A stretch of 64,000 bases of DNA, from NCBI RefSeq assembly GCF_000671395.1, contig NZ_AQQY01000005.1, positions 186,001-250,000 of the forward strand. Reading direction: 5' to 3'. This DNA comes from Actibacterium atlanticum (GTDB lineage: Bacteria; Pseudomonadota; Alphaproteobacteria; Rhodobacterales; Rhodobacteraceae). The position numbers and the translations under genes were made by a program. Numbering within the stretch: position 1 is the stretch's first letter; the number at the start of each line of letters is the position of its first letter. The notes under the pieces were generated by a model. The model was not told the origin of the DNA. It saw nothing but the letters and a program-made list of their open reading frames with translations, and searched no databases. Of this stretch, positions 1 to 64,000 are shown piece after piece.

Positions 1-739
1 CCCAGACGAACAGCCCGATCGCCGTTCCAGCCAAAGCAATCCACAGGACCGGGATACCAAAGACTGCACCGATTTCTATTTGTGCCAACTGTGCCGCGCC
101 CACAACAAGGCCCGGAGCGGCGGGGATCAAATAGGCGATGTCGCGCAGGCGCAGCTTCCCGATACGTGGGGCAAGCTCGCACTCGGTATTGGCGTTCATG
201 GACGGGTCAACGGCGTTGAACCGGTCACACAGCCATCCGGTGATGATACCTGCCGCAAGGGAAAGCGGTAATACAACAAGTGCAGCATCAGGGCGGGTGG
301 CGATCAGCAGAAACGCCGCATCGCCCATAGTTGCCGTCAGGGCCGCGACCACCGCGCCAAACCGAACATTGCCCGAACTATAGGCCGCAACCACGACCAC
401 CGCGCCACCACATCCGGGTGTCGCCCCAAGGACCGCTGCCAAGGGCACTTGCAGCCCTTTGGCTTTGTGCAATGTCTGGCCCAGATCATAGTTGAACACC
501 CGTTCAGACCCATAAAACAAAAGCAATGTCGCGGCGACAAAAACGCTGACCTGCACATAGGCATCGGTCAGCAGCTCACGCGTCAATGTACCCAGCTCTC
601 CGGGAAAGAGCGCAAGCGCGACCAAGACTGCAGCGACCAGCAGCCTTTTGGGGCGCAGGGCGCCAAGGGACCGCAAGGTGGCAGCCGGCTGCGCCGCGTC
701 GGTCACGTCTGTGTTCGAGGGCATCGTTTCCTGGGTCAT
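1..739 (-). CDS. Putative manganese/heavy-metal exporter, ArsP_2-like (10-TM) family, 3' end beyond window
   Basis: About 246 codons are visible; the gene runs off the left edge of the window. The N-terminal tail of about 30 polar residues is followed by repeated hydrophobic segments. The motif GATPGCGG at residues 105-112 and MGDAAF at 138-143 match the family of predicted 10-transmembrane metal exporters (PF11449-like, often named putative manganese transporter). The start is the ATG at 739, 16 bases downstream of a perfect Fur/Mur-type inverted repeat, so control by a metal-responsive Fur-family protein is likely. Substrate is inferred from family and operator, not shown by the sequence. 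Confidence 0.7.
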   Translation of the reverse strand, partial: MTQETMPSNTDVTDAAQPAATLRSLGALRPKRLLVAAVLVALALFPGELGTLTRELLTDAYVQVSVFVAATLLLFYGSERVFNYDLGQTLHKAKGLQVPLAAVLGATPGCGGAVVVVAAYSSGNVRFGAVVAALTATMGDAAFLLIATRPDAALVVLPLSLAAGIITGWLCDRFNAVDPSMNANTECELAPRIGKLRLRDIAYLIPAAPGLVVGAAQLAQIEIGAVFGIPVLWIALAGTAIGLFVW

Positions 740-755
740 CTTGGCTTAGCCTAAA

Positions 756-772
756 TTGCGAATAATTCTCAA
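756..772. promoter_or_regulatory. Fur/Mur-type operator upstream of the metal exporter
   Basis: The sequence TTGCGAATAATTCTCAA reads as a palindrome of the form TTGNGAATNATTCNCAA. This is close to the manganese-responsive (Mur/Fur) boxes of alphaproteobacteria. It lies just upstream of the exporter start at 739 and about 64 bases before the divergent thioesterase gene, so it could act on both promoters. Confidence 0.6.
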
Positions 773-835
773 TAGCAAGAAATAACACTTGATGCTGCAA
801 GTGCAACCCCCAATAAACTTAAGAAGGAGGTCTGG

Positions 836-1273
836 ATGGACAACACCAAGATCAAAATGGCCCGTCAATTCATAGAGGCTATTCCTCATGCGCAGGCACT
901 GTCGATGCGTCTGGACGAGCTTGAAGAAGGCGTTGCCCAGATCTCTATGCCCTATGATGAAAAATTGGTCGGCGATCCCGAAACCGGCGTTATTCATGGC
1001 GGTGCGGTGTCCGTTTTGATGGATACCTGCGGTGGCGCAGCGGTGATGTCGCATCCGGGCGCGGGTGCAGGCACGGCGACCATTGATTTGCGGATCGACT
1101 ATATGCGCCCGGCAACGCCGGGGCAGCGCATCAGCGCGCGGGCTGAATGCTATCACATGACCCGTTCTGTCGCTTTTGTGCGCGCGGTCGCGACCGATGA
1201 AGACACGGCACGGCCTGTCGCATCGGCCTCGGGCGCGTTTACTGTTGAACGTCTGCCCGGAAAGAAACCATGA
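836..1273 (+). CDS. PaaI-type hotdog-fold thioesterase (first of a tandem pair)
   Basis: The 145-residue protein has the PaaI-family acyl-CoA thioesterase signature: HGG at residues 54-56, followed by the helix carrying Asp63 (LMDTCGGAA). The family hydrolyses acyl- or aryl-CoA thioesters in the cytoplasm. A strong ribosome-binding site (AAGGAGG) precedes the ATG. The stop codon overlaps the start of the next thioesterase gene (ATGA), so the two are translationally coupled. The sequence does not reveal the acyl substrate. Confidence 0.85.
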   Translation: MDNTKIKMARQFIEAIPHAQALSMRLDELEEGVAQISMPYDEKLVGDPETGVIHGGAVSVLMDTCGGAAVMSHPGAGAGTATIDLRIDYMRPATPGQRISARAECYHMTRSVAFVRAVATDEDTARPVASASGAFTVERLPGKKP

Positions 1274-1779
1274 GCCGCCCCCGCCCCGAACCTATGCAAG
1301 TCGTCAAACAACGCCGAGATGCAGCGCTGGCCGCTTTGGTGCACGGGGTGCCCTATATCAATTTTCTGGGCATCGAATTTGATCGTCGCGGGGACGAATT
1401 GACAGCGATCCTACCTTACGATGACAAGCTTATCGGCAACCCCATGTTGCCCGCGCTGCATGGAGGGGTCACCTCGGCCTTTCTGGAGGTCACTGCGATC
1501 ATCGGGCTAAGCTGGGCGATCATGTGGGACAAAATGGAAAGCGGTGCGTTAGACCCGATCTCATTGGGCCCTGAGAACCTGCCACGGCTGCCCAAAACCA
1601 TCGACTTTACCGTGGATTTCCTGCGTTCAGGTCTGCCGCGCGATGCCTATGCGCGGGCCCGGGTGAACCGTTCGGGGCGGCGCTATGCCTCGGTTCATGT
1701 TGAAGGTTGGCAAGACCAAAGGGATCGCCTGTTTGCCCAGGCAACAGGTCATTTCCTGATGCCAGAGAATGGCGGCTGA
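1270..1779 (+). CDS. PaaI-type hotdog-fold thioesterase (second of a tandem pair)
   Basis: This 169-residue paralogue of the upstream gene keeps the HGG loop (residues 64-66). It has Glu73 where the first copy has Asp63, in the segment SAFLEVTA. Glu or Asp at this place is the usual catalytic acid in hotdog thioesterases. The longer central insert suggests a different acyl group or a heteromeric partner of the upstream protein. It overlaps the upstream gene by four bases and is followed three bases later by a MATE pump gene, so the three probably form one operon. Confidence 0.83.
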   Translation: MSRPRPEPMQVVKQRRDAALAALVHGVPYINFLGIEFDRRGDELTAILPYDDKLIGNPMLPALHGGVTSAFLEVTAIIGLSWAIMWDKMESGALDPISLGPENLPRLPKTIDFTVDFLRSGLPRDAYARARVNRSGRRYASVHVEGWQDQRDRLFAQATGHFLMPENGG

Positions 1780-1782
1780 CAG

Positions 1783-3093
1783 ATGCCTGCAGGCGATGTG
1801 ACTCATGCCCGCGTTCTGCGGCTTGCGCTTCCGATTGTGTTGTCTAATGCGACCATTCCCATTTTGGGCGCAGTAGATACCGGCGTGGTCGGGCAGTTGG
1901 GGCGGGCGGCTCCGATTGGCGCGGTGGGCATTGGCGCAATCATCCTGTCGTCTATCTACTGGATCTTCGGGTTTTTGCGCATGGGTACCACTGGCATGGT
2001 GGCACAAGCCAAAGGCGCAGGGGATACCGCCGAAACGGGCGCCTTGCTGATGCGCGGGTTGCTATTTGGCGCGACAGGTGGGGTGGTTTTGGTGGCCCTG
2101 CAACTGGTGCTGTTTTGGGGCGCCTTCGCCTTGGCGCCCGCGTCCGAGCAGGTCGAAGGCCTGGCGCGCGATTATCTGGCCATCCGCATTTGGGGCGCAC
2201 CGGCTGCGATCGGCATCTATGCTATCACCGGCTGGCTGATCGGAATGGAACGCACCCGCGGTGTGTTGGGGTTGCAGCTATGGATGAATGGCCTGAACAT
2301 CGCGCTGGATCTGTGGTTCGTGCTGGGCCTTGGTTGGGGCGTCGAGGGCGTGGCAACTGCCACGCTGATCGCCGAATACACTGGTGCCGCGCTGGGCCTG
2401 TATTTGTGCCGCGCCGCATTTTCCGGGGCGCAATGGCGTGACTGGGGGCGGGTGTTCAACCCGGAACGTCTTAAACGCATGCTGGCAGTCAACGCTGACA
2501 TTATGGTGCGTTCTGTGCTGCTGACGGCAGCTTTCACCACCTTTCTATTTCTGGGTGCCGATCTTGGGGACGTCACGCTGGCGGCCAATCAAGTGCTATT
2601 GCAGTTCCTAGAGATCACCGCCTTTGCGATGGACGGCTTCGCCTTTTCTGCCGAGGCTTTGGTTGGCGCTGCCATGGGCGCGCGTGACCGCGCAAGCCTG
2701 CGCCGGGCGGCCGTGATCTCGGCCCAGTGGGGGTTGGGCGGCGCCGTGCTGTTGGGGGCGGTCTTTTGGCTGTTCGGCGGTGCTATTATCGACTTGATGG
2801 CCACCGCCCCCGATGTCCGAGAAGCGGCGCGGCAGTATTTACCGTGGCTGGTGGCCGGACCGGTTTTGGGTGTTGCTGCCTGGATGCTGGATGGCGTCTA
2901 TATCGGCGCAACTTGGACGCGCGAGATGCGCATAGCGGCGATGCAATCCAGCGCAGTTTATGTGCTTGCATTGGTCATCCTGGTGCCATGGTGGGGGAAC
3001 CACGGGCTCTGGATGGCATTGATGGTGTTGAATGTTACACGCGCTTTGACCCTGGGTGCCAAATACCACCGCATGGAGCATTCGGTGGCGTAA
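1783..3093 (+). CDS. MATE family efflux transporter (DinF-like)
   Basis: The 436-residue protein is hydrophobic throughout, with about 12 predicted membrane segments in two halves. The N-terminal block LALPIVLSNATIPILGAVDT is typical of the DinF branch of MATE exporters, which use Na+ or H+ gradients to expel organic compounds. It starts three bases after the thioesterase stop and ends in a short gap before a convergent gene. Nothing in the sequence fixes the exported compound. Confidence 0.88.
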   Translation: MPAGDVTHARVLRLALPIVLSNATIPILGAVDTGVVGQLGRAAPIGAVGIGAIILSSIYWIFGFLRMGTTGMVAQAKGAGDTAETGALLMRGLLFGATGGVVLVALQLVLFWGAFALAPASEQVEGLARDYLAIRIWGAPAAIGIYAITGWLIGMERTRGVLGLQLWMNGLNIALDLWFVLGLGWGVEGVATATLIAEYTGAALGLYLCRAAFSGAQWRDWGRVFNPERLKRMLAVNADIMVRSVLLTAAFTTFLFLGADLGDVTLAANQVLLQFLEITAFAMDGFAFSAEALVGAAMGARDRASLRRAAVISAQWGLGGAVLLGAVFWLFGGAIIDLMATAPDVREAARQYLPWLVAGPVLGVAAWMLDGVYIGATWTREMRIAAMQSSAVYVLALVILVPWWGNHGLWMALMVLNVTRALTLGAKYHRMEHSVA

Positions 3094-3104
3094 CTTCTTT
3101 GGCC

Positions 3105-3446
3105 TCAGAGAATTTCCAACACGGCTTCGGGAGGGCGGCCGATCCGGGCTTTGCCATTGGCAAAAACGATGGGCCGTTCGATCAGGCGCGAAAAGGTAGC
3201 CATGGCCGCCAGCACAGTTTCGTCATCGCTGTCACGTGACAGTCCGGCATGTTTGAACTCGGCCTCTTTCGTGCGGCACATCTGCAGGGCTGAAACCCCA
3301 AGTGCGGCCTGCGCAGCGCGCAATTCGTCCACGCTGGGCGCATCGTCCAGATAGCGCCTCTCGATCGGGGCATGGCCGTGTTCCTGCAACAAGGCCAAAG
3401 TCTGCCGCGATTTGGAACAGCGCGGGTTGTGCCAGATGGTGATCAT
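3105..3446 (-). CDS. arsC: ArsC-family arsenate reductase (glutaredoxin-coupled)
   Basis: The 113-residue protein has the ArsC-type thioredoxin fold. Catalytic Cys10 lies in NPRCSKS and the C-terminal block [17 protein letters not shown] is typical of the family. Such enzymes reduce arsenate with glutathione/glutaredoxin, and several members of unknown substrate share the signature. The ATG at 3446 overlaps the pyrD stop codon (ATGA); a TTG two codons upstream is an alternative start. It is the last gene of the DUF952-pyrD-arsC operon. No ars regulator or efflux gene is adjacent, so a role in arsenic resistance is uncertain. Confidence 0.8.
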
Positions 3447-4501
3447 AGCCAATCCTCCCGACCGGTGGCGACGGCGTCGGCTACATTTGCGAAACCGTCG
3501 CGTTCCAGCAAGGCCTCAAGGCCCTGCGCCACGCGCGGCACCAGCGACAGGCCCTCATAGACCATCGCCGAGTAGATCTGCACCGCAGACGCACCGGCGC
3601 GGATCTTGGCATAGGCTTGCGCCGCCGAACCCACCCCTCCGACGCCAATCAGCGGAATGCGCCCATCGGTCAGCTTGGAAAGCTGCGCCAAAACCCGGGT
3701 GGATTTCTCGAACAAGGGCGCGCCGGACAGGCCGCCGGCTTGGTCTTTATGCGCGCTTGTCAGCCCGGTGCGGTCCAGTGTGGTGTTGGTGGCAATCACC
3801 GCGTCCAAGCCGCTTTCCAGCGCGACTTCGGCGATTTCGGCCAGTTCGGCATCGTTCAGATCGGGGGCAATTTTCAGGAAGACGGGGATGGGTTTCGTCA
3901 GCGCGGCACGCGCCTCCATCACCCCTGCCAGCAGCGCCGATAGCGCCTCTTTGCCTTGAAGATCGCGCAGTTTTTCGGTGTTGGGCGACGAAACGTTCAC
4001 CGTGGCGAAATCCAGATGCCCGCCGCAATGGGCCAGCACCTTGGCGAAATCTGCGGCGCGGTCGTCGCTGTCTTTGTTGGCACCCAGGTTCAGGCCCAGA
4101 ACCATGTTCTGTGGGCGCTGAGCCAGACGGCTGCCAATCGCCTGCATTCCGTCATTGTTAAAGCCAAACCGATTGATCACGGCCTTATCGTCAGTCAGAC
4201 GAAACAGGCGTGGGCGCGGATTGCCCGGTTGCGGCCGCGGCGTGGCTGCCCCGACTTCGACAAAGCCGAAGCCAGCCTGTGCCAGAGGTTTCAGCGCCAC
4301 AGCGTTCTTGTCATAGCCCGCTGCCAGCCCCACGGGGTTGGCCAGCTTTAGTCCGGCGATTTCAGTCGCCAGACGGCGCGAGGTGATCGGACCCGGCAGT
4401 GGTGCTAGCCCGCAATTCAGCGCTGTAAGTGACATCGCATGGGCGCGTTCGGGATCGAATTTATGCAGCAGGGCAAGGCCCAGACGCTCAGACAGGTTCA
4501 T
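3443..4501 (-). CDS. pyrD: Quinone-dependent dihydroorotate dehydrogenase
   Basis: The 352-residue protein matches class 2 PyrD, which oxidises dihydroorotate to orotate with membrane quinone in pyrimidine synthesis. It has the N-terminal amphipathic segment, the block [13 protein letters not shown], the VNVSSPNT motif and the C-terminal flavin-phosphate loop (IPLIGVGGV, then [15 protein letters not shown]). The length is normal for the family. Its start overlaps the stop of the upstream DUF952 gene by four bases and its stop overlaps arsC. Confidence 0.95.
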
Positions 4502-4836
4502 AGAACACCTTCGGGAAAGATATGACCGCTGGCCCCAAGTGGCAGGGATTTATCCCAGACGACCTCGTCCAGCTTGAGCGGCCGATACAGATGCGGAAAC
4601 AAAGCCCCCCCGCGCGAGGGTTCCCATTTCAGCGCGTCGCCAAGGGCACCATCATCAAACGCCACCAGCACAAGATCGCTGATCTCAGCGAAATGCTTGG
4701 CGGCGGTCTCGACCACCTGAGCAGCGGTCGAGAAATGGATAAACCCGTCCTCCAGATCGACTGGCGCGCCCAAGGTGGTGCCTTGGGTCTGAAAGTCCTG
4801 CCATTCGGACCGGCGGAAGATTTTGAAAATCAGCAT
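4498..4836 (-). CDS. DUF952 domain-containing protein
   Basis: The 112-residue protein matches the DUF952 family, small cytoplasmic proteins of unknown function often found near pyrD in Rhodobacterales. The block [23 protein letters not shown] is characteristic. It is the first gene of a compact operon with pyrD and arsC. No catalytic motif can be assigned from sequence. Confidence 0.8.
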
Positions 4837-4886
4837 GGCTTCCGAATGCCAGTGCTGCGCGGCCGGGTCAATGGGCTGTCGCTGTC

Positions 4887-5099
4887 TTACAGCCAGCGAC
4901 CCAGGTGTTTGTAGATTGAAGGGATGATCACAAAGACCATCGCTACGACGATAATCGGGACCATGATCAGCGTACGTTGCCAGACCGACCAGTCGGTCGT
5001 TAGTGGCGCGAGTGCATAGATCACACCAGTGACCAGCGGGTAGACGAAGATAAAGACGAAAAGACTAAACCGAATACGGTTGGGGCGCGGGGCAGACAT
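4887..5099 (-). CDS. Small membrane protein with two transmembrane helices
   Basis: The predicted 70-residue protein starts at the ATG at 5099 (MSAPRPNRIRFSLFVF) and has two clear hydrophobic segments, residues about 11-31 and 44-60, joined by a short loop with TTDWSVWQRT. The pattern resembles DUF2798-type small membrane proteins. The longer reading frame that extends past 5099 is rejected because it crosses the divergent TetR gene. The position divergent to a TetR regulator with an operator-like palindrome between them suggests it is the regulated gene. Confidence 0.65.
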   Translation of the reverse strand: MSAPRPNRIRFSLFVFIFVYPLVTGVIYALAPLTTDWSVWQRTLIMVPIIVVAMVFVIIPSIYKHLGRWL

Positions 5100-5138
5100 G
5101 TGATAATCCTTAACAAGACGAAGCGTTCCGTTATATGT

Positions 5139-5151
5139 GAACGATCCGTTC
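5139..5151. promoter_or_regulatory. Candidate TetR operator
   Basis: GAACG-ATC-CGTTC is a perfect 5-base inverted repeat with a three-base spacer. It lies between the divergent small membrane protein gene and the TetR-family gene, where an autoregulating repressor would bind. Short repeats of this size can arise by chance. Confidence 0.35.
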
Positions 5152-5173
5152 TGATATGAAAAGGAGATGTTCT

Positions 5174-5788
5174 GTGCCCAGTGACACAGACAGGTGTGCA
5201 CAGCCGCAAAGACGCTCCATCGGGGCGCGTCGCAATCCCGAGACCGAAGCCGCGATCCTGACCGCTGCGCAGGAGCTGGTCGAAGAAAAAGGTCTGCGCG
5301 GGCTGACGATGGAGGCCGTGGCCAAACGCGCAAGGGCCGGGAAGGCGACCCTGTACAAATGGTGGCCCAGCCGCGGGGCGTTGCTGGTGGCGTTGTATCA
5401 TGCGTCGAAGGGGGAACACCGCCATACCGATCTGGGCAGCTTGCCTGAAACCATCGCCGGTTTTTATTCTTATGTCTTTGGGTTTTGGCAAACACCAGCG
5501 GGCCGACTTTTCCCCCTGATCATCGCAGAGGCCCAATCAAACGAGGATGTCGCCGATGCTTTGCAAGATTATCGTCAGGAACGTCTGGCGGATCTGACTG
5601 CGCTGGTGTCCCGCGCCCAAGCGCGGGGCGAACTCGTGGCTGATACCGACTCCGAGGCGCTGGCGGATCTGATTATGGCCAATGCGTGGATGCATCTGAT
5701 GACGGGGCGGATTGCGGTTACGGACCCTGCGAAGCTGGCCCATGATGTTTTGCGCGGCTGGTGCCTGCCAGATGGATCATCTGCCTGA
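5174..5788 (+). CDS. TetR/AcrR family transcriptional regulator
   Basis: The protein has an N-terminal TetR helix-turn-helix (ILTAAQELVEEKGLRGLTMEAVAKRARAGKATLYKWW, one of the clearest signatures in the window) and a helical C-terminal ligand domain. GTG at 5174 is chosen as the start because AAAAGGAG lies seven bases upstream; the ATG at 5156 would place that site inside the coding region. It is divergent from a small membrane protein gene with a palindrome between them. The inducer is not evident. Confidence 0.85.
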   Translation: MPSDTDRCAQPQRRSIGARRNPETEAAILTAAQELVEEKGLRGLTMEAVAKRARAGKATLYKWWPSRGALLVALYHASKGEHRHTDLGSLPETIAGFYSYVFGFWQTPAGRLFPLIIAEAQSNEDVADALQDYRQERLADLTALVSRAQARGELVADTDSEALADLIMANAWMHLMTGRIAVTDPAKLAHDVLRGWCLPDGSSA

Positions 5789-5914
5789 CTTAAATGCATC
5801 GCGATTTTAGTTTCGGCCAGAATTGGCTCATGCCGCTGCGTCAACTTTGACTCATTGGTCAATTGCGCCCACGCTTTGGTCATAAAAATGATACATCCAA
5901 CCGGGAGTTTCCTC

Positions 5915-7495
5915 ATGTTTACGCGTCTGCTTGCGGCTTCGACCGCGGCGCTTGCTTTGAATGCCGGTGCTGCGCTTGCCGATTACTCACTGACTGTCCT
6001 GCACACGAACGATTTCCACGCGCGATTTGAGCCGATTTCAAAGTACAACTCAGGCTGCCGCGAAGGGGATAATGCCGAAGGCAAGTGCTTTGGTGGTTCG
6101 GCCCGGTTGGTCACGGCGGTGGAGAGTGCCAAAGCGCGCACCAACAACCACATTCTGGTGGATGGCGGCGATCAGTTTCAGGGCACGCTTTTTTACACCT
6201 ATTACAAGGGTAAAGTCGCGGCCGAGATGATGAACAAGATGGGCTATGACGCGATGACCGTGGGCAACCATGAATTCGACGATGGCCCCGAAGTCTTGCG
6301 CGGCTTTATGGATGCGGTGGATTTTCCGGTATTGATGTCCAATGCGGAATTCATGGATGAGCCTTTTCTGGCCGACAAGCTGCTGAAATCCACGATCATC
6401 GAGCGTGGCGGAGAAAAGCTGGGCCTGATCGGGCTGACACCAGAAGACACGCATGAAATTTCCAACCCGGGCAAGCATGTCGAATTCACGGACCCAACCG
6501 AAGCGGTGCAGGCAGAGGTCGACAAGCTGACTGCCATGGGGGTGAACAAGATCATCCTGCTGTCCCATTCGGGCTACAACATCGACAAAGAAGTCGCTGC
6601 CAACACCACCGGCGTTGATGTGATCGTGGGCGGACATACGAATACATTGCTGTCCAACACCTCGGATCGGGCCGAGGGGCCGTACCCGACGATGGTGGGC
6701 GATACGGCGATTGTGCATGCCTATGCCTATGGCAAGTTTCTGGGCGAACTTAACGTGACCTTCGACGACGACGGGGTTGTGACGGCGGCCGTGGGTGAGC
6801 CTTTGATCATGGATGCGGCCGTGACCGAAGACGCTGATACAGTGGATCGGATTGCCGAACTGGCCGTGCCGCTGGATGAAATCCGCAACAAGGTCGTGGC
6901 CGAAGCCGCGGCCAACATCGAAGGCAACCGCGATATCTGCCGTCATCAAGAATGTGCGATGGGCAATCTTGTGGCCGACGCCATGCTGGACCGGGTGCGC
7001 GATCAGGGCATCCAGATCGCCTTTCAAAACAGCGGCGGGGTAAGGGCCAGCATCGAGGCCGGTCCGGTGACGATGGGGCAGGTCTACTCTGTGCTGCCGT
7101 TCCAAAACACCCTGTCGACCTTTCAGGTGACCGGGGCGGTTCTGAAGGATGCGCTTGAAAACGGGATGCGTCAGTATGATGACCCCGAAAAGGACGGGCG
7201 TTTTCCGCAGGTCTCGGGGCTGAAATACAGCATTGATGCTGCCAAACCCTTTGGCGAGCGGATCTCGGCCATGATGGTGATGGAAGGTGAAACCTGGGTG
7301 CCGGTCGAACCGGAAAAGGTTTACGGAGTGGTTTCAAACGACTTTGTCCGCAATGGTGGCGATGGCTATGGCATGTTCGAAACCGAGGCGATGAATGTCT
7401 ATGACTTTGGCCCCGATTTGGCCGAGGTCATGGTGGAATACATGGCTGCGCAGGGGGCCTATGAACCTTACACCGACGGTCGGATCGCGCAGTAA
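5915..7495 (+). CDS. Secreted 5'-nucleotidase / metallophosphoesterase (UshA-like)
   Basis: The 526-residue precursor starts at ATG 5915, preceded by CGGGAG. A signal peptide ends after ALAA or ALA near residue 22. The calcineurin-type metal motifs follow in order: LHTNDFHARF, VDGGDQFQG, GNHEFDDG and VGGHTN. A C-terminal 5'-nucleotidase domain contains QNSGGVRASIEAG and the FVRNGGDGYGMF substrate loop. Such periplasmic enzymes remove phosphate from nucleotides during phosphorus scavenging. It is a single-gene unit closed by a strong hairpin terminator at 7514. Confidence 0.92.
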   Translation: MFTRLLAASTAALALNAGAALADYSLTVLHTNDFHARFEPISKYNSGCREGDNAEGKCFGGSARLVTAVESAKARTNNHILVDGGDQFQGTLFYTYYKGKVAAEMMNKMGYDAMTVGNHEFDDGPEVLRGFMDAVDFPVLMSNAEFMDEPFLADKLLKSTIIERGGEKLGLIGLTPEDTHEISNPGKHVEFTDPTEAVQAEVDKLTAMGVNKIILLSHSGYNIDKEVAANTTGVDVIVGGHTNTLLSNTSDRAEGPYPTMVGDTAIVHAYAYGKFLGELNVTFDDDGVVTAAVGEPLIMDAAVTEDADTVDRIAELAVPLDEIRNKVVAEAAANIEGNRDICRHQECAMGNLVADAMLDRVRDQGIQIAFQNSGGVRASIEAGPVTMGQVYSVLPFQNTLSTFQVTGAVLKDALENGMRQYDDPEKDGRFPQVSGLKYSIDAAKPFGERISAMMVMEGETWVPVEPEKVYGVVSNDFVRNGGDGYGMFETEAMNVYDFGPDLAEVMVEYMAAQGAYEPYTDGRIAQ

Positions 7496-7513
7496 CTGTC
7501 GTGACAAGATTGT

Positions 7514-7550
7514 GCCCTGTCCGCGATGATGCGGGCAGGGCTTTTCTTTT
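7514..7550 (+). terminator. Rho-independent terminator after the 5'-nucleotidase gene
   Basis: Arms GCCCTGTCCGC and GCGGGCAGGGC (one G-U pair) enclose a six-base loop and are followed by TTTTCTTTT. The hairpin would overlap the longest possible start of the DUF1992 gene, which supports the later start at 7577. Confidence 0.85.
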
Positions 7551-7576
7551 GGCAGAACGCCGGGCACTCTGCCCCC

Positions 7577-7885
7577 ATGGACCACCCGCTGATTGACCTG
7601 ATCAATGCCCGCATCAAGCAGGCCGAGGCAGACGGCGCCTTCGACAATCTCGAAGGGGCGGGCAAGCCTTTGCCGCGCGTTGATGATCCGGACGCCGAGA
7701 TGATGAACCGCATTCTGCGGGAAAACGGGGCGGCGCCGGAATATGTATCGCTATCGCGCGAACTGTCGCGGTTGCGGGATGAACTTGCCGAGACCGGTGA
7801 CCGCACCCGTCGCCGTGAGATCATGAAAGAAATGTCGCTGATGGATGCCAAGATCGAAATGGCGAAGCGGGATTTCAAACGTTAG
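7577..7885 (+). CDS. DUF1992 (DnaJ-homologue subfamily C28-type) domain protein
   Basis: The 102-residue protein opens with MDHPLIDLINARIKQAEADGAF and contains DNLEGAGKPL, the hallmark of the DUF1992 domain found in bacterial YhdN-like and eukaryotic DNAJC28 proteins. The domain's function is unknown; no J domain is present. The rest is a charged helical tail. ATG 7577 is preferred because the longer reading frame runs through the upstream terminator, although no good ribosome-binding site is visible. Confidence 0.8.
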   Translation: MDHPLIDLINARIKQAEADGAFDNLEGAGKPLPRVDDPDAEMMNRILRENGAAPEYVSLSRELSRLRDELAETGDRTRRREIMKEMSLMDAKIEMAKRDFKR

Positions 7886-7906
7886 AAACCTGAAAAAGGG
7901 AGGGAT

Positions 7907-7934
7907 GATGAGCGTGGGGGAGAACACGCTCATC
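7907..7934. terminator. Inverted repeat between convergent genes
   Basis: GATGAGCGTG and CACGCTCATC form a perfect 10-base stem with an eight-base loop between the 3' ends of the DUF1992 gene and the malonyl-CoA synthetase gene. No long T run follows on the plus strand; on the minus strand a CCCTTTTTC stretch follows at some distance. A bidirectional terminator is the likeliest role. Confidence 0.5.
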
Positions 7935-7948
7935 AAGCAGGGGCGCGT

Positions 7949-9463
7949 TCACGCAGTAAACATCCCCTGATACTGATCGCGCAAAATATTCTTTTGCACT
8001 TTGCCCATGGTGTTCCGAGGCAATTCGTTCAACACCACCAATTCTTTGGGATGCTTGAACCGCGCCAGAGATTGGCGCACCGCCTCCATCATCGCTTCGG
8101 TGTCCGGCGTTGCGCCGTTCTCGGGAATGATCACCCCCAAAACAGTCTCGCCGAAGTCTGGGTGGGGCACGCCGATGACCGCGCTTTCCAGAACGCCGGG
8201 CTGGTCGTCCAGCACCAGCTCGATTTCCTTGGGATAAATGTTGTAGCCGCCCGATATGATCAGGTCTTTGTTGCGGCCAACGATATGCACGTAGCCATCT
8301 TCATCAATTCGCCCCAGATCACCGGTGATAAAGAACCCGTCTTCACGCAGCTCGGCGGCGGTTTTTTCGGGCATTTTCCAATAGCCTTTGAAGACATTGG
8401 GACCGCGCACCTCAATCTGGCCGACCTCGCCATCTGGCAGGGCGTTGCCCGTTTCCGGGTCGGTGACTTTCAGGTCTACGCCCGGCAGCGGGAAGCCAAC
8501 CGTCCCCGCGCGGCGTTCGCCTTCGTAGGGGTTTGAGGTGTTCATGTTGGTTTCGGTCATTCCATAGCGTTCAAGAATGCGATGGCCGGTGCGCTGTTCG
8601 AACTGCACATGGGTTTCAGCCAGAAGCGGGGCCGATCCTGACACGAACAGGCGCATATGCATGGTTAGATCCTTGGTGAACCGATCATCTCCCAAAAGGC
8701 GGGTGTAGAATGTCGGCACCCCCATCAAAACACTGGCTCTGGGCATCTGAGCAATAACCGCGTCCACGTCGAATTTAGGCATAAAGATCATACAACTACC
8801 TGCCGCGAGCGTGATATTCGTAGCGACGAACAGCCCGTGCGTGTGAAAGATCGGCAATGCATGGATCAACACGTCATCTTCAGAAAAGCGCCATTCTTGC
8901 ACAAGGGTCTGGGCGTTGGACAAAAGGTTGTCCTGTGTCAGCATGGCCCCCTTTGAGCGACCCGTGGTGCCCGAGGTATAGAGGAACGCGGCCAAATCGT
9001 CCTTGCTGCGCTCAACAGTGGCAAAGCTGGACGGCATCGCCTGGGCCTGTGCCATCAGGGTGCCACTCCCATCTGCGTTCAGCGTTTCGGCCTGCACCCC
9101 AAGATCGGCAGCAAGCTTGGACAGCGCCTCTTCGCTTTGGCCATCGCAAACGATCAGGGCGGCGCCACTGTTTTCAATGAAATAACTGAGCTCGTCGACC
9201 GTATAGGCCGTGTTCAGGGGTAAGAACACCAAACCAGCCTGCGCACAGGCGGCATAGAGCGCCAGAGACTGTGGGGATTTTTCGACTTGTACGGCCACGC
9301 GGTCGCCCGGCTGCAGCCCGATCTGAACCATCACATTGGCGATCTGTGCAGCCATCGAAAGGAAGTCCTGATGTGTCACCGTCTGCCCATTAAGCAGGTG
9401 CAGGAAAGGTGTGGATTTGCCGGCATGAATGCCGAACAGACCATCATAGAGGGGGTTCGCCAT
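7949..9463 (-). CDS. matB: Malonyl-CoA synthetase
   Basis: The 504-residue AMP-forming ligase has the adenylation P-loop LYTSGTTGRSKGAM, the A5-type block ERYGMTETNMN, and the C-terminal GRNKDLIISGGYNIYP and catalytic-lysine region NTMGKVQKN. The start ATG at 9463 (MANPLYDGLF) is preceded by GAAAGG and lies five bases from the malonyl-CoA decarboxylase stop. Together with that gene and the TRAP genes upstream it activates imported malonate to malonyl-CoA in the cytoplasm. Confidence 0.92.
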   Translation of the reverse strand: MANPLYDGLFGIHAGKSTPFLHLLNGQTVTHQDFLSMAAQIANVMVQIGLQPGDRVAVQVEKSPQSLALYAACAQAGLVFLPLNTAYTVDELSYFIENSGAALIVCDGQSEEALSKLAADLGVQAETLNADGSGTLMAQAQAMPSSFATVERSKDDLAAFLYTSGTTGRSKGAMLTQDNLLSNAQTLVQEWRFSEDDVLIHALPIFHTHGLFVATNITLAAGSCMIFMPKFDVDAVIAQMPRASVLMGVPTFYTRLLGDDRFTKDLTMHMRLFVSGSAPLLAETHVQFEQRTGHRILERYGMTETNMNTSNPYEGERRAGTVGFPLPGVDLKVTDPETGNALPDGEVGQIEVRGPNVFKGYWKMPEKTAAELREDGFFITGDLGRIDEDGYVHIVGRNKDLIISGGYNIYPKEIELVLDDQPGVLESAVIGVPHPDFGETVLGVIIPENGATPDTEAMMEAVRQSLARFKHPKELVVLNELPRNTMGKVQKNILRDQYQGMFTA

Positions 9464-9467
9464 GGGG

Positions 9468-10727
9468 TTACCTTTCTTCGGTCTTGGGAAGTGCAACGGG
9501 GCCGGCCAGCGCCTGAACCTCGGCTGTCGCAACGACTTCGCGCGTGTTAGCAAAATTTTCGTGGTTTTGGGCGACCCGGGGCAGGTCGTAAAGATAGTTC
9601 ACCATGGTGCCGCCCGATTGCGCGCGCCCTTTATCGGACACATCCGCATCAGCATGCACGGCGTGCACAATCGCGCCATTACCCAGATGGAACCGTGCGA
9701 CCGGGTCAAACGGAAGCCCGCCACGCGACTTGGCATTCAGCAGGTAATGCGCTGCAAGCGCCTGCATGGTATCTGGTTCTTCCGGGTTCCAGCTTAGGCC
9801 GGTCTGGTGCAACCATTTGGTCAGGCCCGGGATAGGCGACAAGGTGACAAAGGTGGTCAGGTTTGACAGCTCTGCCGCCAGATCCGAGGCCACTTGCTTG
9901 ATCAGAGAGTTCCCGAAAGAGATGCTGGCCAGCCCGGCCTGACAATTCGAGATCGAGTAAAACGCTGCCGTGTCGGCCTCATCGGCGGGCAGGGCGGCGC
10001 GGTCCTGGGCCAGAAGCGCCTGCACTGAGCCGGGGATGCCTTTGGTCAGGGCAACCTCGACAAAGATCAGCGGTTCATCCGGCATCGAGGGGTGAAAGAA
10101 CGCAAAACAGCGGCGATCTGTCGGTTCCAGCCGGCGGCGCAGATCATCCCAGCTGTCGATGGCATGGACGGCTTCATAGGCGATGATCTTTTCCAGAATA
10201 TGCGCCGGGCTTTCCCAACTGATCGGGCGCAGCACCAGAAAGCCGCGGTTGAACCAGCTGGCAAACAGATGCCGAAAGTCCAGGTCCAGCGCCTGTAGCT
10301 CGGGCTGGTCGCCGCCCAGACGCAGCAGATCAGCGCGCATTTTGACCAGTTTGTCGGTTGCACCGGGCACCCGGTTCAGGCGGCGGATCAATTCCTGACG
10401 CGCCGGTTCGACGGCGCTGGCAAAAGCGCGATAGCTGGATTTGGACGGGTTGCGTTCGTATTCGTCAAGCGACGAGCGCACCGTTTCAGGATCGATGTTC
10501 ATGGACGAGGCAAGGACCTGAAAGAAGTCCAGCTTGTCGGCGTCTTCCAGCAGGTCGTAGCGGCACAGGATTTCCCGCGCCAGCGCAAGGCCCGATGTCT
10601 CGCCCGCCGAGCCAACCAGCGCCATGGCCAGTTCGGTCAGCGGGCGGCCATCCTCGGCCGTCTCCGGTGTCTGGCGGCGGTGACGCCGTTCGAACACCGT
10701 GTTCAGAAGATCGGCAAGCAGGGTCAT
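9468..10727 (-). CDS. matA: Malonyl-CoA decarboxylase
   Basis: The 419-residue protein matches malonyl-CoA decarboxylase, which turns malonyl-CoA into acetyl-CoA and CO2. It has an N-terminal helical domain followed by a GNAT-like catalytic domain with the conserved blocks AFFHPSMPDEPLIFVEVAL and YSISNCQAGLASISFGN. ATG 10727 overlaps the stop of the TRAP large-permease gene (ATGA) and has GGGAGC upstream, so it is preferred to a start 33 bases earlier. It sits third in the DctP-Q-M-decarboxylase-synthetase operon. Confidence 0.93.
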   Translation of the reverse strand: MTLLADLLNTVFERRHRRQTPETAEDGRPLTELAMALVGSAGETSGLALAREILCRYDLLEDADKLDFFQVLASSMNIDPETVRSSLDEYERNPSKSSYRAFASAVEPARQELIRRLNRVPGATDKLVKMRADLLRLGGDQPELQALDLDFRHLFASWFNRGFLVLRPISWESPAHILEKIIAYEAVHAIDSWDDLRRRLEPTDRRCFAFFHPSMPDEPLIFVEVALTKGIPGSVQALLAQDRAALPADEADTAAFYSISNCQAGLASISFGNSLIKQVASDLAAELSNLTTFVTLSPIPGLTKWLHQTGLSWNPEEPDTMQALAAHYLLNAKSRGGLPFDPVARFHLGNGAIVHAVHADADVSDKGRAQSGGTMVNYLYDLPRVAQNHENFANTREVVATAEVQALAGPVALPKTEER

Positions 10728-12040
10728 ACGGCTGCTCCCATCACCGCATCGGGCAACCATGTCGCCAGACCTGGGAACAGGCAGAGCAGGATAATCGCGA
10801 TCACCATGCAGGCCACAAAGGGCAAGGACCCCGTGAGGATGGTTTTCAGCGAGATGTCTGGGGCAATGCCGTTGATCACATAGAGGTTCAGACCAACAGG
10901 CGGAGAGATCAACCCGATCTCCATGTTGATGGTCAGAACGACGGCGAACCAGATCGGGTCAAACCCTGCGGTGGTGATGATCGGCAACAGGATCGGCGCT
11001 GCCATCAGGATCACCGCGACGGGGGGCAGGAAGAACCCGGCGATCAGTAGGAAGATGTTGACCGCGCCCATCAGCACCCAGCGGTTCACGTCCAGCGTGC
11101 CGATCCACTCGGCGATCGACTGGGTGATGAACAGCGAGCTGAGCATATACGAGAACACCCCGGCGGCAGCGATGATGAACAGGATCATCACCGACTCTTT
11201 GGTGCTGTCGCGCAGCACGTGCCAGATTGCACGGGGATGCCACAGTTTGTAGATCACCATTGCGATCAGCAGGCACAACAGGGCCCCCACTGCGGCGGTT
11301 TCCGATGGCGTCGCAACGCCGCCGTACATGGCGTAGAGAACCCCCAGAATGATCGCCAGAAAGGGCAGGACGCGGGGCAGAATCTCAAACCGTTCCGCCC
11401 ATGTGTAACTGCCCGACCCCAGCCGCGTGGCATCGCCCGACTTCCAGGTGGAATACAGCGACCATGCCATGAAAAGCCCTACCAGCAGTAACCCGGGGAT
11501 CACACCGGCCAGAAACAGACGGCCAATCGAGGTTTCGGTGGCGATGCCGTAAACGATCATGGTGACCGACGGCGGGATCAGAATGCCCAAAGTGCCGCCC
11601 GCCGCGATGGAGCCTGCGGCCACCCCATCTGGATAGCCGCGTTTACGCATCTCGGGGATGCCCATCTTGCCAATGGCGGCACAGGTGGCCGGGCTTGAGC
11701 CCGACATGGCAGCAAACAGCGCGCAGGCGCCAAGGTTTGACACGACCAGCCCACCGGGCACTTTGGTCAGCCAGCGTTCCAGCGCCTCATAAAGGTCAGC
11801 GCCTGCACGGGTCGAGGCAATCGAGGCCCCCATGATGATGAACATCGGGATCGACAGCAGCGCGAAATTGTCCAGCTTGCCAAAGAAGATCTCGGGCATC
11901 AGCTCAAGCGAGCGGGGACCGTCAAAGATAATCAGGAATCCGGCAGAAACGATCAGCAGGCCAATGGCTACTGACACGCCCGAGAACAGTACAAGGATGG
12001 TGGCAATTGCCACGATCCCACCAAGCAAAAGCGGGTCCAT
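10724..12040 (-). CDS. TRAP transporter large permease (DctM), malonate operon
   Basis: The 438-residue membrane protein has the DctM layout of 12 or more hydrophobic segments, with the conserved stretch GSSPATCAAIGKMGIPEM and the PPSVTMIVYGIATE block. It forms the Na+-coupled translocation channel with the small permease encoded immediately upstream. Its start overlaps the DctQ stop and its stop overlaps the decarboxylase start. The neighbouring malonate enzymes make malonate the probable substrate (MatM role). Confidence 0.93.
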   Translation of the reverse strand: MDPLLLGGIVAIATILVLFSGVSVAIGLLIVSAGFLIIFDGPRSLELMPEIFFGKLDNFALLSIPMFIIMGASIASTRAGADLYEALERWLTKVPGGLVVSNLGACALFAAMSGSSPATCAAIGKMGIPEMRKRGYPDGVAAGSIAAGGTLGILIPPSVTMIVYGIATETSIGRLFLAGVIPGLLLVGLFMAWSLYSTWKSGDATRLGSGSYTWAERFEILPRVLPFLAIILGVLYAMYGGVATPSETAAVGALLCLLIAMVIYKLWHPRAIWHVLRDSTKESVMILFIIAAAGVFSYMLSSLFITQSIAEWIGTLDVNRWVLMGAVNIFLLIAGFFLPPVAVILMAAPILLPIITTAGFDPIWFAVVLTINMEIGLISPPVGLNLYVINGIAPDISLKTILTGSLPFVACMVIAIILLCLFPGLATWLPDAVMGAAV

Positions 12041-12588
12041 CAGACGTCCTCCAGCCCAAAGGGTTTATCAACTCCGGTCAGCACAGCGACCAGATCTGCG
12101 ATCAGTTGCAAAAGCAGCAGGCCAAAGCCCACCGGGATTGCCAGATAGGGAATCCACAAACGCACGCCCCAGACGGTGTCCGAACGCCAGCCGCGATCCC
12201 AGGCGAAATGCCAGTATTCATAGCCGTACCAAAGCATGATCGAGACAATGGTGATGGATAAAATCGAGGTCAGGATCGCCATAAAGAAGCGCGCGCGTTT
12301 GGGCAGTGAGATCGGGATAAGATCAACGTTCACATGCCCGCGCAGGCGTTGCACATAGGGCAGGCCCACAAGCGTGGCAGCGATAACCAGATAGATCACG
12401 GCTTCGGTTTGCCAGACGGTCGAGCCATTCAACACGAAACGCACAACGATCATCTGACAGGTGATCGCCACGGCGGCCATGATCATCCCGGCAGAACACC
12501 AGCCCGCGAAAGTGGACGCCGCCGCAACCGCGCGAAGAAAGGGGTTTTTCCCAGTATGGGAAGCAACGGCAGAGCTTTGGCCAGCCAT
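12040..12588 (-). CDS. TRAP transporter small permease (DctQ), malonate operon
   Basis: The 182-residue protein has four hydrophobic segments and the DctQ pattern. AAGGAGG lies upstream of the start. It overlaps the large-permease gene. In TRAP systems this subunit partners DctM in the inner membrane. The 68-base gap to the upstream DctP gene is typical. Confidence 0.9.
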   Translation of the reverse strand: MAGQSSAVASHTGKNPFLRAVAAASTFAGWCSAGMIMAAVAITCQMIVVRFVLNGSTVWQTEAVIYLVIAATLVGLPYVQRLRGHVNVDLIPISLPKRARFFMAILTSILSITIVSIMLWYGYEYWHFAWDRGWRSDTVWGVRLWIPYLAIPVGFGLLLLQLIADLVAVLTGVDKPFGLEDV

Positions 12589-12656
12589 TTGCGCCTCCTT
12601 GAATTTTATAGGTGAGTGGGGCGGTGGCGGGCGACCTTGGCCGCCCGCCAGACAGC

Positions 12657-13643
12657 TTATTCGACGGCCAGTGCCAGATCGAGCAGATCCTGCCCGTCTT
12701 TCACTTCTTCGACGAATTTTTTGTACGAGGTTTCCATCGCCAGCGCGCGCCAGGCTTCGAAATCTTCGGCCGACATTTCAGCGATTTCCACACCGGCTTC
12801 TTTGAAGACCTCAGCCGACGCAGCATCCTGTTTCTTGGCTTCTTCCAGATAGTAAGCCTCGGCCTTTTCGGCACCGGCCAGAAGCGCGGCTTGTTGCGCG
12901 TCGTTCAGCCCATCAAAGGTACTCTTGTTCATCAGCAGAGGCTGATACATGAACCACAGCGCAACATCGCCCGCCGGGGTGTAGCAGCTGACCTGTTCAT
13001 AGATGCGATAGCTGACGAAGGACGAAGACGAGGTATTGGCAGCCTGAAGCACGCCGGTTTGCATCGCGTTATAGATTTCTGAAGATGCCATCGAGGCAAT
13101 CGACGCATCCGCGCCCGCCAGCATCTGTTCAAACGACTTGCCCGCGGCGCGGGTTTGCAGGCCAGCCACATCTTCGGGCTTGGTTATGCACTTGTCTTTG
13201 CCCGCGAAACCACCAGCCAGATAGCCATGCACCAGCACCATCACATCATCATCGGCCATCTTGGCCTCAAGCGCTTCCATGAAAGGCGATGCGGCCAGAC
13301 GGGCTGCGTGATCGTGGTTCTTCACCAGACCGGGCATTAGTGTCAGGTTATAAGCGGGCTGTTGGCCTCCGGCATATGACAGCGGCAGAACCGTCATATC
13401 CAACTGTCCGCGGCTGAGCGGCTTGTATTGTTCCCGCGGCTTGAAGAGCGACTTCGAGCCAAAAATTTTGATCTCCAGGTCTACGTCTGCGGCTGCGACC
13501 TCATCCGCGACGATCTGGGCAACCTGATGGCGAATGTCCTTGTTCGACCACTGGTGCGACAGGCGCAGTTCAGCACCAGACGCGATCGAACCGGCAGACA
13601 CCAGAGCGACAGCGGCAACGGCGGTTTTTAGCATGGATTTCAT
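12657..13643 (-). CDS. TRAP transporter periplasmic solute-binding protein (DctP), malonate operon
   Basis: The 328-residue precursor starts with a Sec signal peptide (MKSMLKTAVAAVALVSAGSIASG) and continues as a DctP-type binding protein. The carboxylate-binding region is recognisable at LQTRAAGKSFEQMLAG. GGGAGG precedes the start. It is the first gene of the malonate operon, divergent from the GntR regulator. The substrate is inferred from operon context. Confidence 0.91.
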   Translation of the reverse strand: MKSMLKTAVAAVALVSAGSIASGAELRLSHQWSNKDIRHQVAQIVADEVAAADVDLEIKIFGSKSLFKPREQYKPLSRGQLDMTVLPLSYAGGQQPAYNLTLMPGLVKNHDHAARLAASPFMEALEAKMADDDVMVLVHGYLAGGFAGKDKCITKPEDVAGLQTRAAGKSFEQMLAGADASIASMASSEIYNAMQTGVLQAANTSSSSFVSYRIYEQVSCYTPAGDVALWFMYQPLLMNKSTFDGLNDAQQAALLAGAEKAEAYYLEEAKKQDAASAEVFKEAGVEIAEMSAEDFEAWRALAMETSYKKFVEEVKDGQDLLDLALAVE

Positions 13644-13725
13644 AGTTTCCTCCCAACGAATCCGACCCGGTAGTTTCCGGGGGCGTTCTCAGCATAGGCA
13701 AGCTTTGTATTTTTAGTCAATAATC

Positions 13726-13735
13726 TTGTATACAA
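13726..13735. promoter_or_regulatory. Candidate GntR/MatR operator
   Basis: TTGTATACAA is a perfect 10-base palindrome between the divergent GntR gene and the malonate TRAP operon. The MatR regulators of rhizobial malonate operons recognise a TTGTATACA-type sequence, so this is the probable operator controlling the operon. Confidence 0.65.
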
Positions 13736-13781
13736 AAATAGTCTTCTTGAATTTAACATGTGAAAGAAATAGTAAAAAAGA

Positions 13782-14438
13782 ATGGAGCAACGTCGTGCTG
13801 ATATCATCGCCGAAGCGCTGGAAGAGCGTATTTTTGATGGAACATTCTCGGATGGGGACCGTCTTGACGAAGTGCGCCTGTCCGAGCAATTCGGCGTGTC
13901 GCGCACCCCGCTGCGCGAGGCGCTGCAAAGGCTGGCCCGCTCAGGTCTGGTAGAGCTGATTCCGCGCCGGGGGGCGTTTGTGCGCCAGCCCGGACCGGTC
14001 GAATTGATGGAGATGTTCGAAGTCATGGCCGAGATCGAAGCCGTGTGCGGGCGCCTTGCCGCGCTGCGCATTTCGGATGCGGCTTTGCAAGAGCTTCATG
14101 ACGCCAACGCCAAGTGTCAGGCGGCCATCGACGCGCTGGAACCTGACACCTACTACATTGAAAACGAGCGTTTCCACCACATCATCTATCAGCAATCGGG
14201 CAACAGTTTTCTGGCCTCTGAAGCCGGTGCATTGCACCGCCGCCTGAAACCGTTTCGCCGCCAACAGCTGCGGCTGCGCGGGCGTATGGATCAATCTATG
14301 GCAGAGCACCGGATCATCGTGGAAGCGCTTGAAAATGGACAACCCGAAGCCGCGGCCGATGCGCTGCGTGGCCATGTCGCGATTCAAGGCGAAAAGTTCC
14401 ACAGCCTGATGGCTGCGCTTAAAAGTGCTGCTGAGTAA
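13782..14438 (+). CDS. matR: GntR family regulator (FCD subfamily), probable malonate repressor
   Basis: The 218-residue protein has an N-terminal winged helix (LDEVRLSEQFGVSRTPLREAL) and an FCD helical effector domain from about residue 80, with the conserved EHRIIVEALENG block. It is divergent from the malonate TRAP-decarboxylase-synthetase operon, with a TTGTATACAA palindrome between. MatR proteins of this family release DNA on binding malonate. No clear ribosome-binding site precedes the ATG. The symbol rests on context. Confidence 0.85.
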   Translation: MEQRRADIIAEALEERIFDGTFSDGDRLDEVRLSEQFGVSRTPLREALQRLARSGLVELIPRRGAFVRQPGPVELMEMFEVMAEIEAVCGRLAALRISDAALQELHDANAKCQAAIDALEPDTYYIENERFHHIIYQQSGNSFLASEAGALHRRLKPFRRQQLRLRGRMDQSMAEHRIIVEALENGQPEAAADALRGHVAIQGEKFHSLMAALKSAAE

Positions 14439-14535
14439 ACCCAATGTTTCGTTAGGCAGTTGCGCCTGGAACGGGCAACAGTGCAAGTCCCTGTTGACCT
14501 CCCATAGAGGCTGAACTAGGAAGCTCTGGCTTCGA

Positions 14536-14609
14536 GCGGGTATGGTGAAATGGTATCATAAGAGCCTTCCAAGCTTAAGGTGCGGGTTCGATTCCCGCTA
14601 CCCGCTCCA
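14536..14609 (+). tRNA. tRNA-Gly (anticodon TCC)
   Basis: The acceptor arms GCGGGTA and TACCCGC pair perfectly. The anticodon loop CTTCCAA carries TCC, the T arm contains GGTTCGATTCC, and CCA is encoded. The sequence is close to bacterial tRNA-Gly(TCC). The outermost pair of the anticodon stem is imperfect. Confidence 0.93.
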
Positions 14610-14744
14610 GCAATTTCCAAAGCACCATGTAAATTCCCCAAACCCTCCCAAAGGGCTGGTTTGATTGCGCAGGGAAACGCTTGCTTGTTGTCTGTCGCGC
14701 GTTGGCCTATTTGGAGGGAACGGGACACTAGGGGATATAGAGGC

Positions 14745-16541
14745 ATGGCCAGAGGCGCGAATGTAAACGGCGAAGAGCGCGCAAAGTCGAAGCGCATTGG
14801 CGCGCTGCGTGGCCTGGCGCCTTTCATGGCCCCCTACAAGCTAATGATTGTGGCTGCCGGTCTGGCGCTGGTGTTGACGGCGGCTGTGTCGTTGATCCTG
14901 CCTTTGGCCGTGCGTCGGGTGGTCGACGGGTTTGAAACCGAAGCCGCGCATCTGCTGGACCAGTACTTCTTTGCCGCGTTGGCGATTGCCGGGCTTTTGG
15001 CGCTGGGCACCGGGTTGCGGTATTACATGGTGACCCGTCTTGGCGAACGTGTTGTGGCTGATATCCGCATGGCCGTGTTTAACCGCACTATCGGCATGTC
15101 ACCCGCGTTTTTTGAGAACATCCGCACAGGAGAGGTCCTGTCGCGCATCACCACCGATACAACGCTGATCCTGTCGGTGATTGGCTCGTCAGTGTCGGTC
15201 GCGCTGCGAAATGTACTGATCTTTTTGGGTGGCTTGGTGCTGATGCTGCTGACCTCGGCCAAGCTGACCGGGATGGTGCTGCTGCTGGTGCCGTTGATCA
15301 TTGTGCCGATTGTTGGGCTGGGGCGCCGTTTGCGCGGACTAAGCCGTGAAAATCAGGATCTGATCGCAGACAGCTCGGCCGTCGCCAGCGAGGCGCTGGG
15401 CGCGGTTCAGACCGTGCAGGCCTATACACATCTGGGCGAAAGCCGGGACGAGTTTGGCGATGTAACCGAACGAAGCTTTGTCTCGGCCAGAAAGCGCATC
15501 GGGACACGGGCCTTGATGACCGTGATCGTGATCTTTCTGGTCTTTGCCGGGGTGGTATCCGTGCTGTGGATTGGCGCCCGTGATGTGCGTGCCGGAGGCA
15601 TGAGCGTAGGGGAGCTGGTTCAGTTCGTGATCTACTCGATCATGGTGGCAGGTTCAGTCGGTGCACTGTCTGAAATCTGGGGCGAGCTGCAACGCGCTGC
15701 CGGTGCGACCGAACGTCTGGTAGAGCTTCTGAGATCAGAAGACAGCGTCAAAGACCCCGCCGCCCCAAAGGCTCTGCCGGTACCGGCGCAGGGTCAGATC
15801 AGTTTCAAGGATGTGACCTTCCACTATCCCTCCCGCCCCGATCAATCGGCGCTAGAAGGGGTCAGCCTCGAGGTCAAGCCGGGCGAAACCGTTGCGCTGG
15901 TGGGGCCCTCGGGCGCCGGTAAATCCACCGTTATTCAAATGCTTTTGCGGTTCTATGATCCGCAGCAGGGGCAGGTGATGCTGGACGGTATCGACCTTGC
16001 TGACATGGCGCGCGACGACTTCCGCCGCGCCGTTGCATTGGTGCCGCAAGATCCAGTGATTTTTGCCGCCACCGCGCGTGAAAACATCCGTTTCGGCCGC
16101 CCCGATGCCACCGATGCCGAGGTGGAGGTTGCCGCGCGCGCCGCCGCTGCGCATGAATTCCTGGATAAGTTGCCGGATGGGTATGACAGCTATGTTGGCG
16201 AACGGGGCGTGATGCTGTCTGGTGGTCAGAAGCAGCGCCTTGCCATTGCCCGTGCCTTCCTGCGCGACGCGCCGGTTTTGTTGCTGGACGAGGCCACATC
16301 GGCGTTGGATGCTGAATCTGAACGCCTTGTGCAGGCCGCAGTCGAAGAGCTGTCACAAAACCGGACCACGCTGGTTGTGGCGCACCGGTTGGCGACCGTC
16401 AAAAAGGCAGATCGGATCGTGGTGTTCGACGAAGGCCAGATCGTGGCAGTAGGCACCCATGACGAACTTGTAGCGCAGGGCGGCTTGTATGCACGCTTGG
16501 CGCGGCTCCAATTTACGCATGGGGCGGAAGACGCGGCGTGA
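14745..16541 (+). CDS. MsbA-like ABC exporter (fused permease and ATPase)
   Basis: The 598-residue half transporter has an N-terminal six-helix exporter domain and a C-terminal ATPase with Walker A GPSGAGKST, signature LSGGQKQRLAIARAF and Walker B LLLDEATSALD. Such homodimeric flippases move lipids, lipid A precursors or drugs. The start at 14745 (MARGAN) is chosen because the longer frame would begin inside tRNA-Gly. The substrate cannot be inferred from the neighbours. Confidence 0.9.
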   Translation: MARGANVNGEERAKSKRIGALRGLAPFMAPYKLMIVAAGLALVLTAAVSLILPLAVRRVVDGFETEAAHLLDQYFFAALAIAGLLALGTGLRYYMVTRLGERVVADIRMAVFNRTIGMSPAFFENIRTGEVLSRITTDTTLILSVIGSSVSVALRNVLIFLGGLVLMLLTSAKLTGMVLLLVPLIIVPIVGLGRRLRGLSRENQDLIADSSAVASEALGAVQTVQAYTHLGESRDEFGDVTERSFVSARKRIGTRALMTVIVIFLVFAGVVSVLWIGARDVRAGGMSVGELVQFVIYSIMVAGSVGALSEIWGELQRAAGATERLVELLRSEDSVKDPAAPKALPVPAQGQISFKDVTFHYPSRPDQSALEGVSLEVKPGETVALVGPSGAGKSTVIQMLLRFYDPQQGQVMLDGIDLADMARDDFRRAVALVPQDPVIFAATARENIRFGRPDATDAEVEVAARAAAAHEFLDKLPDGYDSYVGERGVMLSGGQKQRLAIARAFLRDAPVLLLDEATSALDAESERLVQAAVEELSQNRTTLVVAHRLATVKKADRIVVFDEGQIVAVGTHDELVAQGGLYARLARLQFTHGAEDAA

Positions 16542-16615
16542 ATTCCCCTTAAACCTGTTACAGCCTGCCGCTAAGTTTGCAGCAGACCAACAACCAATAA
16601 CAGAGAGGGTACATC

Positions 16616-17038
16616 ATGGGTCTGTGGAGCTTTGTAAAAGATTCCGGCAAGAAACTGTTCGGCGCGGCGGAAGCATCGGAAATGCCGCAAGAGGATGTTC
16701 TGCTAAAAGAAGTGGCTGATCTGGGGCTGGACGCCGAAGGGCTGGACATCACCATCGAAGGCGACACCGTGAAAGTGTCGGGCGATGCGGTCAGCGCTGA
16801 AATGAAAGAAAAGGTCATTCTGGCCGTGGGCAACGTCGATGGCGTGGCCGCGGTTGAGGCCGAGGCCACCGAGGCCGTTTTCCACACCGTCGAAAAGGGC
16901 GATAACCTGTGGAAAATCGCCGAGAAGACAATGGGCAACGGTGCCAAGTACACCGAGATTTTCGAGGCAAACAAGCCGATGCTCAAAGATCCCGATCTGA
17001 TCTATCCGGGCCAAGTCTTGCGCATTCCGCAAGCCTAA
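16616..17038 (+). CDS. BON-LysM protein, Kbp/YgaU-like potassium-binding protein
   Basis: The 140-residue protein opens with MGLWSFVKDSGKKLFG, has a BON domain in residues about 25-85 and a LysM domain in about 86-140, ending IFEANKPMLKDPDLIYPGQVLRIPQ. This order, length and the terminal block closely match the E. coli cytoplasmic K+-binding protein Kbp (YgaU). It has no signal peptide. GAGAGG precedes the start and a perfect terminator hairpin follows, so it is a single-gene unit. Confidence 0.85.
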   Translation: MGLWSFVKDSGKKLFGAAEASEMPQEDVLLKEVADLGLDAEGLDITIEGDTVKVSGDAVSAEMKEKVILAVGNVDGVAAVEAEATEAVFHTVEKGDNLWKIAEKTMGNGAKYTEIFEANKPMLKDPDLIYPGQVLRIPQA

Positions 17039-17060
17039 TCCCTGATATAGTGACGTAACG

Positions 17061-17095
17061 AACAGGGGCGCCTGTCGCCCCTGTTTGCTGTTTTA
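17061..17095 (+). terminator. Rho-independent terminator after the Kbp-like gene
   Basis: AACAGGGGCG and CGCCCCTGTT form a perfect 10-base stem with a five-base loop, followed by TGCTGTTTTA. Confidence 0.85.
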
Positions 17096-17193
17096 CGCTG
17101 CGTATTGACCTGTGCCGGGGCTTGCTTCGTGTCTCGTTTCTTTTCATCCTGAGCACAATGAAAGCCCGCCAGAGGCTTACGGGAGGAGACCAC

Positions 17194-19098
17194 ATGGCCA
17201 AACAATTTTGTTCAATGGCCGATCGCGATGCGATCGAAGCTGAAAGCAGCTGGGAGGAGCGCGATCTTCCGTCCAGCGTCTTTGGGATGCTGACGCGTAC
17301 GGCGCAAAAACACGGGTCCCGCAACGCGGTATCCTATCAGATGTTTTCGGGCCCCAAGGACAAGGCTGAAACCCTGACCTGGTCGCAATTGCATGGCAAG
17401 GTCACGCAGGCGGCGAACATGTTCCGCCGTCTGGGCATCGGCGAAAATGATGTAGTCGCCTATATCCTGCCCAACTGTAATGAAACGGTCTATACGCTGC
17501 TGGGTGGCATGACGGCCGGGATCGTCTGCCCCATCAATCCGCTATTGGAGGCAGAACAGATCGCCGCCATCCTACGCGAGGTGAACGCCAAGGTCGTTGT
17601 GACCCTGCGTGCTTTCCCGAAAACCGATGTGGCGCAAAAGGTCGCCGAGTCCGTCAAACACGCACCCAATGTCGATACCGTGCTCGAGATCGACCTGCTG
17701 CGTTATCTGACCCCACCCAAAAGCTGGATCGTGCCCCTGATCCGGCCCAAGAACCCCGGCGGTCACCACGCAGATGTTCTGGATTTCGTCGCCGAGATGT
17801 CGGGTGAAAGCGCTGACGCCTTGTCATTTCAGGAACCGGATGCCGATCGCATCGGCGCCTATTTCCATACCGGTGGCACGACAGGCATGCCCAAAGTGGC
17901 ACAGCACAAGCATTCAGGCATGCTGTACAATGGCTGGATCGGGAAAACACTGCTGTTTGAGCCAGATCACAACATTATCTGCCCTCTGCCGCTGTTCCAT
18001 GTCTTCGCATGCCATGTGATCTTGATGTCGATGATTGCCTCTGGTGCGCATGTGGTCTTCCCCACCCCGCAGGGCTATCGCGGTGACGGCGTGTTCGACA
18101 ATTTCTGGAAACTGGTTGAACGCTGGAAGATCACGTTTGTAATCACCGTTCCCACCGCGATCGCGGCGCTGATGCAGCGACCGGTGGATGCCGATGTGTC
18201 CTCGTTGGAAGTGGCGTTCTCGGGGTCGGCCCCGTTGCCGATAGAGCTCTACAACCGGTTTGAAAAAGCCACAGGTGTGACCATTGTCGAAGGCTATGGT
18301 CTGACCGAGGCCACCTGTCTTGTGTCGTGCAACCCACCACAAGGGGACAAGAAGATTGGCTCGGTTGGCGTACCCTTTCCCCATACGCACGTTCGGATTC
18401 TGCATTGCGATGAAATGGGCAACGTCGGCAAGGAATGCGACGTAGACGAGGTAGGAGAGATCTGCATCGCCAGCCCCGGTGTCTTTGAAGGCTCGACCTA
18501 CACCGAAGACGCCAAGAACACCGGATTGTTTGCCGAGGATCGTTATCTTCGCACGGGTGATCTGGGCCGCATTGATGCGGATGGGTATCTGTATATCACC
18601 GGGCGCGCCAAGGATCTGATCATCCGCGGTGGCCACAACATCGACCCCGCCGAAATCGAAGAGGCCCTTGCAGGTCATCCAGCCGTCGCTTTCGTCGGGG
18701 CAATCGGTCAGCCGGATGCCTTTGCTGGTGAACTGCCCTGCGCCTATGTCGAACTTGTCGATGGTGCGCAGGCCAGCGCCGAAGAGCTGAAAGACTATGC
18801 CAAAGTGCATATCCACGAGCGCGCGGCCTTTCCCAAATACGTTGAAATCCTTGACGAACTGCCCAAAACCGCCGTGGGCAAGGTATTTAAGCCTGATCTG
18901 CGTAAACGTGCGATCAGCCGGATTTACGATAAGGCCTTGTCTGACGCCGGACACAACGTGCATGTCGCCGCCGTGATCGAGGATAAGAAGCGCGGACTTG
19001 TGGCGCAGCTGGTCGCCGAGGGCGAGGTCGACCGCGATGCAATTACCCACCTGCTGGGCGAATTCACCCGGCCTTGGGAATGGGCGGAGGCCAGCTAG
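17194..19098 (+). CDS. Acyl-CoA synthetase (AMP-forming), long form
   Basis: The 634-residue enzyme belongs to the ANL ligase superfamily: P-loop FHTGGTTGMPKVAQHKHSG, the block VEGYGLTEATC, hinge GRAKDLIIRGGHNIDP and a C-terminal lysine region KTAVGKVFKPDL. GGGAGG lies upstream of ATG 17194; the earlier in-frame ATGs lack such a site. A C-terminal extension of about 70 residues beyond the catalytic lysine is longer than in most fatty acyl-CoA ligases. The acid substrate is not evident. Confidence 0.88.
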   Translation: MAKQFCSMADRDAIEAESSWEERDLPSSVFGMLTRTAQKHGSRNAVSYQMFSGPKDKAETLTWSQLHGKVTQAANMFRRLGIGENDVVAYILPNCNETVYTLLGGMTAGIVCPINPLLEAEQIAAILREVNAKVVVTLRAFPKTDVAQKVAESVKHAPNVDTVLEIDLLRYLTPPKSWIVPLIRPKNPGGHHADVLDFVAEMSGESADALSFQEPDADRIGAYFHTGGTTGMPKVAQHKHSGMLYNGWIGKTLLFEPDHNIICPLPLFHVFACHVILMSMIASGAHVVFPTPQGYRGDGVFDNFWKLVERWKITFVITVPTAIAALMQRPVDADVSSLEVAFSGSAPLPIELYNRFEKATGVTIVEGYGLTEATCLVSCNPPQGDKKIGSVGVPFPHTHVRILHCDEMGNVGKECDVDEVGEICIASPGVFEGSTYTEDAKNTGLFAEDRYLRTGDLGRIDADGYLYITGRAKDLIIRGGHNIDPAEIEEALAGHPAVAFVGAIGQPDAFAGELPCAYVELVDGAQASAEELKDYAKVHIHERAAFPKYVEILDELPKTAVGKVFKPDLRKRAISRIYDKALSDAGHNVHVAAVIEDKKRGLVAQLVAEGEVDRDAITHLLGEFTRPWEWAEAS

Positions 19099-19185
19099 AC
19101 CGAATTTAGCGTTTCGGTTCATCTTTTCTCCACCCTTGGTGCGCAGGGTTCGAACAACGGTTCAAACATGCGGAAAGGGTAGGAA

Positions 19186-19401
19186 ATGGGTGTTTTGGTG
19201 ATCGGTTTCGCCATGGGGTTGCTGGCAGCAGTGTTGGTGGCCCTGGCCGGAGGGGCGATTTGGGTCGCGGTTCTGGCATATGTTTTTGTTGGCGTGATAG
19301 CGGCGCCGTTGGTGGGTTTTTTCGCGCTATTGGCCATGCTCGGGCAACGCCATCCCGCCCCGCCCGCCAAACCGCTTCATCCGTGTGCAAGCAACCTGTA
19401 G
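19186..19401 (+). CDS. Small hydrophobic membrane protein
   Basis: The predicted 71-residue protein is almost entirely hydrophobic for residues 1-51 (two helices rich in Ala, Val, Leu and Gly) with a proline-rich polar tail. AAAGGG lies 10 or so bases before the ATG. Composition fits a small inner-membrane protein. No family is recognised, and chance coding cannot be excluded. Confidence 0.45.
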   Translation: MGVLVIGFAMGLLAAVLVALAGGAIWVAVLAYVFVGVIAAPLVGFFALLAMLGQRHPAPPAKPLHPCASNL

Positions 19402-19491
19402 CGGTTTCCCAATCGCGGTTCGGAAAAATCCAGCATGACGATAAAAAGGGGCTTGCAGGCGCCAAACGGGGAAGTTAAACGCTCCCCCACT

Positions 19492-19566
<75 letters not shown>

Positions 19567-19688
19567 TTTCCTAACCCAGACTGTGATGAACGCTTGACGC
19601 GCTGTGCGTCCTGTCGTGTTCTGAAGCTATATTGTTTCACAGGTTGGCTGCAGATGCTTTGTTTTTTCCATGATCCGAAGGCGCAAAT

Positions 19689-20324
19689 GTGAGCGCTGCA
19701 AAACCCACCGTTTGGGTCAGCCGCATCATGATGGATTCGACGTTGATCAAGGCCTTCACCTCAGATGCGATTGAGCGCGACAAAGACGCGACGTTGCAAC
19801 GGATGGAAATGCATCAAGAAGGCCTGAACATCGCTGCTGAAGCATTTCCCCAAGAGTTCTATTCCGACAGTCGCCACAAGAAGATCAAAAAACAGCCTGA
19901 CATCTTTTTGTGTGGTGGATTTTGGTGTGTTTCCTCTGCGGTGGCAGAGGTTTTACAGCGTTTTGATTTGGGCGAAGGCTGTGTTTATCCAACAAAGTTG
20001 TTTCAATTCGATCGTGAAACCCCTGTGGAGGGCGAATATTTCTGCCTTAACCTTGGTGCGCGGCAGCAATTCTTAGTCTCGGAGCAGTCTCCTGGAGCCA
20101 AGATACCACGGTTTGCCAAGCCAAATTCCTGGATCCTGCGTCCAGACCCGCAGGATGGAGATCTGGCCGTTCGAGCCGCGGCCCTGAAGGGCGCGGATTT
20201 GTGGACCGATCCCTACATCCGGCGCGTGGTGTTCCTGAGCGATCCACTGGTCCAGGCCTTGAAAGCAGCAAAGTTGAGCCGCAGGTTTGGATTGCAAAAA
20301 TGCGCTGTTTTGTCTGATCACTAA
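19689..20324 (+). CDS. Imm11 (DUF1629)-like protein, possible orphan immunity protein
   Basis: The 211-residue cytoplasmic protein has an internal block CGGFWCVSSAVAEVLQRFDLGEG and a C-terminal block RRVVFLSDPLVQALKAAKL resembling the ending of Imm11/DUF1629 proteins, which accompany polymorphic toxins. The start is GTG at 19689. No toxin gene is adjacent: tRNA-Thr lies upstream and murA downstream. The match is from memory of the family pattern, so the family call is tentative. Confidence 0.5.
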   Translation: MSAAKPTVWVSRIMMDSTLIKAFTSDAIERDKDATLQRMEMHQEGLNIAAEAFPQEFYSDSRHKKIKKQPDIFLCGGFWCVSSAVAEVLQRFDLGEGCVYPTKLFQFDRETPVEGEYFCLNLGARQQFLVSEQSPGAKIPRFAKPNSWILRPDPQDGDLAVRAAALKGADLWTDPYIRRVVFLSDPLVQALKAAKLSRRFGLQKCAVLSDH

Positions 20325-20393
20325 ATGGCACGGCGGCGGTTGGGTGTTTCAGCCAGTCTGGACGGGTTTTGACCCATGCGTTAGAGATGCGCC

Positions 20394-20546
20394 ATGAGTG
20401 ACACACCCGGCAAAGCCAAACCCGGCCAAACGGCCCAGACCCGCGAAGATCGTCTGAAACAGGCGCTCAAGGCCAATCTGGCGCGGCGCAAGGCACAGAC
20501 GCGGGCACGCAAGGCGGCATCCGAGCAGGACAAAGAGGCAGATTAA
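20394..20546 (+). CDS. Small basic protein encoded directly upstream of murA
   Basis: A 50-codon reading frame, MSDTPGKAKPGQTAQTREDR followed by an Ala/Lys/Arg-rich helix (LKANLARRKAQTRARKAA) and an acidic tail. Its TAA stop touches the murA ATG, so it would be translationally coupled to murA. Highly charged, no membrane segment. The composition and coupling suggest a real small protein; function unknown. Confidence 0.6.
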   Translation: MSDTPGKAKPGQTAQTREDRLKQALKANLARRKAQTRARKAASEQDKEAD

Positions 20547-21815
20547 ATGGATTCGATTGTTATCAAAGGCGGTGGTCCGCTGAATGGCGAGATTCCAATC
20601 GCCGGGGCCAAGAACGCCTGTCTGGCGCTGATGCCGGCGACGCTTTTGTCCGAAGAGCCTTTGACGCTGACCAACGCGCCGCGCCTGTCGGATATCCGCA
20701 CGATGATCGAGCTGCTGGGGTCGCTGGGGGCCGAAGCTAGCGTCTTGCAGGACGGGCAAGTGATAGCGCTGTCCAGCCACAACATCGACAACCACGTGGC
20801 CGACTATGACATCGTGCGCAAGATGCGGGCTTCGAACCTTGTGCTGGGGCCGATGCTGGCACGTCTGGGCCATGCTGTTGTGTCGCTGCCCGGTGGTTGC
20901 GCCATTGGCGCGCGCCCGATGGATTTGCACATTCACGGGCTAGAGGCGCTGGGCGCCGAGATTGAACTGAAAGATGGCTATTTGCACGCTAAAGCCCCCG
21001 GCGGCTTGAAGGGGGCATTGGTCGAGCTGAGCTTCGCTTCGGTCGGGGCGACCGAGAACATCCTGATGGCCGCCACCTTGGCCAAGGGCACGACAGTTAT
21101 CAAAAACGCCGCGCGCGAGCCTGAAATCGTTGATCTGGCCGACTGCCTGCGCAAAATGGGCGCGCAGATCGACGGCGACGGCACCTCGGAAATCACCATT
21201 CAAGGCGTCGACAAGCTGCATGGCGCGACCCACCCCGTGGTTGCTGACCGTATCGAACTGGGCACCTATATGTTGGCCCCCGCGATCACCGGCGGCACGG
21301 TGGAATGCATCGGCGGCCGACTGAATCTGGTGCAAAGCTTTGTTGAAAAGCTGGATCTCGCGGGGATCAATGTCGAAGAAACCGCGCGCGGCCTGAAAGT
21401 CAGCCGCCGCAATGGGCGGGTGAATGCGGTGGATGTGGTAACTGAACCCTTCCCCGGCTTTCCAACTGACCTACAGGCGCAGATGATGGCGCTCTTGTGC
21501 ACGGCCGAGGGCGCTAGCGTGCTGGAAGAAAAGATATTTGAAAACCGGTTCATGCATGCGCCCGAACTGACACGTATGGGGGCGGTGATCGACGTGCACG
21601 GCGGCACAGCCACCGTGACCGGAGTCGAGCGCCTGAAAGGTGCGCCGGTGATGGCGACTGATTTGCGGGCCTCGGTCTCTCTGATCCTTGCGGCTTTGGC
21701 CGCCGAGGGGGAAACTGTTGTCAGCCGGGTCTACCATCTGGATCGCGGGTATGAGCGTCTGGAACAGAAACTCAGCGCCTGTGGTGCTCATATTGAACGG
21801 GTGCAGTTGGGATGA
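20547..21815 (+). CDS. murA: UDP-N-acetylglucosamine 1-carboxyvinyltransferase
   Basis: The 422-residue enzyme catalyses the first committed step of peptidoglycan synthesis, transferring enolpyruvate from PEP to UDP-GlcNAc. Visible landmarks are the N-terminal [17 protein letters not shown], the active-site loop [15 protein letters not shown] with the catalytic Cys, and [13 protein letters not shown]. The length is normal. Its stop overlaps the start of the DUF2948 gene. Confidence 0.97.
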
Positions 21816-22288
21816 GTGTTGATGCAACTTTTGAAGACGGGGCAGAGCGCCCCCTGAACCTGACTGCCGCCGATGCCGAGGATTTGCAGGTAATTTCTAC
21901 GCTGGCTCAGGACGCGATCCTGCCGGTGACCGAGATGAAATACCAATCCGCCGCGCGCCGGTTTGCGCTGTTGATCAACCGGTTTCGCTGGGAAGATAAA
22001 ACCGCTGCGGAACGTCTTGGCCGTGCCTATGAGCGGGTGCAGGCAGTGCTGGCAATTGATGATGTTCAAGCGGTGCGCACCCAAGGTTTTGACCGCAGCG
22101 ATTCAGATTTGGTTTTGTCGGTGCTTTCTATTGCGTTTGAACCGGGCGACGACGGGGAGGGGCAGGTGGTTCTGACCCTTGCTGGTGATGGCGCGATTGC
22201 ATTGGATGTAGAGTGCCTGAATATCACCCTGCGCGATGTGACTCGGCCCTATATCGCGCCGTCGCGCAAGGCACCTGAACACGACTGA
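21812..22288 (+). CDS. DUF2948 family protein
   Basis: The 158-residue protein matches the alphaproteobacterial DUF2948 family (blocks [10 protein letters not shown] and [23 protein letters not shown], the latter near the C terminus). Function is unknown. It overlaps murA by four bases and is followed by hisD and UPF0262, a gene order common in Rhodobacterales. Confidence 0.85.
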
Positions 22289-22348
22289 CCCGCCCAGCCC
22301 TTGAGGCTTGCGTCGCCCACAGGTATCTGTGGCCGCAAGGAGAATTCA

Positions 22349-23659
22349 ATGCCCCAGTTTCTTGACAGTTCAGACAGCGACTTTGAGGCGAAATTCGCCG
22401 CACTTTTGGGTGCGAAACGCGAAGACAGCCCCGATGTCGATGATGTTGTTGCTGGAATTATTGCCGATGTGCGTGCCCGCGGGGATGACGCGGTTATTGA
22501 ACTGACCACCAAGTTCGACAAGCTGGAACTGACCCCACAGACTCTGGCGTTCAGTGCCGAACAGATCGAGGCTGAATGCGCCAAAGTGCCCGCTGACGAA
22601 CGCGCTGCGTTGGAACTGGCGGCTGATCGCATCCGCGCATATCACGAACGTCAATTGCCAAAGGACGAACGCTGGGTCGATGTCAGCGGTGCCGAGCTGG
22701 GCTGGCGCTGGACCCCGGTGTCGGCGGCAGGGCTGTATGTGCCCGGCGGTCTGGCCTCTTATCCGTCGTCGGTTCTTATGAACGCGATCCCGGCGCAAGT
22801 GGCCGGGGTAGAGCGGTTGATCATCTGTGCGCCGACACCGGGCGGGGTGGTGAACCCGTTGGTGCTGTTGGCGGCAAAACTGTCGGGCGTGGATACGGTC
22901 TATCGCATCGGTGGCGCACAGGCCATCGCGGCGATGGCCTATGGCACTGACACCATTGCGCCCGTCGACAAGATTACCGGCCCCGGCAACGCCTTTGTGG
23001 CAGCCGCAAAACGGCGTGTGTTCGGGAAAGTTGGCATCGACATGATCGCCGGGCCTTCTGAGATTTTGGTGATTGCCGACAAGCGCAACGACCCTGATTG
23101 GATCGCCGTTGATCTGCTCAGCCAGGCTGAACATGATGAAAGCGCCCAGTCGATCCTGATCACGGATGATGCCAGCTTTGGCCGCGCGGTGGCGCAGGCG
23201 GTTGAGACGCGTCTGGAAACGCTGGAGCGTCGCGCCATCGCAGGCCCCAGCTGGCGTGATTTTGGCGCGGTGATCACTGTGCGCGATCTGGCAGAAGCCG
23301 CTGAATTGTCGAACCGTGTCGCACCGGAACACCTTGAGCTATGTGTCGAGGACCCTGAAGGGCTGAGTCAGCAGATCACCCATGCCGGAGCGATCTTTCT
23401 GGGCCAATGGACACCCGAAGCCATTGGGGATTACATCGGTGGTCCCAACCACGTCTTGCCTACGGCGCGCTCTGCCCGCTTTAGTTCGGGCCTGTCGGTA
23501 ATGGATTTCGTCAAACGCACAACCTTGGCGCGGATGACTCCGCAATCGCTCAAGGCGATTGGCCCCGCCGCAGAATGCCTTGCCATATCTGAAAGTCTTG
23601 AGGCCCATGGTCTGTCTGTGCGCGCGCGCCTGGACCGCCTCAATGAAGGTGCATCATGA
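22349..23659 (+). CDS. hisD: Histidinol dehydrogenase
   Basis: The 436-residue enzyme catalyses the last two oxidations of histidine synthesis (histidinol to histidine) with NAD+. It has the blocks YVPGGLASYPSSVLMNAIPA, ITGPGNAFVAAAKR, MIAGPSEILVIAD and the zinc-ligand region LLSQAEHDESAQS. ATG 22349 follows AAGGAG. Its stop overlaps the next gene (ATGA). Confidence 0.97.
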   Translation: MPQFLDSSDSDFEAKFAALLGAKREDSPDVDDVVAGIIADVRARGDDAVIELTTKFDKLELTPQTLAFSAEQIEAECAKVPADERAALELAADRIRAYHERQLPKDERWVDVSGAELGWRWTPVSAAGLYVPGGLASYPSSVLMNAIPAQVAGVERLIICAPTPGGVVNPLVLLAAKLSGVDTVYRIGGAQAIAAMAYGTDTIAPVDKITGPGNAFVAAAKRRVFGKVGIDMIAGPSEILVIADKRNDPDWIAVDLLSQAEHDESAQSILITDDASFGRAVAQAVETRLETLERRAIAGPSWRDFGAVITVRDLAEAAELSNRVAPEHLELCVEDPEGLSQQITHAGAIFLGQWTPEAIGDYIGGPNHVLPTARSARFSSGLSVMDFVKRTTLARMTPQSLKAIGPAAECLAISESLEAHGLSVRARLDRLNEGAS

Positions 23660-24144
23660 CCAACTCCAATCGTCTTACAAAAGTCGAGATCGATGATACC
23701 GGCCTTGCCGCCCCAACGCCTGAGATCGAACAGGAACGCAAGGTCGCGATATTCGACCTGCTGGAAGAAAACAGCTTTGCCCTGCCGGGGCGGGAAGGGC
23801 AGACGGTGCCTGAGGGGCCATACCATCTGAACCTTGCAATCCGCGAAAAGAAGCTGGTGTTCGATGTCACAACCGAAAAAAGCGACCCCGTCGCGCAGTT
23901 CCTTTTGTCGTTGGGACCGTTTCGCCAGGTTGTCAAAGACTACTACCAGATTTGCGAAAGCTACTACGACGCGGTTAAAACCCTGCCCCCCGCCAAGATC
24001 GAGGCCATCGACATGGCCCGGCGCGGTATTCACAATGAAGGCGCGCGGGTTCTGGACGAACGACTGGAGGGCAAGGCCGAGATCGACCACGATACAGCGC
24101 GGCGCCTTTTCACCCTAATCTGTGTTCTGCACTTCGGAGGGTGA
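23656..24144 (+). CDS. UPF0262 family protein
   Basis: The 162-residue protein matches UPF0262, an alphaproteobacterial family of unknown function (FALPGREGQTVPEGPYHLNL, then GPFRQVVKDYYQICESYY). It is coupled to hisD upstream and to a low-molecular-weight phosphatase gene downstream. It is predicted cytoplasmic with no catalytic motif recognised. Confidence 0.88.
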   Translation: MTNSNRLTKVEIDDTGLAAPTPEIEQERKVAIFDLLEENSFALPGREGQTVPEGPYHLNLAIREKKLVFDVTTEKSDPVAQFLLSLGPFRQVVKDYYQICESYYDAVKTLPPAKIEAIDMARRGIHNEGARVLDERLEGKAEIDHDTARRLFTLICVLHFGG

Positions 24145-24146
24145 AC

Positions 24147-24617
24147 GTGACAGAGGGAGGAGCACCACAGTCTGTCTTGTTTTGCTGCGATCACAACGCG
24201 GTGCGCTCTCCGATGGCTGAAGGTCTGGCGCGGCGCTTTTATGGGTCAGAGATTTTCGTGCAGTCCGCAGGGGTGCACAACGACCTTGAAATCGACGGGT
24301 TTGCCATTGCTGTTTGCAAAGAAGCCAACGTATCGCTGGACCGTCACCGAAGCCGTTCCTTTGAGGAAATGAAAGAATGGGGGGATGATCTGTCCAGCTA
24401 TGATCTGATCATTGCCCTGTCCCCGGCAAGTCAGCGACTTGCGTTGGAACTGACGCGCTATGCCCATATCGATGTTGAATACTGGCCCATTCTTGATCCG
24501 ACAGGCATGGGTGAAAGCCGCGCGGCAAAACTTGACGCCTATCGGCAGACCCGGGACCAGATCGTGGAACGACTGGTTCAGCGTTTTGGTAAACCGCGAA
24601 CCAAGAACCAAAAGTGA
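24147..24617 (+). CDS. Low-molecular-weight protein-tyrosine-phosphatase family protein
   Basis: The protein has the P-loop CDHNAVRSPMAEG near the N terminus (Cys-X5-Arg) and the late acid region WPILDPTGMG, as in low-molecular-weight phosphatases and arsenate reductases of that fold. GTG 24147 is preferred because GGAGG lies six bases upstream; a GTG two codons earlier is too close to that site. It ends the murA-DUF2948-hisD-UPF0262 run. Protein substrate unknown. Confidence 0.82.
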   Translation: MTEGGAPQSVLFCCDHNAVRSPMAEGLARRFYGSEIFVQSAGVHNDLEIDGFAIAVCKEANVSLDRHRSRSFEEMKEWGDDLSSYDLIIALSPASQRLALELTRYAHIDVEYWPILDPTGMGESRAAKLDAYRQTRDQIVERLVQRFGKPRTKNQK

Positions 24618-24757
24618 TCCCCGCGGAAGGGATGCAATTTCCGGTGAAAACGCGGTTTTTACATCGGCTTTAGGGATTTAGACCTTGAAAATCGCCCCTT
24701 GCGGGCGCATTTAAGGCCACGCCCGCACTTTGGCGGGTAACCAATGATGGAGTAAAC

Positions 24758-24976
24758 ATGGCCAAGGAAGAACTGCTCGAATTCCCCGGTGTCGTGAAGG
24801 AACTCCTGCCGAATGCGACATTCCTGGTCGAGCTGGAAAACGGCCATACCATTATCGCACATACGGCAGGCAAGATGCGCAAGAACCGCATCCGTGTTCT
24901 GGCTGGCGACAAAGTTCAGGTGGAAATGACACCGTATGATCTGACCAAGGGTCGGATCAACTATCGCTTCAAGTAA
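24758..24976 (+). CDS. infA: Translation initiation factor IF-1
   Basis: The 72-residue S1/OB-fold protein ([20 protein letters not shown], ending KGRINYRFK) is IF-1, which binds the 30S A site during initiation. Length and ends are exactly typical. A short hairpin CCCGC-ACTTTG-GCGGG lies about 20 bases upstream of the start codon, in the 5' leader. Confidence 0.98.
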
Positions 24977-25050
24977 GCACTGATGGGCTGCGCGCTTAAA
25001 GACCCTTTGGGGTATTGGCCCGCGGCCTTTTCCAACCAAATGGATGGCCG

Positions 25051-25626
25051 ATGAAACTTGTTCTCGGCTCTGCCAGCCCGCGACGCCGCGATTTGCTGGC
25101 ACAAATCGGTGTAGTGCCGGATGATGTCCGGCCTGCCGACATTGACGAAACCCCCACTAAGTCGGAACTGCCGCGCCCCTATTGCACGCGCATGGCCGTG
25201 GAAAAGGCCCGCGCGGTGCAGTCCGCAAACGATGAACTGGTTCTGACGGCGGATACCACCGTTGCACTGGGCCGTCGCATTTTGGGCAAGCCGCACGACA
25301 TGGCGCAGGCTGCCGAATACCTAGTCGCACTTGGCGGGCGCCGTCATCAGGTGATTACCGCCGTGGCGCTGCGTTTGGGGGACCAGATTTGGGAGCGCGA
25401 CGTGGTAACGGCGGTCAAGTTTAAGCGCCTCTCTGACGATGAGCTGAACTGGTATCTGCAGTCTGGAGAGTGGGAAGGCAAAGCCGGCGCCTATGGCATT
25501 CAGGGCGCGGCGGGGGCATTCGTGCCTTGGATCAGCGGCTCGTTCTCGGCCGTCGTGGGCCTGCCCCTAGCTGAAACCGCAAATCTGTTACGCGCGGCGG
25601 GCTATCCGCTGGGCAAGGAGGCCTGA
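25051..25626 (+). CDS. maf: Maf family nucleotide pyrophosphatase
   Basis: The 191-residue protein has the Maf signature [12 protein letters not shown] at the N terminus, LTADTTVAL and the later block [13 protein letters not shown]. Maf proteins hydrolyse non-canonical nucleoside triphosphates or dTTP/UTP. ATG 25051 is chosen from the family's N terminus. Its stop overlaps the next ATG (TGATGA). Confidence 0.92.
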
Positions 25627-26651
25627 TGAAAGGCACACTGGTAGCACTGGATGAACTCAAAGGCCGTCGCGTTGCTGCGCTGATGGTCGATGGCCGTTTG
25701 GAAGACCTGCTAGCCGACCCTTCTGATGACCGCCCCGCCCCCGGCGCGATCTACCGCGGGTCTGTTGATCGGCAGATGAAAGGGCAGGGGGGCGTATTTT
25801 TGAACCTGCCCGAGGGCCAAAAAGCATTCTTGCGGCAAAGTAAGGGCCTTGCACCGGGGCAGGTTTTGCTGGTGCAGGTTACCGGCTGGGCGGAACCTGG
25901 CAAGGCGGTGCCGGTCACAACCAAAGTGCTGTTCAAAAGCCGCTACGCCATTGTCACGCCCGATGCACCGGGACTGAATATTTCACGCTCGATCCGGGAC
26001 GATGACGAGCGCGAACGCCTGCTAGAGATCGCTCATGAGGAAATGGACGGCAGCGAGTTTGGGCTGATCCTGCGTTCAGTCTGTCTGGGCGCCGACAGCG
26101 ATGAAATCGGCGAAGACATCGCCAGCATGCGGGCCATGGCTGAACAGGTGCTGGCCGACGCGCAGGGCGCTCCTGAACTGCTGATAGATGCACCTGATGC
26201 ACATCTCAGCGCATGGCGCGACTGGCCGCAGCCCGATCAGCTGGACGATGCTCCAGGCAGTTTCGAGCGCACGGGTGTGTTGGACGCACTGGATCGGCTG
26301 GCCTCGGGCCGGATATCCGGTGGTTCAATGTCAGTCGAACCCACACGCGCCCTTGTCGCCGTAGACGTGAACACCGGTGGCGATACCTCTCCCGCCGCCG
26401 GACTGAAGGCCAACATGGCTGCCGCCCGCGACCTGCCGCGCCAGCTACGCTTGCTGGGGTTGGGCGGTCAGGTGGTGGTTGATTTTGCCCCCATGCCCAA
26501 GAAAGACCGCCGCCAGCTGGAACAAACCCTGCGTGCGGCGTTCAAATCCGATCCGGTGGACACCTCGCTTGCCGGTTGGACACCGCTGGGTAACTATGAG
26601 CTTCAACGCAAGCGCGAACGCGCGCCCACCGACACAGGCCTGTTTGAATGA
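25626..26651 (+). CDS. Ribonuclease E/G family protein (short form)
   Basis: The 341-residue protein has an N-terminal S1-like region ([20 protein letters not shown]) and the catalytic core with metal-binding aspartates in VAVDVNTGG and QVVVDFAPM. It is shorter than RNase G and lacks the zinc-link and scaffold regions of RNase E. Such short forms are common in Alphaproteobacteria downstream of maf. Probable role: processing of rRNA or mRNA 5' ends. Confidence 0.87.
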
Positions 26652-26830
26652 GCTGCCCAATCTGCCAAAAAGATCCGGTCGCCAAATACCGCCCGTTTTG
26701 CTCCAGCCGCTGCGCCGATCTGGACCTGGCCAAGTGGCTGAATGGCAGTTACAGCACCCCTGCAGACGATTCTCAATCCCTCGAAGAAGCCATCCAAGCC
26801 CTAGAGCATGAGAGCCGAAAACCGCATTGA
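26648..26830 (+). CDS. yacG: DNA gyrase inhibitor YacG, zinc-binding
   Basis: The 60-residue protein has four zinc-ligand cysteines in CPIC and [14 protein letters not shown], as in YacG, which binds GyrB and inhibits gyrase. It overlaps the RNase gene by four bases and ends the infA-maf-rng-yacG run. Confidence 0.9.
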
Positions 26831-26943
26831 TTGACGCTGTAGGCGGATAGGCGGAAAAACCTGATTATTTCCTGAAAACCCTCTGGACACCAAGCCGCCC
26901 CACGTCTAGAACACCGCGACCCGAACGTAAGACGTTCACCCAT

Positions 26944-27018
26944 GCCCGGGTAGCTCAGGGGTAGAGCAGTGGATTGAAAATCCTCGTGTCGGTGGTTCGA
27001 TTCCGCCCCCGGGCACCA
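26944..27018 (+). tRNA. tRNA-Phe (anticodon GAA)
   Basis: The acceptor arms GCCCGGG and CCCGGGC pair perfectly. The anticodon arm GGATTGAAAATCC carries GAA, the T loop is GGTTCGATTCC, and CCA is encoded. Accessory DNA (an IS element, remnants and a catabolic cluster) starts just downstream, so the tRNA may have served as an integration site. No duplicated 3' end was found in the window. Confidence 0.95.
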
Positions 27019-27514
27019 CTTAAATCACGCAAGTTGTTGATTTTATTGTATTTACAGAGACTGAATCTGGTGCTGTCCCCCGAAATACCCACCTATTAAT
27101 CTATAGTCATCTGACGCGCGCGCTCGGGTTCTCAGTCTGCCCAGTCATCCGCGGGCAAGACCTGCCAATTGTAGCTGGCTTTTTGCAAAGGGATCCCTGA
27201 TCCGATCCGCTCAGCCGAGATCGTAGAAGACAGGCGCGGTTAGCGACAGCACGTCCCATAATGTGCTCTTGCGAAAATCTGCCGGACAAACGCATTGACT
27301 TGAGCTATTCATGTCTAAAGATGAAACTTTTCAGAAGAAACGGACTCGACCTGCTAGCCCGGAAGGGCACACCTAGACGCTCCGGATGATGACACGTTGT
27401 TACAATGGGGCGTCTCGCTGTACACAGTTGAATCCGCGAGGCAAATTGGAAAAGGCATGACCGGCGCAATCGAATTCGCGGAACTACAAGAGATACAACT
27501 TGATCCTCTAAATC
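27019..27514. other. Gene-free accessory stretch downstream of tRNA-Phe
   Basis: No convincing gene is visible in these 496 bases. A 21-codon frame at 27311 (MSKDETFQKKRTRPASPEGH) and a frame from about 27397 running into the IS end may be gene debris. The left IS end begins at 27515. Confidence 0.5.
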
Positions 27515-28564
27515 GGCTCTGTTGCACAAATCGTTTGAAGTGCGAGCGTCCCCTTTCCCCGGACGGATTTATCCTACGGGCTCTGTGACGGGTATGCCAA
27601 GGGCTGTGTAGCAGTTGAGCACCGCTATCCTGATCTGGAGTTCCGCGACCTGTCGGTCGAAGTCCCTCGCCATGAGGCCTTGGCCAAGTAATTTGACGCA
27701 GTGCATTTTCGTCTCTGCGCGGCTGCGGCGGTGGTAGCGGGTCAACTTTCGCCAAAGCGCGCGGCCCAGATATTTGCAGGCCCTTACGGCTTCGTTTCTC
27801 GCCACAGCCCCTGCAGTGGTTGGTTTCCAAAGTTGGGCGTTTTTACGCGGTGGAATGATGGCGGTGGCCCCTCGAGCAGCGATTACGTTGTGGCATCTGC
27901 GCGTATCATAGGCTCCATCGGCGGTGACGGTGGCGATCTCTTGATCTGGGGAGATTTGCTCCAGCAAGTCAGGCAACGTCGGGGCGTCGCCGACATTGCT
28001 GCTCGTGATCTCGACCGCACGTATCTCCAGTGTTTCTTCGTCCATGCCGAGATGGAGCTTGCGCCAAAGGCGCTTCTTTGGCCCGCCATGCTTGCGGGCG
28101 TTCCACTCGCCTTCACCCTCGGCCTTGATCCCGGTCGCATCAATCAACAGATGCAGTGGCCCAGATCCGCCACGATAAGGGATGGCGACGTTGAGTGTCT
28201 TTTGACGGCGGCATAGGGTGCTGAAGTCTGGCACTTTCCAGTCGAGCCCAGCCAGCAACAATAAGCTTTCGACGAACCCGGTGGTCTGCCGAAGGGGCAT
28301 ACCGAATAGCACCTTCATCGTGAGACAGATTTGGATGGCTGCGTCGCTGAACTCAGGTTGCCGCCCGCGCCTGCCAGTCGGGGCCGCATGCCACGGCATC
28401 TCGGGATCAAACCAGATCGAAAGAGAACCGCGCTGCTTCAGTGCTGAATTATACGACCGCCAGTTCTTCGTCTTGTACTTCGTGGGGTACCAACTGCTCA
28501 TGGCTGCCAGCTACCACCATGGATTCAAACAGTGAATCCCTCATCCGATTTGTGCAACAAAGCC
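27515..28564 (-). mobile_element. IS5-family (IS903 group) insertion sequence
   Basis: The 1,050-base element has terminal inverted repeats GGCTCTGTTGCACAAATCG (27515) and, read inward from the right, GGCTTTGTTGCACAAATCG (28564), differing by one base. Size and termini match the IS903 group. The nine bases flanking each side (CTCTAAATC and GCAGGCAGC) are not duplicated, so the element has probably lost its original flank by deletion or recombination. Confidence 0.93.
27569..28501 (-). CDS. IS5-family transposase
   Basis: The 310-residue DDE transposase appears intact: first Asp in LLIDATGIKAEGEGEW, second in TVTADGAYDTRRCH, and Glu in YHRRSRAETKMHCVKLLGQ. Length and ends fit the IS903 group. 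It lies inside inverted repeats at 27515 and 28564. Confidence 0.93.
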   Translation of the reverse strand: MSSWYPTKYKTKNWRSYNSALKQRGSLSIWFDPEMPWHAAPTGRRGRQPEFSDAAIQICLTMKVLFGMPLRQTTGFVESLLLLAGLDWKVPDFSTLCRRQKTLNVAIPYRGGSGPLHLLIDATGIKAEGEGEWNARKHGGPKKRLWRKLHLGMDEETLEIRAVEITSSNVGDAPTLPDLLEQISPDQEIATVTADGAYDTRRCHNVIAARGATAIIPPRKNAQLWKPTTAGAVARNEAVRACKYLGRALWRKLTRYHRRSRAETKMHCVKLLGQGLMARDFDRQVAELQIRIAVLNCYTALGIPVTEPVG

Positions 28565-28762
28565 GCAGGCAGCCTTAAATCCGCTAAGGACCGGGAGCAG
28601 GCCGCTTTCCTGATCGAGGCGATGGCCGAGGACCGGCCCGATGATCTGTCGCTGGCCTATCATACTGCCATGGAGGTCGGACCGCGCTGGCGGGAGCATA
28701 TCGGCAACTCATTGAAACGGTTGCCTGAGACGCAGACGATTCTCGAGCGCCTCGACGCGTGA
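28565..28762 (+). pseudogene. 3' remnant of a GSU2403-like nucleotidyltransferase-fold gene cut by the IS
   Basis: The frame right of the IS encodes KSAKDREQAAFLIEAMAEDR followed by GPRWREHIGNSLKRLPE. This resembles the C-terminal end of GSU2403/NTP_transf_8 proteins (KD-x-QA-x-LIEAL...GP-x-W pattern). The N-terminal part is absent on the left side of the IS, so the rest of the gene was deleted. Any start codon used now would lie inside the IS end. Confidence 0.5.
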
Positions 28763-29104
28763 TGGTTTCGAAGATTTGATGGAACCCGCGATGAACCTTC
28801 AGCTAACACTGCGACTTGGTCCTGAGCCAGTGCTCATGGCTTCCCACTGCCCACCCACCTCAGGAGTGGCCCAGGATTGAATCTACGGACGAGGATGGGT
28901 CGCCATTTTGGCGGCTCCTGCCATGTTCTGGAGTCGGGGCCATTCGCGGCGAGATTTGAGGGAGGAAACTCCAAAACAGTCGATAGTCTCGAGGCCGAGG
29001 AACTGATCGCCCGCTGCCGAATTTGGGGGCGGCGGTCTACGCAATCAACATCTCCGCTATCGGATCGGGAGGTTTTTCTGCGTTGGTCGTCAGGACTCAG
29101 GCCG
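28763..29104. other. Gene-free stretch between the nucleotidyltransferase remnant and the IclR gene
   Basis: No gene is supported in these 342 bases. A plus-strand frame starting at 28877 overlaps the IclR gene end and has no recognisable content. The catabolic cluster begins at 29105. Confidence 0.5.
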
Positions 29105-29899
29105 TCAAATTTCCCAAATATATTTGGGGCAGCCGAGTTGGGTTGATATGCGCCCGGCAGCCTCGGAAACGGCCCGTACTTGCATTGGATCAGGCGGGGT
29201 TTCGATATACTGCGTCAGACTGACGATTGCGATCGTAGCGACTGTGTTCCCGTCTGCATCGAAAATCGGGCAAGACAACGCGTTGAGGCCTCGCATTGCT
29301 TCGCTGGGTGCAGTCGCCCAACGCTGATCGCGAACCGCGCTTATATGCGCCCCAAACTCATCTTGGTCTGTGATGGTGAACTCTGTGGAAGCGGGCAACT
29401 CTGAGGGGATCAGGGCGGCACGGTCTTGGTCAGACATTGACGCCAGCGCAACTTTGCCTTGTGCTGAATTGGTGAATCCGAGCAACGAACCGGGGCGAAC
29501 GCCCACTTCGATCTGCATGTTGCCGGCCAACGTATTGAGGATACGGATGCCGTCTTGTTCGACTTGTCCAAGGCTGACCGCATGTCCCGTTATGTCGCGA
29601 AGGACGCGCATGTGCGGCAGGGCCACAGATGACAGGTCAGCCGATCCAGATGCCGCCTTGCCCAAAGCGATCAATCGGGCACCGATTCGATAGCGTTCAG
29701 TTTCTTCGGATTGGGAGATATAGCCGAGCTTCACCAGCGTACGCAGATGCCGATAGATGCGGCTTTTGGTTGTTCCAAGGGCGTTCGCCAGGGCAGTAAC
29801 GCCAATCTCGGTGTCGGTTTCTGCCAAAGTTTCAAGCAGCTGCAAGGCAAGAGCCACGCTTTGTATCACATCTGATTTGTCGTCAATTTCCGAACTCAA
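29105..29899 (-). CDS. IclR family transcriptional regulator
   Basis: The 264-residue protein has an N-terminal winged helix (ALQLLETLAE...GVTALANALGTTKSRIYRHLRTL) and a C-terminal IclR effector domain ending with SLTQYIETPPDP. The start is TTG at 29899, with GAGGAG eight bases upstream. It is divergent from the catabolic cluster starting at 30112, and a long palindrome at 29989-30027 lies between. It very probably controls that cluster in response to the substrate or an intermediate. Confidence 0.88.
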   Translation of the reverse strand: MSSEIDDKSDVIQSVALALQLLETLAETDTEIGVTALANALGTTKSRIYRHLRTLVKLGYISQSEETERYRIGARLIALGKAASGSADLSSVALPHMRVLRDITGHAVSLGQVEQDGIRILNTLAGNMQIEVGVRPGSLLGFTNSAQGKVALASMSDQDRAALIPSELPASTEFTITDQDEFGAHISAVRDQRWATAPSEAMRGLNALSCPIFDADGNTVATIAIVSLTQYIETPPDPMQVRAVSEAAGRISTQLGCPKYIWEI

Positions 29900-29988
29900 T
29901 TGTCGTTCTCCTCATAAAACCGCCTGTGACAGAGGGGGCGAATTGCCTGTCGGTTACCACGCTTGACAGCAATCCCGATTAGATCATA

Positions 29989-30027
29989 TGTTTCGCATCT
30001 AGATACAGTGTATCGTCTAGCGAAACA
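29989..30027. promoter_or_regulatory. Long palindrome, probable IclR operator
   Basis: Arms TGTTTCGC and GCGAAACA (8 of 8 paired) flank an inner perfect repeat GATAC-AGT-GTATC centred at 30008. The dyad sits between the divergent IclR and cupin genes, where an IclR dimer of dimers would bind. Confidence 0.65.
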
Positions 30028-30048
30028 CTTTCAAGGGGGGAACGGCAA

Positions 30049-30108
30049 ATGTTCGACATAAACCAATGCAACCGCTCTCCTCTCTTCGACATCTCACGAG
30101 AGGAATGA
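30049..30108 (+). CDS. Possible 19-codon leader frame upstream of the bicupin gene
   Basis: An ATG with an excellent ribosome-binding site (AAGGGGGG) opens MFDINQCNRSPLFDISREE and stops at TGA. It lies in the same frame as the bicupin gene and ends three bases before its ATG at 30112. It may be a leader peptide coupling translation, or the true N terminus interrupted by one stop codon. Expression is not shown. Confidence 0.4.
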   Translation: MFDINQCNRSPLFDISREE

Positions 30109-30111
30109 GCG

Positions 30112-31020
30112 ATGTATGACAAGTCTGACCCGCGCTCCTCTTTGGCGCCCAAATCATCGACAAATGCGATGGCGCAAACCGGGCTGATCGCCGAGCAGCA
30201 AGAGGGGTACTTCTATGCCTCTGATCCGCAAGTCCTGACCGACGCCGGCAAAAGCTGGCTGCACCGCGGTCATAACTTTTTGGTCGCCTATTCCGAGGCA
30301 GCACGGGGCGCTACATTCGAACGCAAAGCGCAGATCGATGAATATGCCGTTATCCTGCCGAAGGTCGGCGCGGTGATCGAATGGAATGGAACGCGTCTGG
30401 ATGTTCCGGGCAACAGTCTTGTTTTTGTGCCACCCGGTGACAGCACGGTAACACTGCCCGAGGGCGGGGTTCTGGTGCGGCTCTTCTCGACCCAAAACAC
30501 CGATCTGGCTGAGGCCTGCGGCAACGCGCGGGCCTATGACACGCCCCGAACCCATATCCCACCTTTTCAACCGTGGCCGGAACCCAAGGGCGGTTGGAAA
30601 ATCCACGCCTACAGTCTGGATGTGCCGTCCGAAGAGGGCCGCTTCGGCCGCATTTTTCGATGCACCACGCTGATGATCAATGTGCTCGAGCCCTTTGAGG
30701 GGCCCCGCGACCCGTCAAAGATGTCACCGCATCACCACGACGATTTCGAACAGGGGTCATTGGCGTTGCAGGGTGGTTTTACCCACTATCTGCGATGGGC
30801 TTGGACCAGCGATATGGCAGATTGGCGCGAGGACAAGGCCGTCGAAATGACGTCGCCTTCGATGTTGGTGATTCCCCCTCCAGTCATCCACACCACTCGC
30901 GCAACAGGGGCAGGCTGCAATGAGCTTATCGACATTTTCAGTCCGCCCCGCATGGATTTCTCAATGAAGCCGGGCTGGGTCTTGAACGCCGACGATTACC
31001 CCATGCCAGGGGACACATAA
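30112..31020 (+). CDS. Bicupin-like metal-binding protein of the catabolic cluster
   Basis: The 302-residue protein has two beta-rich cupin-like halves. The second carries the metal motif SPHHHDDFEQGSLALQGG at about residues 205-222 and a later His in PPPVIHTTR near 260. The histidine-rich triplet resembles metal-binding cupin isomerases and dioxygenases. GAGAGGAAT precedes the ATG. It is the first main gene of the cluster, ahead of the TRAP genes. The reaction is unknown. Confidence 0.7.
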   Translation: MYDKSDPRSSLAPKSSTNAMAQTGLIAEQQEGYFYASDPQVLTDAGKSWLHRGHNFLVAYSEAARGATFERKAQIDEYAVILPKVGAVIEWNGTRLDVPGNSLVFVPPGDSTVTLPEGGVLVRLFSTQNTDLAEACGNARAYDTPRTHIPPFQPWPEPKGGWKIHAYSLDVPSEEGRFGRIFRCTTLMINVLEPFEGPRDPSKMSPHHHDDFEQGSLALQGGFTHYLRWAWTSDMADWREDKAVEMTSPSMLVIPPPVIHTTRATGAGCNELIDIFSPPRMDFSMKPGWVLNADDYPMPGDT

Positions 31021-31094
31021 CCAGACCAAACCGACATCGCCGGATAAATCCGGCGAGTAATCAGATATACTCGATCACTTGGGAGGAGAAACCG

Positions 31095-32087
31095 ATGATC
31101 ACCAGAAGAGCCATTTTACAGACTGGCGCAGCCGCTTTTTCCGCAACACTTGCCGCCCCCCATGTGGCGCGGGCTGCGGGCAAGTCCATGAAGATCGCTC
31201 ACGCTGCCAACGAAGTGCATCCGGGGCACAAGCTCGCCACGAGCTTTGCCGAAACGCTGGAAGAGCTGATGCCCGGCGCGTTTAATGTCACCATTTTCCC
31301 TAACCGTCAGTTGGGCGGGGACAAACAGCTTCTGGAAGGGACCGTGGCGGGTACGATGGATGTTACCGCCGTGTCCGGAGTTTTGATCCCGTTGGTGACA
31401 GGCCGTCAGGGCATGAACGCCTGGCAATTGCCTTTCCTTGTCCGGGACTACGACCATTTCGGCGAACTGGCTCTGGGAGAAGTCGGCCAGAAAATTCAGG
31501 ACGATCTGCGCGAAGCCGGTCTGGTCAGCCTGGCCACCGCCGACACCGGCCAGCGCCATTTCCTGTCTGTGAAAGACCCGGTGGCGTCGTTGGATGATCT
31601 GAGCGGTATGAAAACCCGTATTGTGCCTGTGCCATTGCATAAGCAGATCTGGGAAACGCTTGGCACCTCCCCTGTCGGTCTGCCTTATGGTGAAATCTAC
31701 GGCGCGCTGGAAACCGGTGTTCTGGATGCGGTGGAGATCAACGTCTCTTCGATGCTGGGCGAAAACCTGTGGGAGGTCGGCAAACACTTTACCCTGACCG
31801 GCCACTATCCCTGGCATATGACGACCATCATGTCGGACCGGTATTGGAACACGCTGAACGACGAAGAAAAGGCTGCCGTGACCGAAGCCGGTCGCCGGTC
31901 CGTCACCGCCACGCTGACCTATGCCAAGACCCAGGATGCCGAAGGACGCGAGACGCTCAAATCCAAAGGGGTCGAAGTGCTGGCGCTGACGGATCAGGAT
32001 GCGATGCGCGCCAAGGTGTCGGGCATGACCGCAGAGTGGGCGGCCAAGGATCCGCTGATTGCTGAACTGGTCGCCGCCGCTGGTTAA
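31095..32087 (+). CDS. TRAP transporter periplasmic solute-binding protein (DctP), catabolic cluster
   Basis: The 330-residue precursor begins MITRRAILQTGAAAFSATLA, a twin-arginine-like signal, followed by a DctP-type domain (HAANEVHPGHKLATSFAETLEELMPGAF...NRQLGGDKQ). Residues LDDLSGMKTRIVPVPLHKQ lie where the carboxylate-binding arginine sits in the family. GGGAGG precedes the start. It delivers the unknown carboxylate of this cluster to the two permease subunits encoded next. Confidence 0.92.
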   Translation: MITRRAILQTGAAAFSATLAAPHVARAAGKSMKIAHAANEVHPGHKLATSFAETLEELMPGAFNVTIFPNRQLGGDKQLLEGTVAGTMDVTAVSGVLIPLVTGRQGMNAWQLPFLVRDYDHFGELALGEVGQKIQDDLREAGLVSLATADTGQRHFLSVKDPVASLDDLSGMKTRIVPVPLHKQIWETLGTSPVGLPYGEIYGALETGVLDAVEINVSSMLGENLWEVGKHFTLTGHYPWHMTTIMSDRYWNTLNDEEKAAVTEAGRRSVTATLTYAKTQDAEGRETLKSKGVEVLALTDQDAMRAKVSGMTAEWAAKDPLIAELVAAAG

Positions 32088-32147
32088 TCGCCGCAGCCCA
32101 CGCCTCTCGCGGCCTGAAATCGCGGGGGCACAACCAGAAAGGCAGTC

Positions 32148-32717
32148 ATGACATCTGTGTCCCACCCCCCGTGGATCATCCGCGCCTATGTCCGCACCGT
32201 GCGCGTATTGGCGGGCCTGTGCATGGCACTGATCGTGGGTATCATGATCGCACAGGTCTTTGCCCGTTATGTGATCGGTGACTCGCTGATCTGGGCCGAA
32301 GAACTGTGCCGCTATCTGTTGATCTGGCAAACCTTTCTGGTTCTGGGACTGGCCTATTCCCGCGGTGAATTTGTGTCGCTGGATTTCCTTCCCGCGCAAC
32401 TGCCCCCGCGCGGGAAGTGGTTGCTCAGTGCCGTGATGGCGGTGCCGATCCTGTTCTTTCAGGGGCTGATGGCGTGGCACGGCTACGACTTTGCCTCACG
32501 CTTTGATCGCCAGACCATTCCGGCGTTGGATTTCATCTGGGAGTCCCTTACGGGCGCACCCTTGGGGCTGTCGATCCGCTGGGTCTATGTTTCGGTCACC
32601 GTTGGCCTGTCGCTGATGGCCCTGCATGTCGTTGCGGATTTGGTCGCGCGGTTTCGACCCGAATTCCTGAACAACACATTACGTGACGGCCCTGCCCCGT
32701 CTGAAGGGACGTCTTGA
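32148..32717 (+). CDS. TRAP transporter small permease (DctQ), catabolic cluster
   Basis: The 189-residue protein has four predicted membrane helices and the DctQ block VFARYVIGDSLIWAEELCRYLLIW. It overlaps the large-permease gene by four bases. Together they form the membrane channel fed by the upstream binding protein. Confidence 0.91.
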   Translation: MTSVSHPPWIIRAYVRTVRVLAGLCMALIVGIMIAQVFARYVIGDSLIWAEELCRYLLIWQTFLVLGLAYSRGEFVSLDFLPAQLPPRGKWLLSAVMAVPILFFQGLMAWHGYDFASRFDRQTIPALDFIWESLTGAPLGLSIRWVYVSVTVGLSLMALHVVADLVARFRPEFLNNTLRDGPAPSEGTS

Positions 32718-33988
32718 TGAGCAGTTTCTTTCTGGTTTTCGCGGGTCTGTTGGCCAGTGGCATCCCCATCGCGCTGGCGCTGGGGATTGGCGGCACAGCC
32801 TATCTCTATCTGTCGGGCAACGGCATGATGGCCTTGATGTTGCCGCAGCGGATGATCGCGGGCATTGATCAGTTTGTCCTGCTGACCATTCCGCTGTTCC
32901 TGTTGGCCGGGTCGCTGATGAACGTAGGCGGTGTCACCGACCGGATCGTCAATTTTGCCCGCGCCATGGTGGGGCATCGGCGCGGCGGAATGTCCTCTGT
33001 ATCGATCCTGTCGTCGGGCTTCTTTGCAGGCATATCCGGCAGCGCCACGGCCGAGGCCTCGGCGCTTGGCACCATCCTGATCCCCACCATGTCGAAACAA
33101 GGTATGCCTTCGGCCTACGCCGCCGCGCTGATCGCTGTCAGCTCGGTCATGGGGCCGATCATTCCGCCTTCGATTACCATGATCATCTATGGCGTTCTCT
33201 CCGGGGCGTCGATTGGCCAGCTCTTTCTGGCCGGTGTAGTGCCCGGCATCGCAATTGCCACGGGCCTGCTGATCTATGCAAGCTGGCGTGCGCGGCGCGA
33301 CGGCTTTCCAGTGACCGAAAAAATGGGTCTGGCCGAAAGGCTGGCCGCCACCCGGCGCACGCTGCCTGCCCTGATCCTGCCCCTGATCATTCTGGTCGGG
33401 ATCAAGGCTGGCATCTTTACCCCAACCGAGGCCGCCGCCGTCGCCGTCGCATATGCGCTGGTCATCGGGTTTATCTACAGAGATCTGACCATCGAACGCG
33501 TCTGGAACGCGCTGATTGCCACGGCGCTGGTCTCTGCTTCGATCCTGTTCATCACTTCCATGGCCAGCATCGTGTCTTTCGTCTTCACGCTCGAACAGGT
33601 CCCGACCCTGATTGCCAACGCCATGCTGCAGATCACCGAGAACCCGTGGATGATCCTGCTGCTGCTCAACATTTTTCTTCTGGTCCTGGGCATGTTCCTC
33701 GAACCGATCTCGATCCTGATCCTGACCATGCCGATCCTGCTGAAAATGCAGGCCCTGATCGGCATGGACCCGGTGCAGTTCGGCACGGTCGTGGTGCTCA
33801 ATGTGGTGATCGGTATGGCCACCCCCCCGGTGGGAATATTACTTTTCATCGCCTCGGCCATTTCCGGCGAACCCGTCACGCGTGTCATCCGTGAGGCGCT
33901 CCCGCTTGTGGGTATCTGTCTCGGTGTTCTGGCATTGATCGCGCTGGTGCCGCAACTCACGCTGTTCATTCCCCGCGCGCTGTTCTGA
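32714..33988 (+). CDS. TRAP transporter large permease (DctM), catabolic cluster
   Basis: The 424-residue membrane protein has the DctM layout, with ISGSATAEASALGTILIPTM and IIPPSITMIIYGVLSGASIGQ as clear family blocks. It is followed eight bases later by the BKACE gene, so transport and catabolism are one transcription unit. Confidence 0.93.
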   Translation: MMSSFFLVFAGLLASGIPIALALGIGGTAYLYLSGNGMMALMLPQRMIAGIDQFVLLTIPLFLLAGSLMNVGGVTDRIVNFARAMVGHRRGGMSSVSILSSGFFAGISGSATAEASALGTILIPTMSKQGMPSAYAAALIAVSSVMGPIIPPSITMIIYGVLSGASIGQLFLAGVVPGIAIATGLLIYASWRARRDGFPVTEKMGLAERLAATRRTLPALILPLIILVGIKAGIFTPTEAAAVAVAYALVIGFIYRDLTIERVWNALIATALVSASILFITSMASIVSFVFTLEQVPTLIANAMLQITENPWMILLLLNIFLLVLGMFLEPISILILTMPILLKMQALIGMDPVQFGTVVVLNVVIGMATPPVGILLFIASAISGEPVTRVIREALPLVGICLGVLALIALVPQLTLFIPRALF

Positions 33989-33996
33989 GAGCCGAT

Positions 33997-34926
33997 ATGA
34001 CCAAACCCAAAATCATCATAACCTGCGCCGTCACCGGCGGTATTCACACACCGTCCATGTCGCCCCATTTGCCGATCACGGCAGAAGAGATCGCCACTGC
34101 CGCGCTGGAAGCGCGCGAGGCCGGGGCAGCGATTGTCCACCTGCATGCGCGTGACCCGGAAACCGGGCGCCCGGACCAATCGCCTGATCGGTTCGAACCC
34201 TTTTTGAAGGTGATCAAGCAACGCTCAGACGTGGTGATCAACATCACCACCGGTGGCTCGCCTCAGATGAGCGTGGAAGAGCGCCTGCGGCCCGCTGCAA
34301 CCTTCCAGCCCGAGATCGCGTCGCTGAACATGGGCACGATGAACTTTGGCTTCTACCCCATTCTCGACAAGATTGAGGACTTCAAGTTCGATTGGGAAGA
34401 AGACTTTATCGAAGGCTCACGGTCACGAATTTTCCACAACAGCTTTGCCGAAATCGAACATGTGCTCAGGACCTGTTCGGCCAGCGGCACACGGTTCGAG
34501 GTGGAATGCTATGATATCGGCCATCTCTATACGCTGCATCACTTTGTCGGGCGGGGCCTGATCGAACCGCCGTTCTTTGTGCAAAGCGTCTTTGGCATTC
34601 TGGGCGGCATTGGCGCGCATCCCGAGGATGTCGCCCATATGCGCCGCACGGCGGATCGGCTGTTTGGCGATGACTATCACTGGTCGGTTCTCGGTGCCGG
34701 GCGGCACCAGATGCCAGTCGCGCTGCAATCGCTGTTGCTGGGCGGCAATATGCGGGTCGGACTTGAGGATTCGCTTTTTGCCAATCGCGGAGAACTGGCC
34801 ACAAGCAACGCCCAACAGGTGCGCATCGCCCGCGAGCTGGCCGAAAGTCTGGGCTTTGAGATCGCAACGCCGGACGAGGCGCGCGCCATGCTCAACCTCA
34901 AGGGTGCTGATCGGGTGGAGTTCTAG
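33997..34926 (+). CDS. BKACE family enzyme (3-keto-5-aminohexanoate cleavage-type)
   Basis: The 309-residue TIM-barrel protein has the BKACE zinc motif HLHARDPETG (His48, His50), then NITTGGSPQMSVEERL and ASLNMGTMNFGFYP. Members condense a beta-keto acid with acetyl-CoA to give acetoacetate and a new CoA ester. The substrate cannot be read from sequence; context suggests a dicarboxylate or hydroxylated keto acid. It is located between TRAP and reductase genes. Confidence 0.88.
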   Translation: MTKPKIIITCAVTGGIHTPSMSPHLPITAEEIATAALEAREAGAAIVHLHARDPETGRPDQSPDRFEPFLKVIKQRSDVVINITTGGSPQMSVEERLRPAATFQPEIASLNMGTMNFGFYPILDKIEDFKFDWEEDFIEGSRSRIFHNSFAEIEHVLRTCSASGTRFEVECYDIGHLYTLHHFVGRGLIEPPFFVQSVFGILGGIGAHPEDVAHMRRTADRLFGDDYHWSVLGAGRHQMPVALQSLLLGGNMRVGLEDSLFANRGELATSNAQQVRIARELAESLGFEIATPDEARAMLNLKGADRVEF

Positions 34927-34929
34927 ACC

Positions 34930-35658
34930 ATGTGCGACAATCGCAACATTCTGATTGTCGTGGCCCATCCCGCGCCGGGTTCATTCAATCACGCGCTGGT
35001 TGGCGCCATGGCCGATGGGCTGCGAGGGGCTGGGCATCGGGTGACGGTGTCCGACCTGGCCGCCGAGGGATTCCGCGCCGATATTGGCCGTCACGACATG
35101 CGGGACATGGCCGACCAGGACCAGTTTCATATTCAGGCCGCACAGGCCCATGCGGCGCGCCATGACGGCTTTGCCGCCGATATCGCGCGGGAACAGGCGC
35201 GCGTGGCCGAAGCCGACAATCTGATCCTGCAATTTCCGCTGTGGTGGGGCGGTCCGCCCGCACTGATGAAAGGCTGGATTGACCGGGTGCTGAGCTATGG
35301 TTTTGCCTATGTCGACGGGCGGCGCTTTGACACCGGCCTGTTCCGCGGGCGGCGCGCCATGATCAGTGTCACCACAGGCGGCACGCCCGAGAGGTTTTCC
35401 GAGGGCGGGGCCTATGGGCCGATTGGCCCGCTTTTGATGCCAATCCGCAAACTGGCGCTGGAATATATGGGCTTTGACGTGGCCGAGCCGGTTGTCAGCT
35501 ATGGCGTGCCGCGCACCGATGACACCGCACGCCAGGCCTATTTGTCTGCCGCAACCCAGGCCGCGCTGACCCAGGCCGAACAGCCCTGCGAGCGCAGCGA
35601 TGCATGGCGCACCGCCCTTGACAGTGTCCCTGAAGAAGCCTGGTCACGCAAAGGATGA
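34930..35658 (+). CDS. NAD(P)H-dependent oxidoreductase, flavodoxin-like fold
   Basis: The 242-residue protein matches the NQO1/MdaB-type quinone reductase fold: VVAHPAPGSFNHAL (FMN phosphate loop), FPLWWGGPPALMKGWIDRVL and VTTGGTPERFSEGGAYGPIG. It starts three bases after the BKACE stop. It may reduce a quinone-like or enone intermediate of the pathway. Confidence 0.85.
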   Translation: MCDNRNILIVVAHPAPGSFNHALVGAMADGLRGAGHRVTVSDLAAEGFRADIGRHDMRDMADQDQFHIQAAQAHAARHDGFAADIAREQARVAEADNLILQFPLWWGGPPALMKGWIDRVLSYGFAYVDGRRFDTGLFRGRRAMISVTTGGTPERFSEGGAYGPIGPLLMPIRKLALEYMGFDVAEPVVSYGVPRTDDTARQAYLSAATQAALTQAEQPCERSDAWRTALDSVPEEAWSRKG

Positions 35659-35704
35659 GACCAGCCCAAAGCATATCGAACCCCACGGAAAAGGAGGCCC
35701 TGAC

Positions 35705-36640
35705 ATGAGCGAGCCAGATAAGAGCGAAGTCGAACAGATCGAAATCAACGAAGCCGCGCGCATTGCCGAGCTCCTCAAGGGCACGGTTGATCCACATGTG
35801 CATTCCGGCCCCTCTATCGCGCCACGCGCGGTCGACCATCTGGAACTGGCGCGCATCTATTCAGAGAACGGCTTTGCCGCCATGGTTACCAAGGATCACG
35901 ACTATTCCGGCGTGATCTGTGCGCGGATGATTGCGGATCATTTTCCTGACCTCAAAACCAAGGTGTTTTCGGGAATCGTGCTGAATAACGTGGTAGGTGG
36001 CATCAACCCCCATGCGGTTGAACATACTGGCGCGATGGGCGGGCGGATCGTCTGGCTTCCGACACTGGCCGCCGAAAACCACCTGGAATGGGAAAAATCC
36101 TCGGGCTGGGCGCATCCGGCCTCGACACTGAAAATCCGCCAGGCTTCACCGGTGCCTCTCTTTGAAAACGGCAAGCTGCGGCCCGAAGTTCTTGACCTTC
36201 TGGATGTGATGGCCGCCACCGGCATGGCGCTTGCCAGCGGCCATATCCATGTCTCGGAAACCAAGGCCGTCTTTGCCGAAGCGCGCAATCGCGGGGTTGA
36301 GCGGCTGATCTTTACCCATCCCGAGGACATCGTTGGCGCCTCAATGGAGGACACCAAGGAAATCGCCGATATGGGCGCTTATGTTGAACACTCGCTTGCA
36401 TTCTTTCTCGAAGGGTCCAAGTTCAGGACCCGCACCAATGACGAGCTGCGTGCCTTTATCGATCTGGTCGGGGCGGAACGGACAATTCTGTGCTCGGATC
36501 TGGGACAGGTCGGGACGCTTGCGCCGTTCCAAGGGTTCCAGCGCGGGGTTGCGACCTGCCTTGCGCTCGGCTGTTCGGATGATGAAATCCGTCAGATGAT
36601 GGCCAGCAACGCCGCCGATGTCATCGGCTTGAACAACTGA
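35705..36640 (+). CDS. DUF6282 family, amidohydrolase-like protein
   Basis: The 311-residue protein has an N-terminal metal motif DPHVHSGPSIAPR (His31, His33), then KDHDYSG, ASGHIHVSE and LIFTHPED, each consistent with metal ligands of a TIM-barrel hydrolase. ATG 35705 is chosen because AAAAGGAGG lies just upstream; the longer frame overlaps the reductase gene. DUF6282 has no settled function. It probably hydrolyses a ring or amide/lactone bond of the imported compound. Confidence 0.78.
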   Translation: MSEPDKSEVEQIEINEAARIAELLKGTVDPHVHSGPSIAPRAVDHLELARIYSENGFAAMVTKDHDYSGVICARMIADHFPDLKTKVFSGIVLNNVVGGINPHAVEHTGAMGGRIVWLPTLAAENHLEWEKSSGWAHPASTLKIRQASPVPLFENGKLRPEVLDLLDVMAATGMALASGHIHVSETKAVFAEARNRGVERLIFTHPEDIVGASMEDTKEIADMGAYVEHSLAFFLEGSKFRTRTNDELRAFIDLVGAERTILCSDLGQVGTLAPFQGFQRGVATCLALGCSDDEIRQMMASNAADVIGLNN

Positions 36641-36650
36641 GGAGGCAAAG

Positions 36651-37400
36651 ATGCAAGACCTCAGGTCCCGGATCAAAGCCAAAGAGCTTTTGATCGGCAC
36701 ATTCATCAAGACACCGGCCCCGCATATTGTGGAGATCCTGGGAGAGGCAGGGCTCGATTTCGCCGTTGTTGATCAGGAACATGCTCCGATTGGCATTGCC
36801 CAGATGGATATGATGGCACTGGCGTCGCGCGCGGTAGGGATGCCGATATTGTCCCGCCGCTGGGGCGCATCCCGCGATTGGATCGCGCCACTTCTGGATT
36901 TGGGAATGGCCGGGGTCATGGTGCCCCATGTGATGGACGGCCCTGATGCGGAGGCGGTCTGCAATGCGGTTCGGTTTTCGCGCGGAAAACGCGGGCTTTC
37001 TCCATCCCCCCGCGCCGGAAACTACGGCGGCATGAGCATCCCGGACTATCGGAGCAACTGCGATGCCTCCAGCGTGGTGATGGTCCAGATCGAGGACGCC
37101 AGCGCGTTGGATCATCTGGACGAAATTGCAGCCATCGAAGATGTTGACATGCTTTTCATCGGCCCTGCCGATCTGGCGCAGTCGATGCAGGCTAGCTACC
37201 CATCGGACGAACTGGACGAGGCGATACTTCGCGTCGTCGCAGCTGGCCTGAAACATGACAAAGCGATTGGTCTGTTTGTTGGAAATGCCGCGCACATCCC
37301 TGATTGGCATGACAAGGGGATAACATTGTTCGTAAGCGGATCTGATCAATCCATGCTCAAAGGCGCCGCGACCGGTCTTGCAGCGGCCAAGCGCAGTTGA
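36651..37400 (+). CDS. HpcH/HpaI family aldolase
   Basis: The 249-residue class II (metal) aldolase has FAVVDQEHAPIG (catalytic His region), VPHVMDGPDAE, MVQIEDASAL (metal-binding Glu) and MLFIGPADLAQS. Such enzymes split 4-hydroxy-2-keto acids into pyruvate and an aldehyde. It is the last gene of the catabolic cluster, so a 2-keto-4-hydroxy acid is a likely pathway intermediate. Confidence 0.88.
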   Translation: MQDLRSRIKAKELLIGTFIKTPAPHIVEILGEAGLDFAVVDQEHAPIGIAQMDMMALASRAVGMPILSRRWGASRDWIAPLLDLGMAGVMVPHVMDGPDAEAVCNAVRFSRGKRGLSPSPRAGNYGGMSIPDYRSNCDASSVVMVQIEDASALDHLDEIAAIEDVDMLFIGPADLAQSMQASYPSDELDEAILRVVAAGLKHDKAIGLFVGNAAHIPDWHDKGITLFVSGSDQSMLKGAATGLAAAKRS

Positions 37401-37495
37401 AACGCCCTCGCATGCAGATGATGCAAGCGCGTTCCTGACTTAGCGGCGGCCTTTGGCCTACACGGACAACGATCAATGGCTCTGTGCACACGCGA

Positions 37496-38458
37496 TTAGT
37501 TTTCCGAGATCAGCGCTGTGATGTGAGCGGGGCCAACGGGACGGATGCCCGTTGGGTTAAGCGCTTTGATCGAGTAGTAGCCGCGCGTGATGTGATCCAT
37601 GTTCACCGTTTCAGAGATGCCCGGCAGGCGATAGATACGATCCATCAGCGCCGATAGCCGCGGGTAACTTGCGATCTGACGGCGGTTCGTTTTGAACAGG
37701 CCGTGATAGGCGGCGTCAAATCGGATCAGCGTGACGAACAGGCGAATGTCGGTCTCGCTCAGGTCGTCGCCGAACAGGTAATCCGCGTCCAGACCGGCCT
37801 CCAACATGTCGAGCGTTGAAAACACGCCTTCCACAGCTTCGTCATAAGCCTCCTGCGTGCCGGCAAAACCGCATTTATAAACGCCATTGTTGAGTTTCTC
37901 GTAGACCACAGCGTTCAACACGTCGATCTCGGCGGCCTTTGCCCCCGGGTACAGCCGGTAGGTGGACGGCACGATATGCTCGAAAGCCGTATCGAACATG
38001 CGCAGGATGTCGGCGCTTTCATTGTTCACGATCACGCGAAGCTTTTCGTCCCACAGCACCGGTACTGTAGCACGCCCGGTAAAATGCGGGTCGGCCCGTG
38101 TGTAGATTTCATGCATATACTGCGCACCGAACAAGGGGTCCTCATCGCTGCCGGGATAACCGCCGAAGGCCCAGCCCTGATCGCTGAGCGTCGGGTTGAC
38201 CGCCGTGACCGGGATCATGTCTTCCAGACCTTTGAGTTTGCGAGCGATCAGTGTCCGTGACGCCCATGGGCAGATCAGCGCAACATAGAGCCGATACCGC
38301 CCAGGCTCAGCCCTAAAGCCTGCATCGCCGGTCGGACCGGCGCTGCCATCGGGCGTGATCCAGTTGCGAAAGCTGGACACCTGCCGCATAAAGCGTCCCT
38401 TTTCATCGGCTTTCTGCACCGGCTGCCAGTTTTCCATCCATTTGCCATCGACGAGCAT
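37496..38458 (-). CDS. Glutathionyl-hydroquinone reductase-like glutathione S-transferase (Xi class)
   Basis: The 320-residue protein has the Xi-class motif LICPWASRT with catalytic Cys63, NPTLSDQGWAFGG and a C-terminal helical GST domain. Such enzymes (YqjG/ECM4) remove glutathione from glutathionyl-hydroquinones. ATG 38458 follows GAGGGG; it overlaps the end of the upstream dioxygenase gene. It is the last gene of a LysR-divergent operon. Confidence 0.9.
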   Translation of the reverse strand: MLVDGKWMENWQPVQKADEKGRFMRQVSSFRNWITPDGSAGPTGDAGFRAEPGRYRLYVALICPWASRTLIARKLKGLEDMIPVTAVNPTLSDQGWAFGGYPGSDEDPLFGAQYMHEIYTRADPHFTGRATVPVLWDEKLRVIVNNESADILRMFDTAFEHIVPSTYRLYPGAKAAEIDVLNAVVYEKLNNGVYKCGFAGTQEAYDEAVEGVFSTLDMLEAGLDADYLFGDDLSETDIRLFVTLIRFDAAYHGLFKTNRRQIASYPRLSALMDRIYRLPGISETVNMDHITRGYYSIKALNPTGIRPVGPAHITALISEN

Positions 38459-38471
38459 CGTTTCGTCCCCC

Positions 38472-39302
38472 TCAAGCCGCGTGAAATACAAAGGAGCGCA
38501 TTGAGATCGACCCGAGGTCGATATCGTCGGTCATGAAGCTCAGGGCGTCGCGATTGTCCGAGGCCCCCGCGATGGTCAGCGCGGGCAAATAATGATCTAC
38601 TGACGGATGCGCCATGCGCAGCAGCGATCCAAGGCCCTTGCGATCCGCCAATGCAGCAAAATCCCGATCTTGCAACCTTTCGGCAAACAGCCTGTCAAAT
38701 TCGAGCGCAAAGTCATGCGGCGCGCTGCCCGCGGCCCAGCGGACCGCGCCGAGGTTGTGCACGACATTGCCCGATCCGAGAATTAGAACTCCCCGGTCGC
38801 GAAGCTCGGACAGGGTCTGACCGATCTCAAGCTGATAGCCAAGATCCTGTCGCATATCGATCGAGATCTGAAAAACCGGCACGTCCGCGCCGGGATACAG
38901 GTACTTCAGAACCGTCCAGGCCCCGTGATCGAGACCCCAGGTCTCATCCTCTTCGGCATGGTGGCTGGCCAGCAACGACACCACCTCGCGCGCCAGCTCC
39001 GGGTCGCCGCTGGCGGGATATTGCTGTGCAAACAGGGCGTCTGGAAAGCCATAGAAATCATGGATCGTGCGCGGCATTGCCGACACATCCACCAGCGTTG
39101 TACCCTTGGTCATCCAATGCGCTGACACGACAAGAATGGCCTTGGGCCGGGGGAGTGTCTTGCCCAGCTCGGTCCAGGTGCGACTGTATTCTGTGTCTTC
39201 AATGGCATTCATCGGGCTGCCGTGACCAAGGAATACCAGCGGCATCCGTTCGCTCGGAGAGAGCCGCTCTTTGAGGTCATTGAGGGATTGCGCGGTGTTC
39301 AT
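38472..39302 (-). CDS. ygiD: DODA-type class III extradiol ring-cleavage dioxygenase (YgiD-like)
   Basis: The 276-residue protein has the LigB/DODA metal block FLGHGSPMNAIED (His27) and later SASPHDFAL-like and SVDHYLPAL elements, as in 4,5-DOPA dioxygenase YgiD. ATG 39302 is chosen by homology; the earlier frame overlaps DoxX. It would open catechol-type rings, fitting the neighbouring quinone-detoxifying enzymes. Confidence 0.88.
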   Translation of the reverse strand: MNTAQSLNDLKERLSPSERMPLVFLGHGSPMNAIEDTEYSRTWTELGKTLPRPKAILVVSAHWMTKGTTLVDVSAMPRTIHDFYGFPDALFAQQYPASGDPELAREVVSLLASHHAEEDETWGLDHGAWTVLKYLYPGADVPVFQISIDMRQDLGYQLEIGQTLSELRDRGVLILGSGNVVHNLGAVRWAAGSAPHDFALEFDRLFAERLQDRDFAALADRKGLGSLLRMAHPSVDHYLPALTIAGASDNRDALSFMTDDIDLGSISMRSFVFHAA

Positions 39303-39322
39303 AACGGTGCTCCGTTGATTTT

Positions 39323-39345
39323 GGGGGGCGCTCGAAAACGCCCCC
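39323..39345 (-). terminator. Hairpin between doxX and ygiD
   Basis: On the minus strand GGGGGCG and CGCCCCC pair around an eight-base loop just after the DoxX stop and before the ygiD start. No T run follows, so it may be a partial terminator or an mRNA-processing element rather than a full stop. Confidence 0.4.
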
Positions 39346-39352
39346 TGTATGT

Positions 39353-39775
39353 TCAGGCGAAACGGCCCAATGTATTTTGCAGGCCAGGGGTTTTCAATGC
39401 GAAGGCGCCGCTTCCAAGCAGGGCGGTCGCGCCAAGCACAACGGCCCAGTAGAGCGGGAATTCCCATCCGCCGCCCTCCGCCGAAAACAGCCAGCCATTG
39501 CCCGAGTGCACCCAGGTTGCGCCAAGCAGCACCGGGATCAGCGCCAGCGCGGTCAACCGGGTGGCCACGCCCAAGATCAGGGCCACACCGCCGGCCAGTT
39601 CAGCGAAAATTGTGAGATAGGCCAACAGGCCGGGCAGGCCCAGGCTTTCGAAATAGCCGACGGTTCCTGCAACGGTAAAAACGTTCACCTTGAGTAGCCC
39701 GTGGGCCAGAAAAAGCACGCCGCTGGACACGCGCAAGACGGTTGCCGCGTAGTCGGCATTGGAAGAGTGGGTCAT
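39353..39775 (-). CDS. DoxX family membrane protein
   Basis: The 140-residue protein has four membrane helices and DoxX blocks LRVSSGVLFLAHGLLKV and LAYLTIFAELAGGVALILG. DoxX proteins are small membrane proteins linked to redox and detoxification. The operon order is NAD-binding reductase, DoxX, dioxygenase, GST, a typical quinone-stress set controlled by the divergent LysR gene. Confidence 0.88.
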   Translation of the reverse strand: MTHSSNADYAATVLRVSSGVLFLAHGLLKVNVFTVAGTVGYFESLGLPGLLAYLTIFAELAGGVALILGVATRLTALALIPVLLGATWVHSGNGWLFSAEGGGWEFPLYWAVVLGATALLGSGAFALKTPGLQNTLGRFA

Positions 39776-39796
39776 GATTTTGTCTCCTTTCAGGGG

Positions 39797-40372
39797 TTAC
39801 GCGGCCTGCCACTGCGGCGCGATCTCAGCGCCCTGCCCCAGCACATAGCCAAACTGGATGTTCATGAAACCCAGCGGTTCAAGGTAGCGGGCGTTTTTCA
39901 GAGGTCCGGCATCCACCGGGACAAGTCCGATCTCGCTTGCGAGGGATTTCACCTGCGCGCGCGTGGCGTCATCATCCGCGGCCACAAAGGTTTGCAGGGG
40001 CTGGTCACCGATGGTCAAACCGGAGCCGTAGTGCTGAGCGAAAATGGTGTTGAACGCCTTTGCGACCGAGGCACCGGGCAACAGAGCTGCGATCTCTTCT
40101 GCGGCAGAGCTGTTGCCTGCGACCTGTAGGCCCGAGAAATCGTCTGTCACCGGGTTCGATACGTCAATCACCAGTTTGCCGGTGAAGTTCGCTCGTCCAG
40201 TCACATCCTTGGCCGCGCCAAATGGCGTGGCGAGGATCACGGCCTCGGCGGCTTCAACGGCGGCGGCCAGATCGTCTTCTTTGCCATAGGCAGCGACATC
40301 GTGACCTGCCTTGGCCAATACTGCGGTAAGGCCGGACCCGACATTACCATTTCCAATAACTGCGATTTTCAT
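39797..40372 (-). CDS. NADPH-dependent F420 reductase-like dinucleotide-binding protein
   Basis: The 191-residue Rossmann-fold protein starts MKIAVIGNGNVGSGLTAVLA (GxGxxG) and continues with VIDVSNPVTDD and AFNTIFAQHYGSG. ATG 40372 follows AAGGAG. It resembles F420-dependent NADP reductases, which in bacteria often act as NAD(P)-binding oxidoreductases of unknown substrate. It is the first gene of the operon divergent from the LysR gene. Confidence 0.83.
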   Translation of the reverse strand: MKIAVIGNGNVGSGLTAVLAKAGHDVAAYGKEDDLAAAVEAAEAVILATPFGAAKDVTGRANFTGKLVIDVSNPVTDDFSGLQVAGNSSAAEEIAALLPGASVAKAFNTIFAQHYGSGLTIGDQPLQTFVAADDDATRAQVKSLASEIGLVPVDAGPLKNARYLEPLGFMNIQFGYVLGQGAEIAPQWQAA

Positions 40373-40450
40373 GTCCTTACTCCTTTCGTTCGCCACATCA
40401 CGGTGGCCTGTGGTCTGCCCCCTATTTACGGCTTGCAAACAATCAACAAA

Positions 40451-40463
40451 ATAGCGAAGCTAT
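40451..40463. promoter_or_regulatory. Candidate LysR-type operator
   Basis: ATAGC-GAA-GCTAT is a perfect inverted repeat between the divergent LysR gene and the reductase-DoxX-dioxygenase-GST operon. It resembles the dyads bound by LysR-type regulators. It is short, so chance is possible. Confidence 0.4.
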
Positions 40464-40500
40464 AGAATGACTATCCACAAATTGTTCGCAATGGGCTACC

Positions 40501-41397
40501 ATGGACCTGACCGATGAACTCAAGGCCTTCGTGGCGACGGCTCAAACCGGGTCTTTCACCGCTGCAGCCGATCAGCTTGGCGTATCGAACCGTCTGACCT
40601 CGAAATATGTGGCCGAGCTTGAGGCGCGGCTTGGCGTGCGGCTGTTCCAGCGCACAACCCGCAAGGTCGGCCTGACCCCGGCAGGCGAGGACCTTCTGGC
40701 GCGCGTGCCTGCTTTGCTTGATGATCTTGATGACCTGTTGGCCGAGGTGTCGGAGGGGTCACGCGGCTTTACCGGGGTGATCCGCGTCTCGGCGCCGGTC
40801 ACTTTCGGCGAGCTCTACGTCGCCGGGATGCTGCGCCGCTTTGCCGACGGCAATCCCGGCCTGACCTTCGATCTGCGTCTCAGCGACGCTTATGTGGACC
40901 TCGCGCGTGACGGAATCGATCTGGCCTTTCGCATCGGCCGTTCGGACATGCTCTCGCTGAAGGAACGCAAACTGGGGGAGTTGCGCTCCCGTCTGGTGGC
41001 AAGCCCCGATTATCTCGCCGCGCAAGCCCCGCCCGAACATCCCGAGGATCTGGTGCAACATGCCTGCATCGTCGACACCAACCGCCGCGCGCCGCGGCGC
41101 TGGGTCTTTCATAAGGCGCAAGAGGATCTGGAGGTGCAGGTGCAGGGGCGCTTCCAAGTCAATTCTGCACGCGCCGCGGCAGAACTGGCCGCCAACGGGC
41201 TCGGCATCGCCTATGCCCCGCGTTTTGCAATCTGCGACGGGCTGTCGGCCGGTACACTTGTTGAACTGATGCAGGACTATGCCGGCGACACGACCACCGT
41301 GAATGCCGTCTACCTGGAGGGTCGGGCGCTGCCCCGGAAAATCCGTGCGCTGATCGACTTTGCCGTCGAAGACATAAAATCCTCGGATGTGTTGTAG
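40501..41397 (+). CDS. LysR family transcriptional regulator
   Basis: The 298-residue protein has an N-terminal winged helix (FVATAQTGSFTAAADQLGVSNRLTSKYVAELEARLGVRLF) and a C-terminal LysR substrate domain. It is divergent from the GST/dioxygenase/DoxX/reductase operon and probably activates it in response to a quinone or phenol. Confidence 0.91.
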   Translation: MDLTDELKAFVATAQTGSFTAAADQLGVSNRLTSKYVAELEARLGVRLFQRTTRKVGLTPAGEDLLARVPALLDDLDDLLAEVSEGSRGFTGVIRVSAPVTFGELYVAGMLRRFADGNPGLTFDLRLSDAYVDLARDGIDLAFRIGRSDMLSLKERKLGELRSRLVASPDYLAAQAPPEHPEDLVQHACIVDTNRRAPRRWVFHKAQEDLEVQVQGRFQVNSARAAAELAANGLGIAYAPRFAICDGLSAGTLVELMQDYAGDTTTVNAVYLEGRALPRKIRALIDFAVEDIKSSDVL

Positions 41398-41523
41398 TCG
41401 CATATTATGAATAAATTGTTCCAAGTGATACCATAAATTCAACATTTAAGGCCGAAAATAGCGGTCCTATGTTCCGTTCATCGCATCAATGAGATGCAGG
41501 TCACAGAGCAAAGGAAAGCTGAA

Positions 41524-42084
41524 ATGAAAACCGCAACCCTTATCACCGCCGCCGTCATGGCCGCTACATTTGGCACCGTCGCCCCCGCACAGGACAACGA
41601 GGTCACAATTGCTGCGCTGACCGAACTGGCCGAGCGCCAGGCCGAAGACGCCCGCATAGCCCGGAACCTGGAAACCTTCGACATGCTCGATTTCGAAGTG
41701 TTTTCGAACCAGCAATGGGACCGGCTGCATGAAAGCCACGCCGACGACATCAAGTTGCACTGGCCCGATGGCCGCGTGACCGAAGGCCTCGACGTGCACA
41801 TCGAAGACCTCAAGGCGTTTTTCGTCTTTGCACCGGATACCCGGATCGAGACCCACCCGGTTCGCATCGGCCAGGGTGAATGGACCGGCGTCGTCGGTGT
41901 GATCGAAGGCACGTTTTCAGAGCCGATGCCGATCGGTGGCGACCAGTTCATCCAACCCACCGGCCAAAGCTACAAGCTGACCATGGCCACAATCGGCCAT
42001 TGGACAGACGAAGGAGTGATGGATGAAGAATACCTGTTCTGGGACAATCACACTTTCTACAAGCAAATCGGCCTGATCGAATAA
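41524..42084 (+). CDS. Secreted NTF2-like (SnoaL/ester cyclase-type) protein
   Basis: The 186-residue precursor begins MKTATLITAAVMAATFGTVAPA, a signal peptide, and continues as an NTF2-like fold (HLHWPDGRVTEGLDVHIEDLK-like, then ETHPVRIGQGEWTGVVGVIEG and TFYKQIGLIE). Such domains bind small molecules. ATG 41524 is chosen for its signal peptide. A strong hairpin follows the stop. Confidence 0.72.
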   Translation: MKTATLITAAVMAATFGTVAPAQDNEVTIAALTELAERQAEDARIARNLETFDMLDFEVFSNQQWDRLHESHADDIKLHWPDGRVTEGLDVHIEDLKAFFVFAPDTRIETHPVRIGQGEWTGVVGVIEGTFSEPMPIGGDQFIQPTGQSYKLTMATIGHWTDEGVMDEEYLFWDNHTFYKQIGLIE

Positions 42085-42374
42085 GCCACTATCGGATCGG
42101 GATAGTATCGGCGCCGTTCCGACCCCCGGAACGGCGCCTTGCCAACCTTGGGCATTGTTGTGGCGTGGGCGGCGTTGTGCTTCGGGCGCGCACTCTCTCG
42201 GATGCAAACAACAATCTGCTCCGCCCGCTTACCGGCCAATTTCTTCAAGGGAAGCATATGAGGCTGGTTGAGCTCACAATTTGCAGGACACGCCGACTTT
42301 GTCATGTTTGGGTAGTGCATGTGCGGGCGCTGTCTGCGTCCCGTGCCTGTCGTGCTCACGATTTGCGGACCGTA
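42085..42374. other. Intergenic stretch with a terminator hairpin
   Basis: Apart from the perfect hairpin at 42110-42138 no gene or recognisable signal is seen. It separates the NTF2-like gene from the cupin gene at the edge of the patchwork region. Confidence 0.5.
42110..42138 (+). terminator. Perfect hairpin after the NTF2-like gene
   Basis: GGCGCCGTTCCG and CGGAACGGCGCC form a 12-base stem with a five-base loop, followed by TTGCC. It is strong enough to terminate transcription, though the T run is short. Confidence 0.65.
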
Positions 42375-42809
42375 TCAAGCCGGCGCTTCGTCCGGAGCCA
42401 CAAACGTCATGCCAACACTCTCCGCGATGGATAACACTGATTGAATATCCGGCTCGCCGGGTTCGGGCAGTTCCGTTTGGCCCTCGGCAAGCGGCTGTCC
42501 GATTCCGGTAAAGAATCTGTCGTGCATGTGTCCGGGGGCGTTGAAGATCAAGAGGCGGGCCGGTCTGTCTCCAACAGCCTGAAACGCGTGAACGGCACCA
42601 TCAGGAATTGCGACGTGATCGCCAGGACCTGCCAGGATTTCCTTGCCGTCGACCATGAAACCAATCTGTCCATCAATGACATAAAATGACTCCGTCTCAC
42701 CTGCGTGGTGGTTCGGCGGCGCTCCGGCCCCAACCGGGACAAGGCATTCTACAAGACAGAACTCGCAAGGTCGGTACGAGGACGGACCGATCACCTGCAT
42801 ATCCGACAT
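42375..42809 (-). CDS. Cupin domain protein at a recombination junction
   Basis: The 144-residue protein has the cupin motifs PPNHHAGETESFYVIDGQIGFMVDG (metal ligands HH and E) and DHVAIPDGAVHAFQAVG. Only about 15 residues precede the first beta strands, fewer than in most relatives, and the start codon lies where a DUF2779 gene was truncated. It may have lost its original 5' end. A second start (ATG 42800) is possible. Confidence 0.72.
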   Translation of the reverse strand: MSDMQVIGPSSYRPCEFCLVECLVPVGAGAPPNHHAGETESFYVIDGQIGFMVDGKEILAGPGDHVAIPDGAVHAFQAVGDRPARLLIFNAPGHMHDRFFTGIGQPLAEGQTELPEPGEPDIQSVLSIAESVGMTFVAPDEAPA

Positions 42810-44007
42810 CGTAAGCCGCGATGGTGACGGTTACGTCCTGACAGAAATCAAAAGCAGTACGTCAGCCAAGACTGAACATACTTTCGACCTCGCCTTTCAG
42901 CGTGTGGTGCTTGAGGCCGCAGGGTTTCCGATCACACGCAGTGAAGTTGCGCATGTGAACAACAAGTATGTGAAAGAAGGTGAGATCGACCCTGGGCAAC
43001 TGGTTAGCATCACCGATATCACGGACAAAGTTGAAGGCCAACTCGAAAAGACCAAGATAAGGATCGACCACGCCTTGGATGTTGCCGCCAGCGGGAGCAT
43101 GTTTGATCCCGGGCCCGAGCGAGCCAAGCTGAAGTCCTACGACGAGTGGCTAACGATCCGAGAGAAGCTCGACCCGCCCCTTAAGGACAACAGCATTCAC
43201 AGGCTGCCCTTTATGACCGCCGAAAAGGCCTACAAGCTCATCGAGACCGGGATCACGGAGATCGATCAGATCGAGGATGCGTCAATTCTTGGCAAGTCGA
43301 CCAAGCGATACTTAAGCGCCCTTGCGCGGGGAGAGCGCTGTGTCGAAAAGGACAGGCTTAGCAGCTTTCTTAGCGAGATCGTCTATCCAGTCTACTACTT
43401 TGATTACGAGACATCGCAGAGCCTGTTGCCGCCCTGGAATGGGACGCGACCTTATCAGCAAGTGCCGTTTCAGTATGCGCTTCACATTCAGCGAGAACCT
43501 CGCGGCGAGATCGAGCATCGCGAGTATCTGCACCGCGATCGAAGCAACCCGATGCCGGCCCTTTTGTCGCGACTGCGCGAAGATATCGGCGATACGGGCT
43601 CGGTCCTGGTTTGGTATGAGGGGTTCGAGAAAGCCCGCAACAAAGAGATGGCGGATACCTTCCCTGAATACGCTGCGTTCTTGAAGGATGTGAACGCGCG
43701 CGTGATCGATCTTATGAAACCCTTTTCGGAAGGCATGATTACTGATCCGGCGTTTAGGGGCAGTGCGTCGATCAAGGCGGTGTTGCCGGTACTGGTACCG
43801 GAGGTCACATACTCTGATCTCGATATCCAGGAAGGCGGAAGCGCTTCGCGCCTTTGGAAAAACGTGACACTAACCGATCCGGACACCCCGGAGCGGGAGA
43901 AGGTCTATGCTGATCTTGTTGAATACTGCACACTCGATACCTGGGCGATGGTTGCCATTCACAAGGCACTTCGCAGAGCATTGACCGGAGATCTGCAAGA
44001 ACACTGA
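42805..44007 (+). pseudogene. 5'-truncated DUF2779 (RecB-nuclease-like) gene
   Basis: The frame begins abruptly with ISDIVSRDGDGYVLTEIKSS, the nuclease core pattern D..-EIKSST of DUF2779 proteins, and continues for about 400 residues with YFDYETSQSLLPPWNGTRPYQ and LVEYCTLDTWAMVAIHKALR. Full-length members are several hundred residues longer at the N terminus. No start codon with a ribosome-binding site exists at the junction; GTG 42904 is the longest in-frame start but would lose the nuclease core. The gene is therefore a remnant. Confidence 0.8.
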
Positions 44008-44099
44008 ACTCAACTCGCTTGATTGCGCGCCCAAAAGCTTAGCAATCATCCTCTCACTTGATTTGACCACTTCGCACTCGTTTCTATCCAACTGCGAAG

Positions 44100-45503
44100 T
44101 CAATAAAGGCCGACGGTCCGACCGACGGTGATGGGCTTGACCAGGCTCTCTGCGAGCAGGTAGCGGAGTGCATCCCCCGCGTGGTCCGGACAGTGAGGAG
44201 TGTCGTTCCAATCGTCCGGGTCGTTTTCATCCCGAACCGCATTCGGCAGGGTGGCGAGAAGCAGCTTGCAGCGCTCGTTAATGTAGAGATGCGGGCGGGC
44301 CGGGTTCTTCTCCGCCGCCGCCTGAAGCATCGAGTTGATATGGGCCCAACCTTCTGACCGGCGTCCCTTCCTGGGTTTCGAGATGTTCCAGAAGCCGCCG
44401 GTCGACCGCATCATCTCGATCACGCTCTCGCCTTGAAGCCCGCGAGCATCATCGACGACCGCATGGGGACGTTTCACGCCGTAGTCTGCGCAGACGCTCG
44501 TAATACGCTCCGCGAGCCGGTCCGCCGTCCACTCCTTTGAGTTGTTCAGACTTTCCTCTCCGAAGATTGCATCATTTACCTCGGCCTCGATGATGACGGA
44601 CCCGCGAGGTAGAACGCTGCCATCGGTGAAGTTCATGTCGCGCTTGGCGAACGAACCCAACAGCCCAACTGATGGAGACGAGATGCCCCAGTCTATGGCG
44701 ACCTTCACGATCCACCGATCTGGATCAATGGCGCCGACCTCTGCACGGGCGATGTGAATCTCCGGATCGAAGCTTGGGAACATCAAGCCCTGGCCCTGCG
44801 TCCAGTCTCCAAAAAGCCATTGAGCTAACCGGACTGGATCGCCGTGACACGCCTCCCGGAGCTTCCGAATGTAGGCTTGCTGGTCAATGAATGGATTGTC
44901 TGCTGGCCCGGAGAAGACCGTGACCCATTCCTCGCCGCCTTTCTCGTCGCCTTCGTGCTGGATTGTGTACGGGACCTAGCTCCGCCGATCCCGGACGTGC
45001 CGCTCGAAGATGCGAGCATGGAGAGGTCCGCCGGGGTTTCCCAGATACACGACTCGAGTGGGAACCCCTTGTGGGGCGCGGAGGTTTGAACGCAGAATGC
45101 GAAGGAGGCGCTCCGACTGGTAAGCGGTGACCTCATCGACGATCAGGAGCGTGACATTCTTGCCCTGAACCTTCGCAAAATAGTCGCTCTCCCGCTCAAG
45201 AGCGAGAAGGGTGATCTTTGCGCCATTCGCGAGCCGCATAATCTTGTCGGAGCGGTTGTAGGTGAACGAGCCGCCGAAGAGCTGGTTCGCCATGCCCAGA
45301 AGTTCGTCCTCGAAGTCCGCGAGCGCCTTATAGGTCCGGCGGACGATTAAGACCGAGGCGGCGGAGCCGTAGCGTTCGACATGCTGGAAGGAGATCGCCG
45401 TACCGGCAGTCGTCTTGCCGCCACCCCGCGCGCCCAAGAGAGCGAGGTTCATCGTCTCTGGGATTTCTAGGGTTGAGGCTTGAAATGCGCTAAGTCGCTC
45501 CAT
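44100..45503 (-). pseudogene. Phage terminase large subunit with an in-frame amber codon
   Basis: The ATPase half (Walker A GARGGGKT at residues 24-31, Walker B LLIVDE at 119-124) and the nuclease half (VAIDWGISSP, AVVDDARG, PDHAGDALRYLL) are in one frame of 467 codons. They are split only by TAG at codon 176 (44976-44978). The sequence on both sides of the stop reads as normal terminase (HVRDRRS, then VPYTIQHEGDEKGGEEW). The lesion is a single nonsense codon, or suppressed amber, not a frameshift. It overlaps terS by 14 bases. Confidence 0.88.
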
Positions 45504-45942
45504 CTTCGACCTCCGCGATCCGCTTCAGGTATGCTTGGCGATCCGCAGGTGAGGGTAGCTGGATCACCTGTTGGCGATTGTCGTTGTTGACGATGGTCAG
45601 GTGGGACGGGATCTTCTGGTCACCTATCTCGTAGCCGCGCCGCGACTTCAGGAGAAAGATCGCGGCGACCGTGCTATCCTTTCGGTCTGGGTCGAGGGCG
45701 CGCTCCTTCAGAGCGCTCACCAGTTGATCCTCCATAGCAGAGTAGCCGCGCTCCAGTGCTTCTACGACTTCCGGCTGGCGCCGTCGGATGTCGTAGAACG
45801 TGCGACTCCCGATCCGCAGCGTCTTGGCGATTGATGTCATGGACATCCCGCCAGCCGCCATCTCTTCGATCATTTGGAGGCCCTTCTTGCCGATGCGGCG
45901 AGTGTGGCCGCCTTCGTTCTTTATGACTGCCGGTTCGCTCAT
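45490..45942 (-). CDS. Phage terminase small subunit-like protein
   Basis: The 150-residue protein has an N-terminal HTH (KGLQMIEEMAAGGMSMTSIAKTLRIGSRTFYDIRRRQPEVVEAL) and a helical C terminus. It overlaps the large-terminase gene, as terS does. It would bind the packaging site of the element or its helper phage. It is intact. Confidence 0.75.
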   Translation of the reverse strand: MSEPAVIKNEGGHTRRIGKKGLQMIEEMAAGGMSMTSIAKTLRIGSRTFYDIRRRQPEVVEALERGYSAMEDQLVSALKERALDPDRKDSTVAAIFLLKSRRGYEIGDQKIPSHLTIVNNDNRQQVIQLPSPADRQAYLKRIAEVEDGAT

Positions 45943-46393
45943 TCCTTCAGAGCCTCCTTGAGGTCGGGGTGCTTTGAACCGGCGCTAAACTTCGTAGTGG
46001 GCGGTCCAAACCGGTCGGCGAAGGCTGGCGACATGTCGTCGTCTCCTATCTGGTGGTTCAGGCAGCAAATGCCCCCATACATTCATAGGCCGCCCAGACC
46101 GTTGCGCTGCTAACTGCAGCGACAGGTTAGATTTCCATGTAAGGCACCAAGTTGGATCAGGAAGATATTGATTACATACGTTTATTTTAGTATCGTAAAA
46201 GTTATATCCACCTATATATCCCCCTTTGAATTTCTACCGCCTTTTAGGTGGCGGATCAAGCGAATTGGGCGGGAAATCGAGCCGAAAGGCGTCGCAATGC
46301 GACACCCTCCAAGCCATGAAAGTAAAGGCTAGCGACACCCTTGCGACACCCCAACGGGGAAACTCTCTCTGTGTAATTCTCCAGCCGTCATAC
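45943..46393. other. Non-coding AT-rich and repeat-bearing stretch between terS and helicase genes
   Basis: No gene is supported in these 451 bases on either strand. The part from about 46140 to 46225 is AT-rich. A conserved 20-mer at 46206 is also found upstream of int. GGTGTCGCA-type repeats start at 46291 and run into the helicase 3' end. The combination suggests a cis-acting replication or regulatory region. Confidence 0.6.
46206..46225. repeat. Copy 1 of the 20-mer ATCCACCTNTNTATCCCCCT
   Basis: This sequence matches 18 of 20 bases with the copy at 50564-50583, which lies just upstream of int. Both copies have a CCGCYACCT-like arm close by. Possible roles are binding site of AlpA or the HTH protein, a promoter element, or a recombination site. 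Confidence 0.65.
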
Positions 46394-46493
46394 TCATCTT
46401 TTCAAACTTTTCTGGATAGGGTGTCGCAGGTGTCGCATTGGCTTGTTTCCTTGGGCTTTGGCCTGTCGCATGACCCGTCGCAGGGGTGTCGCA
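46291..46493. repeat. Cluster of GGTGTCGCA iteron-like repeats, candidate replication origin
   Basis: Exact GGTGTCGCA copies occur at 46420-46428, 46429-46437 and 46485-46493, with reverse copies at 46298-46306 and 46342-46350. Degenerate copies lie at 46331-46339, 46462-46470 and 46474-46482. GTCGCA-A-TGCGAC at 46291-46303 is a perfect dyad. The cluster spans the 3' end of the helicase gene. P4-type replication proteins bind short iterons, so this is a plausible origin. Confidence 0.6.
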
Positions 46494-47767
46494 AGGGCTT
46501 CACACCGGGATTTCATCGCGAACTTCGCACCACGTTCCTCGAAGCCCAGTTTCCGCAGTTCGGCGATCATAGTGTCGTGGGCCACCGGAAGGCGATCCCC
46601 GCGCCGGTCGGACCACTCCCGGAACTCCCGGTAGAGGTTGTTATTCGCGGTCCATGCGTCGCCCTTGGTTTCGCTGGTATTGATCAGCATCTCTTCGGCG
46701 AACCGGGCGACAGGTCCCATCATGTCGTCCGCTTGCCCATCTCGAGCCGCCTGACCGCTCTCCGGCTGTTCGAGCCTCGCTCCGGCGAGCATCTTCCGAG
46801 CACCTTCGAGCGCCCAGTGAAGGATCGCCGGAAGCTCCGCGTCGAGCTTCTCCTTCAACTTGGGGTCCTCCTTTCCCAAGAAGCTCTTGGGCATGGGAAG
46901 GACGATCATCCGGGACATGATCACTGGCTTCCGGAGCTTCATCGTCTCGTTGGAGAGGACCGTGATCCGTCCGGGGAGCTTCTCGGTCGGCAGGGGCGGC
47001 TTATACTTCCGCTTGACCTCGACGATGTCCTCGCCGGTGATCTGAAGGAGCCGGTTGACGATAGTCGAAACGTCCGCCCGGTCGATCCGCGTCTCGGACA
47101 TGATCAGGATCTTCTTGCCATGTGCGCCCTCGAAGGGAAACGCGCCCTCCATCCCCTCCAGTTCCAGCGCCGCGACATTCGCCGACCCGTTGAGACGTGT
47201 CATCACATGGGCAATCGTCCCCTTTCCGCTCCGGGTCTTCCCGACGAGGTTCACGAACCGTTGCTGGCTGGTGTCGTCCAAGAGGTTGTATCCGATCCAG
47301 AGCTGAAGGAACTCGATCAGGTCCGGCGTGCCATCCCACACGCTGTCGAGGAACTTCAACCACTCGACTGCGTCGCCGATATCGGGATCGAAATCGAAGG
47401 GCATCGCGTGGCGGTTCCGGAATTCGGGCGAATGCGGCTCCAGCTTCCTGGAGGCGATGTCGAGGACGCCGTTCCGGAAGGCGATCTTCCCCGGGACCGG
47501 CTCGAACGCCTCTGGCATCTCGACCGCCGTCTCCATCGCGTGGATGATCTCCGCGAACTTGGCTTTCTTAGGCGTCTCCCCCATCAACTGGACGGCGAAC
47601 CGGTTCACGAATTGCTTGAAGCTGATCGATCCGAGGCGGGTCTTTTTCCAATGGTCCCCGGTGTGCATCAGCCAATCCTCGTCGAAGACGACGAGCGGCG
47701 CGGTCTCCGCGATCATCTGACCGACGGCGACGGGATCCTTCATGTTTTCGGTGCGAGCGTGTGCCAT
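46394..47767 (-). CDS. P4/D5-type SF3 helicase (primase-helicase family)
   Basis: The 457-residue protein has a D5-type N-terminal region and an SF3 helicase core with Walker A GKTRSGKGT at 176-184 and later Walker B ILIMSETRID. A C-terminal winged-helix-like region (AELRKLGFEERGAKF) follows. It would unwind the element's origin. It appears intact, unlike the adjacent prim-pol. Its last codons lie within the GGTGTCGCA repeats. Confidence 0.88.
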   Translation of the reverse strand: MAHARTENMKDPVAVGQMIAETAPLVVFDEDWLMHTGDHWKKTRLGSISFKQFVNRFAVQLMGETPKKAKFAEIIHAMETAVEMPEAFEPVPGKIAFRNGVLDIASRKLEPHSPEFRNRHAMPFDFDPDIGDAVEWLKFLDSVWDGTPDLIEFLQLWIGYNLLDDTSQQRFVNLVGKTRSGKGTIAHVMTRLNGSANVAALELEGMEGAFPFEGAHGKKILIMSETRIDRADVSTIVNRLLQITGEDIVEVKRKYKPPLPTEKLPGRITVLSNETMKLRKPVIMSRMIVLPMPKSFLGKEDPKLKEKLDAELPAILHWALEGARKMLAGARLEQPESGQAARDGQADDMMGPVARFAEEMLINTSETKGDAWTANNNLYREFREWSDRRGDRLPVAHDTMIAELRKLGFEERGAKFAMKSRCEALATPLRRVMRQAKAQGNKPMRHLRHPIQKSLKR

Positions 47768-47770
47768 GGT

Positions 47771-48753
47771 TCAGCCCTCCACCGCTTTGAAGCCGTTCTT
47801 GGCGAGCCATTTTCCGATTTGTCGTTCGATCTCGCCCTCCGGGTCCCGTCTGGGCTTCCCGGCGCTGTCGACGTAGGCATAGTCCGAGATCGGCCATCGC
47901 GGATTGAGAAGGCAGGAGGCGACCATGTCCTCCATCTCGTCCGGGATCGTATCCATCCCGCCCAGAACCCCGCCGATGAACGCGAACATCCACTCCGACC
48001 GGCTGCCGTAGCCGCTACAGTCGGTCAGGAGCTTCAGAGGCATCCAGAACTGTCCGGACTGCCTCTTCGTCCCAGACATCGTGATCGATGGACAGGTTGA
48101 CAGGGACGATCCCCTTCAGCCCAACCGAGGCGGACGCCTCCGACATTTCGTCGGGGTCGATGCGCTGGTCCCAGTCTTCGAGGAAGACGCGCGCGCCGCC
48201 CCTTTCGTTCGGGCTTCCGGTTCACGAACCCCGGCAGTCGGAAAACGTGGTCCACGCTCTGGGTACTGTCCACGACGCCCAACTCTCCGACGACCTCGCG
48301 CATCTCTTCGGTGAACGCTTCGCTCTGACCCTTGGCTCGCGGGACGTCGGTCATCGGTTCAGGATAGAGCCAGACGAACTGCATCCCGCCGCCAGTGATC
48401 CAGCCCAAGGTGGGCGGGAGGTAGTCCACGACCGGCGCCCTCGCGGCGATCCAGTCGGTCACATTGTCGACGTCGATGGCGAGACCCCGAACGGCAATAA
48501 CGTCGATTTCTCTGGGCTTGGCGAGCTTCCCATGGCGGACGCTCGGTCCGGACATGACCCACTCGTGAGGCGAGCGGTCGTGATCGTTTAGGACGAATTA
48601 GACACAGCAGCCGCGCCCATTCCAATAGATCGCGTCGCGGATCGCGTCGTCGATGCCGTCATATTGCCGGGTCCAAAAGACGCCATCTTGGCTTCGAAAG
48701 GAGAGGGTCGGGCGGGTGATGCCCAAACGGTTGAGGAAGTCTTTCGTCTGCAA
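47771..48753 (-). pseudogene. Phage-type prim-pol gene broken by one nonsense codon and two frameshifts
   Basis: From a TTG start at 48753 the frame gives DFLNRLGITRPTLSFRSQDG, then an in-frame TAA at 48598-48600. It continues with RGLAIDVDN and VFRLPGFVNRKPERKG. An extra base in the CCCC run at 48199-48202 shifts the frame to ARVFLEDWDQRIDPDEMSEA. A second shift near 48017 leads to GYGSRSEWMFAFIGGVLGG and the C terminus at 47771. The joined product reads as a bifunctional primase/polymerase of about 325 residues. Sequencing error could explain one lesion but hardly all three. Confidence 0.8.
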
Positions 48754-48756
48754 TCG

Positions 48757-48942
48757 TCATGCCCCCGCGTTCTCGCGAAGGTCGCGAAGGTGTTCGTCGA
48801 GTTCGCCTTCGGGCCAATAAAGCTTCCCGCCCAACTTCAGCGGCTTGGGCAGTCGTCCAGCGTTGAGGTCTTCGTAGATCGCAGAGCGCGAGCGGTTTCC
48901 CAGCTTCTCGCGAACTTCAGCGAGGGTCAGATACCTGTTCAT
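48757..48942 (-). CDS. AlpA-family helix-turn-helix regulator
   Basis: The 61-residue protein (MNRYLTLAEVREKLGNRSRS, then AIYEDLNAGRLPKPLKLGGK) matches the AlpA/MerR-type HTH small proteins that activate integrase or excision in P4-like elements. Its TGA stop lies four bases before the prim-pol TTG start, and its start overlaps the stop of the upstream HTH gene. Confidence 0.85.
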   Translation of the reverse strand: MNRYLTLAEVREKLGNRSRSAIYEDLNAGRLPKPLKLGGKLYWPEGELDEHLRDLRENAGA

Positions 48943-49214
48943 GCCGTGCCCTCCCGAAGCCAGAGGTCGAGGCCAACGCGAGGATAGAGAACCAGCCGAC
49001 CACGCTTCACGTATTCGGGACCAAGCCCCTCATATCGCCACGCTTCAAGTTGTTTCTTGCTGATGCCAAGGTATTCCGACGCCTTCGAGGTGTTGAGCCA
49101 CATCGGCACGACGACTCTGGCGTGGTCGAGAGCCTCGCTGACGCGCTCGTCGACCCTCTCGCGGATCAAGTCTTCAATGTTGTCTGGGACATCGCCCATC
49201 ACGTCATACTCCAA
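48939..49214 (-). CDS. HTH (excisionase-like) protein of the integrated element
   Basis: The 91-residue protein has a helix-turn-helix in its second half (LNTSKASEYLGISKKQLEAWRYEGLGPEYVKRGRLVLYPRVGLDLWL), typical of phage excisionase/HTH_17 domains. The N-terminal half is acidic and helical. It overlaps the alpA gene by four bases. A role in excision or regulation is inferred. Confidence 0.75.
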   Translation of the reverse strand: MEYDVMGDVPDNIEDLIRERVDERVSEALDHARVVVPMWLNTSKASEYLGISKKQLEAWRYEGLGPEYVKRGRLVLYPRVGLDLWLREGTA

Positions 49215-49379
49215 CTGTCTAGTCAGGTTATGACGCTGCTCCCCCTCGCGGGACGGGAGCTAACCCCCATGTGACGAGCCTTGGGAGCGCCGTATCGCTT
49301 GTTTTTCCTATCAGGTGCGATCAGATGGCGCAAGGAAAAAATACATCAAACATCAATGGTTTACATCTGCCGAAATTGA

Positions 49380-50561
49380 TCATTTACAACTGCCGGAAAC
49401 ATGGTTGGCCCAGCGTTCGGCCAGCTCCCGCCGCTGATCGAGATAGTCGGTCCGCCGATAAGCCCGCACTACGTTGCTGTCGGTCAAATGAGCCAGCATC
49501 GCCTCCGCGACTTCATGCGGGGCGTCGGTCGCTTCTGCCAGCCACGTCCGCAACGACGTCCTAAACCCATGCGGGCGAGCCTGCAGCTCCCGCCGCTTCA
49601 TAAGCTGTGAGAGCGTCATGTCGCTGATCACGCCCTTGCGGGAGTTGGCGAAGAGGAAGCCATTTCGGGCGAAGGGGCGGGCGGCGTCGATCACGTGCAG
49701 AGCTTCGCTCGACAGGGGAACACGGAAGTCTTCAGTCGCGCCCTTGCGTCCCTTCATAGCCTCGCCGGGGATCGTCCAGACATCCCCATCGATCTGATCG
49801 AGATGCAGGGTCCTCAAAGGAGCGGAGCGAGCGCCGGTCAAGATCAACAGCCGCAAGGCAAGATGCGACGGGGTCTGTTCCGACAAGCTGGCATAAAAGT
49901 CCGGCACGTCTTGCCATGGCATCGCAGGGATGTGCTTCGCAACATGGCGGGACTTGCCCAGTAACGCCTTTGCCTTCTCGGTCGCTTGCAAGTCGACGTC
50001 CAGGCCCAGTGCCGCCGCGTGGCGAAGAACGATTGAGAGCCGGTTCAGCGCCTTGCGCGCCGTTTCGGCTTTCGTGTGCCAAAGCGGAGCGAGTGTGTCG
50101 CGAATGTCGCGTTGGTCGAGGTCGGTCACCGGAACCTTCCCCAGCTTCGGCAGGACGTGGTTTTCGAGCGGCGACATCCAGCGGCCCGCCTTCCCATCGC
50201 CCTTCAACTCCGCCATGCGGGCTTCGAATGCGTCTTGGGTGATCACCGAGAGCGAGATGTCCTCCCTCCGCGCCGCCTTCGCTTCCTTCTCGCGTTCCTT
50301 CACCGGATCACGTCCGGACTTGGCGACGGCGCGCCAGCGGTCCCCGGCTTCACGTGCATGGGCCAAGCTTACATCGGGATACCCGCCCAAGCCCATCTCG
50401 CGTCTTCGGCCATGGACGGTCGTTCGCAGCACCCACTGAGCGCCCCCGTCCTCGCGCTTCACGAGCCACAGACCAGCTCCGTCACAATGCTTGCCGACCG
50501 GGGCGGTCTTCACGAATGTTGCCGAAAGTCGATTGCGCGCACGCATGTGCACCATGCTCAT
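49380..50561 (-). CDS. P4-type tyrosine integrase
   Basis: The 393-residue protein has an N-terminal DUF4102 arm-binding domain (KHCDGAGLWL, RRREMGLGGYPDVSLAHARE) and a catalytic domain with Arg245 (TGARSAPLR), HGFR at 331-334, His358 (LAHLTD) and Tyr373 (TDYLDQR). It appears intact. Its AGGTGG ribosome-binding site lies inside the 20-mer repeated at 46206. Integrases of this group often use tRNA genes, but no tRNA is adjacent here. Confidence 0.93.
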   Translation of the reverse strand: MSMVHMRARNRLSATFVKTAPVGKHCDGAGLWLVKREDGGAQWVLRTTVHGRRREMGLGGYPDVSLAHAREAGDRWRAVAKSGRDPVKEREKEAKAARREDISLSVITQDAFEARMAELKGDGKAGRWMSPLENHVLPKLGKVPVTDLDQRDIRDTLAPLWHTKAETARKALNRLSIVLRHAAALGLDVDLQATEKAKALLGKSRHVAKHIPAMPWQDVPDFYASLSEQTPSHLALRLLILTGARSAPLRTLHLDQIDGDVWTIPGEAMKGRKGATEDFRVPLSSEALHVIDAARPFARNGFLFANSRKGVISDMTLSQLMKRRELQARPHGFRTSLRTWLAEATDAPHEVAEAMLAHLTDSNVVRAYRRTDYLDQRRELAERWANHVSGSCK

Positions 50562-50563
50562 GC

Positions 50564-50583
50564 ATCCACCTTTTTATCCCCCT
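50564..50583. repeat. Copy 2 of the 20-mer ATCCACCTNTNTATCCCCCT, overlapping the int ribosome-binding site
   Basis: This copy ends two bases upstream of the int ATG and contributes the AGGTGG ribosome-binding site when read on the minus strand. It matches the copy at 46206-46225 at 18 of 20 positions. Confidence 0.65.
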
Positions 50584-50959
50584 AGAGGTAGCGGATAGAT
50601 CCGTACAGTTCAAGACAGGCTGAGACAATTAGTGTATTAATATCAGATGTGTAGATGGCGCTTCCGGACACCGGCGGACAGGGAAGAACAACAAAAATAT
50701 GCTGCCCCCCAGGCACCATCGTTTCCCCACCACCACCGTTGGGAGCGGTGAGTTCAATATCTCTCACAAGATCTTGTCTAGCCTCCTTGGGGTAAACAAC
50801 GACCTTGTCAATCAAGGACGGGATTGACGAGCGAACTTCCAGTCTACCAAGTCGACCGTTTGGAGGCGCTGACTGGCTGATCACACTGAGGTGCCCGTAG
50901 ATTTGTAGACGCTTTGCTTGGTAATTCTGGAAGCAAAGGACGAGGCACATGTTCGGCAA
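50582..50959 (-). CDS. Hypothetical protein upstream of int, possibly a recombinase C-terminal fragment
   Basis: The reading frame (TTG start at 50959, or ATG nine bases later) encodes up to 125 residues. The middle block LEVRSSIPSLIDKVVVYPKE resembles the C-terminal region of serine recombinases, but no catalytic domain is present. The stop overlaps the int-proximal 20-mer. It may be a remnant of a second mobile element at the boundary. Confidence 0.35.
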   Translation of the reverse strand: MPNMCLVLCFQNYQAKRLQIYGHLSVISQSAPPNGRLGRLEVRSSIPSLIDKVVVYPKEARQDLVRDIELTAPNGGGGETMVPGGQHIFVVLPCPPVSGSAIYTSDINTLIVSACLELYGSIRYL

Positions 50960-50971
50960 AGCATGTTCCGC

Positions 50972-52834
50972 TTAGGGGCTGAATTCCGTCTTGGACAAGC
51001 CATAGCGCTTCAATCTGGAGTAAAAGGTGGGCGCGGGGACGCCCAGAAGTTGCGCCGCCCCGCCTGGTCCGGCAACTTTGCCATCGGCTTCCTTCAAGCA
51101 GTTCAGTAAGTTGGCGCGTATTTCGGCCTGCATTTCGTGTTCGGTTTTCGCGTGGCTGATGCCGGTTTGCTCTGGTGTCTTGCCATCGCCAAGCTCGACG
51201 ATCAGTTTGCCACCATTTGAAACAATGATGCCGCGCTCGATCACATTGCCCAGTTCGCGTACGTTTCCGGGCCAGTCATAGGATGACAAGCGTTGGATCA
51301 CCCCTTCGGTCACGATCGGCAGCGGCCGATTGAGCCGTTTGCAGGCCATGGCCAGAAGGTGCAGCGTAAGCTCGGGGATATCCTCTTTGCGGGAACGCAG
51401 GGGATGGCAGGTAATCGGGAATACGTTCAGGGTAAGGTACAGGTCCTCTCTTAATCGGGCTGCCGCAACAGCGCGCTCCAGATCTTTAGAGGTGGCGGCG
51501 ATCACGCGCAGGTCAATGTCTCGGGCGCGGGTGTCGCCAAGGCGCGTGACCGTGCGGCTGCGCAAAGCATCAAGCAGGCGGCCCTGTACCTCCAGCGGCA
51601 ATTCTTCGATATCGTCCAGAAACAGGGTGCCCCCATGGGCAAGCTCCAGCTTTCCGGGCTTGTCGCGCAACGCGTTCTGATAGCCGCCCCGTACCTGGCC
51701 AAACAATTCGGCTTCCAGCGCGTCGGGCGCGACCGAGCCGCAGTTGAAGTGGATCAAAGGGCGCTGGCTGCGGGCGCTAGCCTTGTGGATGGCCGTTGCG
51801 ATCAGGGCTTTGCCGGTGCCCGCTTCGCCCGATATCAGCACCGTTGCGTCTGTCGGGCCGACAAGATCAATCTTGGTCAATAACTGCCGTGTGGGCAGGC
51901 TGTTGCCAATGATGTCATGGTGGGCGCGTTCGCTGGTAATGGCCTCTTGCAGATAGGCGTTCTCCTGCTCCAAACGATCCCGCAATTCGGCCACTTCATC
52001 CATGGCCTCGCGCAGCTTGCGCTCTCCTTCTTTGCGTTCTGTGATGTCGCGAAAAATGACCACCGCGCCAGCCAGCACCTGCTGATCGTAAATCGGGGTC
52101 GAAACATATTCTACCTGAATGGGTTTCCCATCCTTGCGCCAGAACACCTCGTCTTCGATCCGATGCACCTGTTCAAACCTGAACGACCGATAGATCGGGC
52201 AATCATGAGAGTGATACTTTTCACCGTTCAGACGCTGGTGGTGAATTTTCGAATGAATGTCATGCCCCAAGAGATCCTCGGAGGTCCATCCCAGCATCTC
52301 TTGGGCAGCGCGATTGACGAAGGTGGTTTTGCCTTCGGCGTTTACGCCATAGATGCCTTCGCCCGCGGCGTTTAGGATCAACTGGTTCTGGCGCTCCAGT
52401 TCGGCAAAAAAGGCTTCGGTGCGCTTCCAATCTGCCAGTCCGGCGCGAAAGATTTCTGCTGCTGCGGTGATCTCGGCCCTTTTTTCCAGATCGCGCAAGT
52501 CACTTATCAGCAAAAGCAGGCAGTTCTGGTGACCCGCGATTTGCCGGGCCCGAATTTCGCATTTCAATGGCGTACCGTCGCGCTTGGTCAGGCGGATGTC
52601 ACGTGTCCAGCCTTCGCCGCGGTGATCTACCTCGCTGGCGAAAACAACGAAATTGGGCAAATCATTGCGGACAAACTGAGAGAAGTGGATCGGCGTTGAG
52701 CTGGCCTGTGCGCCCAGCAGTTCAGCGGCGGGTGGATTCCAGGCCAAAATCTGATCAACAGATGTGTCCAAAACCACTGCCGCTTCGGGCAGGGCATGCA
52801 GCAGGGAATCGGGAAGCAGAGTTTCGGGTGTCAT
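50972..52834 (-). CDS. PAS-AAA+-Fis type regulator lacking GAFTGA, divergent from the cyanate operon
   Basis: The 620-residue protein has two PAS-like sensor regions (about residues 10-115 and 148-265), a coiled stretch (270-300), an AAA+ core with Walker A GEAGTGKA (336-343) and Walker B GGTLFLDD (401-408), and a C-terminal Fis-type HTH (GGAAQLLGVPAPTFYSRLKRYGL). The sigma-54-contact loop GAFTGA is replaced by GGYQNA (383-388). It therefore probably regulates by contacting another sigma factor or as a repressor. It is divergent from the cyanate ABC/cyanase operon. Confidence 0.85.
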   Translation of the reverse strand: MTPETLLPDSLLHALPEAAVVLDTSVDQILAWNPPAAELLGAQASSTPIHFSQFVRNDLPNFVVFASEVDHRGEGWTRDIRLTKRDGTPLKCEIRARQIAGHQNCLLLLISDLRDLEKRAEITAAAEIFRAGLADWKRTEAFFAELERQNQLILNAAGEGIYGVNAEGKTTFVNRAAQEMLGWTSEDLLGHDIHSKIHHQRLNGEKYHSHDCPIYRSFRFEQVHRIEDEVFWRKDGKPIQVEYVSTPIYDQQVLAGAVVIFRDITERKEGERKLREAMDEVAELRDRLEQENAYLQEAITSERAHHDIIGNSLPTRQLLTKIDLVGPTDATVLISGEAGTGKALIATAIHKASARSQRPLIHFNCGSVAPDALEAELFGQVRGGYQNALRDKPGKLELAHGGTLFLDDIEELPLEVQGRLLDALRSRTVTRLGDTRARDIDLRVIAATSKDLERAVAAARLREDLYLTLNVFPITCHPLRSRKEDIPELTLHLLAMACKRLNRPLPIVTEGVIQRLSSYDWPGNVRELGNVIERGIIVSNGGKLIVELGDGKTPEQTGISHAKTEHEMQAEIRANLLNCLKEADGKVAGPGGAAQLLGVPAPTFYSRLKRYGLSKTEFSP

Positions 52835-52871
52835 GGTGCAAACGTTAACGAGCTATTGCCTTATGGTGTTG

Positions 52872-52903
52872 TGAAATTTCATAAATTATGAATAATCATA
52901 ATT
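52872..52903. promoter_or_regulatory. Two palindromes between the regulator and cyanate operon
   Basis: TGAAATTTCA at 52872-52881 is a perfect 10-base palindrome. AATTATGA-ATAA-TCATAATT at 52884-52903 is a perfect eight-base inverted repeat with a four-base spacer. Both lie between the divergent genes and are candidate binding sites of the AAA+ regulator or of a nitrogen regulator. Confidence 0.45.
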
Positions 52904-53035
52904 ATTGCACGTGAGGTTTCAATTCAACATATTGATAATAAAGATATAATTGGGCTGATCAAAAAGTAAGCAGTGGGTTTTTTTAATCCCCGTGGCGGTG
53001 TCAACATGAGGCAAGCCACAACATAGGGGACGAAA

Positions 53036-54424
53036 ATGACGATCAAGAGTCTTGGAAATCCATTCTCGGCAAAGACCGATCTGCGCCATGGTGCAGACTG
53101 CGGTTGCGACACCTGCCTGTCGGGCCACGGCCACGACAAAGACCATATCGAAGCCACACAGATGTCTTCCGAAGACATGCTGGACCGTGCGATTGAAAGC
53201 GCGGTAGTGCGGTCTGTCTTTGGTCAAAACGACATCAGCCGCCGTTCGTTCATGGGGATGATGGGCGGGGGCACCATGGCCGCCGCTCTGGCCTCGGTCT
53301 TTCCGATGGACAAGGCCAAGGCCGCCATTCTGGACGATCTGGGCGCGCCTGAAAAAACCGATCTGAACATCGGTTTCGTGCCGATCACCTGTGCGACGCC
53401 GATCATCATGGCACAGCCGATGGGCTTTTATGAACGCTATGGCCTGAACGCTCAGGTGATCAAAACCGCAGGCTGGGCCGTTGCGCGCGACAAGTCGCTG
53501 TCGGGCGAATACGACGCCAGCCACATGCTGACCCCAATGCCGTTGGCGATGTCGCTGGGCGCGGGTTCGGTCGCCACGCCCTACATCATGCCCGCCGTTG
53601 AAAACATCAACGGCCAGGCGATTGTTCTGTCCAACGAACACCTCGACAAGCGTGACCCGAAACAGTGGAAAGGCTTCACCTTTGGTGTGCCGTTCGAATA
53701 CTCGATGCACAACTTCCTGCTGCGTTACTACGTGGCTGAATTCGGTCTGGACCCGGATGTTGATATCCAGATCCGCGTTGTGCCGCCCCCCGAGATGGTC
53801 GCCAACCTGCGCGCCGGTAACCTTGATGGCTATCTGTCGCCCGACCCGTTCAACCAGCGTGCCGTTTGGGAAGGCATCGGCTTCCTGCACACGCTGACTA
53901 AAGACATCTGGGAAGGCCACCCGTGCTGCGCCTTTGCCGCGCCGCTGTCTTTCGCGCAAGAGCTGCCCAACACCTATGGCGCGTTGCTCAAGTCGATCAT
54001 CGACGCCACCCAATTCGCGTCGAAGGCCGAAAACCGCAAGGAAATCTCGGCGGCGATTGCCCCGACCAACTATCTGAACCAGCCGGTTCCGGTGATCGAG
54101 CAGGTGCTGACCGGCACCTATGCCGATGGTCTGGGCGAGGTGAAACAAGTGCCTGACCGGATCGACTTTGATCCATTCCCGTGGCACTCGATGGGCGTGT
54201 GGATCCTGACCCAGATGAAACGCTGGGGCTATATCGAAGGCGATGTCGACTACTCGAAAGTCGCCGAAGAGGTCTATCTGGCCGCCGACTGTAAGAAGGT
54301 GATGAATGATCTGGGCTATGAAGCCCCGGACATTACCTACAAGTCGCACACGATCATGGGCAAAACCTTCGACCCGGCCGAGCCCGAAGCCTACGTTTCC
54401 AGCTTTGCTATCGGGAAAGGCTGA
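53036..54424 (+). CDS. cynA: ABC transporter substrate-binding protein, NrtA/CmpA family (probable cyanate)
   Basis: The 462-residue protein has a long N-terminal region with CGCDTCLSGHGHD, then a twin-arginine signal RRSFMGMMGGG at about residues 62-72 and an NrtA/CmpA-type binding domain (NIGFVPITCATPIIMAQ, SLGAGSVATPYIMPAVENING). The neighbouring cyanase gene points to cyanate as the substrate rather than nitrate or bicarbonate. It is the first gene of the operon, divergent from the AAA+ regulator. Confidence 0.88.
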   Translation: MTIKSLGNPFSAKTDLRHGADCGCDTCLSGHGHDKDHIEATQMSSEDMLDRAIESAVVRSVFGQNDISRRSFMGMMGGGTMAAALASVFPMDKAKAAILDDLGAPEKTDLNIGFVPITCATPIIMAQPMGFYERYGLNAQVIKTAGWAVARDKSLSGEYDASHMLTPMPLAMSLGAGSVATPYIMPAVENINGQAIVLSNEHLDKRDPKQWKGFTFGVPFEYSMHNFLLRYYVAEFGLDPDVDIQIRVVPPPEMVANLRAGNLDGYLSPDPFNQRAVWEGIGFLHTLTKDIWEGHPCCAFAAPLSFAQELPNTYGALLKSIIDATQFASKAENRKEISAAIAPTNYLNQPVPVIEQVLTGTYADGLGEVKQVPDRIDFDPFPWHSMGVWILTQMKRWGYIEGDVDYSKVAEEVYLAADCKKVMNDLGYEAPDITYKSHTIMGKTFDPAEPEAYVSSFAIGKG

Positions 54425-54427
54425 TCC

Positions 54428-55264
54428 ATGACGAAGACTCTGTCTGTGAATCACAAGGCAGCGCTTTTGTCGATCATTATGCTGGTGGTGGGCCTCCTGA
54501 TATGGGAGGCCGCCATCCCGGCACAAAAGGCCGCCGAAGAGCTGACAGAATACGAACGACTGACAGGGGGAGGCGCACCCAAAGCCGGTGTGCCGCCGCC
54601 CAGTCAGGTGCTTGCCAAAGCGTGGGAGCAGTTAAGCAACCCGTTTTATGATGCAGGCCCGAACGACAAAGGGATCGGGATCCAGATCGGATACTCGATC
54701 TATCGCGTTTTGACCGGCTATTTCCTTGCCGCCATGGTGGCGATCCCGCTGGGGTTCCTGATTGGCATGAGCCAGGTCGCCTATAAGGCCTTCAATCCGT
54801 TCATTCAGGTGTTGCGCCCCATTTCGCCGCTGGCGTGGATGCCGCTGGCCCTGTTCATCATCCAGGATTCCGAGGCCAGCGCGATCTTCGTGATCTTCAT
54901 CTGCTCCATCTGGCCGATGCTGATCAACACCGCCTTTGGCGTCGCGGGCGTGCGCCAAGACTGGGTCAACGTGGCCCGCACCCACGAGCTGAGCCCGATC
55001 AAAACCGCATTCACCGTGATCCTGCCCGCCGCCGCACCCACCATCATCACCGGGATGCGCATTTCCATCGGCATCGCATGGCTGGTGATTGTCGCGGCCG
55101 AGATGCTCGTTGGGGGCACTGGCATTGGCTACTACGTCTGGAACGAGTGGAACAATCTGGACCTGACCTCGGTGATCTTCTCGATCTTGATGATCGGTGT
55201 CGTGGGCATGTTGCTGGACGCGGCTTTCGGCATCCTGCAACGCGCCGTGGCCTACGCGGAATAA
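54428..55264 (+). CDS. cynB: ABC transporter permease, NrtB/CynB family
   Basis: The 278-residue protein has six predicted helices and the binding-protein-dependent permease block [17 protein letters not shown] and the EAA-type loop [16 protein letters not shown]. It starts three bases after cynA. It forms the cyanate channel with the downstream ATPase. Confidence 0.88.
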
Positions 55265-55274
55265 GGAGCGACCA

Positions 55275-56183
55275 ATGTCGAAACCATTTCTCTCCATCGA
55301 GCGTCTGACGCAGAAATTCCCGGACGGTCAAGGCGGCGAACTGACCGTGTTCGAAGATGCCACCTTCGGCATTGAAAAGGGCGAGTTTGTCTGCATCCTT
55401 GGCCACTCGGGCTGCGGCAAATCCACCATCATGAACATCCTTGCCGGGTTGGCCGAGCCGACCTCGGGTGTCGTGAAAATGGACGGGTTTGAGGTCTCGG
55501 GCCCCTCACTGGATCGCGGTGTGGTGTTTCAAAACTACTCGCTGCTGCCCTGGCTCTCGACGCTGAAAAACGTAACTTTCGGGGTGCGGGCGCGTTTCCC
55601 GGACTGGTCAAAAGCCAAGGTCGAAGAGCACGCCCGAGAATATCTTGCGATGGTTGGGCTGGAGGGCGATGTGGTGCATCGCAAACCCAGCCAGCTTTCG
55701 GGCGGCATGCGCCAGCGGGTTTCCATCGCGCGGGCCTTTGCCAACCACCCCAAGCTCTTGTTATTGGACGAACCCTTTGGCGCGCTTGACGCTCTGACAC
55801 GGGGCACCATTCAGGACGAACTGCTGAAAATCTGGGGCGGGACCGAACAGACAGTGTTCATGATCACCCATGACATCGACGAGGCGATCCTGCTGGCCGA
55901 CCGTATCCTGTTGATGACCAACGGGCCTTTGGCACGCGTGGCGGAATCGGTGGAGATCACCATTCCGCGCCCGCGTAACCGGACCGAAATCGTCGATCAC
56001 CCGAACTATTACGCCATCCGCAACCATTTGGTGCAGTTCCTTGGGCAGCGCTCCAAGGAACTGGCCGGGCAACCCTCGGGCGGGGCGGATCAACGCCCCA
56101 CCGCCGTTTCAATCGACAAAACTGAACCGCCTGAAAAGGCTCCTGAAGACCCTGCCGCGCCCTTGCGCGCGGTGAACGAGTAA
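55275..56183 (+). CDS. cynD: ABC transporter ATP-binding protein, NrtD/CynD family
   Basis: The 302-residue ATPase has Walker [10 protein letters not shown], signature [15 protein letters not shown] and Walker [14 protein letters not shown], plus a C-terminal extension of about 40 residues rich in Pro, Ala and Glu. ATG 55275 follows AAGGAG; the longer frame overlaps the permease gene. It energises cyanate uptake. Confidence 0.9.
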
Positions 56184-56188
56184 TAGAC

Positions 56189-56665
56189 ATGACGACAGAA
56201 GCAAACCGTCCGCCGGTGCCTCCATTCACCTACGACGAAGCCGTGCAGAAAGTGCGCATGGCCGAAGATGCATGGAACAGCCGCGACCCGGAAAAAGTTG
56301 CGCTGGCCTATACGCCAAACACCCGATGGCGCAACCGGTCTGAATTCCCTAAAGGCCGGTCCGAAGTGCAGGAATTTCTGTCCCGCAAATGGGCCACCGA
56401 AACCGGTTATCGCCTAATCAAAGAAATATGGGCGCATTCTGAAAACCGGATCGCGGTGCGGTTTTGCTATGAATACCATGACGAAAACGGCCAGTGGTAT
56501 CGCGCCTATGGCAACGAAAACTGGGAGTTCGCCGAGACCGGCCACATGGATGTGCGCCATGCGTCCATCAATGATGTGCCCATCGCCGAAGCAGATCGCT
56601 TGTTTCTGTGGCCGCAAGGGCGGCGCCCCGATGACCACCCCGGCCTGACCGAGCTTGGTCTGTGA
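56189..56665 (+). CDS. DUF1348 (nuclear transport factor 2-like) protein in the cyanate operon
   Basis: The 158-residue protein has the DUF1348 pattern: [53 protein letters not shown] and [16 protein letters not shown]1348 proteins have an NTF2-like fold and no agreed function. It lies between the ABC genes and cyanase and is translated from a start five bases after cynD. Confidence 0.82.
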
Positions 56666-56690
56666 CCCTGAATTCATAAAGGAGTAGATG

Positions 56691-57161
56691 ATGAAAGACA
56701 GCTTTGAGGTACCCGTGATGATGACGAAAGAGGACGTCACCATGATGATCCTGTCAGCTAAGAAGCAGGCCGGTCTGACGTGGGAGGAGATCGCTGAAAA
56801 GATCGACATGTCACCGGTCTGGACGCACTCAGCCTGCATGGGCATGAACGCCTTTCCCGCCGATAAAGCCGCTGCATTGGTCACAGCCATGGCCCTGCCG
56901 CAGGAAGCCGCCAGCGTGCTGGAAGAGCCGCCCACCAAGGTCTGGGAACAATCTGTCCCCACCGACCCCTGCATCTATCGTTTCTACGAAATTGTTGGCG
57001 TCTATGGCCCGACTCTGAAGGCGTTGATCGAAGAAAAATTCGGCAATGGTATCATGTCGGCGATTGACTTTGACATGACGGTCACGCGCGTCCCCAACCC
57101 CAAGGGGGACCGGGTCAAAGTCGAGATGTCTGGAAAATACCTGTCTTATAACAGCTGGTAA
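56691..57161 (+). CDS. cynS: Cyanate hydratase (cyanase)
   Basis: The protein of 156 or 157 residues has an N-terminal HTH-like domain and the catalytic region CIYRFYEIVGVYGPTLKALIEEKFG...IMSAIDFDM with the conserved Arg, Glu and Ser. Cyanase converts cyanate and bicarbonate to ammonia and CO2. ATG 56691 is preferred because AAGGAG lies six bases upstream; the ATG three bases earlier is possible. It is the last gene of the operon. Confidence 0.95.
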   Translation: MKDSFEVPVMMTKEDVTMMILSAKKQAGLTWEEIAEKIDMSPVWTHSACMGMNAFPADKAAALVTAMALPQEAASVLEEPPTKVWEQSVPTDPCIYRFYEIVGVYGPTLKALIEEKFGNGIMSAIDFDMTVTRVPNPKGDRVKVEMSGKYLSYNSW

Positions 57162-57169
57162 GCCCATCT

Positions 57170-57196
57170 GCCGGGCCTCGCTTTGGCCCGGCCTTC
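57170..57196 (+). terminator. Hairpin after cynS
   Basis: GCCGGGCC and GGCCCGGC form a perfect eight-base stem with a seven-base loop, followed by TTCCC. It probably terminates the cyanate operon; the convergent NosR-like gene ends at 57243. Confidence 0.6.
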
Positions 57197-57242
57197 CCGC
57201 CGCCCCAAAGGTTGAGGTGTTAGCAGGCGCAATGACGGCGCC

Positions 57243-59324
57243 TCATGACAAACGCTCCTTTTTCGACTTGAGGATAAGCGGCACGCACTGGGTCTTATCG
57301 TTGTAGATCGTCACGCAATCTAGGCATTCAAAGCATTCGTCGTATCGGATGCGCCCGGTTTTTGTGATCGCACCGTAGTTGCACTTGACCTTGCAAAGCT
57401 GACACGGGCTTCCACATTCGGAACGCCGCGCGATCCACTCCCGGCGGCGCAACAAACCGCCAATTGCCATCAGCGCCCCCAACGGACAGACGTACCGACA
57501 GAACCCCTTGAACAGCATCGTCGCCGCGATCAGCCAGAACGCACTATAGGCGACGTAATACCACTCGCGCTTAAAGTAGGTTGAGATCGCCGTTTTAAAG
57601 GGTTCTACCTCGGCTGCCTTGTCCATTGCGCTGGGCACAAGCAGCGTCACCATCACCAGTCCTGCCAAGACCCCGTACTTCAGCCACTTCAGGCGGGTGT
57701 CCCAAATCGGGGACGGCTCAATACGTGGCAGGCGCAGCCAACGACCAAGGTGATGCATGAATTCCTGCATCGCGCCAAAGGGGCAGAGCCAGCCGCAAAA
57801 CAGTCCGCGCCCCCAGACAACAAACCCAAAGATCACGACCCCCCAAATCAGGATCGAAAACGGGTCATAGAGCAGAAACCCAAGGTTCTGCCCGGCCGCC
57901 ACAGATCGCAGCGCCCCCAAAGGGGTGACAATTGACAATTGTCCCTGCCCATACCACCCAACAAACCCGATCATGCAGGCCAAAAAAACCAGCCTAACGG
58001 GTGTATAGATCGCCAATCCGGCAAGCCATTCCATGCGCCTTAGCAACAGCAAAAACACACCAAACAACACAGCCGCCAACACGACCATATCCACCCATCT
58101 TTGTTCTATCGCACTGACCCACGGGGGCACGACGCGCGGCGGCTTGGGGGTGACGAAAAACCGGGCCGGCGCGGCATAGGTTGTGGTCAGGGAAATGGTC
58201 CCGATCTTGGGCTGGACAACCCCTTTTTCCCGCTTTGCCTGCAGCGAAATTTCCCAAGGTTCTATCGGGTTGAACCCCGAACGCCTGTCGGTGCGTAAAA
58301 CCATGGCAATCCCGTCCTGAGGCGCGTCATCGGCCAGTTCCAGCAACAGGTCGGAATCCCGTAGCGCGAAAGGAAAACCGCCCTGTTTGGCGGAAATAAG
58401 GGACGGAACCGTGTTGCGGATAAAGTCCTCGGTCACAAGGCCATGGCGCGCCGTTTCGATCAGCAGGATCGGCTCGTCGTTGGGATAGATATCATGGAAA
58501 CTTTCCAGCTCTGCCAAGGTGTCTTGTGACAGGGCCGCGCGTGCCACCGAAGGTGGCCCAATGTCTACGATCCACAAATCAAGATAGGGCGCTTGCGGGT
58601 TGGCCAGAGCCTCTGGGTCCTGCCCGGCGAAAATCGTTCCTGCAAAGGCCTCTTCGACCTCGGCGTTGGTGATGATCGTGCGCGCGGCAATGCCCTGGCG
58701 CACCAAATCGTCCCAACTCAGGCTTTCTTGAACCAAAGGGTCGGGCTGGGCAGGGGGGCCAGCCGAAAGGCCCTGCATCCGTTCTTTGGCGACCTTTTTA
58801 ACCGCCGTCAGGAGCGTTTCATTCGCGATCCGCACGCTGGCCGTCGCGGTGGTTACCCCATCAAGGTAGGTCAGCGCCGAAGCCTGTTGATCTTTGGCGC
58901 TGCCAAAGGGGTTTCCCACGACAAAGGGTTCGGTGATTGCTTGCCCGGCGTATTGGTCCAGAAATGCCTGAAACCGGGCATTTCCAAGCCCCGCGACAAA
59001 CATCGGCTCGAAATGGTCGATCAATTGTACGTCGATGAACCGCGCGTCATTGTCGACCATCACCAACATCTCAATCGGTGCACCGGCGAACCCGGATAAT
59101 GGCGCGATCGGGCCAGTTTCGAACACATAGCCAGCCTGAGATCCCGTATAGGAGATCAAGCTGTAGACACCATCATCAGACAGCAATTCCCCCACGGAAT
59201 ACCCCACCGGCAGATAGGTCGCGATCTGATCCGGAGAAAGCGGCTCTTTGGCCAGCGCGGCTTGCGCGGCAACGACCAGAAGAAGGGATTGCGCGAGGAG
59301 CCAAGCAAGAATTCTAAGTGCCAT
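57243..59324 (-). CDS. NosR/NirI-like flavoprotein with polyferredoxin domain
   Basis: The 693-residue protein has a signal peptide, a periplasmic FMN-binding domain with the covalent-flavin motif DGVTTAT at 155-161, six or so membrane helices and a C-terminal iron-sulfur region (CGWLCPFGAM, CRYVCPLGAL, CGSPCQLCKVKC and CFECLDC). This is the NosR/NirI layout. No nos or nir genes are present; the next gene upstream in transcription order is a MOSC protein at a three-base distance, so a different electron-transfer partner is likely. Confidence 0.9.
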   Translation of the reverse strand: MALRILAWLLAQSLLLVVAAQAALAKEPLSPDQIATYLPVGYSVGELLSDDGVYSLISYTGSQAGYVFETGPIAPLSGFAGAPIEMLVMVDNDARFIDVQLIDHFEPMFVAGLGNARFQAFLDQYAGQAITEPFVVGNPFGSAKDQQASALTYLDGVTTATASVRIANETLLTAVKKVAKERMQGLSAGPPAQPDPLVQESLSWDDLVRQGIAARTIITNAEVEEAFAGTIFAGQDPEALANPQAPYLDLWIVDIGPPSVARAALSQDTLAELESFHDIYPNDEPILLIETARHGLVTEDFIRNTVPSLISAKQGGFPFALRDSDLLLELADDAPQDGIAMVLRTDRRSGFNPIEPWEISLQAKREKGVVQPKIGTISLTTTYAAPARFFVTPKPPRVVPPWVSAIEQRWVDMVVLAAVLFGVFLLLLRRMEWLAGLAIYTPVRLVFLACMIGFVGWYGQGQLSIVTPLGALRSVAAGQNLGFLLYDPFSILIWGVVIFGFVVWGRGLFCGWLCPFGAMQEFMHHLGRWLRLPRIEPSPIWDTRLKWLKYGVLAGLVMVTLLVPSAMDKAAEVEPFKTAISTYFKREWYYVAYSAFWLIAATMLFKGFCRYVCPLGALMAIGGLLRRREWIARRSECGSPCQLCKVKCNYGAITKTGRIRYDECFECLDCVTIYNDKTQCVPLILKSKKERLS

Positions 59325-59327
59325 ATC

Positions 59328-60212
59328 TCAGCCCTGCAGAGCCAGCGTATCGCCCAGCCTGATCGGCCCACCCTGCGCAATCACGGCATAGACGCCAGCA
59401 CAGGGGTAGGCCCCAATCCCAGGGATTTCCAATCGGTTTGCGGCAGTGATCGAACGAAGAACGCCGGTGTCTTCGCTCAGGCCCCCGGTGGGACGGGTCA
59501 CCATGACACAGCGCGGGTCAGGCATGGCAAAATGGATTATGGTCTCTCCCAGCGCGCCTGCCTGTCCGCACCACCCGTTTTCAACCGGGCCCGCATCCGT
59601 TGTTTCGACGATGACATTCATGCGAAACCGAGCAGTGGAAAAGTCCATCGAAGGCGCCCGATCAAGCAACGCGTTCACGGTTGACGTTGTCATCACCGAA
59701 AGCGGGAACAAATCCTGCAACGATTCAGGGCCCAGCGGGGCCTGTTGGCCAAGCGCGCGAAACAGACTGGCGCCAAGGGGTTGGGGTACGACAATGTCGC
59801 GATTGCCCGCTGGATTTAGGTCAGGCAGGTCAGGGTGATACTGGTCCACCATGAAGTCATCAGGGGCATCACCAATCAGCCGAACTTCGCGCCCGAAGAA
59901 ATCTGACAGGCTCTGGTCGGCGTCTGCTGCTTTGCTGTCGAGCGCCTGACCATTGGCCAAAGTGATTTCCACATTCGGCAGCGGCTGGCCCGGTATCGGC
60001 GGTGTTTCAAACGCCGCGTGACAGGCCATGAGATCGGGAAAGTCCCGCACGTTTTTGGCACTGGCCACCTTGCCCGTTTCGGCGTCCAGCATGGCCAATG
60101 CCCGATCCCCGCAAATGCCTGCGCTGGTCAGGTCAGCGCTCTCAAGCGTTTCTCCGGCCATGGATTTGATGGGATACCTGCAGATTTCTGTAATGCGTCC
60201 AACCTGGGTCAC
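59328..60212 (-). CDS. MOSC domain-containing protein (YcbX-like N-terminal domain)
   Basis: The 294-residue protein has an N-terminal MOSC_N beta-barrel region (ICRYPIKSMAGETLESADLT) and a MOSC domain with FRMNVIVETTDAGP and a Cys in DPRCVMVTRP that could bind molybdenum cofactor sulfur. GTG 60212 has AAGGAGG upstream. Its stop lies three bases before the NosR-like start, so the two are coupled. YcbX-type proteins reduce N-hydroxylated compounds. Confidence 0.87.
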   Translation of the reverse strand: MTQVGRITEICRYPIKSMAGETLESADLTSAGICGDRALAMLDAETGKVASAKNVRDFPDLMACHAAFETPPIPGQPLPNVEITLANGQALDSKAADADQSLSDFFGREVRLIGDAPDDFMVDQYHPDLPDLNPAGNRDIVVPQPLGASLFRALGQQAPLGPESLQDLFPLSVMTTSTVNALLDRAPSMDFSTARFRMNVIVETTDAGPVENGWCGQAGALGETIIHFAMPDPRCVMVTRPTGGLSEDTGVLRSITAANRLEIPGIGAYPCAGVYAVIAQGGPIRLGDTLALQG

Positions 60213-60308
60213 GCTTTGCCTCCTTCGTCGCTACGACGACGAACAGGGCATCAACAGACCGGGATTGTGTGAGATTCTCGCCAAATCTCTGCAAAAAATT
60301 CGCAAAAA

Positions 60309-61136
60309 CTACCCGACAAAGCGATAGCCGATCCCGCGCACAGTTTCGATCAGCTCGGGGTGGTCCTTGTTCGGGTCCAACTTGCGGCGCAGGTTAATGA
60401 TATGCTGATCCAATGCGCGTGAATTCGGCATGAATTCGCGCCCCCAGCCTTCATCATAAAGTTCATCACGGGTCACCACAGTGCCCGCGCGGGCCTGAAG
60501 CAAAACCAATAGCTTGGTATCTCGTTTGGTTAGCTGAATCTCCCGGCCGTCCCGGCGGGCACTGAATTGTTCAGGGAGCAATTCAAACCCTGCAGAAACA
60601 GGCTTCTGTTGTCGTTGTCGCCACAGGGCCAGACCGGCCAGCGCAGCCGAAGTCATGGCCAGCGCAACCGCCGCCCCATGCCTGATGCGCGCGCTTTGCG
60701 TGTCCAGATTTGCGAAGCCAAGCAGCGCCGCAAGCTCTGCGCGGTCATAAATCAGGCAGGCCGCAGGCGCGCGTTGGCAATAGAGCACCTGCCGTCCTTC
60801 GCGATCAAACGGGGTCCAGATCGTTTCATCGGCCTCGGTCAAGACCGCGCGCACATCGTTCAGATCATACTGATCAAGCTCGTTTTTCAGCGGGCTGAAG
60901 CTGTCTGGCAAGGGATAGAGCACCGTCCCCGATGCATCCCAAAGTGCCAGTTGAAGCAAGGCGCCATGCTCGGCTACCCGAACGCCAATCAGGTCATTCT
61001 TAGGAACAAGCGCAATCAGTTCTGCCGCGTTTTGGCGGGCATAGTCTTTGGCAACGGTCCAGGGATCTGGACGCAGAAACAAAACCGCGGACATCGCCAA
61101 AGCTAAGACGGAAACAACGAAAAGACCTTTTTTCAT
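60309..61136 (-). CDS. Membrane-anchored winged-helix regulator with inverted ToxR-type domain order
   Basis: The 275-residue protein has an N-terminal membrane segment (residues 4-21), a periplasmic-facing domain (22-152) with Cys120 and Cys127, a second membrane segment (153-172) and a C-terminal OmpR-type DNA-binding domain (183-275: LTKRDTKLLVLLQARAGTVVTRDEL, RALDQHIINLRRKLDPN, GIGYRFVG). In ToxR/CadC the DNA-binding domain is N-terminal. The two cysteines could sense redox state. It is divergent from the YHS/rhodanese/esterase gene set. Confidence 0.8.
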   Translation of the reverse strand: MKKGLFVVSVLALAMSAVLFLRPDPWTVAKDYARQNAAELIALVPKNDLIGVRVAEHGALLQLALWDASGTVLYPLPDSFSPLKNELDQYDLNDVRAVLTEADETIWTPFDREGRQVLYCQRAPAACLIYDRAELAALLGFANLDTQSARIRHGAAVALAMTSAALAGLALWRQRQQKPVSAGFELLPEQFSARRDGREIQLTKRDTKLLVLLQARAGTVVTRDELYDEGWGREFMPNSRALDQHIINLRRKLDPNKDHPELIETVRGIGYRFVG

Positions 61137-61420
61137 GCGCAGACTATGACCTTAATCCAAGGGGAGCAGAATAGGATTTTGGTCTAGTCCGCTGATCGCC
61201 CCGGTCGCGAAAATGGGCACTGACAAGCGGCATCATTTACCTTGGGCCTTAGCCTGCGCCTTGGGGCAGGTTTGAAAATTTATCTGCGCTTAACATACCT
61301 CTTGGTTTTGTGATCAGCCGCTTACGATTCCGTCAGTAGTTGTGAACAGTGTCGGCCTGTTTTGTATCAGGCCCTTGGGCTAGGCTTTCGCCATCCTCTC
61401 AACAAAAAGGACCAGTCACG

Positions 61421-61933
61421 TTGAAACATCTCGCTCTGGCAGCCGCCTTCACATTGACGTCCGGTGCAGCATTCGCCGGGCCGCAGTATCTGGACCAAAC
61501 CGGATACGCCGCGTCGGGTTATGACGTTGTGGCCTATTTCTCTCTGGAACAGTCCGAAATTGGTCAGTCTCAGCCCGAAGCGATCCCCGGGAAAGCTGAT
61601 TTGACGGCAGAGTACAACGGGGCCAAGTTTGCGTTCTCGTCCCCGGAGAATTTGGAAAAGTTCGTTGCATCGCCTGAAAAATACGCCCCCCAGTATGATG
61701 GGCACTGTGCTTATGGCGTGTCGCGTGGCGGCAAAGTGCCGGGCAATCCGCACCTGTGGCGGATCGTTGATGACAAGCTGTATCTGAACATCACCAAGCA
61801 GGTTGTTGGCTTCTGGGAAGAAGACATCCCAGGCAATCTGTCTTTGGCGGAAAACAACTGGGTCGGCATCGAACCCGATGCGGCTTCGGACATTCAGGTG
61901 CCCAAGTTCACCTCTCCGGCGCCGGTGAAGTAA
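61421..61933 (+). CDS. Secreted YHS domain protein
   Basis: The 170-residue precursor has a signal peptide (KHLALAAAFTLTSGAAFAG) followed by a YHS-like domain: SGYDVVAYFSLEQSE, FAFSSPENLEKFVASPEKYAPQYDGHCAYGVSRG, with a Cys and His that may bind metal. The start is TTG at 61421 with AAAGGA nine bases upstream; an upstream ATG would lengthen the N terminus without a signal. It heads a set with rhodanese and esterase genes. Confidence 0.82.
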   Translation: MKHLALAAAFTLTSGAAFAGPQYLDQTGYAASGYDVVAYFSLEQSEIGQSQPEAIPGKADLTAEYNGAKFAFSSPENLEKFVASPEKYAPQYDGHCAYGVSRGGKVPGNPHLWRIVDDKLYLNITKQVVGFWEEDIPGNLSLAENNWVGIEPDAASDIQVPKFTSPAPVK

Positions 61934-61936
61934 CCC

Positions 61937-62383
61937 GTGAAACGGCGTGGATTTCTTGTTGGCGGTGCCGCCCTGGTTTCGGCTGGGGCGGCTGGCTATT
62001 ACTGGACGCGCCCGCCCGAGGCGCTGGTTCAGATGACCCCGCCTCAGGCGCTGAATGCCGTTGCGGGGAACGCCCTGATTTTGGTCGATATTCGCCGGCC
62101 CGATGAATGGGCTGCGACCGGCGTGGCGCAAGGCGCCGTTGCGGTGGACATGCGGCGCGAAGACTTCGCCCAAGCGGTGCGGGCCCAAATCATCGCCCGA
62201 CCCGATACCCCCGTCGCAATGATTTGCGCACGTGGCGTCCGGTCACGCAGAGTGGTGGCCCAGATGGAGGCGCAGGGTCTGCGCAACATCATTGATATCC
62301 CCGAAGGCATGCTTGGGTCCCGCGCGGGTCCGGGCTGGCTTGCCCGCGGGCTTCCCGTGACATTCGAGTTTCAGCAAGGATGA
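61937..62383 (+). CDS. Exported rhodanese-like protein
   Basis: The 148-residue protein starts at GTG 61937 with KRRGFLVGGAALVSAGAAGY, a twin-arginine-type signal or anchor. The rhodanese domain follows (ALILVDIRRPDEWAATGVAQGA) with catalytic Cys97 in CARGVRSR. It would transfer sulfur or handle persulfides in the periplasm. The gene lies three bases after the YHS gene. Confidence 0.87.
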   Translation: MKRRGFLVGGAALVSAGAAGYYWTRPPEALVQMTPPQALNAVAGNALILVDIRRPDEWAATGVAQGAVAVDMRREDFAQAVRAQIIARPDTPVAMICARGVRSRRVVAQMEAQGLRNIIDIPEGMLGSRAGPGWLARGLPVTFEFQQG

Positions 62384-62393
62384 TGGATCAACC

Positions 62394-63236
62394 ATGACCC
62401 AGACCAAGACGACTCTAGCCGCGATGACCCTGGCGGGTGTCGCGCTTTTCGCGACCGGCGCGTCCGCCTGCGGCCCTGACAGCGCCTGCCCGGTTGAGGG
62501 CGGCGAGTACCTTGTCGCGCTTCCTGATGGGCCACCAAAGGGCGCAGTGATGTTCATCCATGGCTATGGCAGCAGCGCTGCGGGTGTGTTGCGCAACTCG
62601 GGCATGATCAATGCCATATTAGAGCGCGGTTATATGTTGGTCGCACCCAATGGCCTGACCATGGAGGGACGCAACGGCGGGAACTGGTCGTTCCATCCCC
62701 AGCGGTATCAACGGCGCGATGAGGTGGCCTTTATCCACACCGTCAAGGATGACGTGATCGAGCGGTTTGGCATCACACAAGAGGATATCTTGCTGTCGGG
62801 CTTTTCGATTGGTGGCTCTATGGCCAGCTATGTGGCGTGCCAGACCCCTGATGCTTTCCACGCCTATGCCCCCGTTGGCGGCAGCTTCTGGCGTCCGCAC
62901 CCCACCACATGCGAGGGTGATGTGCGTTTGTTTCACACGCACGGATGGAATGACGGCACGGTGCCGCTGGAAGGGCGGGTGATCCGGGGCGAGGACATCA
63001 ACGATATCGGTGCTTTCGCCCAAGGAGATGTTTTTCATGCCATGGATATTTGGCGCCAAAGCAATGATTGCATCCATGCAAAGGCCGACCGGATGAAGAC
63101 CGAGGGCGCCTATTGGATTCGCGGGTGGGATCGCTGCGTGCCCGGATCTTCGTTGGAATTTGCGCTGTTCCCGGGCGGGCATGTGATCCCGGCAGGCTGG
63201 TCGGATATGGTGCTGGACTGGTTCGAAAGCCTTTGA
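62394..63236 (+). CDS. Secreted PHB-depolymerase/LpqC-type esterase
   Basis: The 280-residue precursor has a signal peptide (ending near ASA at residue 25), an alpha/beta hydrolase fold with oxyanion region FIHGYGSS, nucleophile Ser138 in GFSIGGS and a C-terminal His in FPGGHVIPAGW. Six or so cysteines suggest disulfides. It probably cleaves ester bonds of polyesters or feruloyl groups outside the cytoplasm. It is followed by a strong terminator. Confidence 0.85.
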   Translation: MTQTKTTLAAMTLAGVALFATGASACGPDSACPVEGGEYLVALPDGPPKGAVMFIHGYGSSAAGVLRNSGMINAILERGYMLVAPNGLTMEGRNGGNWSFHPQRYQRRDEVAFIHTVKDDVIERFGITQEDILLSGFSIGGSMASYVACQTPDAFHAYAPVGGSFWRPHPTTCEGDVRLFHTHGWNDGTVPLEGRVIRGEDINDIGAFAQGDVFHAMDIWRQSNDCIHAKADRMKTEGAYWIRGWDRCVPGSSLEFALFPGGHVIPAGWSDMVLDWFESL

Positions 63237-63262
63237 CGCTCTGAACCTTGATGAAAGGGTTG

Positions 63263-63301
63263 AACCGCCCCTGCAGGCGTTGTTCGCAGGGGCGGTTTTC
63301 T
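63263..63301. terminator. Hairpin terminator between esterase and mdoH genes
   Basis: AACCGCCCCTGC and GCAGGGGCGGTT form a perfect 12-base stem with an 11-base loop, followed by TTTTC. It lies between convergent genes and could serve both strands. Confidence 0.8.
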
Positions 63302-63314
63302 GTTGTAAGGTGGA

Positions 63315-64000
63315 TCACTCTGCCGGGGTGATCACGCTGCCTTGCAAATGATCGCGCAAGACTTGGCGTTCGGCCCGCGCCGCGGTCATAATCCGAGGCT
63401 CATTCAGGCTATGTGGCGTGTCCAGCCGCAGTGCGCGGACCGGACCGTTGGCAATGCGCGCACCGCTTAGCAATGACAGCGGCACCGCACATGTCAGGCT
63501 GGTCGCGATCGGCACCAGCCAGAATGACAGGGCGCCGGTTTGCATGCCCCAGAACATCGCCAGCCCAAGCCCGGTTTCCAACATGTGAAACCGCAGCGTC
63601 ATAGCCACCCCATAGCCCGCCGCACCGCGCGATTGCGGGCTCCAGCCGCCGCGCCCCAGAAGGGCGCGCAAGACCGCGATGCTTTGCTGCACCATCAGGA
63701 TGGGAGCATAGAGGATCGACAGGATGATCTCGACCAGAACGCTGGCCACAAAGGACAGCAACCCCCCATAGTTTTGGCGCACACGCGGATTCAGCCCAAG
63801 CGCCACCATGCTGGATAGTTTCGGGATCAACAGCATGGCATAGATAAAGATCAAAAAGCCGCCACCGCCCATTTGTTCGGTCTGCGGCCAGATTGGATAC
63901 AGCGGGTTGGCCGCGTTGAAATAGCCCTCTGCCGCATCGCTATGCATACCGATCATGGCCCAGATCGCGATCAGCGCCAGCCAGGCCGGGGACAACAGGA
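63315..64000 (-). CDS. mdoH: Glucan biosynthesis glucosyltransferase H, C-terminal part (5' end beyond window)
   Basis: The visible 228 or so codons encode the C-terminal membrane region of MdoH/OpgH: several hydrophobic segments with LYPIWPQTEQMGGGGFLIF and SILYAPILMVQQSIAVLRALLGRGGWSPQSRG, the latter typical of the enzyme. MdoH makes the backbone of periplasmic osmoregulated glucans at the inner membrane. The glycosyltransferase core lies outside the window. Confidence 0.85.
   Translation of the reverse strand, partial: LLSPAWLALIAIWAMIGMHSDAAEGYFNAANPLYPIWPQTEQMGGGGFLIFIYAMLLIPKLSSMVALGLNPRVRQNYGGLLSFVASVLVEIILSILYAPILMVQQSIAVLRALLGRGGWSPQSRGAAGYGVAMTLRFHMLETGLGLAMFWGMQTGALSFWLVPIATSLTCAVPLSLLSGARIANGPVRALRLDTPHSLNEPRIMTAARAERQVLRDHLQGSVITPAE

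Follow-up and report, generated by a model that had tools for sequence, protein, structure and literature searches.

The cyanate locus

The window (the whole stretch of DNA analysed, 64,000 nucleotides) contains a cyanate operon and, divergent from it, a gene for a regulator of the CynF type; 201 bp separate cynF from cynA. Table 1 gives the coordinates of the features. Inside the operon, a DUF1348 (SnoaL-like) gene sits between cynD and cynS, and an NTF2-family gene is also found beside the cyn genes in Loktanella and Bosea. The gene directly after cynS, on the opposite strand, encodes a NosR-like membrane protein, which we named by eye (Pfam gives only Fer4_5). A tyrosine integrase lies just behind cynF, and a reading frame for a primase-like ATPase, also named by eye, is near it. 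These two genes behind cynF suggest an integrated element (46394-50561) beside the cyanate cluster.

Table 1. Features of the cyanate locus, with their positions in the window and what each assignment is based on.
Feature	Position	Strand	Basis
Primase-like ATPase ORF	46394-47767	-	named by eye
Tyrosine integrase	49380-50561	-	
cynF-type regulator (PAS, PAS, AAA+ (Sigma54_activat), Fis-type HTH)	50972-52834	-	ORF, Pfam, model
Fis-type HTH, about residues 590-612	50999-51067	-	alignment
Second arginine finger position, Thr468 for Arg	51431-51433	-	alignment column
Sensor-I position, Ser449 for Asn	51488-51490	-	alignment column
Walker B LFLDD, residues 404-408, catalytic Glu replaced by Asp (Asp408)	51611-51625	-	alignment column
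GGYQNA replacing GAFTGA, residues 383-388	51671-51688	-	translation, alignment
Walker A GEAGTGK, residues 336-342	51809-51829	-	column counts
Second PAS domain, residues 150-264	52043-52387	-	Pfam PF00989
Operator dyad 1, GTGAAATTTCAT (family form ACGAN4TCGT)	52871-52882		dyad search
Operator dyad 2, ATGAATAATCAT, 17 bp from dyad 1	52888-52899		dyad search
Putative IHF-like conserved block, ATTCAACATATTG	52922-52934	+	alignment, consensus
Imperfect copy of the palindrome shared with P-II gene promoters (putative NtrC-type box)	52956-52972	+	alignment
Proposed -35, TTTTTT, 17 bp from the proposed -10	52979-52984	+	footprint of 33 loci
Proposed -10, CAACAT	53002-53007	+	footprint of 33 loci
cynA, NMT1-like substrate-binding protein	53036-54424	+	Pfam
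cynB, ABC permease	54428-55264	+	Pfam
cynD, ABC ATPase	55272-56183	+	Pfam
DUF1348 (SnoaL-like) gene	56189-56665	+	Pfam
cynS, cyanase	56688-57161	+	Pfam
NosR-like membrane protein	57243-59324	-	named by eye; Pfam Fer4_5 only

The regulator departs from a sigma-54 activator at several positions

The regulator is 620 aa long by translation. Pfam identifies two PAS stretches, a Sigma54_activat domain (residues 308-474; PF00158, 185.3 bits, E 9.6e-55) and an AAA lid, and in the AlphaFold model the AAA+ region has a pLDDT mostly above 80. The original prediction described a protein with two PAS regions, in which GGYQNA takes the place of GAFTGA while Walker A, Walker B and a Fis-type HTH remain recognisable. 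The replacement is exact, and phmmer aligns VRGGYQNALRDKPG of the regulator to EKGAFTGAVQACPG of FlrC, which carries the GAFTGA loop. Walker A and the HTH are both present in the translation, and Pfam detects the two PAS stretches. Walker B is a partial case: its LFLDD motif is in place but the catalytic Glu is an Asp, giving DD where DE is expected. The roles of Walker B, sensor I and the arginine fingers in the sigma-54 machine are known from PspF and NtrC. As a bEBP the protein has no Thr/Ser in the loop, no Walker B Glu and no second arginine finger; the first finger, Arg462, is retained. A missing GAFTGA together with a preserved Walker A is the pattern of AAA+ activators of the Rhodobacter NtrC kind.

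The original prediction took such proteins for a rare class, which does not agree with the counts that we obtain. Nine of the 11 sigma-54-type AAA+ regulators examined in the regulator's own genome, itself included, have no recognisable loop, NtrC and NtrX among them (names given from sequence and neighbourhood; two weak PF00158 matches are outside the 11). Across the family, loss of the loop is common to 44 of the 45 CynF-type regulators examined. The only two of the 11 that keep the loop are L002 (GSFTGA) and L008 (NSFTGA), despite the presence of two rpoN genes.

Loss of the sigma-54 machinery is common to the family

We collected orthologues from the bacterial family of the source organism (Rhodobacteraceae), and from its order and phylum. 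The family search (394 genomes, E <= 1e-100) gives 29 genomes with a match, the window included. The order search (196 genomes, 1e-90) gives 24 matches, of which 16 are new loci, all in the same family. The phylum search (398 genomes, 1e-70) gives 33 genomes with a match, including that of the window; these yield 18 same-type proteins that belong to other families, which we call intact, and 11 more distant ones, with four further matches not counted. The family set has 45 members, the window included. One of them, L082, ends with its contig after the sensor-I region and is left out of the tree and of the counts for sensor I, the fingers, sensor II and the HTH.

The alignment check proposed with the original prediction gives a clear separation. 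The loop Thr/Ser is present in one of the 45 family members (L032) and in 18/18 intact orthologues. The Glu after the Walker A Lys (0/45 in the family) and the second arginine finger (0/44 readable members) are absent throughout the family, the sensor-I Asn is found in 5/44 and the Walker B Glu in 17/45 (lost in 28/45), against 18/18 intact orthologues in each case. What the family retains is the Walker A Lys, in 45/45 as in 18/18 intact proteins, and the first arginine finger, in 44/44 readable members. The loop, both fingers and the Walker B Glu are kept in all of the 11 more distant proteins. A Pro stands at loop position 4 in 13 of the 45 family members. Francke et al. 2011 describe about 110 loop-deviant homologues in which a change from Thr/Ser to Pro is preferred at this position (PMC3162934), and the CynF family resembles them in this respect.

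A tree of 73 rows, built by a quick method and midpoint-rooted for drawing, joins the family proteins in one clade (SH-aLRT 100) that is nested among intact CynF-type proteins, and it places the window regulator with the cyn-linked CynF-type proteins. Because a single family clade is nested within the intact ones, the intact state is probably the older and the loss a single switch followed by drift of the loop. Since all family members would descend from that switch, the joint loss of several features counts as one event and not as many. The one family member with GAFTGA, L032 (genome G074, L032:1489-3345), comes from a genome with rpoN; it has neither the second arginine finger nor the Glu after the Walker A Lys, and no sigma-54 site. 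It is a possible evolutionary intermediate, and its retained loop beside a missing finger and Glu suggests that ATP hydrolysis was lost before the loop.

Chance, or a sequencing oddity of one gene, is ruled out by a loss common to 44 of the 45 family members, and a pseudogene by reading frames free of stops and by purifying selection. We also considered a decaying remnant that has no function, to which the free variation of the loop, Walker B and sensor-I columns within the family would correspond. None of the 29 family-search or 24 order-search matches has an internal stop, however (L082 is truncated where its contig stops), and the operator is conserved. Selection is strongly purifying, in the AAA+ domain as well: dN/dS is below about 0.17 there in five of the six degenerate pairs with computable dS, although the high dS makes these ratios rough. 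We consider a remnant the least probable of all the readings weighed here, close to negligible.

The sigma-54 promoter and rpoN

We scored the regions between the regulator and the cyn genes against the sigma-54 consensus TGGCACG-N4-TTGCW (maximum score 21.2), using 44 family regions and 17 intact loci. These sets are without L039 (G351, degenerate), for which the 9 kb retrieved contain no cyn gene (L280), and L057 (G576), the one of the 18 intact orthologues with no cyn gene nearby in a wider region (L279). The best score is 18.0-21.2 in 17/17 intact loci and 12.0-17.2 in 44/44 family regions, so that a near-consensus -24/-12 site is present in all of the former and none of the latter. Shuffled sequences have a median score of 14.2 and reach 18.0 at the 99% level, a background within which the family scores lie. 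For the window, the original prediction had seen no sigma-54 motif upstream of cynA; we find none either, the best score there being 12.0, and sites with up to two mismatches over the whole window number 10 where 14.3 are expected. With scoring confined to the 400 bases that immediately precede the matched gene, 15 of the 17 intact loci reach 18. The other two, L054 and L055, have cynS as their only linked cyn gene (46-48% identity over about 147 residues), and they miss the mark because cynS is at a distance of about 1.3 kb and the sites themselves (19.0) are further up.

As an independent test we scored 600 bases at 12 named loci outside the discovery set. Among the matches listed, all eight named intact loci linked to cyn genes score 18.0-21.2; two of the eight are on plasmids, of Methylobacterium aquaticum and Bosea, and the other six include Bradyrhizobium, Aureimonas and Methylorubrum. 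At the Rhodobacterales plasmid locus of SC52 the loop is GAFPGA and the score 16.2, and at a Loktanella salsilacus plasmid locus (L213) they are GAFGGA and 15.2; both keep the dyad pair described below. No cyn gene was found at L138 and L139, which score 20.2 and 14.0, respectively, with GAFTGA.

The sigma factor gene follows a similar division. The RpoN DNA-binding domain is found above the cut-off in 10/45 family genomes and in 18/18 genomes with an intact CynF. Three more family genomes have sub-threshold stretches, and 35/45 have no rpoN above the cut-off; 44/45 family genomes are at least 90% complete. A 2025 survey reports that sigma-54 regulation of cyanate lyase is enriched in alpha- and gamma-proteobacteria (PMC12316311).

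The genome of the window has two rpoN genes. Absence of sigma-54 today therefore does not explain the loss in this genome. The two genes, together with the GAFTGA of L032 in a genome with rpoN, would be in keeping with continued activation at a sigma-54 promoter, with the loop and the promoter both divergent in sequence. We consider this very unlikely, as the second arginine finger is gone in all 44 readable members and no site rises above background in the 44 family regions, L032 included in both, and most family genomes have no rpoN above the cut-off. From the column counts, the promoter scores and the rpoN counts, the protein appears to be, as predicted, an improbable activator of sigma-54 in the usual way, and sigma-54 independence of the family CynF seems to us well supported by the sequences.

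The operator dyads

In 15 of the 17 intact loci, we find three ACGAN4TCGT palindromes with at most one mismatch (L052 has two, L058 none), and in those 15 the last two dyads are 17 bp apart and upstream of the -12 element. The family regions have a pair of these dyads in 44/44 cases, spaced by 17 bp in 43 and by 18 bp in L081, and no third dyad at the matching place. The distance from the family pair to the presumed cynF start is mostly 34-40 bp, and for the window dyads it is 36-65 bp. A hexamer could fit on three dyads and a tetramer on two, and the loss of one dyad would then go with the loss of the ring ATPase.

We searched for the dyad pair across 37 genomes (29 from the family set of 45 and 8 from the intact set of 18), allowing one mismatch. 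In 30/37 genomes (23/29 family, 7/8 intact) the pair occurs at a single place, each within 160 bp of cynF. It occurs nowhere in the other seven, the window genome among them, and the reversed control finds none. The window pair is the poorest of the 44 compared with the family form, with 11 of 16 half-site letters; the next-lowest pair scores 13.5, with a spacing penalty. Both window dyads have the form RTGAN4TCAT, which at 17-bp spacing occurs once in the genome, a pattern that we chose after seeing the site. In the recognition helix (residue 602), the window regulator has PAPTF, and relatives have, for instance, PATTF or KPTTL. The variant dyads and the altered helix are a possible matched change of DNA specificity.

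A subclade of degenerate regulators (L024, L026, L028, L077) has long intergenic regions of 271-283 bp. The transporter of these loci may differ, since their substrate-binding protein is only about 55-57% identical to the window CynA.

The candidate cynA promoter

We aligned 33 of the 44 family regions as a footprint, leaving out 11 with other spacing or long leaders, and four conserved blocks appear downstream of the dyads. The TTAA..cATTG block is 22-24 bp after dyad 2 in 31/44 family loci (best place, offsets 15-31). It resembles the IHF consensus and is a putative IHF site. The matrix of this block is matched in only 5/17 intact loci.

The next block in the family regions is the conserved palindrome TGCnCAAATTTTGnGC, a putative NtrC-type box judging from where else it occurs. 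Of 30 P-II loci, 3 are unreadable and 15 have unclear starts; in all of the other 12 the palindrome precedes the P-II gene by 123-155 bp, in 10 with a shuffling p <= 0.01. A matrix from the ten P-II sites exceeds the 99% level of 316 control regions in 28/44 family cyn promoters and 2/17 intact ones, and a harsher shuffle level (11.5) in 22/44 and 2/17, a test that is partly circular because the ten sites were picked with a matrix from the cyn boxes. Its constant location in P-II promoters is better evidence. An earlier control for this box, in which 14/44 passed the 95% level, was discarded, as most of the upstream regions in it belonged to loci that had been retrieved by a similar pattern. 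Exact copies of the palindrome, searched in 41 genomes, are mostly inside long reading frames (28 of 30 loci fetched).

The last blocks are a run of T and, 17 bp after it, CAnCAT, with the A at position 2 and the T at position 6 each conserved at 91% (33 loci). Conservation of this kind resembles that of a sigma-70 -10 element, and we propose the two as the cynA promoter. This sigma-70 promoter is the weakest link of the model. A general promoter scan has no match at it in the window, and with a simple score the top hexamer pair falls at 24-32 bp from the ATG in 19/44 family loci, the window locus not being among them. The sole plus-strand match of the scan, TTGTGA-16-AATAAT (52869-52896, 9/12), is weaker and falls on the dyads, and bound CynF would block it.

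These matches bear on the reading in which the regulator has become a repressor, or mainly an autorepressor, of the divergent region, relieved by cyanate, with activation lost or left to NtrC. TyrR is a relative with no GAFTGA that represses. The scan returns three promoter-like matches where 0.8 are expected, and those overlapping the dyads include, besides the plus-strand one, TTGAAA-16-TATGAT on the minus strand (10/12). The closeness of the dyads to the cynF start would also suit repression, and Caulobacter NtrC, which has no GAFTGA either, is described as both repressing and activating (PMC10274813). The dyads, however, are separated by about 100 bp or more from the cynA promoter proposed from the footprint, and they occupy the same upstream place as in the sigma-54 group, whose CynF is reported, for one species, to be an essential activator (PMC6627978). 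The distance of about 120-140 bp from the operator down to the proposed cynA start, and the essential role of the CynF that has been studied, leave the repressor less supported, and we regard it as unlikely. Of the two roles originally offered, a sigma-70-type activator similar to Rhodobacter NtrC is the better fit.

A proposed sigma-70 circuit

We propose that the regulator is probably an orthologue of CynF that has switched from sigma-54 to the housekeeping polymerase, one that binds ATP and does not go through the normal hydrolysis cycle. The family circuit keeps the ATP-binding motif, the PAS sensor, the HTH and the paired operator under purifying selection, and we infer that the family CynF activates with sigma-70. 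In the circuit that we envisage, CynF dimers would occupy the two dyads, at distances of about 120 and 137 bp upstream of the proposed sigma-70 cynA promoter. The NtrC of Rhodobacter capsulatus reportedly uses far-upstream tandem sites. ATP binding and PAS signalling would set the active form of CynF independently of a normal hydrolysis cycle, DNA bending at the IHF-like block would let CynF touch the sigma-70 polymerase, and the NtrC-type box near -50 may add nitrogen control to cynA. The position of the window dyads close to the cynF start makes self-regulation of CynF likely.

The nearest described system is that of Pseudomonas pseudoalcaligenes CECT5344, in which CynF is reported to be essential for expression of cynABDS, with no cyanase activity detected in its absence (PMC6627978). 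Its CynF is, as in the window, a Fis-type regulator divergent from cynABDS, and from that description we take the window protein to be its orthologue. The two differ in that the cynA gene of P. pseudoalcaligenes has a predicted sigma-54 promoter (PMC6627978), whereas at the window locus the loop, an arginine finger and that promoter are gone. The activator role proposed for the window CynF is assigned by analogy with this protein.

Regulators with no GAFTGA are as such already known (PMC3162934, PMC10274813). The NtrC of R. capsulatus has none, and is reported to act with sigma-70 and to need ATP binding and not hydrolysis (PMC10274813, citing Bowman and Kranz 1998), and the NtrC of Rhodobacterales is, like the window CynF, an AAA+ enhancer-binding protein that does not have GAFTGA (PMC10274813). 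In Rhodobacter NtrC the loop is deleted, the domain is REC, and the operator and targets are others; in the window CynF the loop is eroded and the sensor is PAS. HupR, TyrR and DhaR (PMC3162934) and VpsR (PMC10274813) are also described as sigma-70 dependent, having no working loop. They have other inputs and targets, and CynF differs from them in having intact sister orthologues with sigma-54 promoters. In the literature searched, mostly open-access, we found no CynF-type regulator switched together with its promoter and operator, and no experimental work on any family CynF.

More tentatively, and with slightly more doubt than belief, we suggest a circuit that outlived its sigma factor. The same regulator, operator and target would have moved from sigma-54 to sigma-70 in one bacterial family; the ATPase cycle would have been lost first, the loop eroded later and the third dyad dropped, leaving a non-hydrolysing activator of two dimers that acts from about -120/-137, and the same conversion may cover most of the lineage's enhancer-binding proteins. 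The usual view of sigma-54 control allows no middle course, with neither sigma-54 action nor an expressed gene once the loop is missing. In this case the two states of one orthologous circuit coexist, and the protein, promoter, operator and sigma gene can all be read, so that the change of polymerase of an enhancer-driven operon is directly testable.

The L. salsilacus CynF (L213) is annotated as a 'sigma 54-interacting transcriptional regulator', a label that is probably wrong in function. On this plasmid (plas2, L213:1-17836), cynF adjoins a nitrilase cluster of the Nit6803 and MSMEG_0567-0572 families, and clusters of this type are linked to cyanide assimilation.
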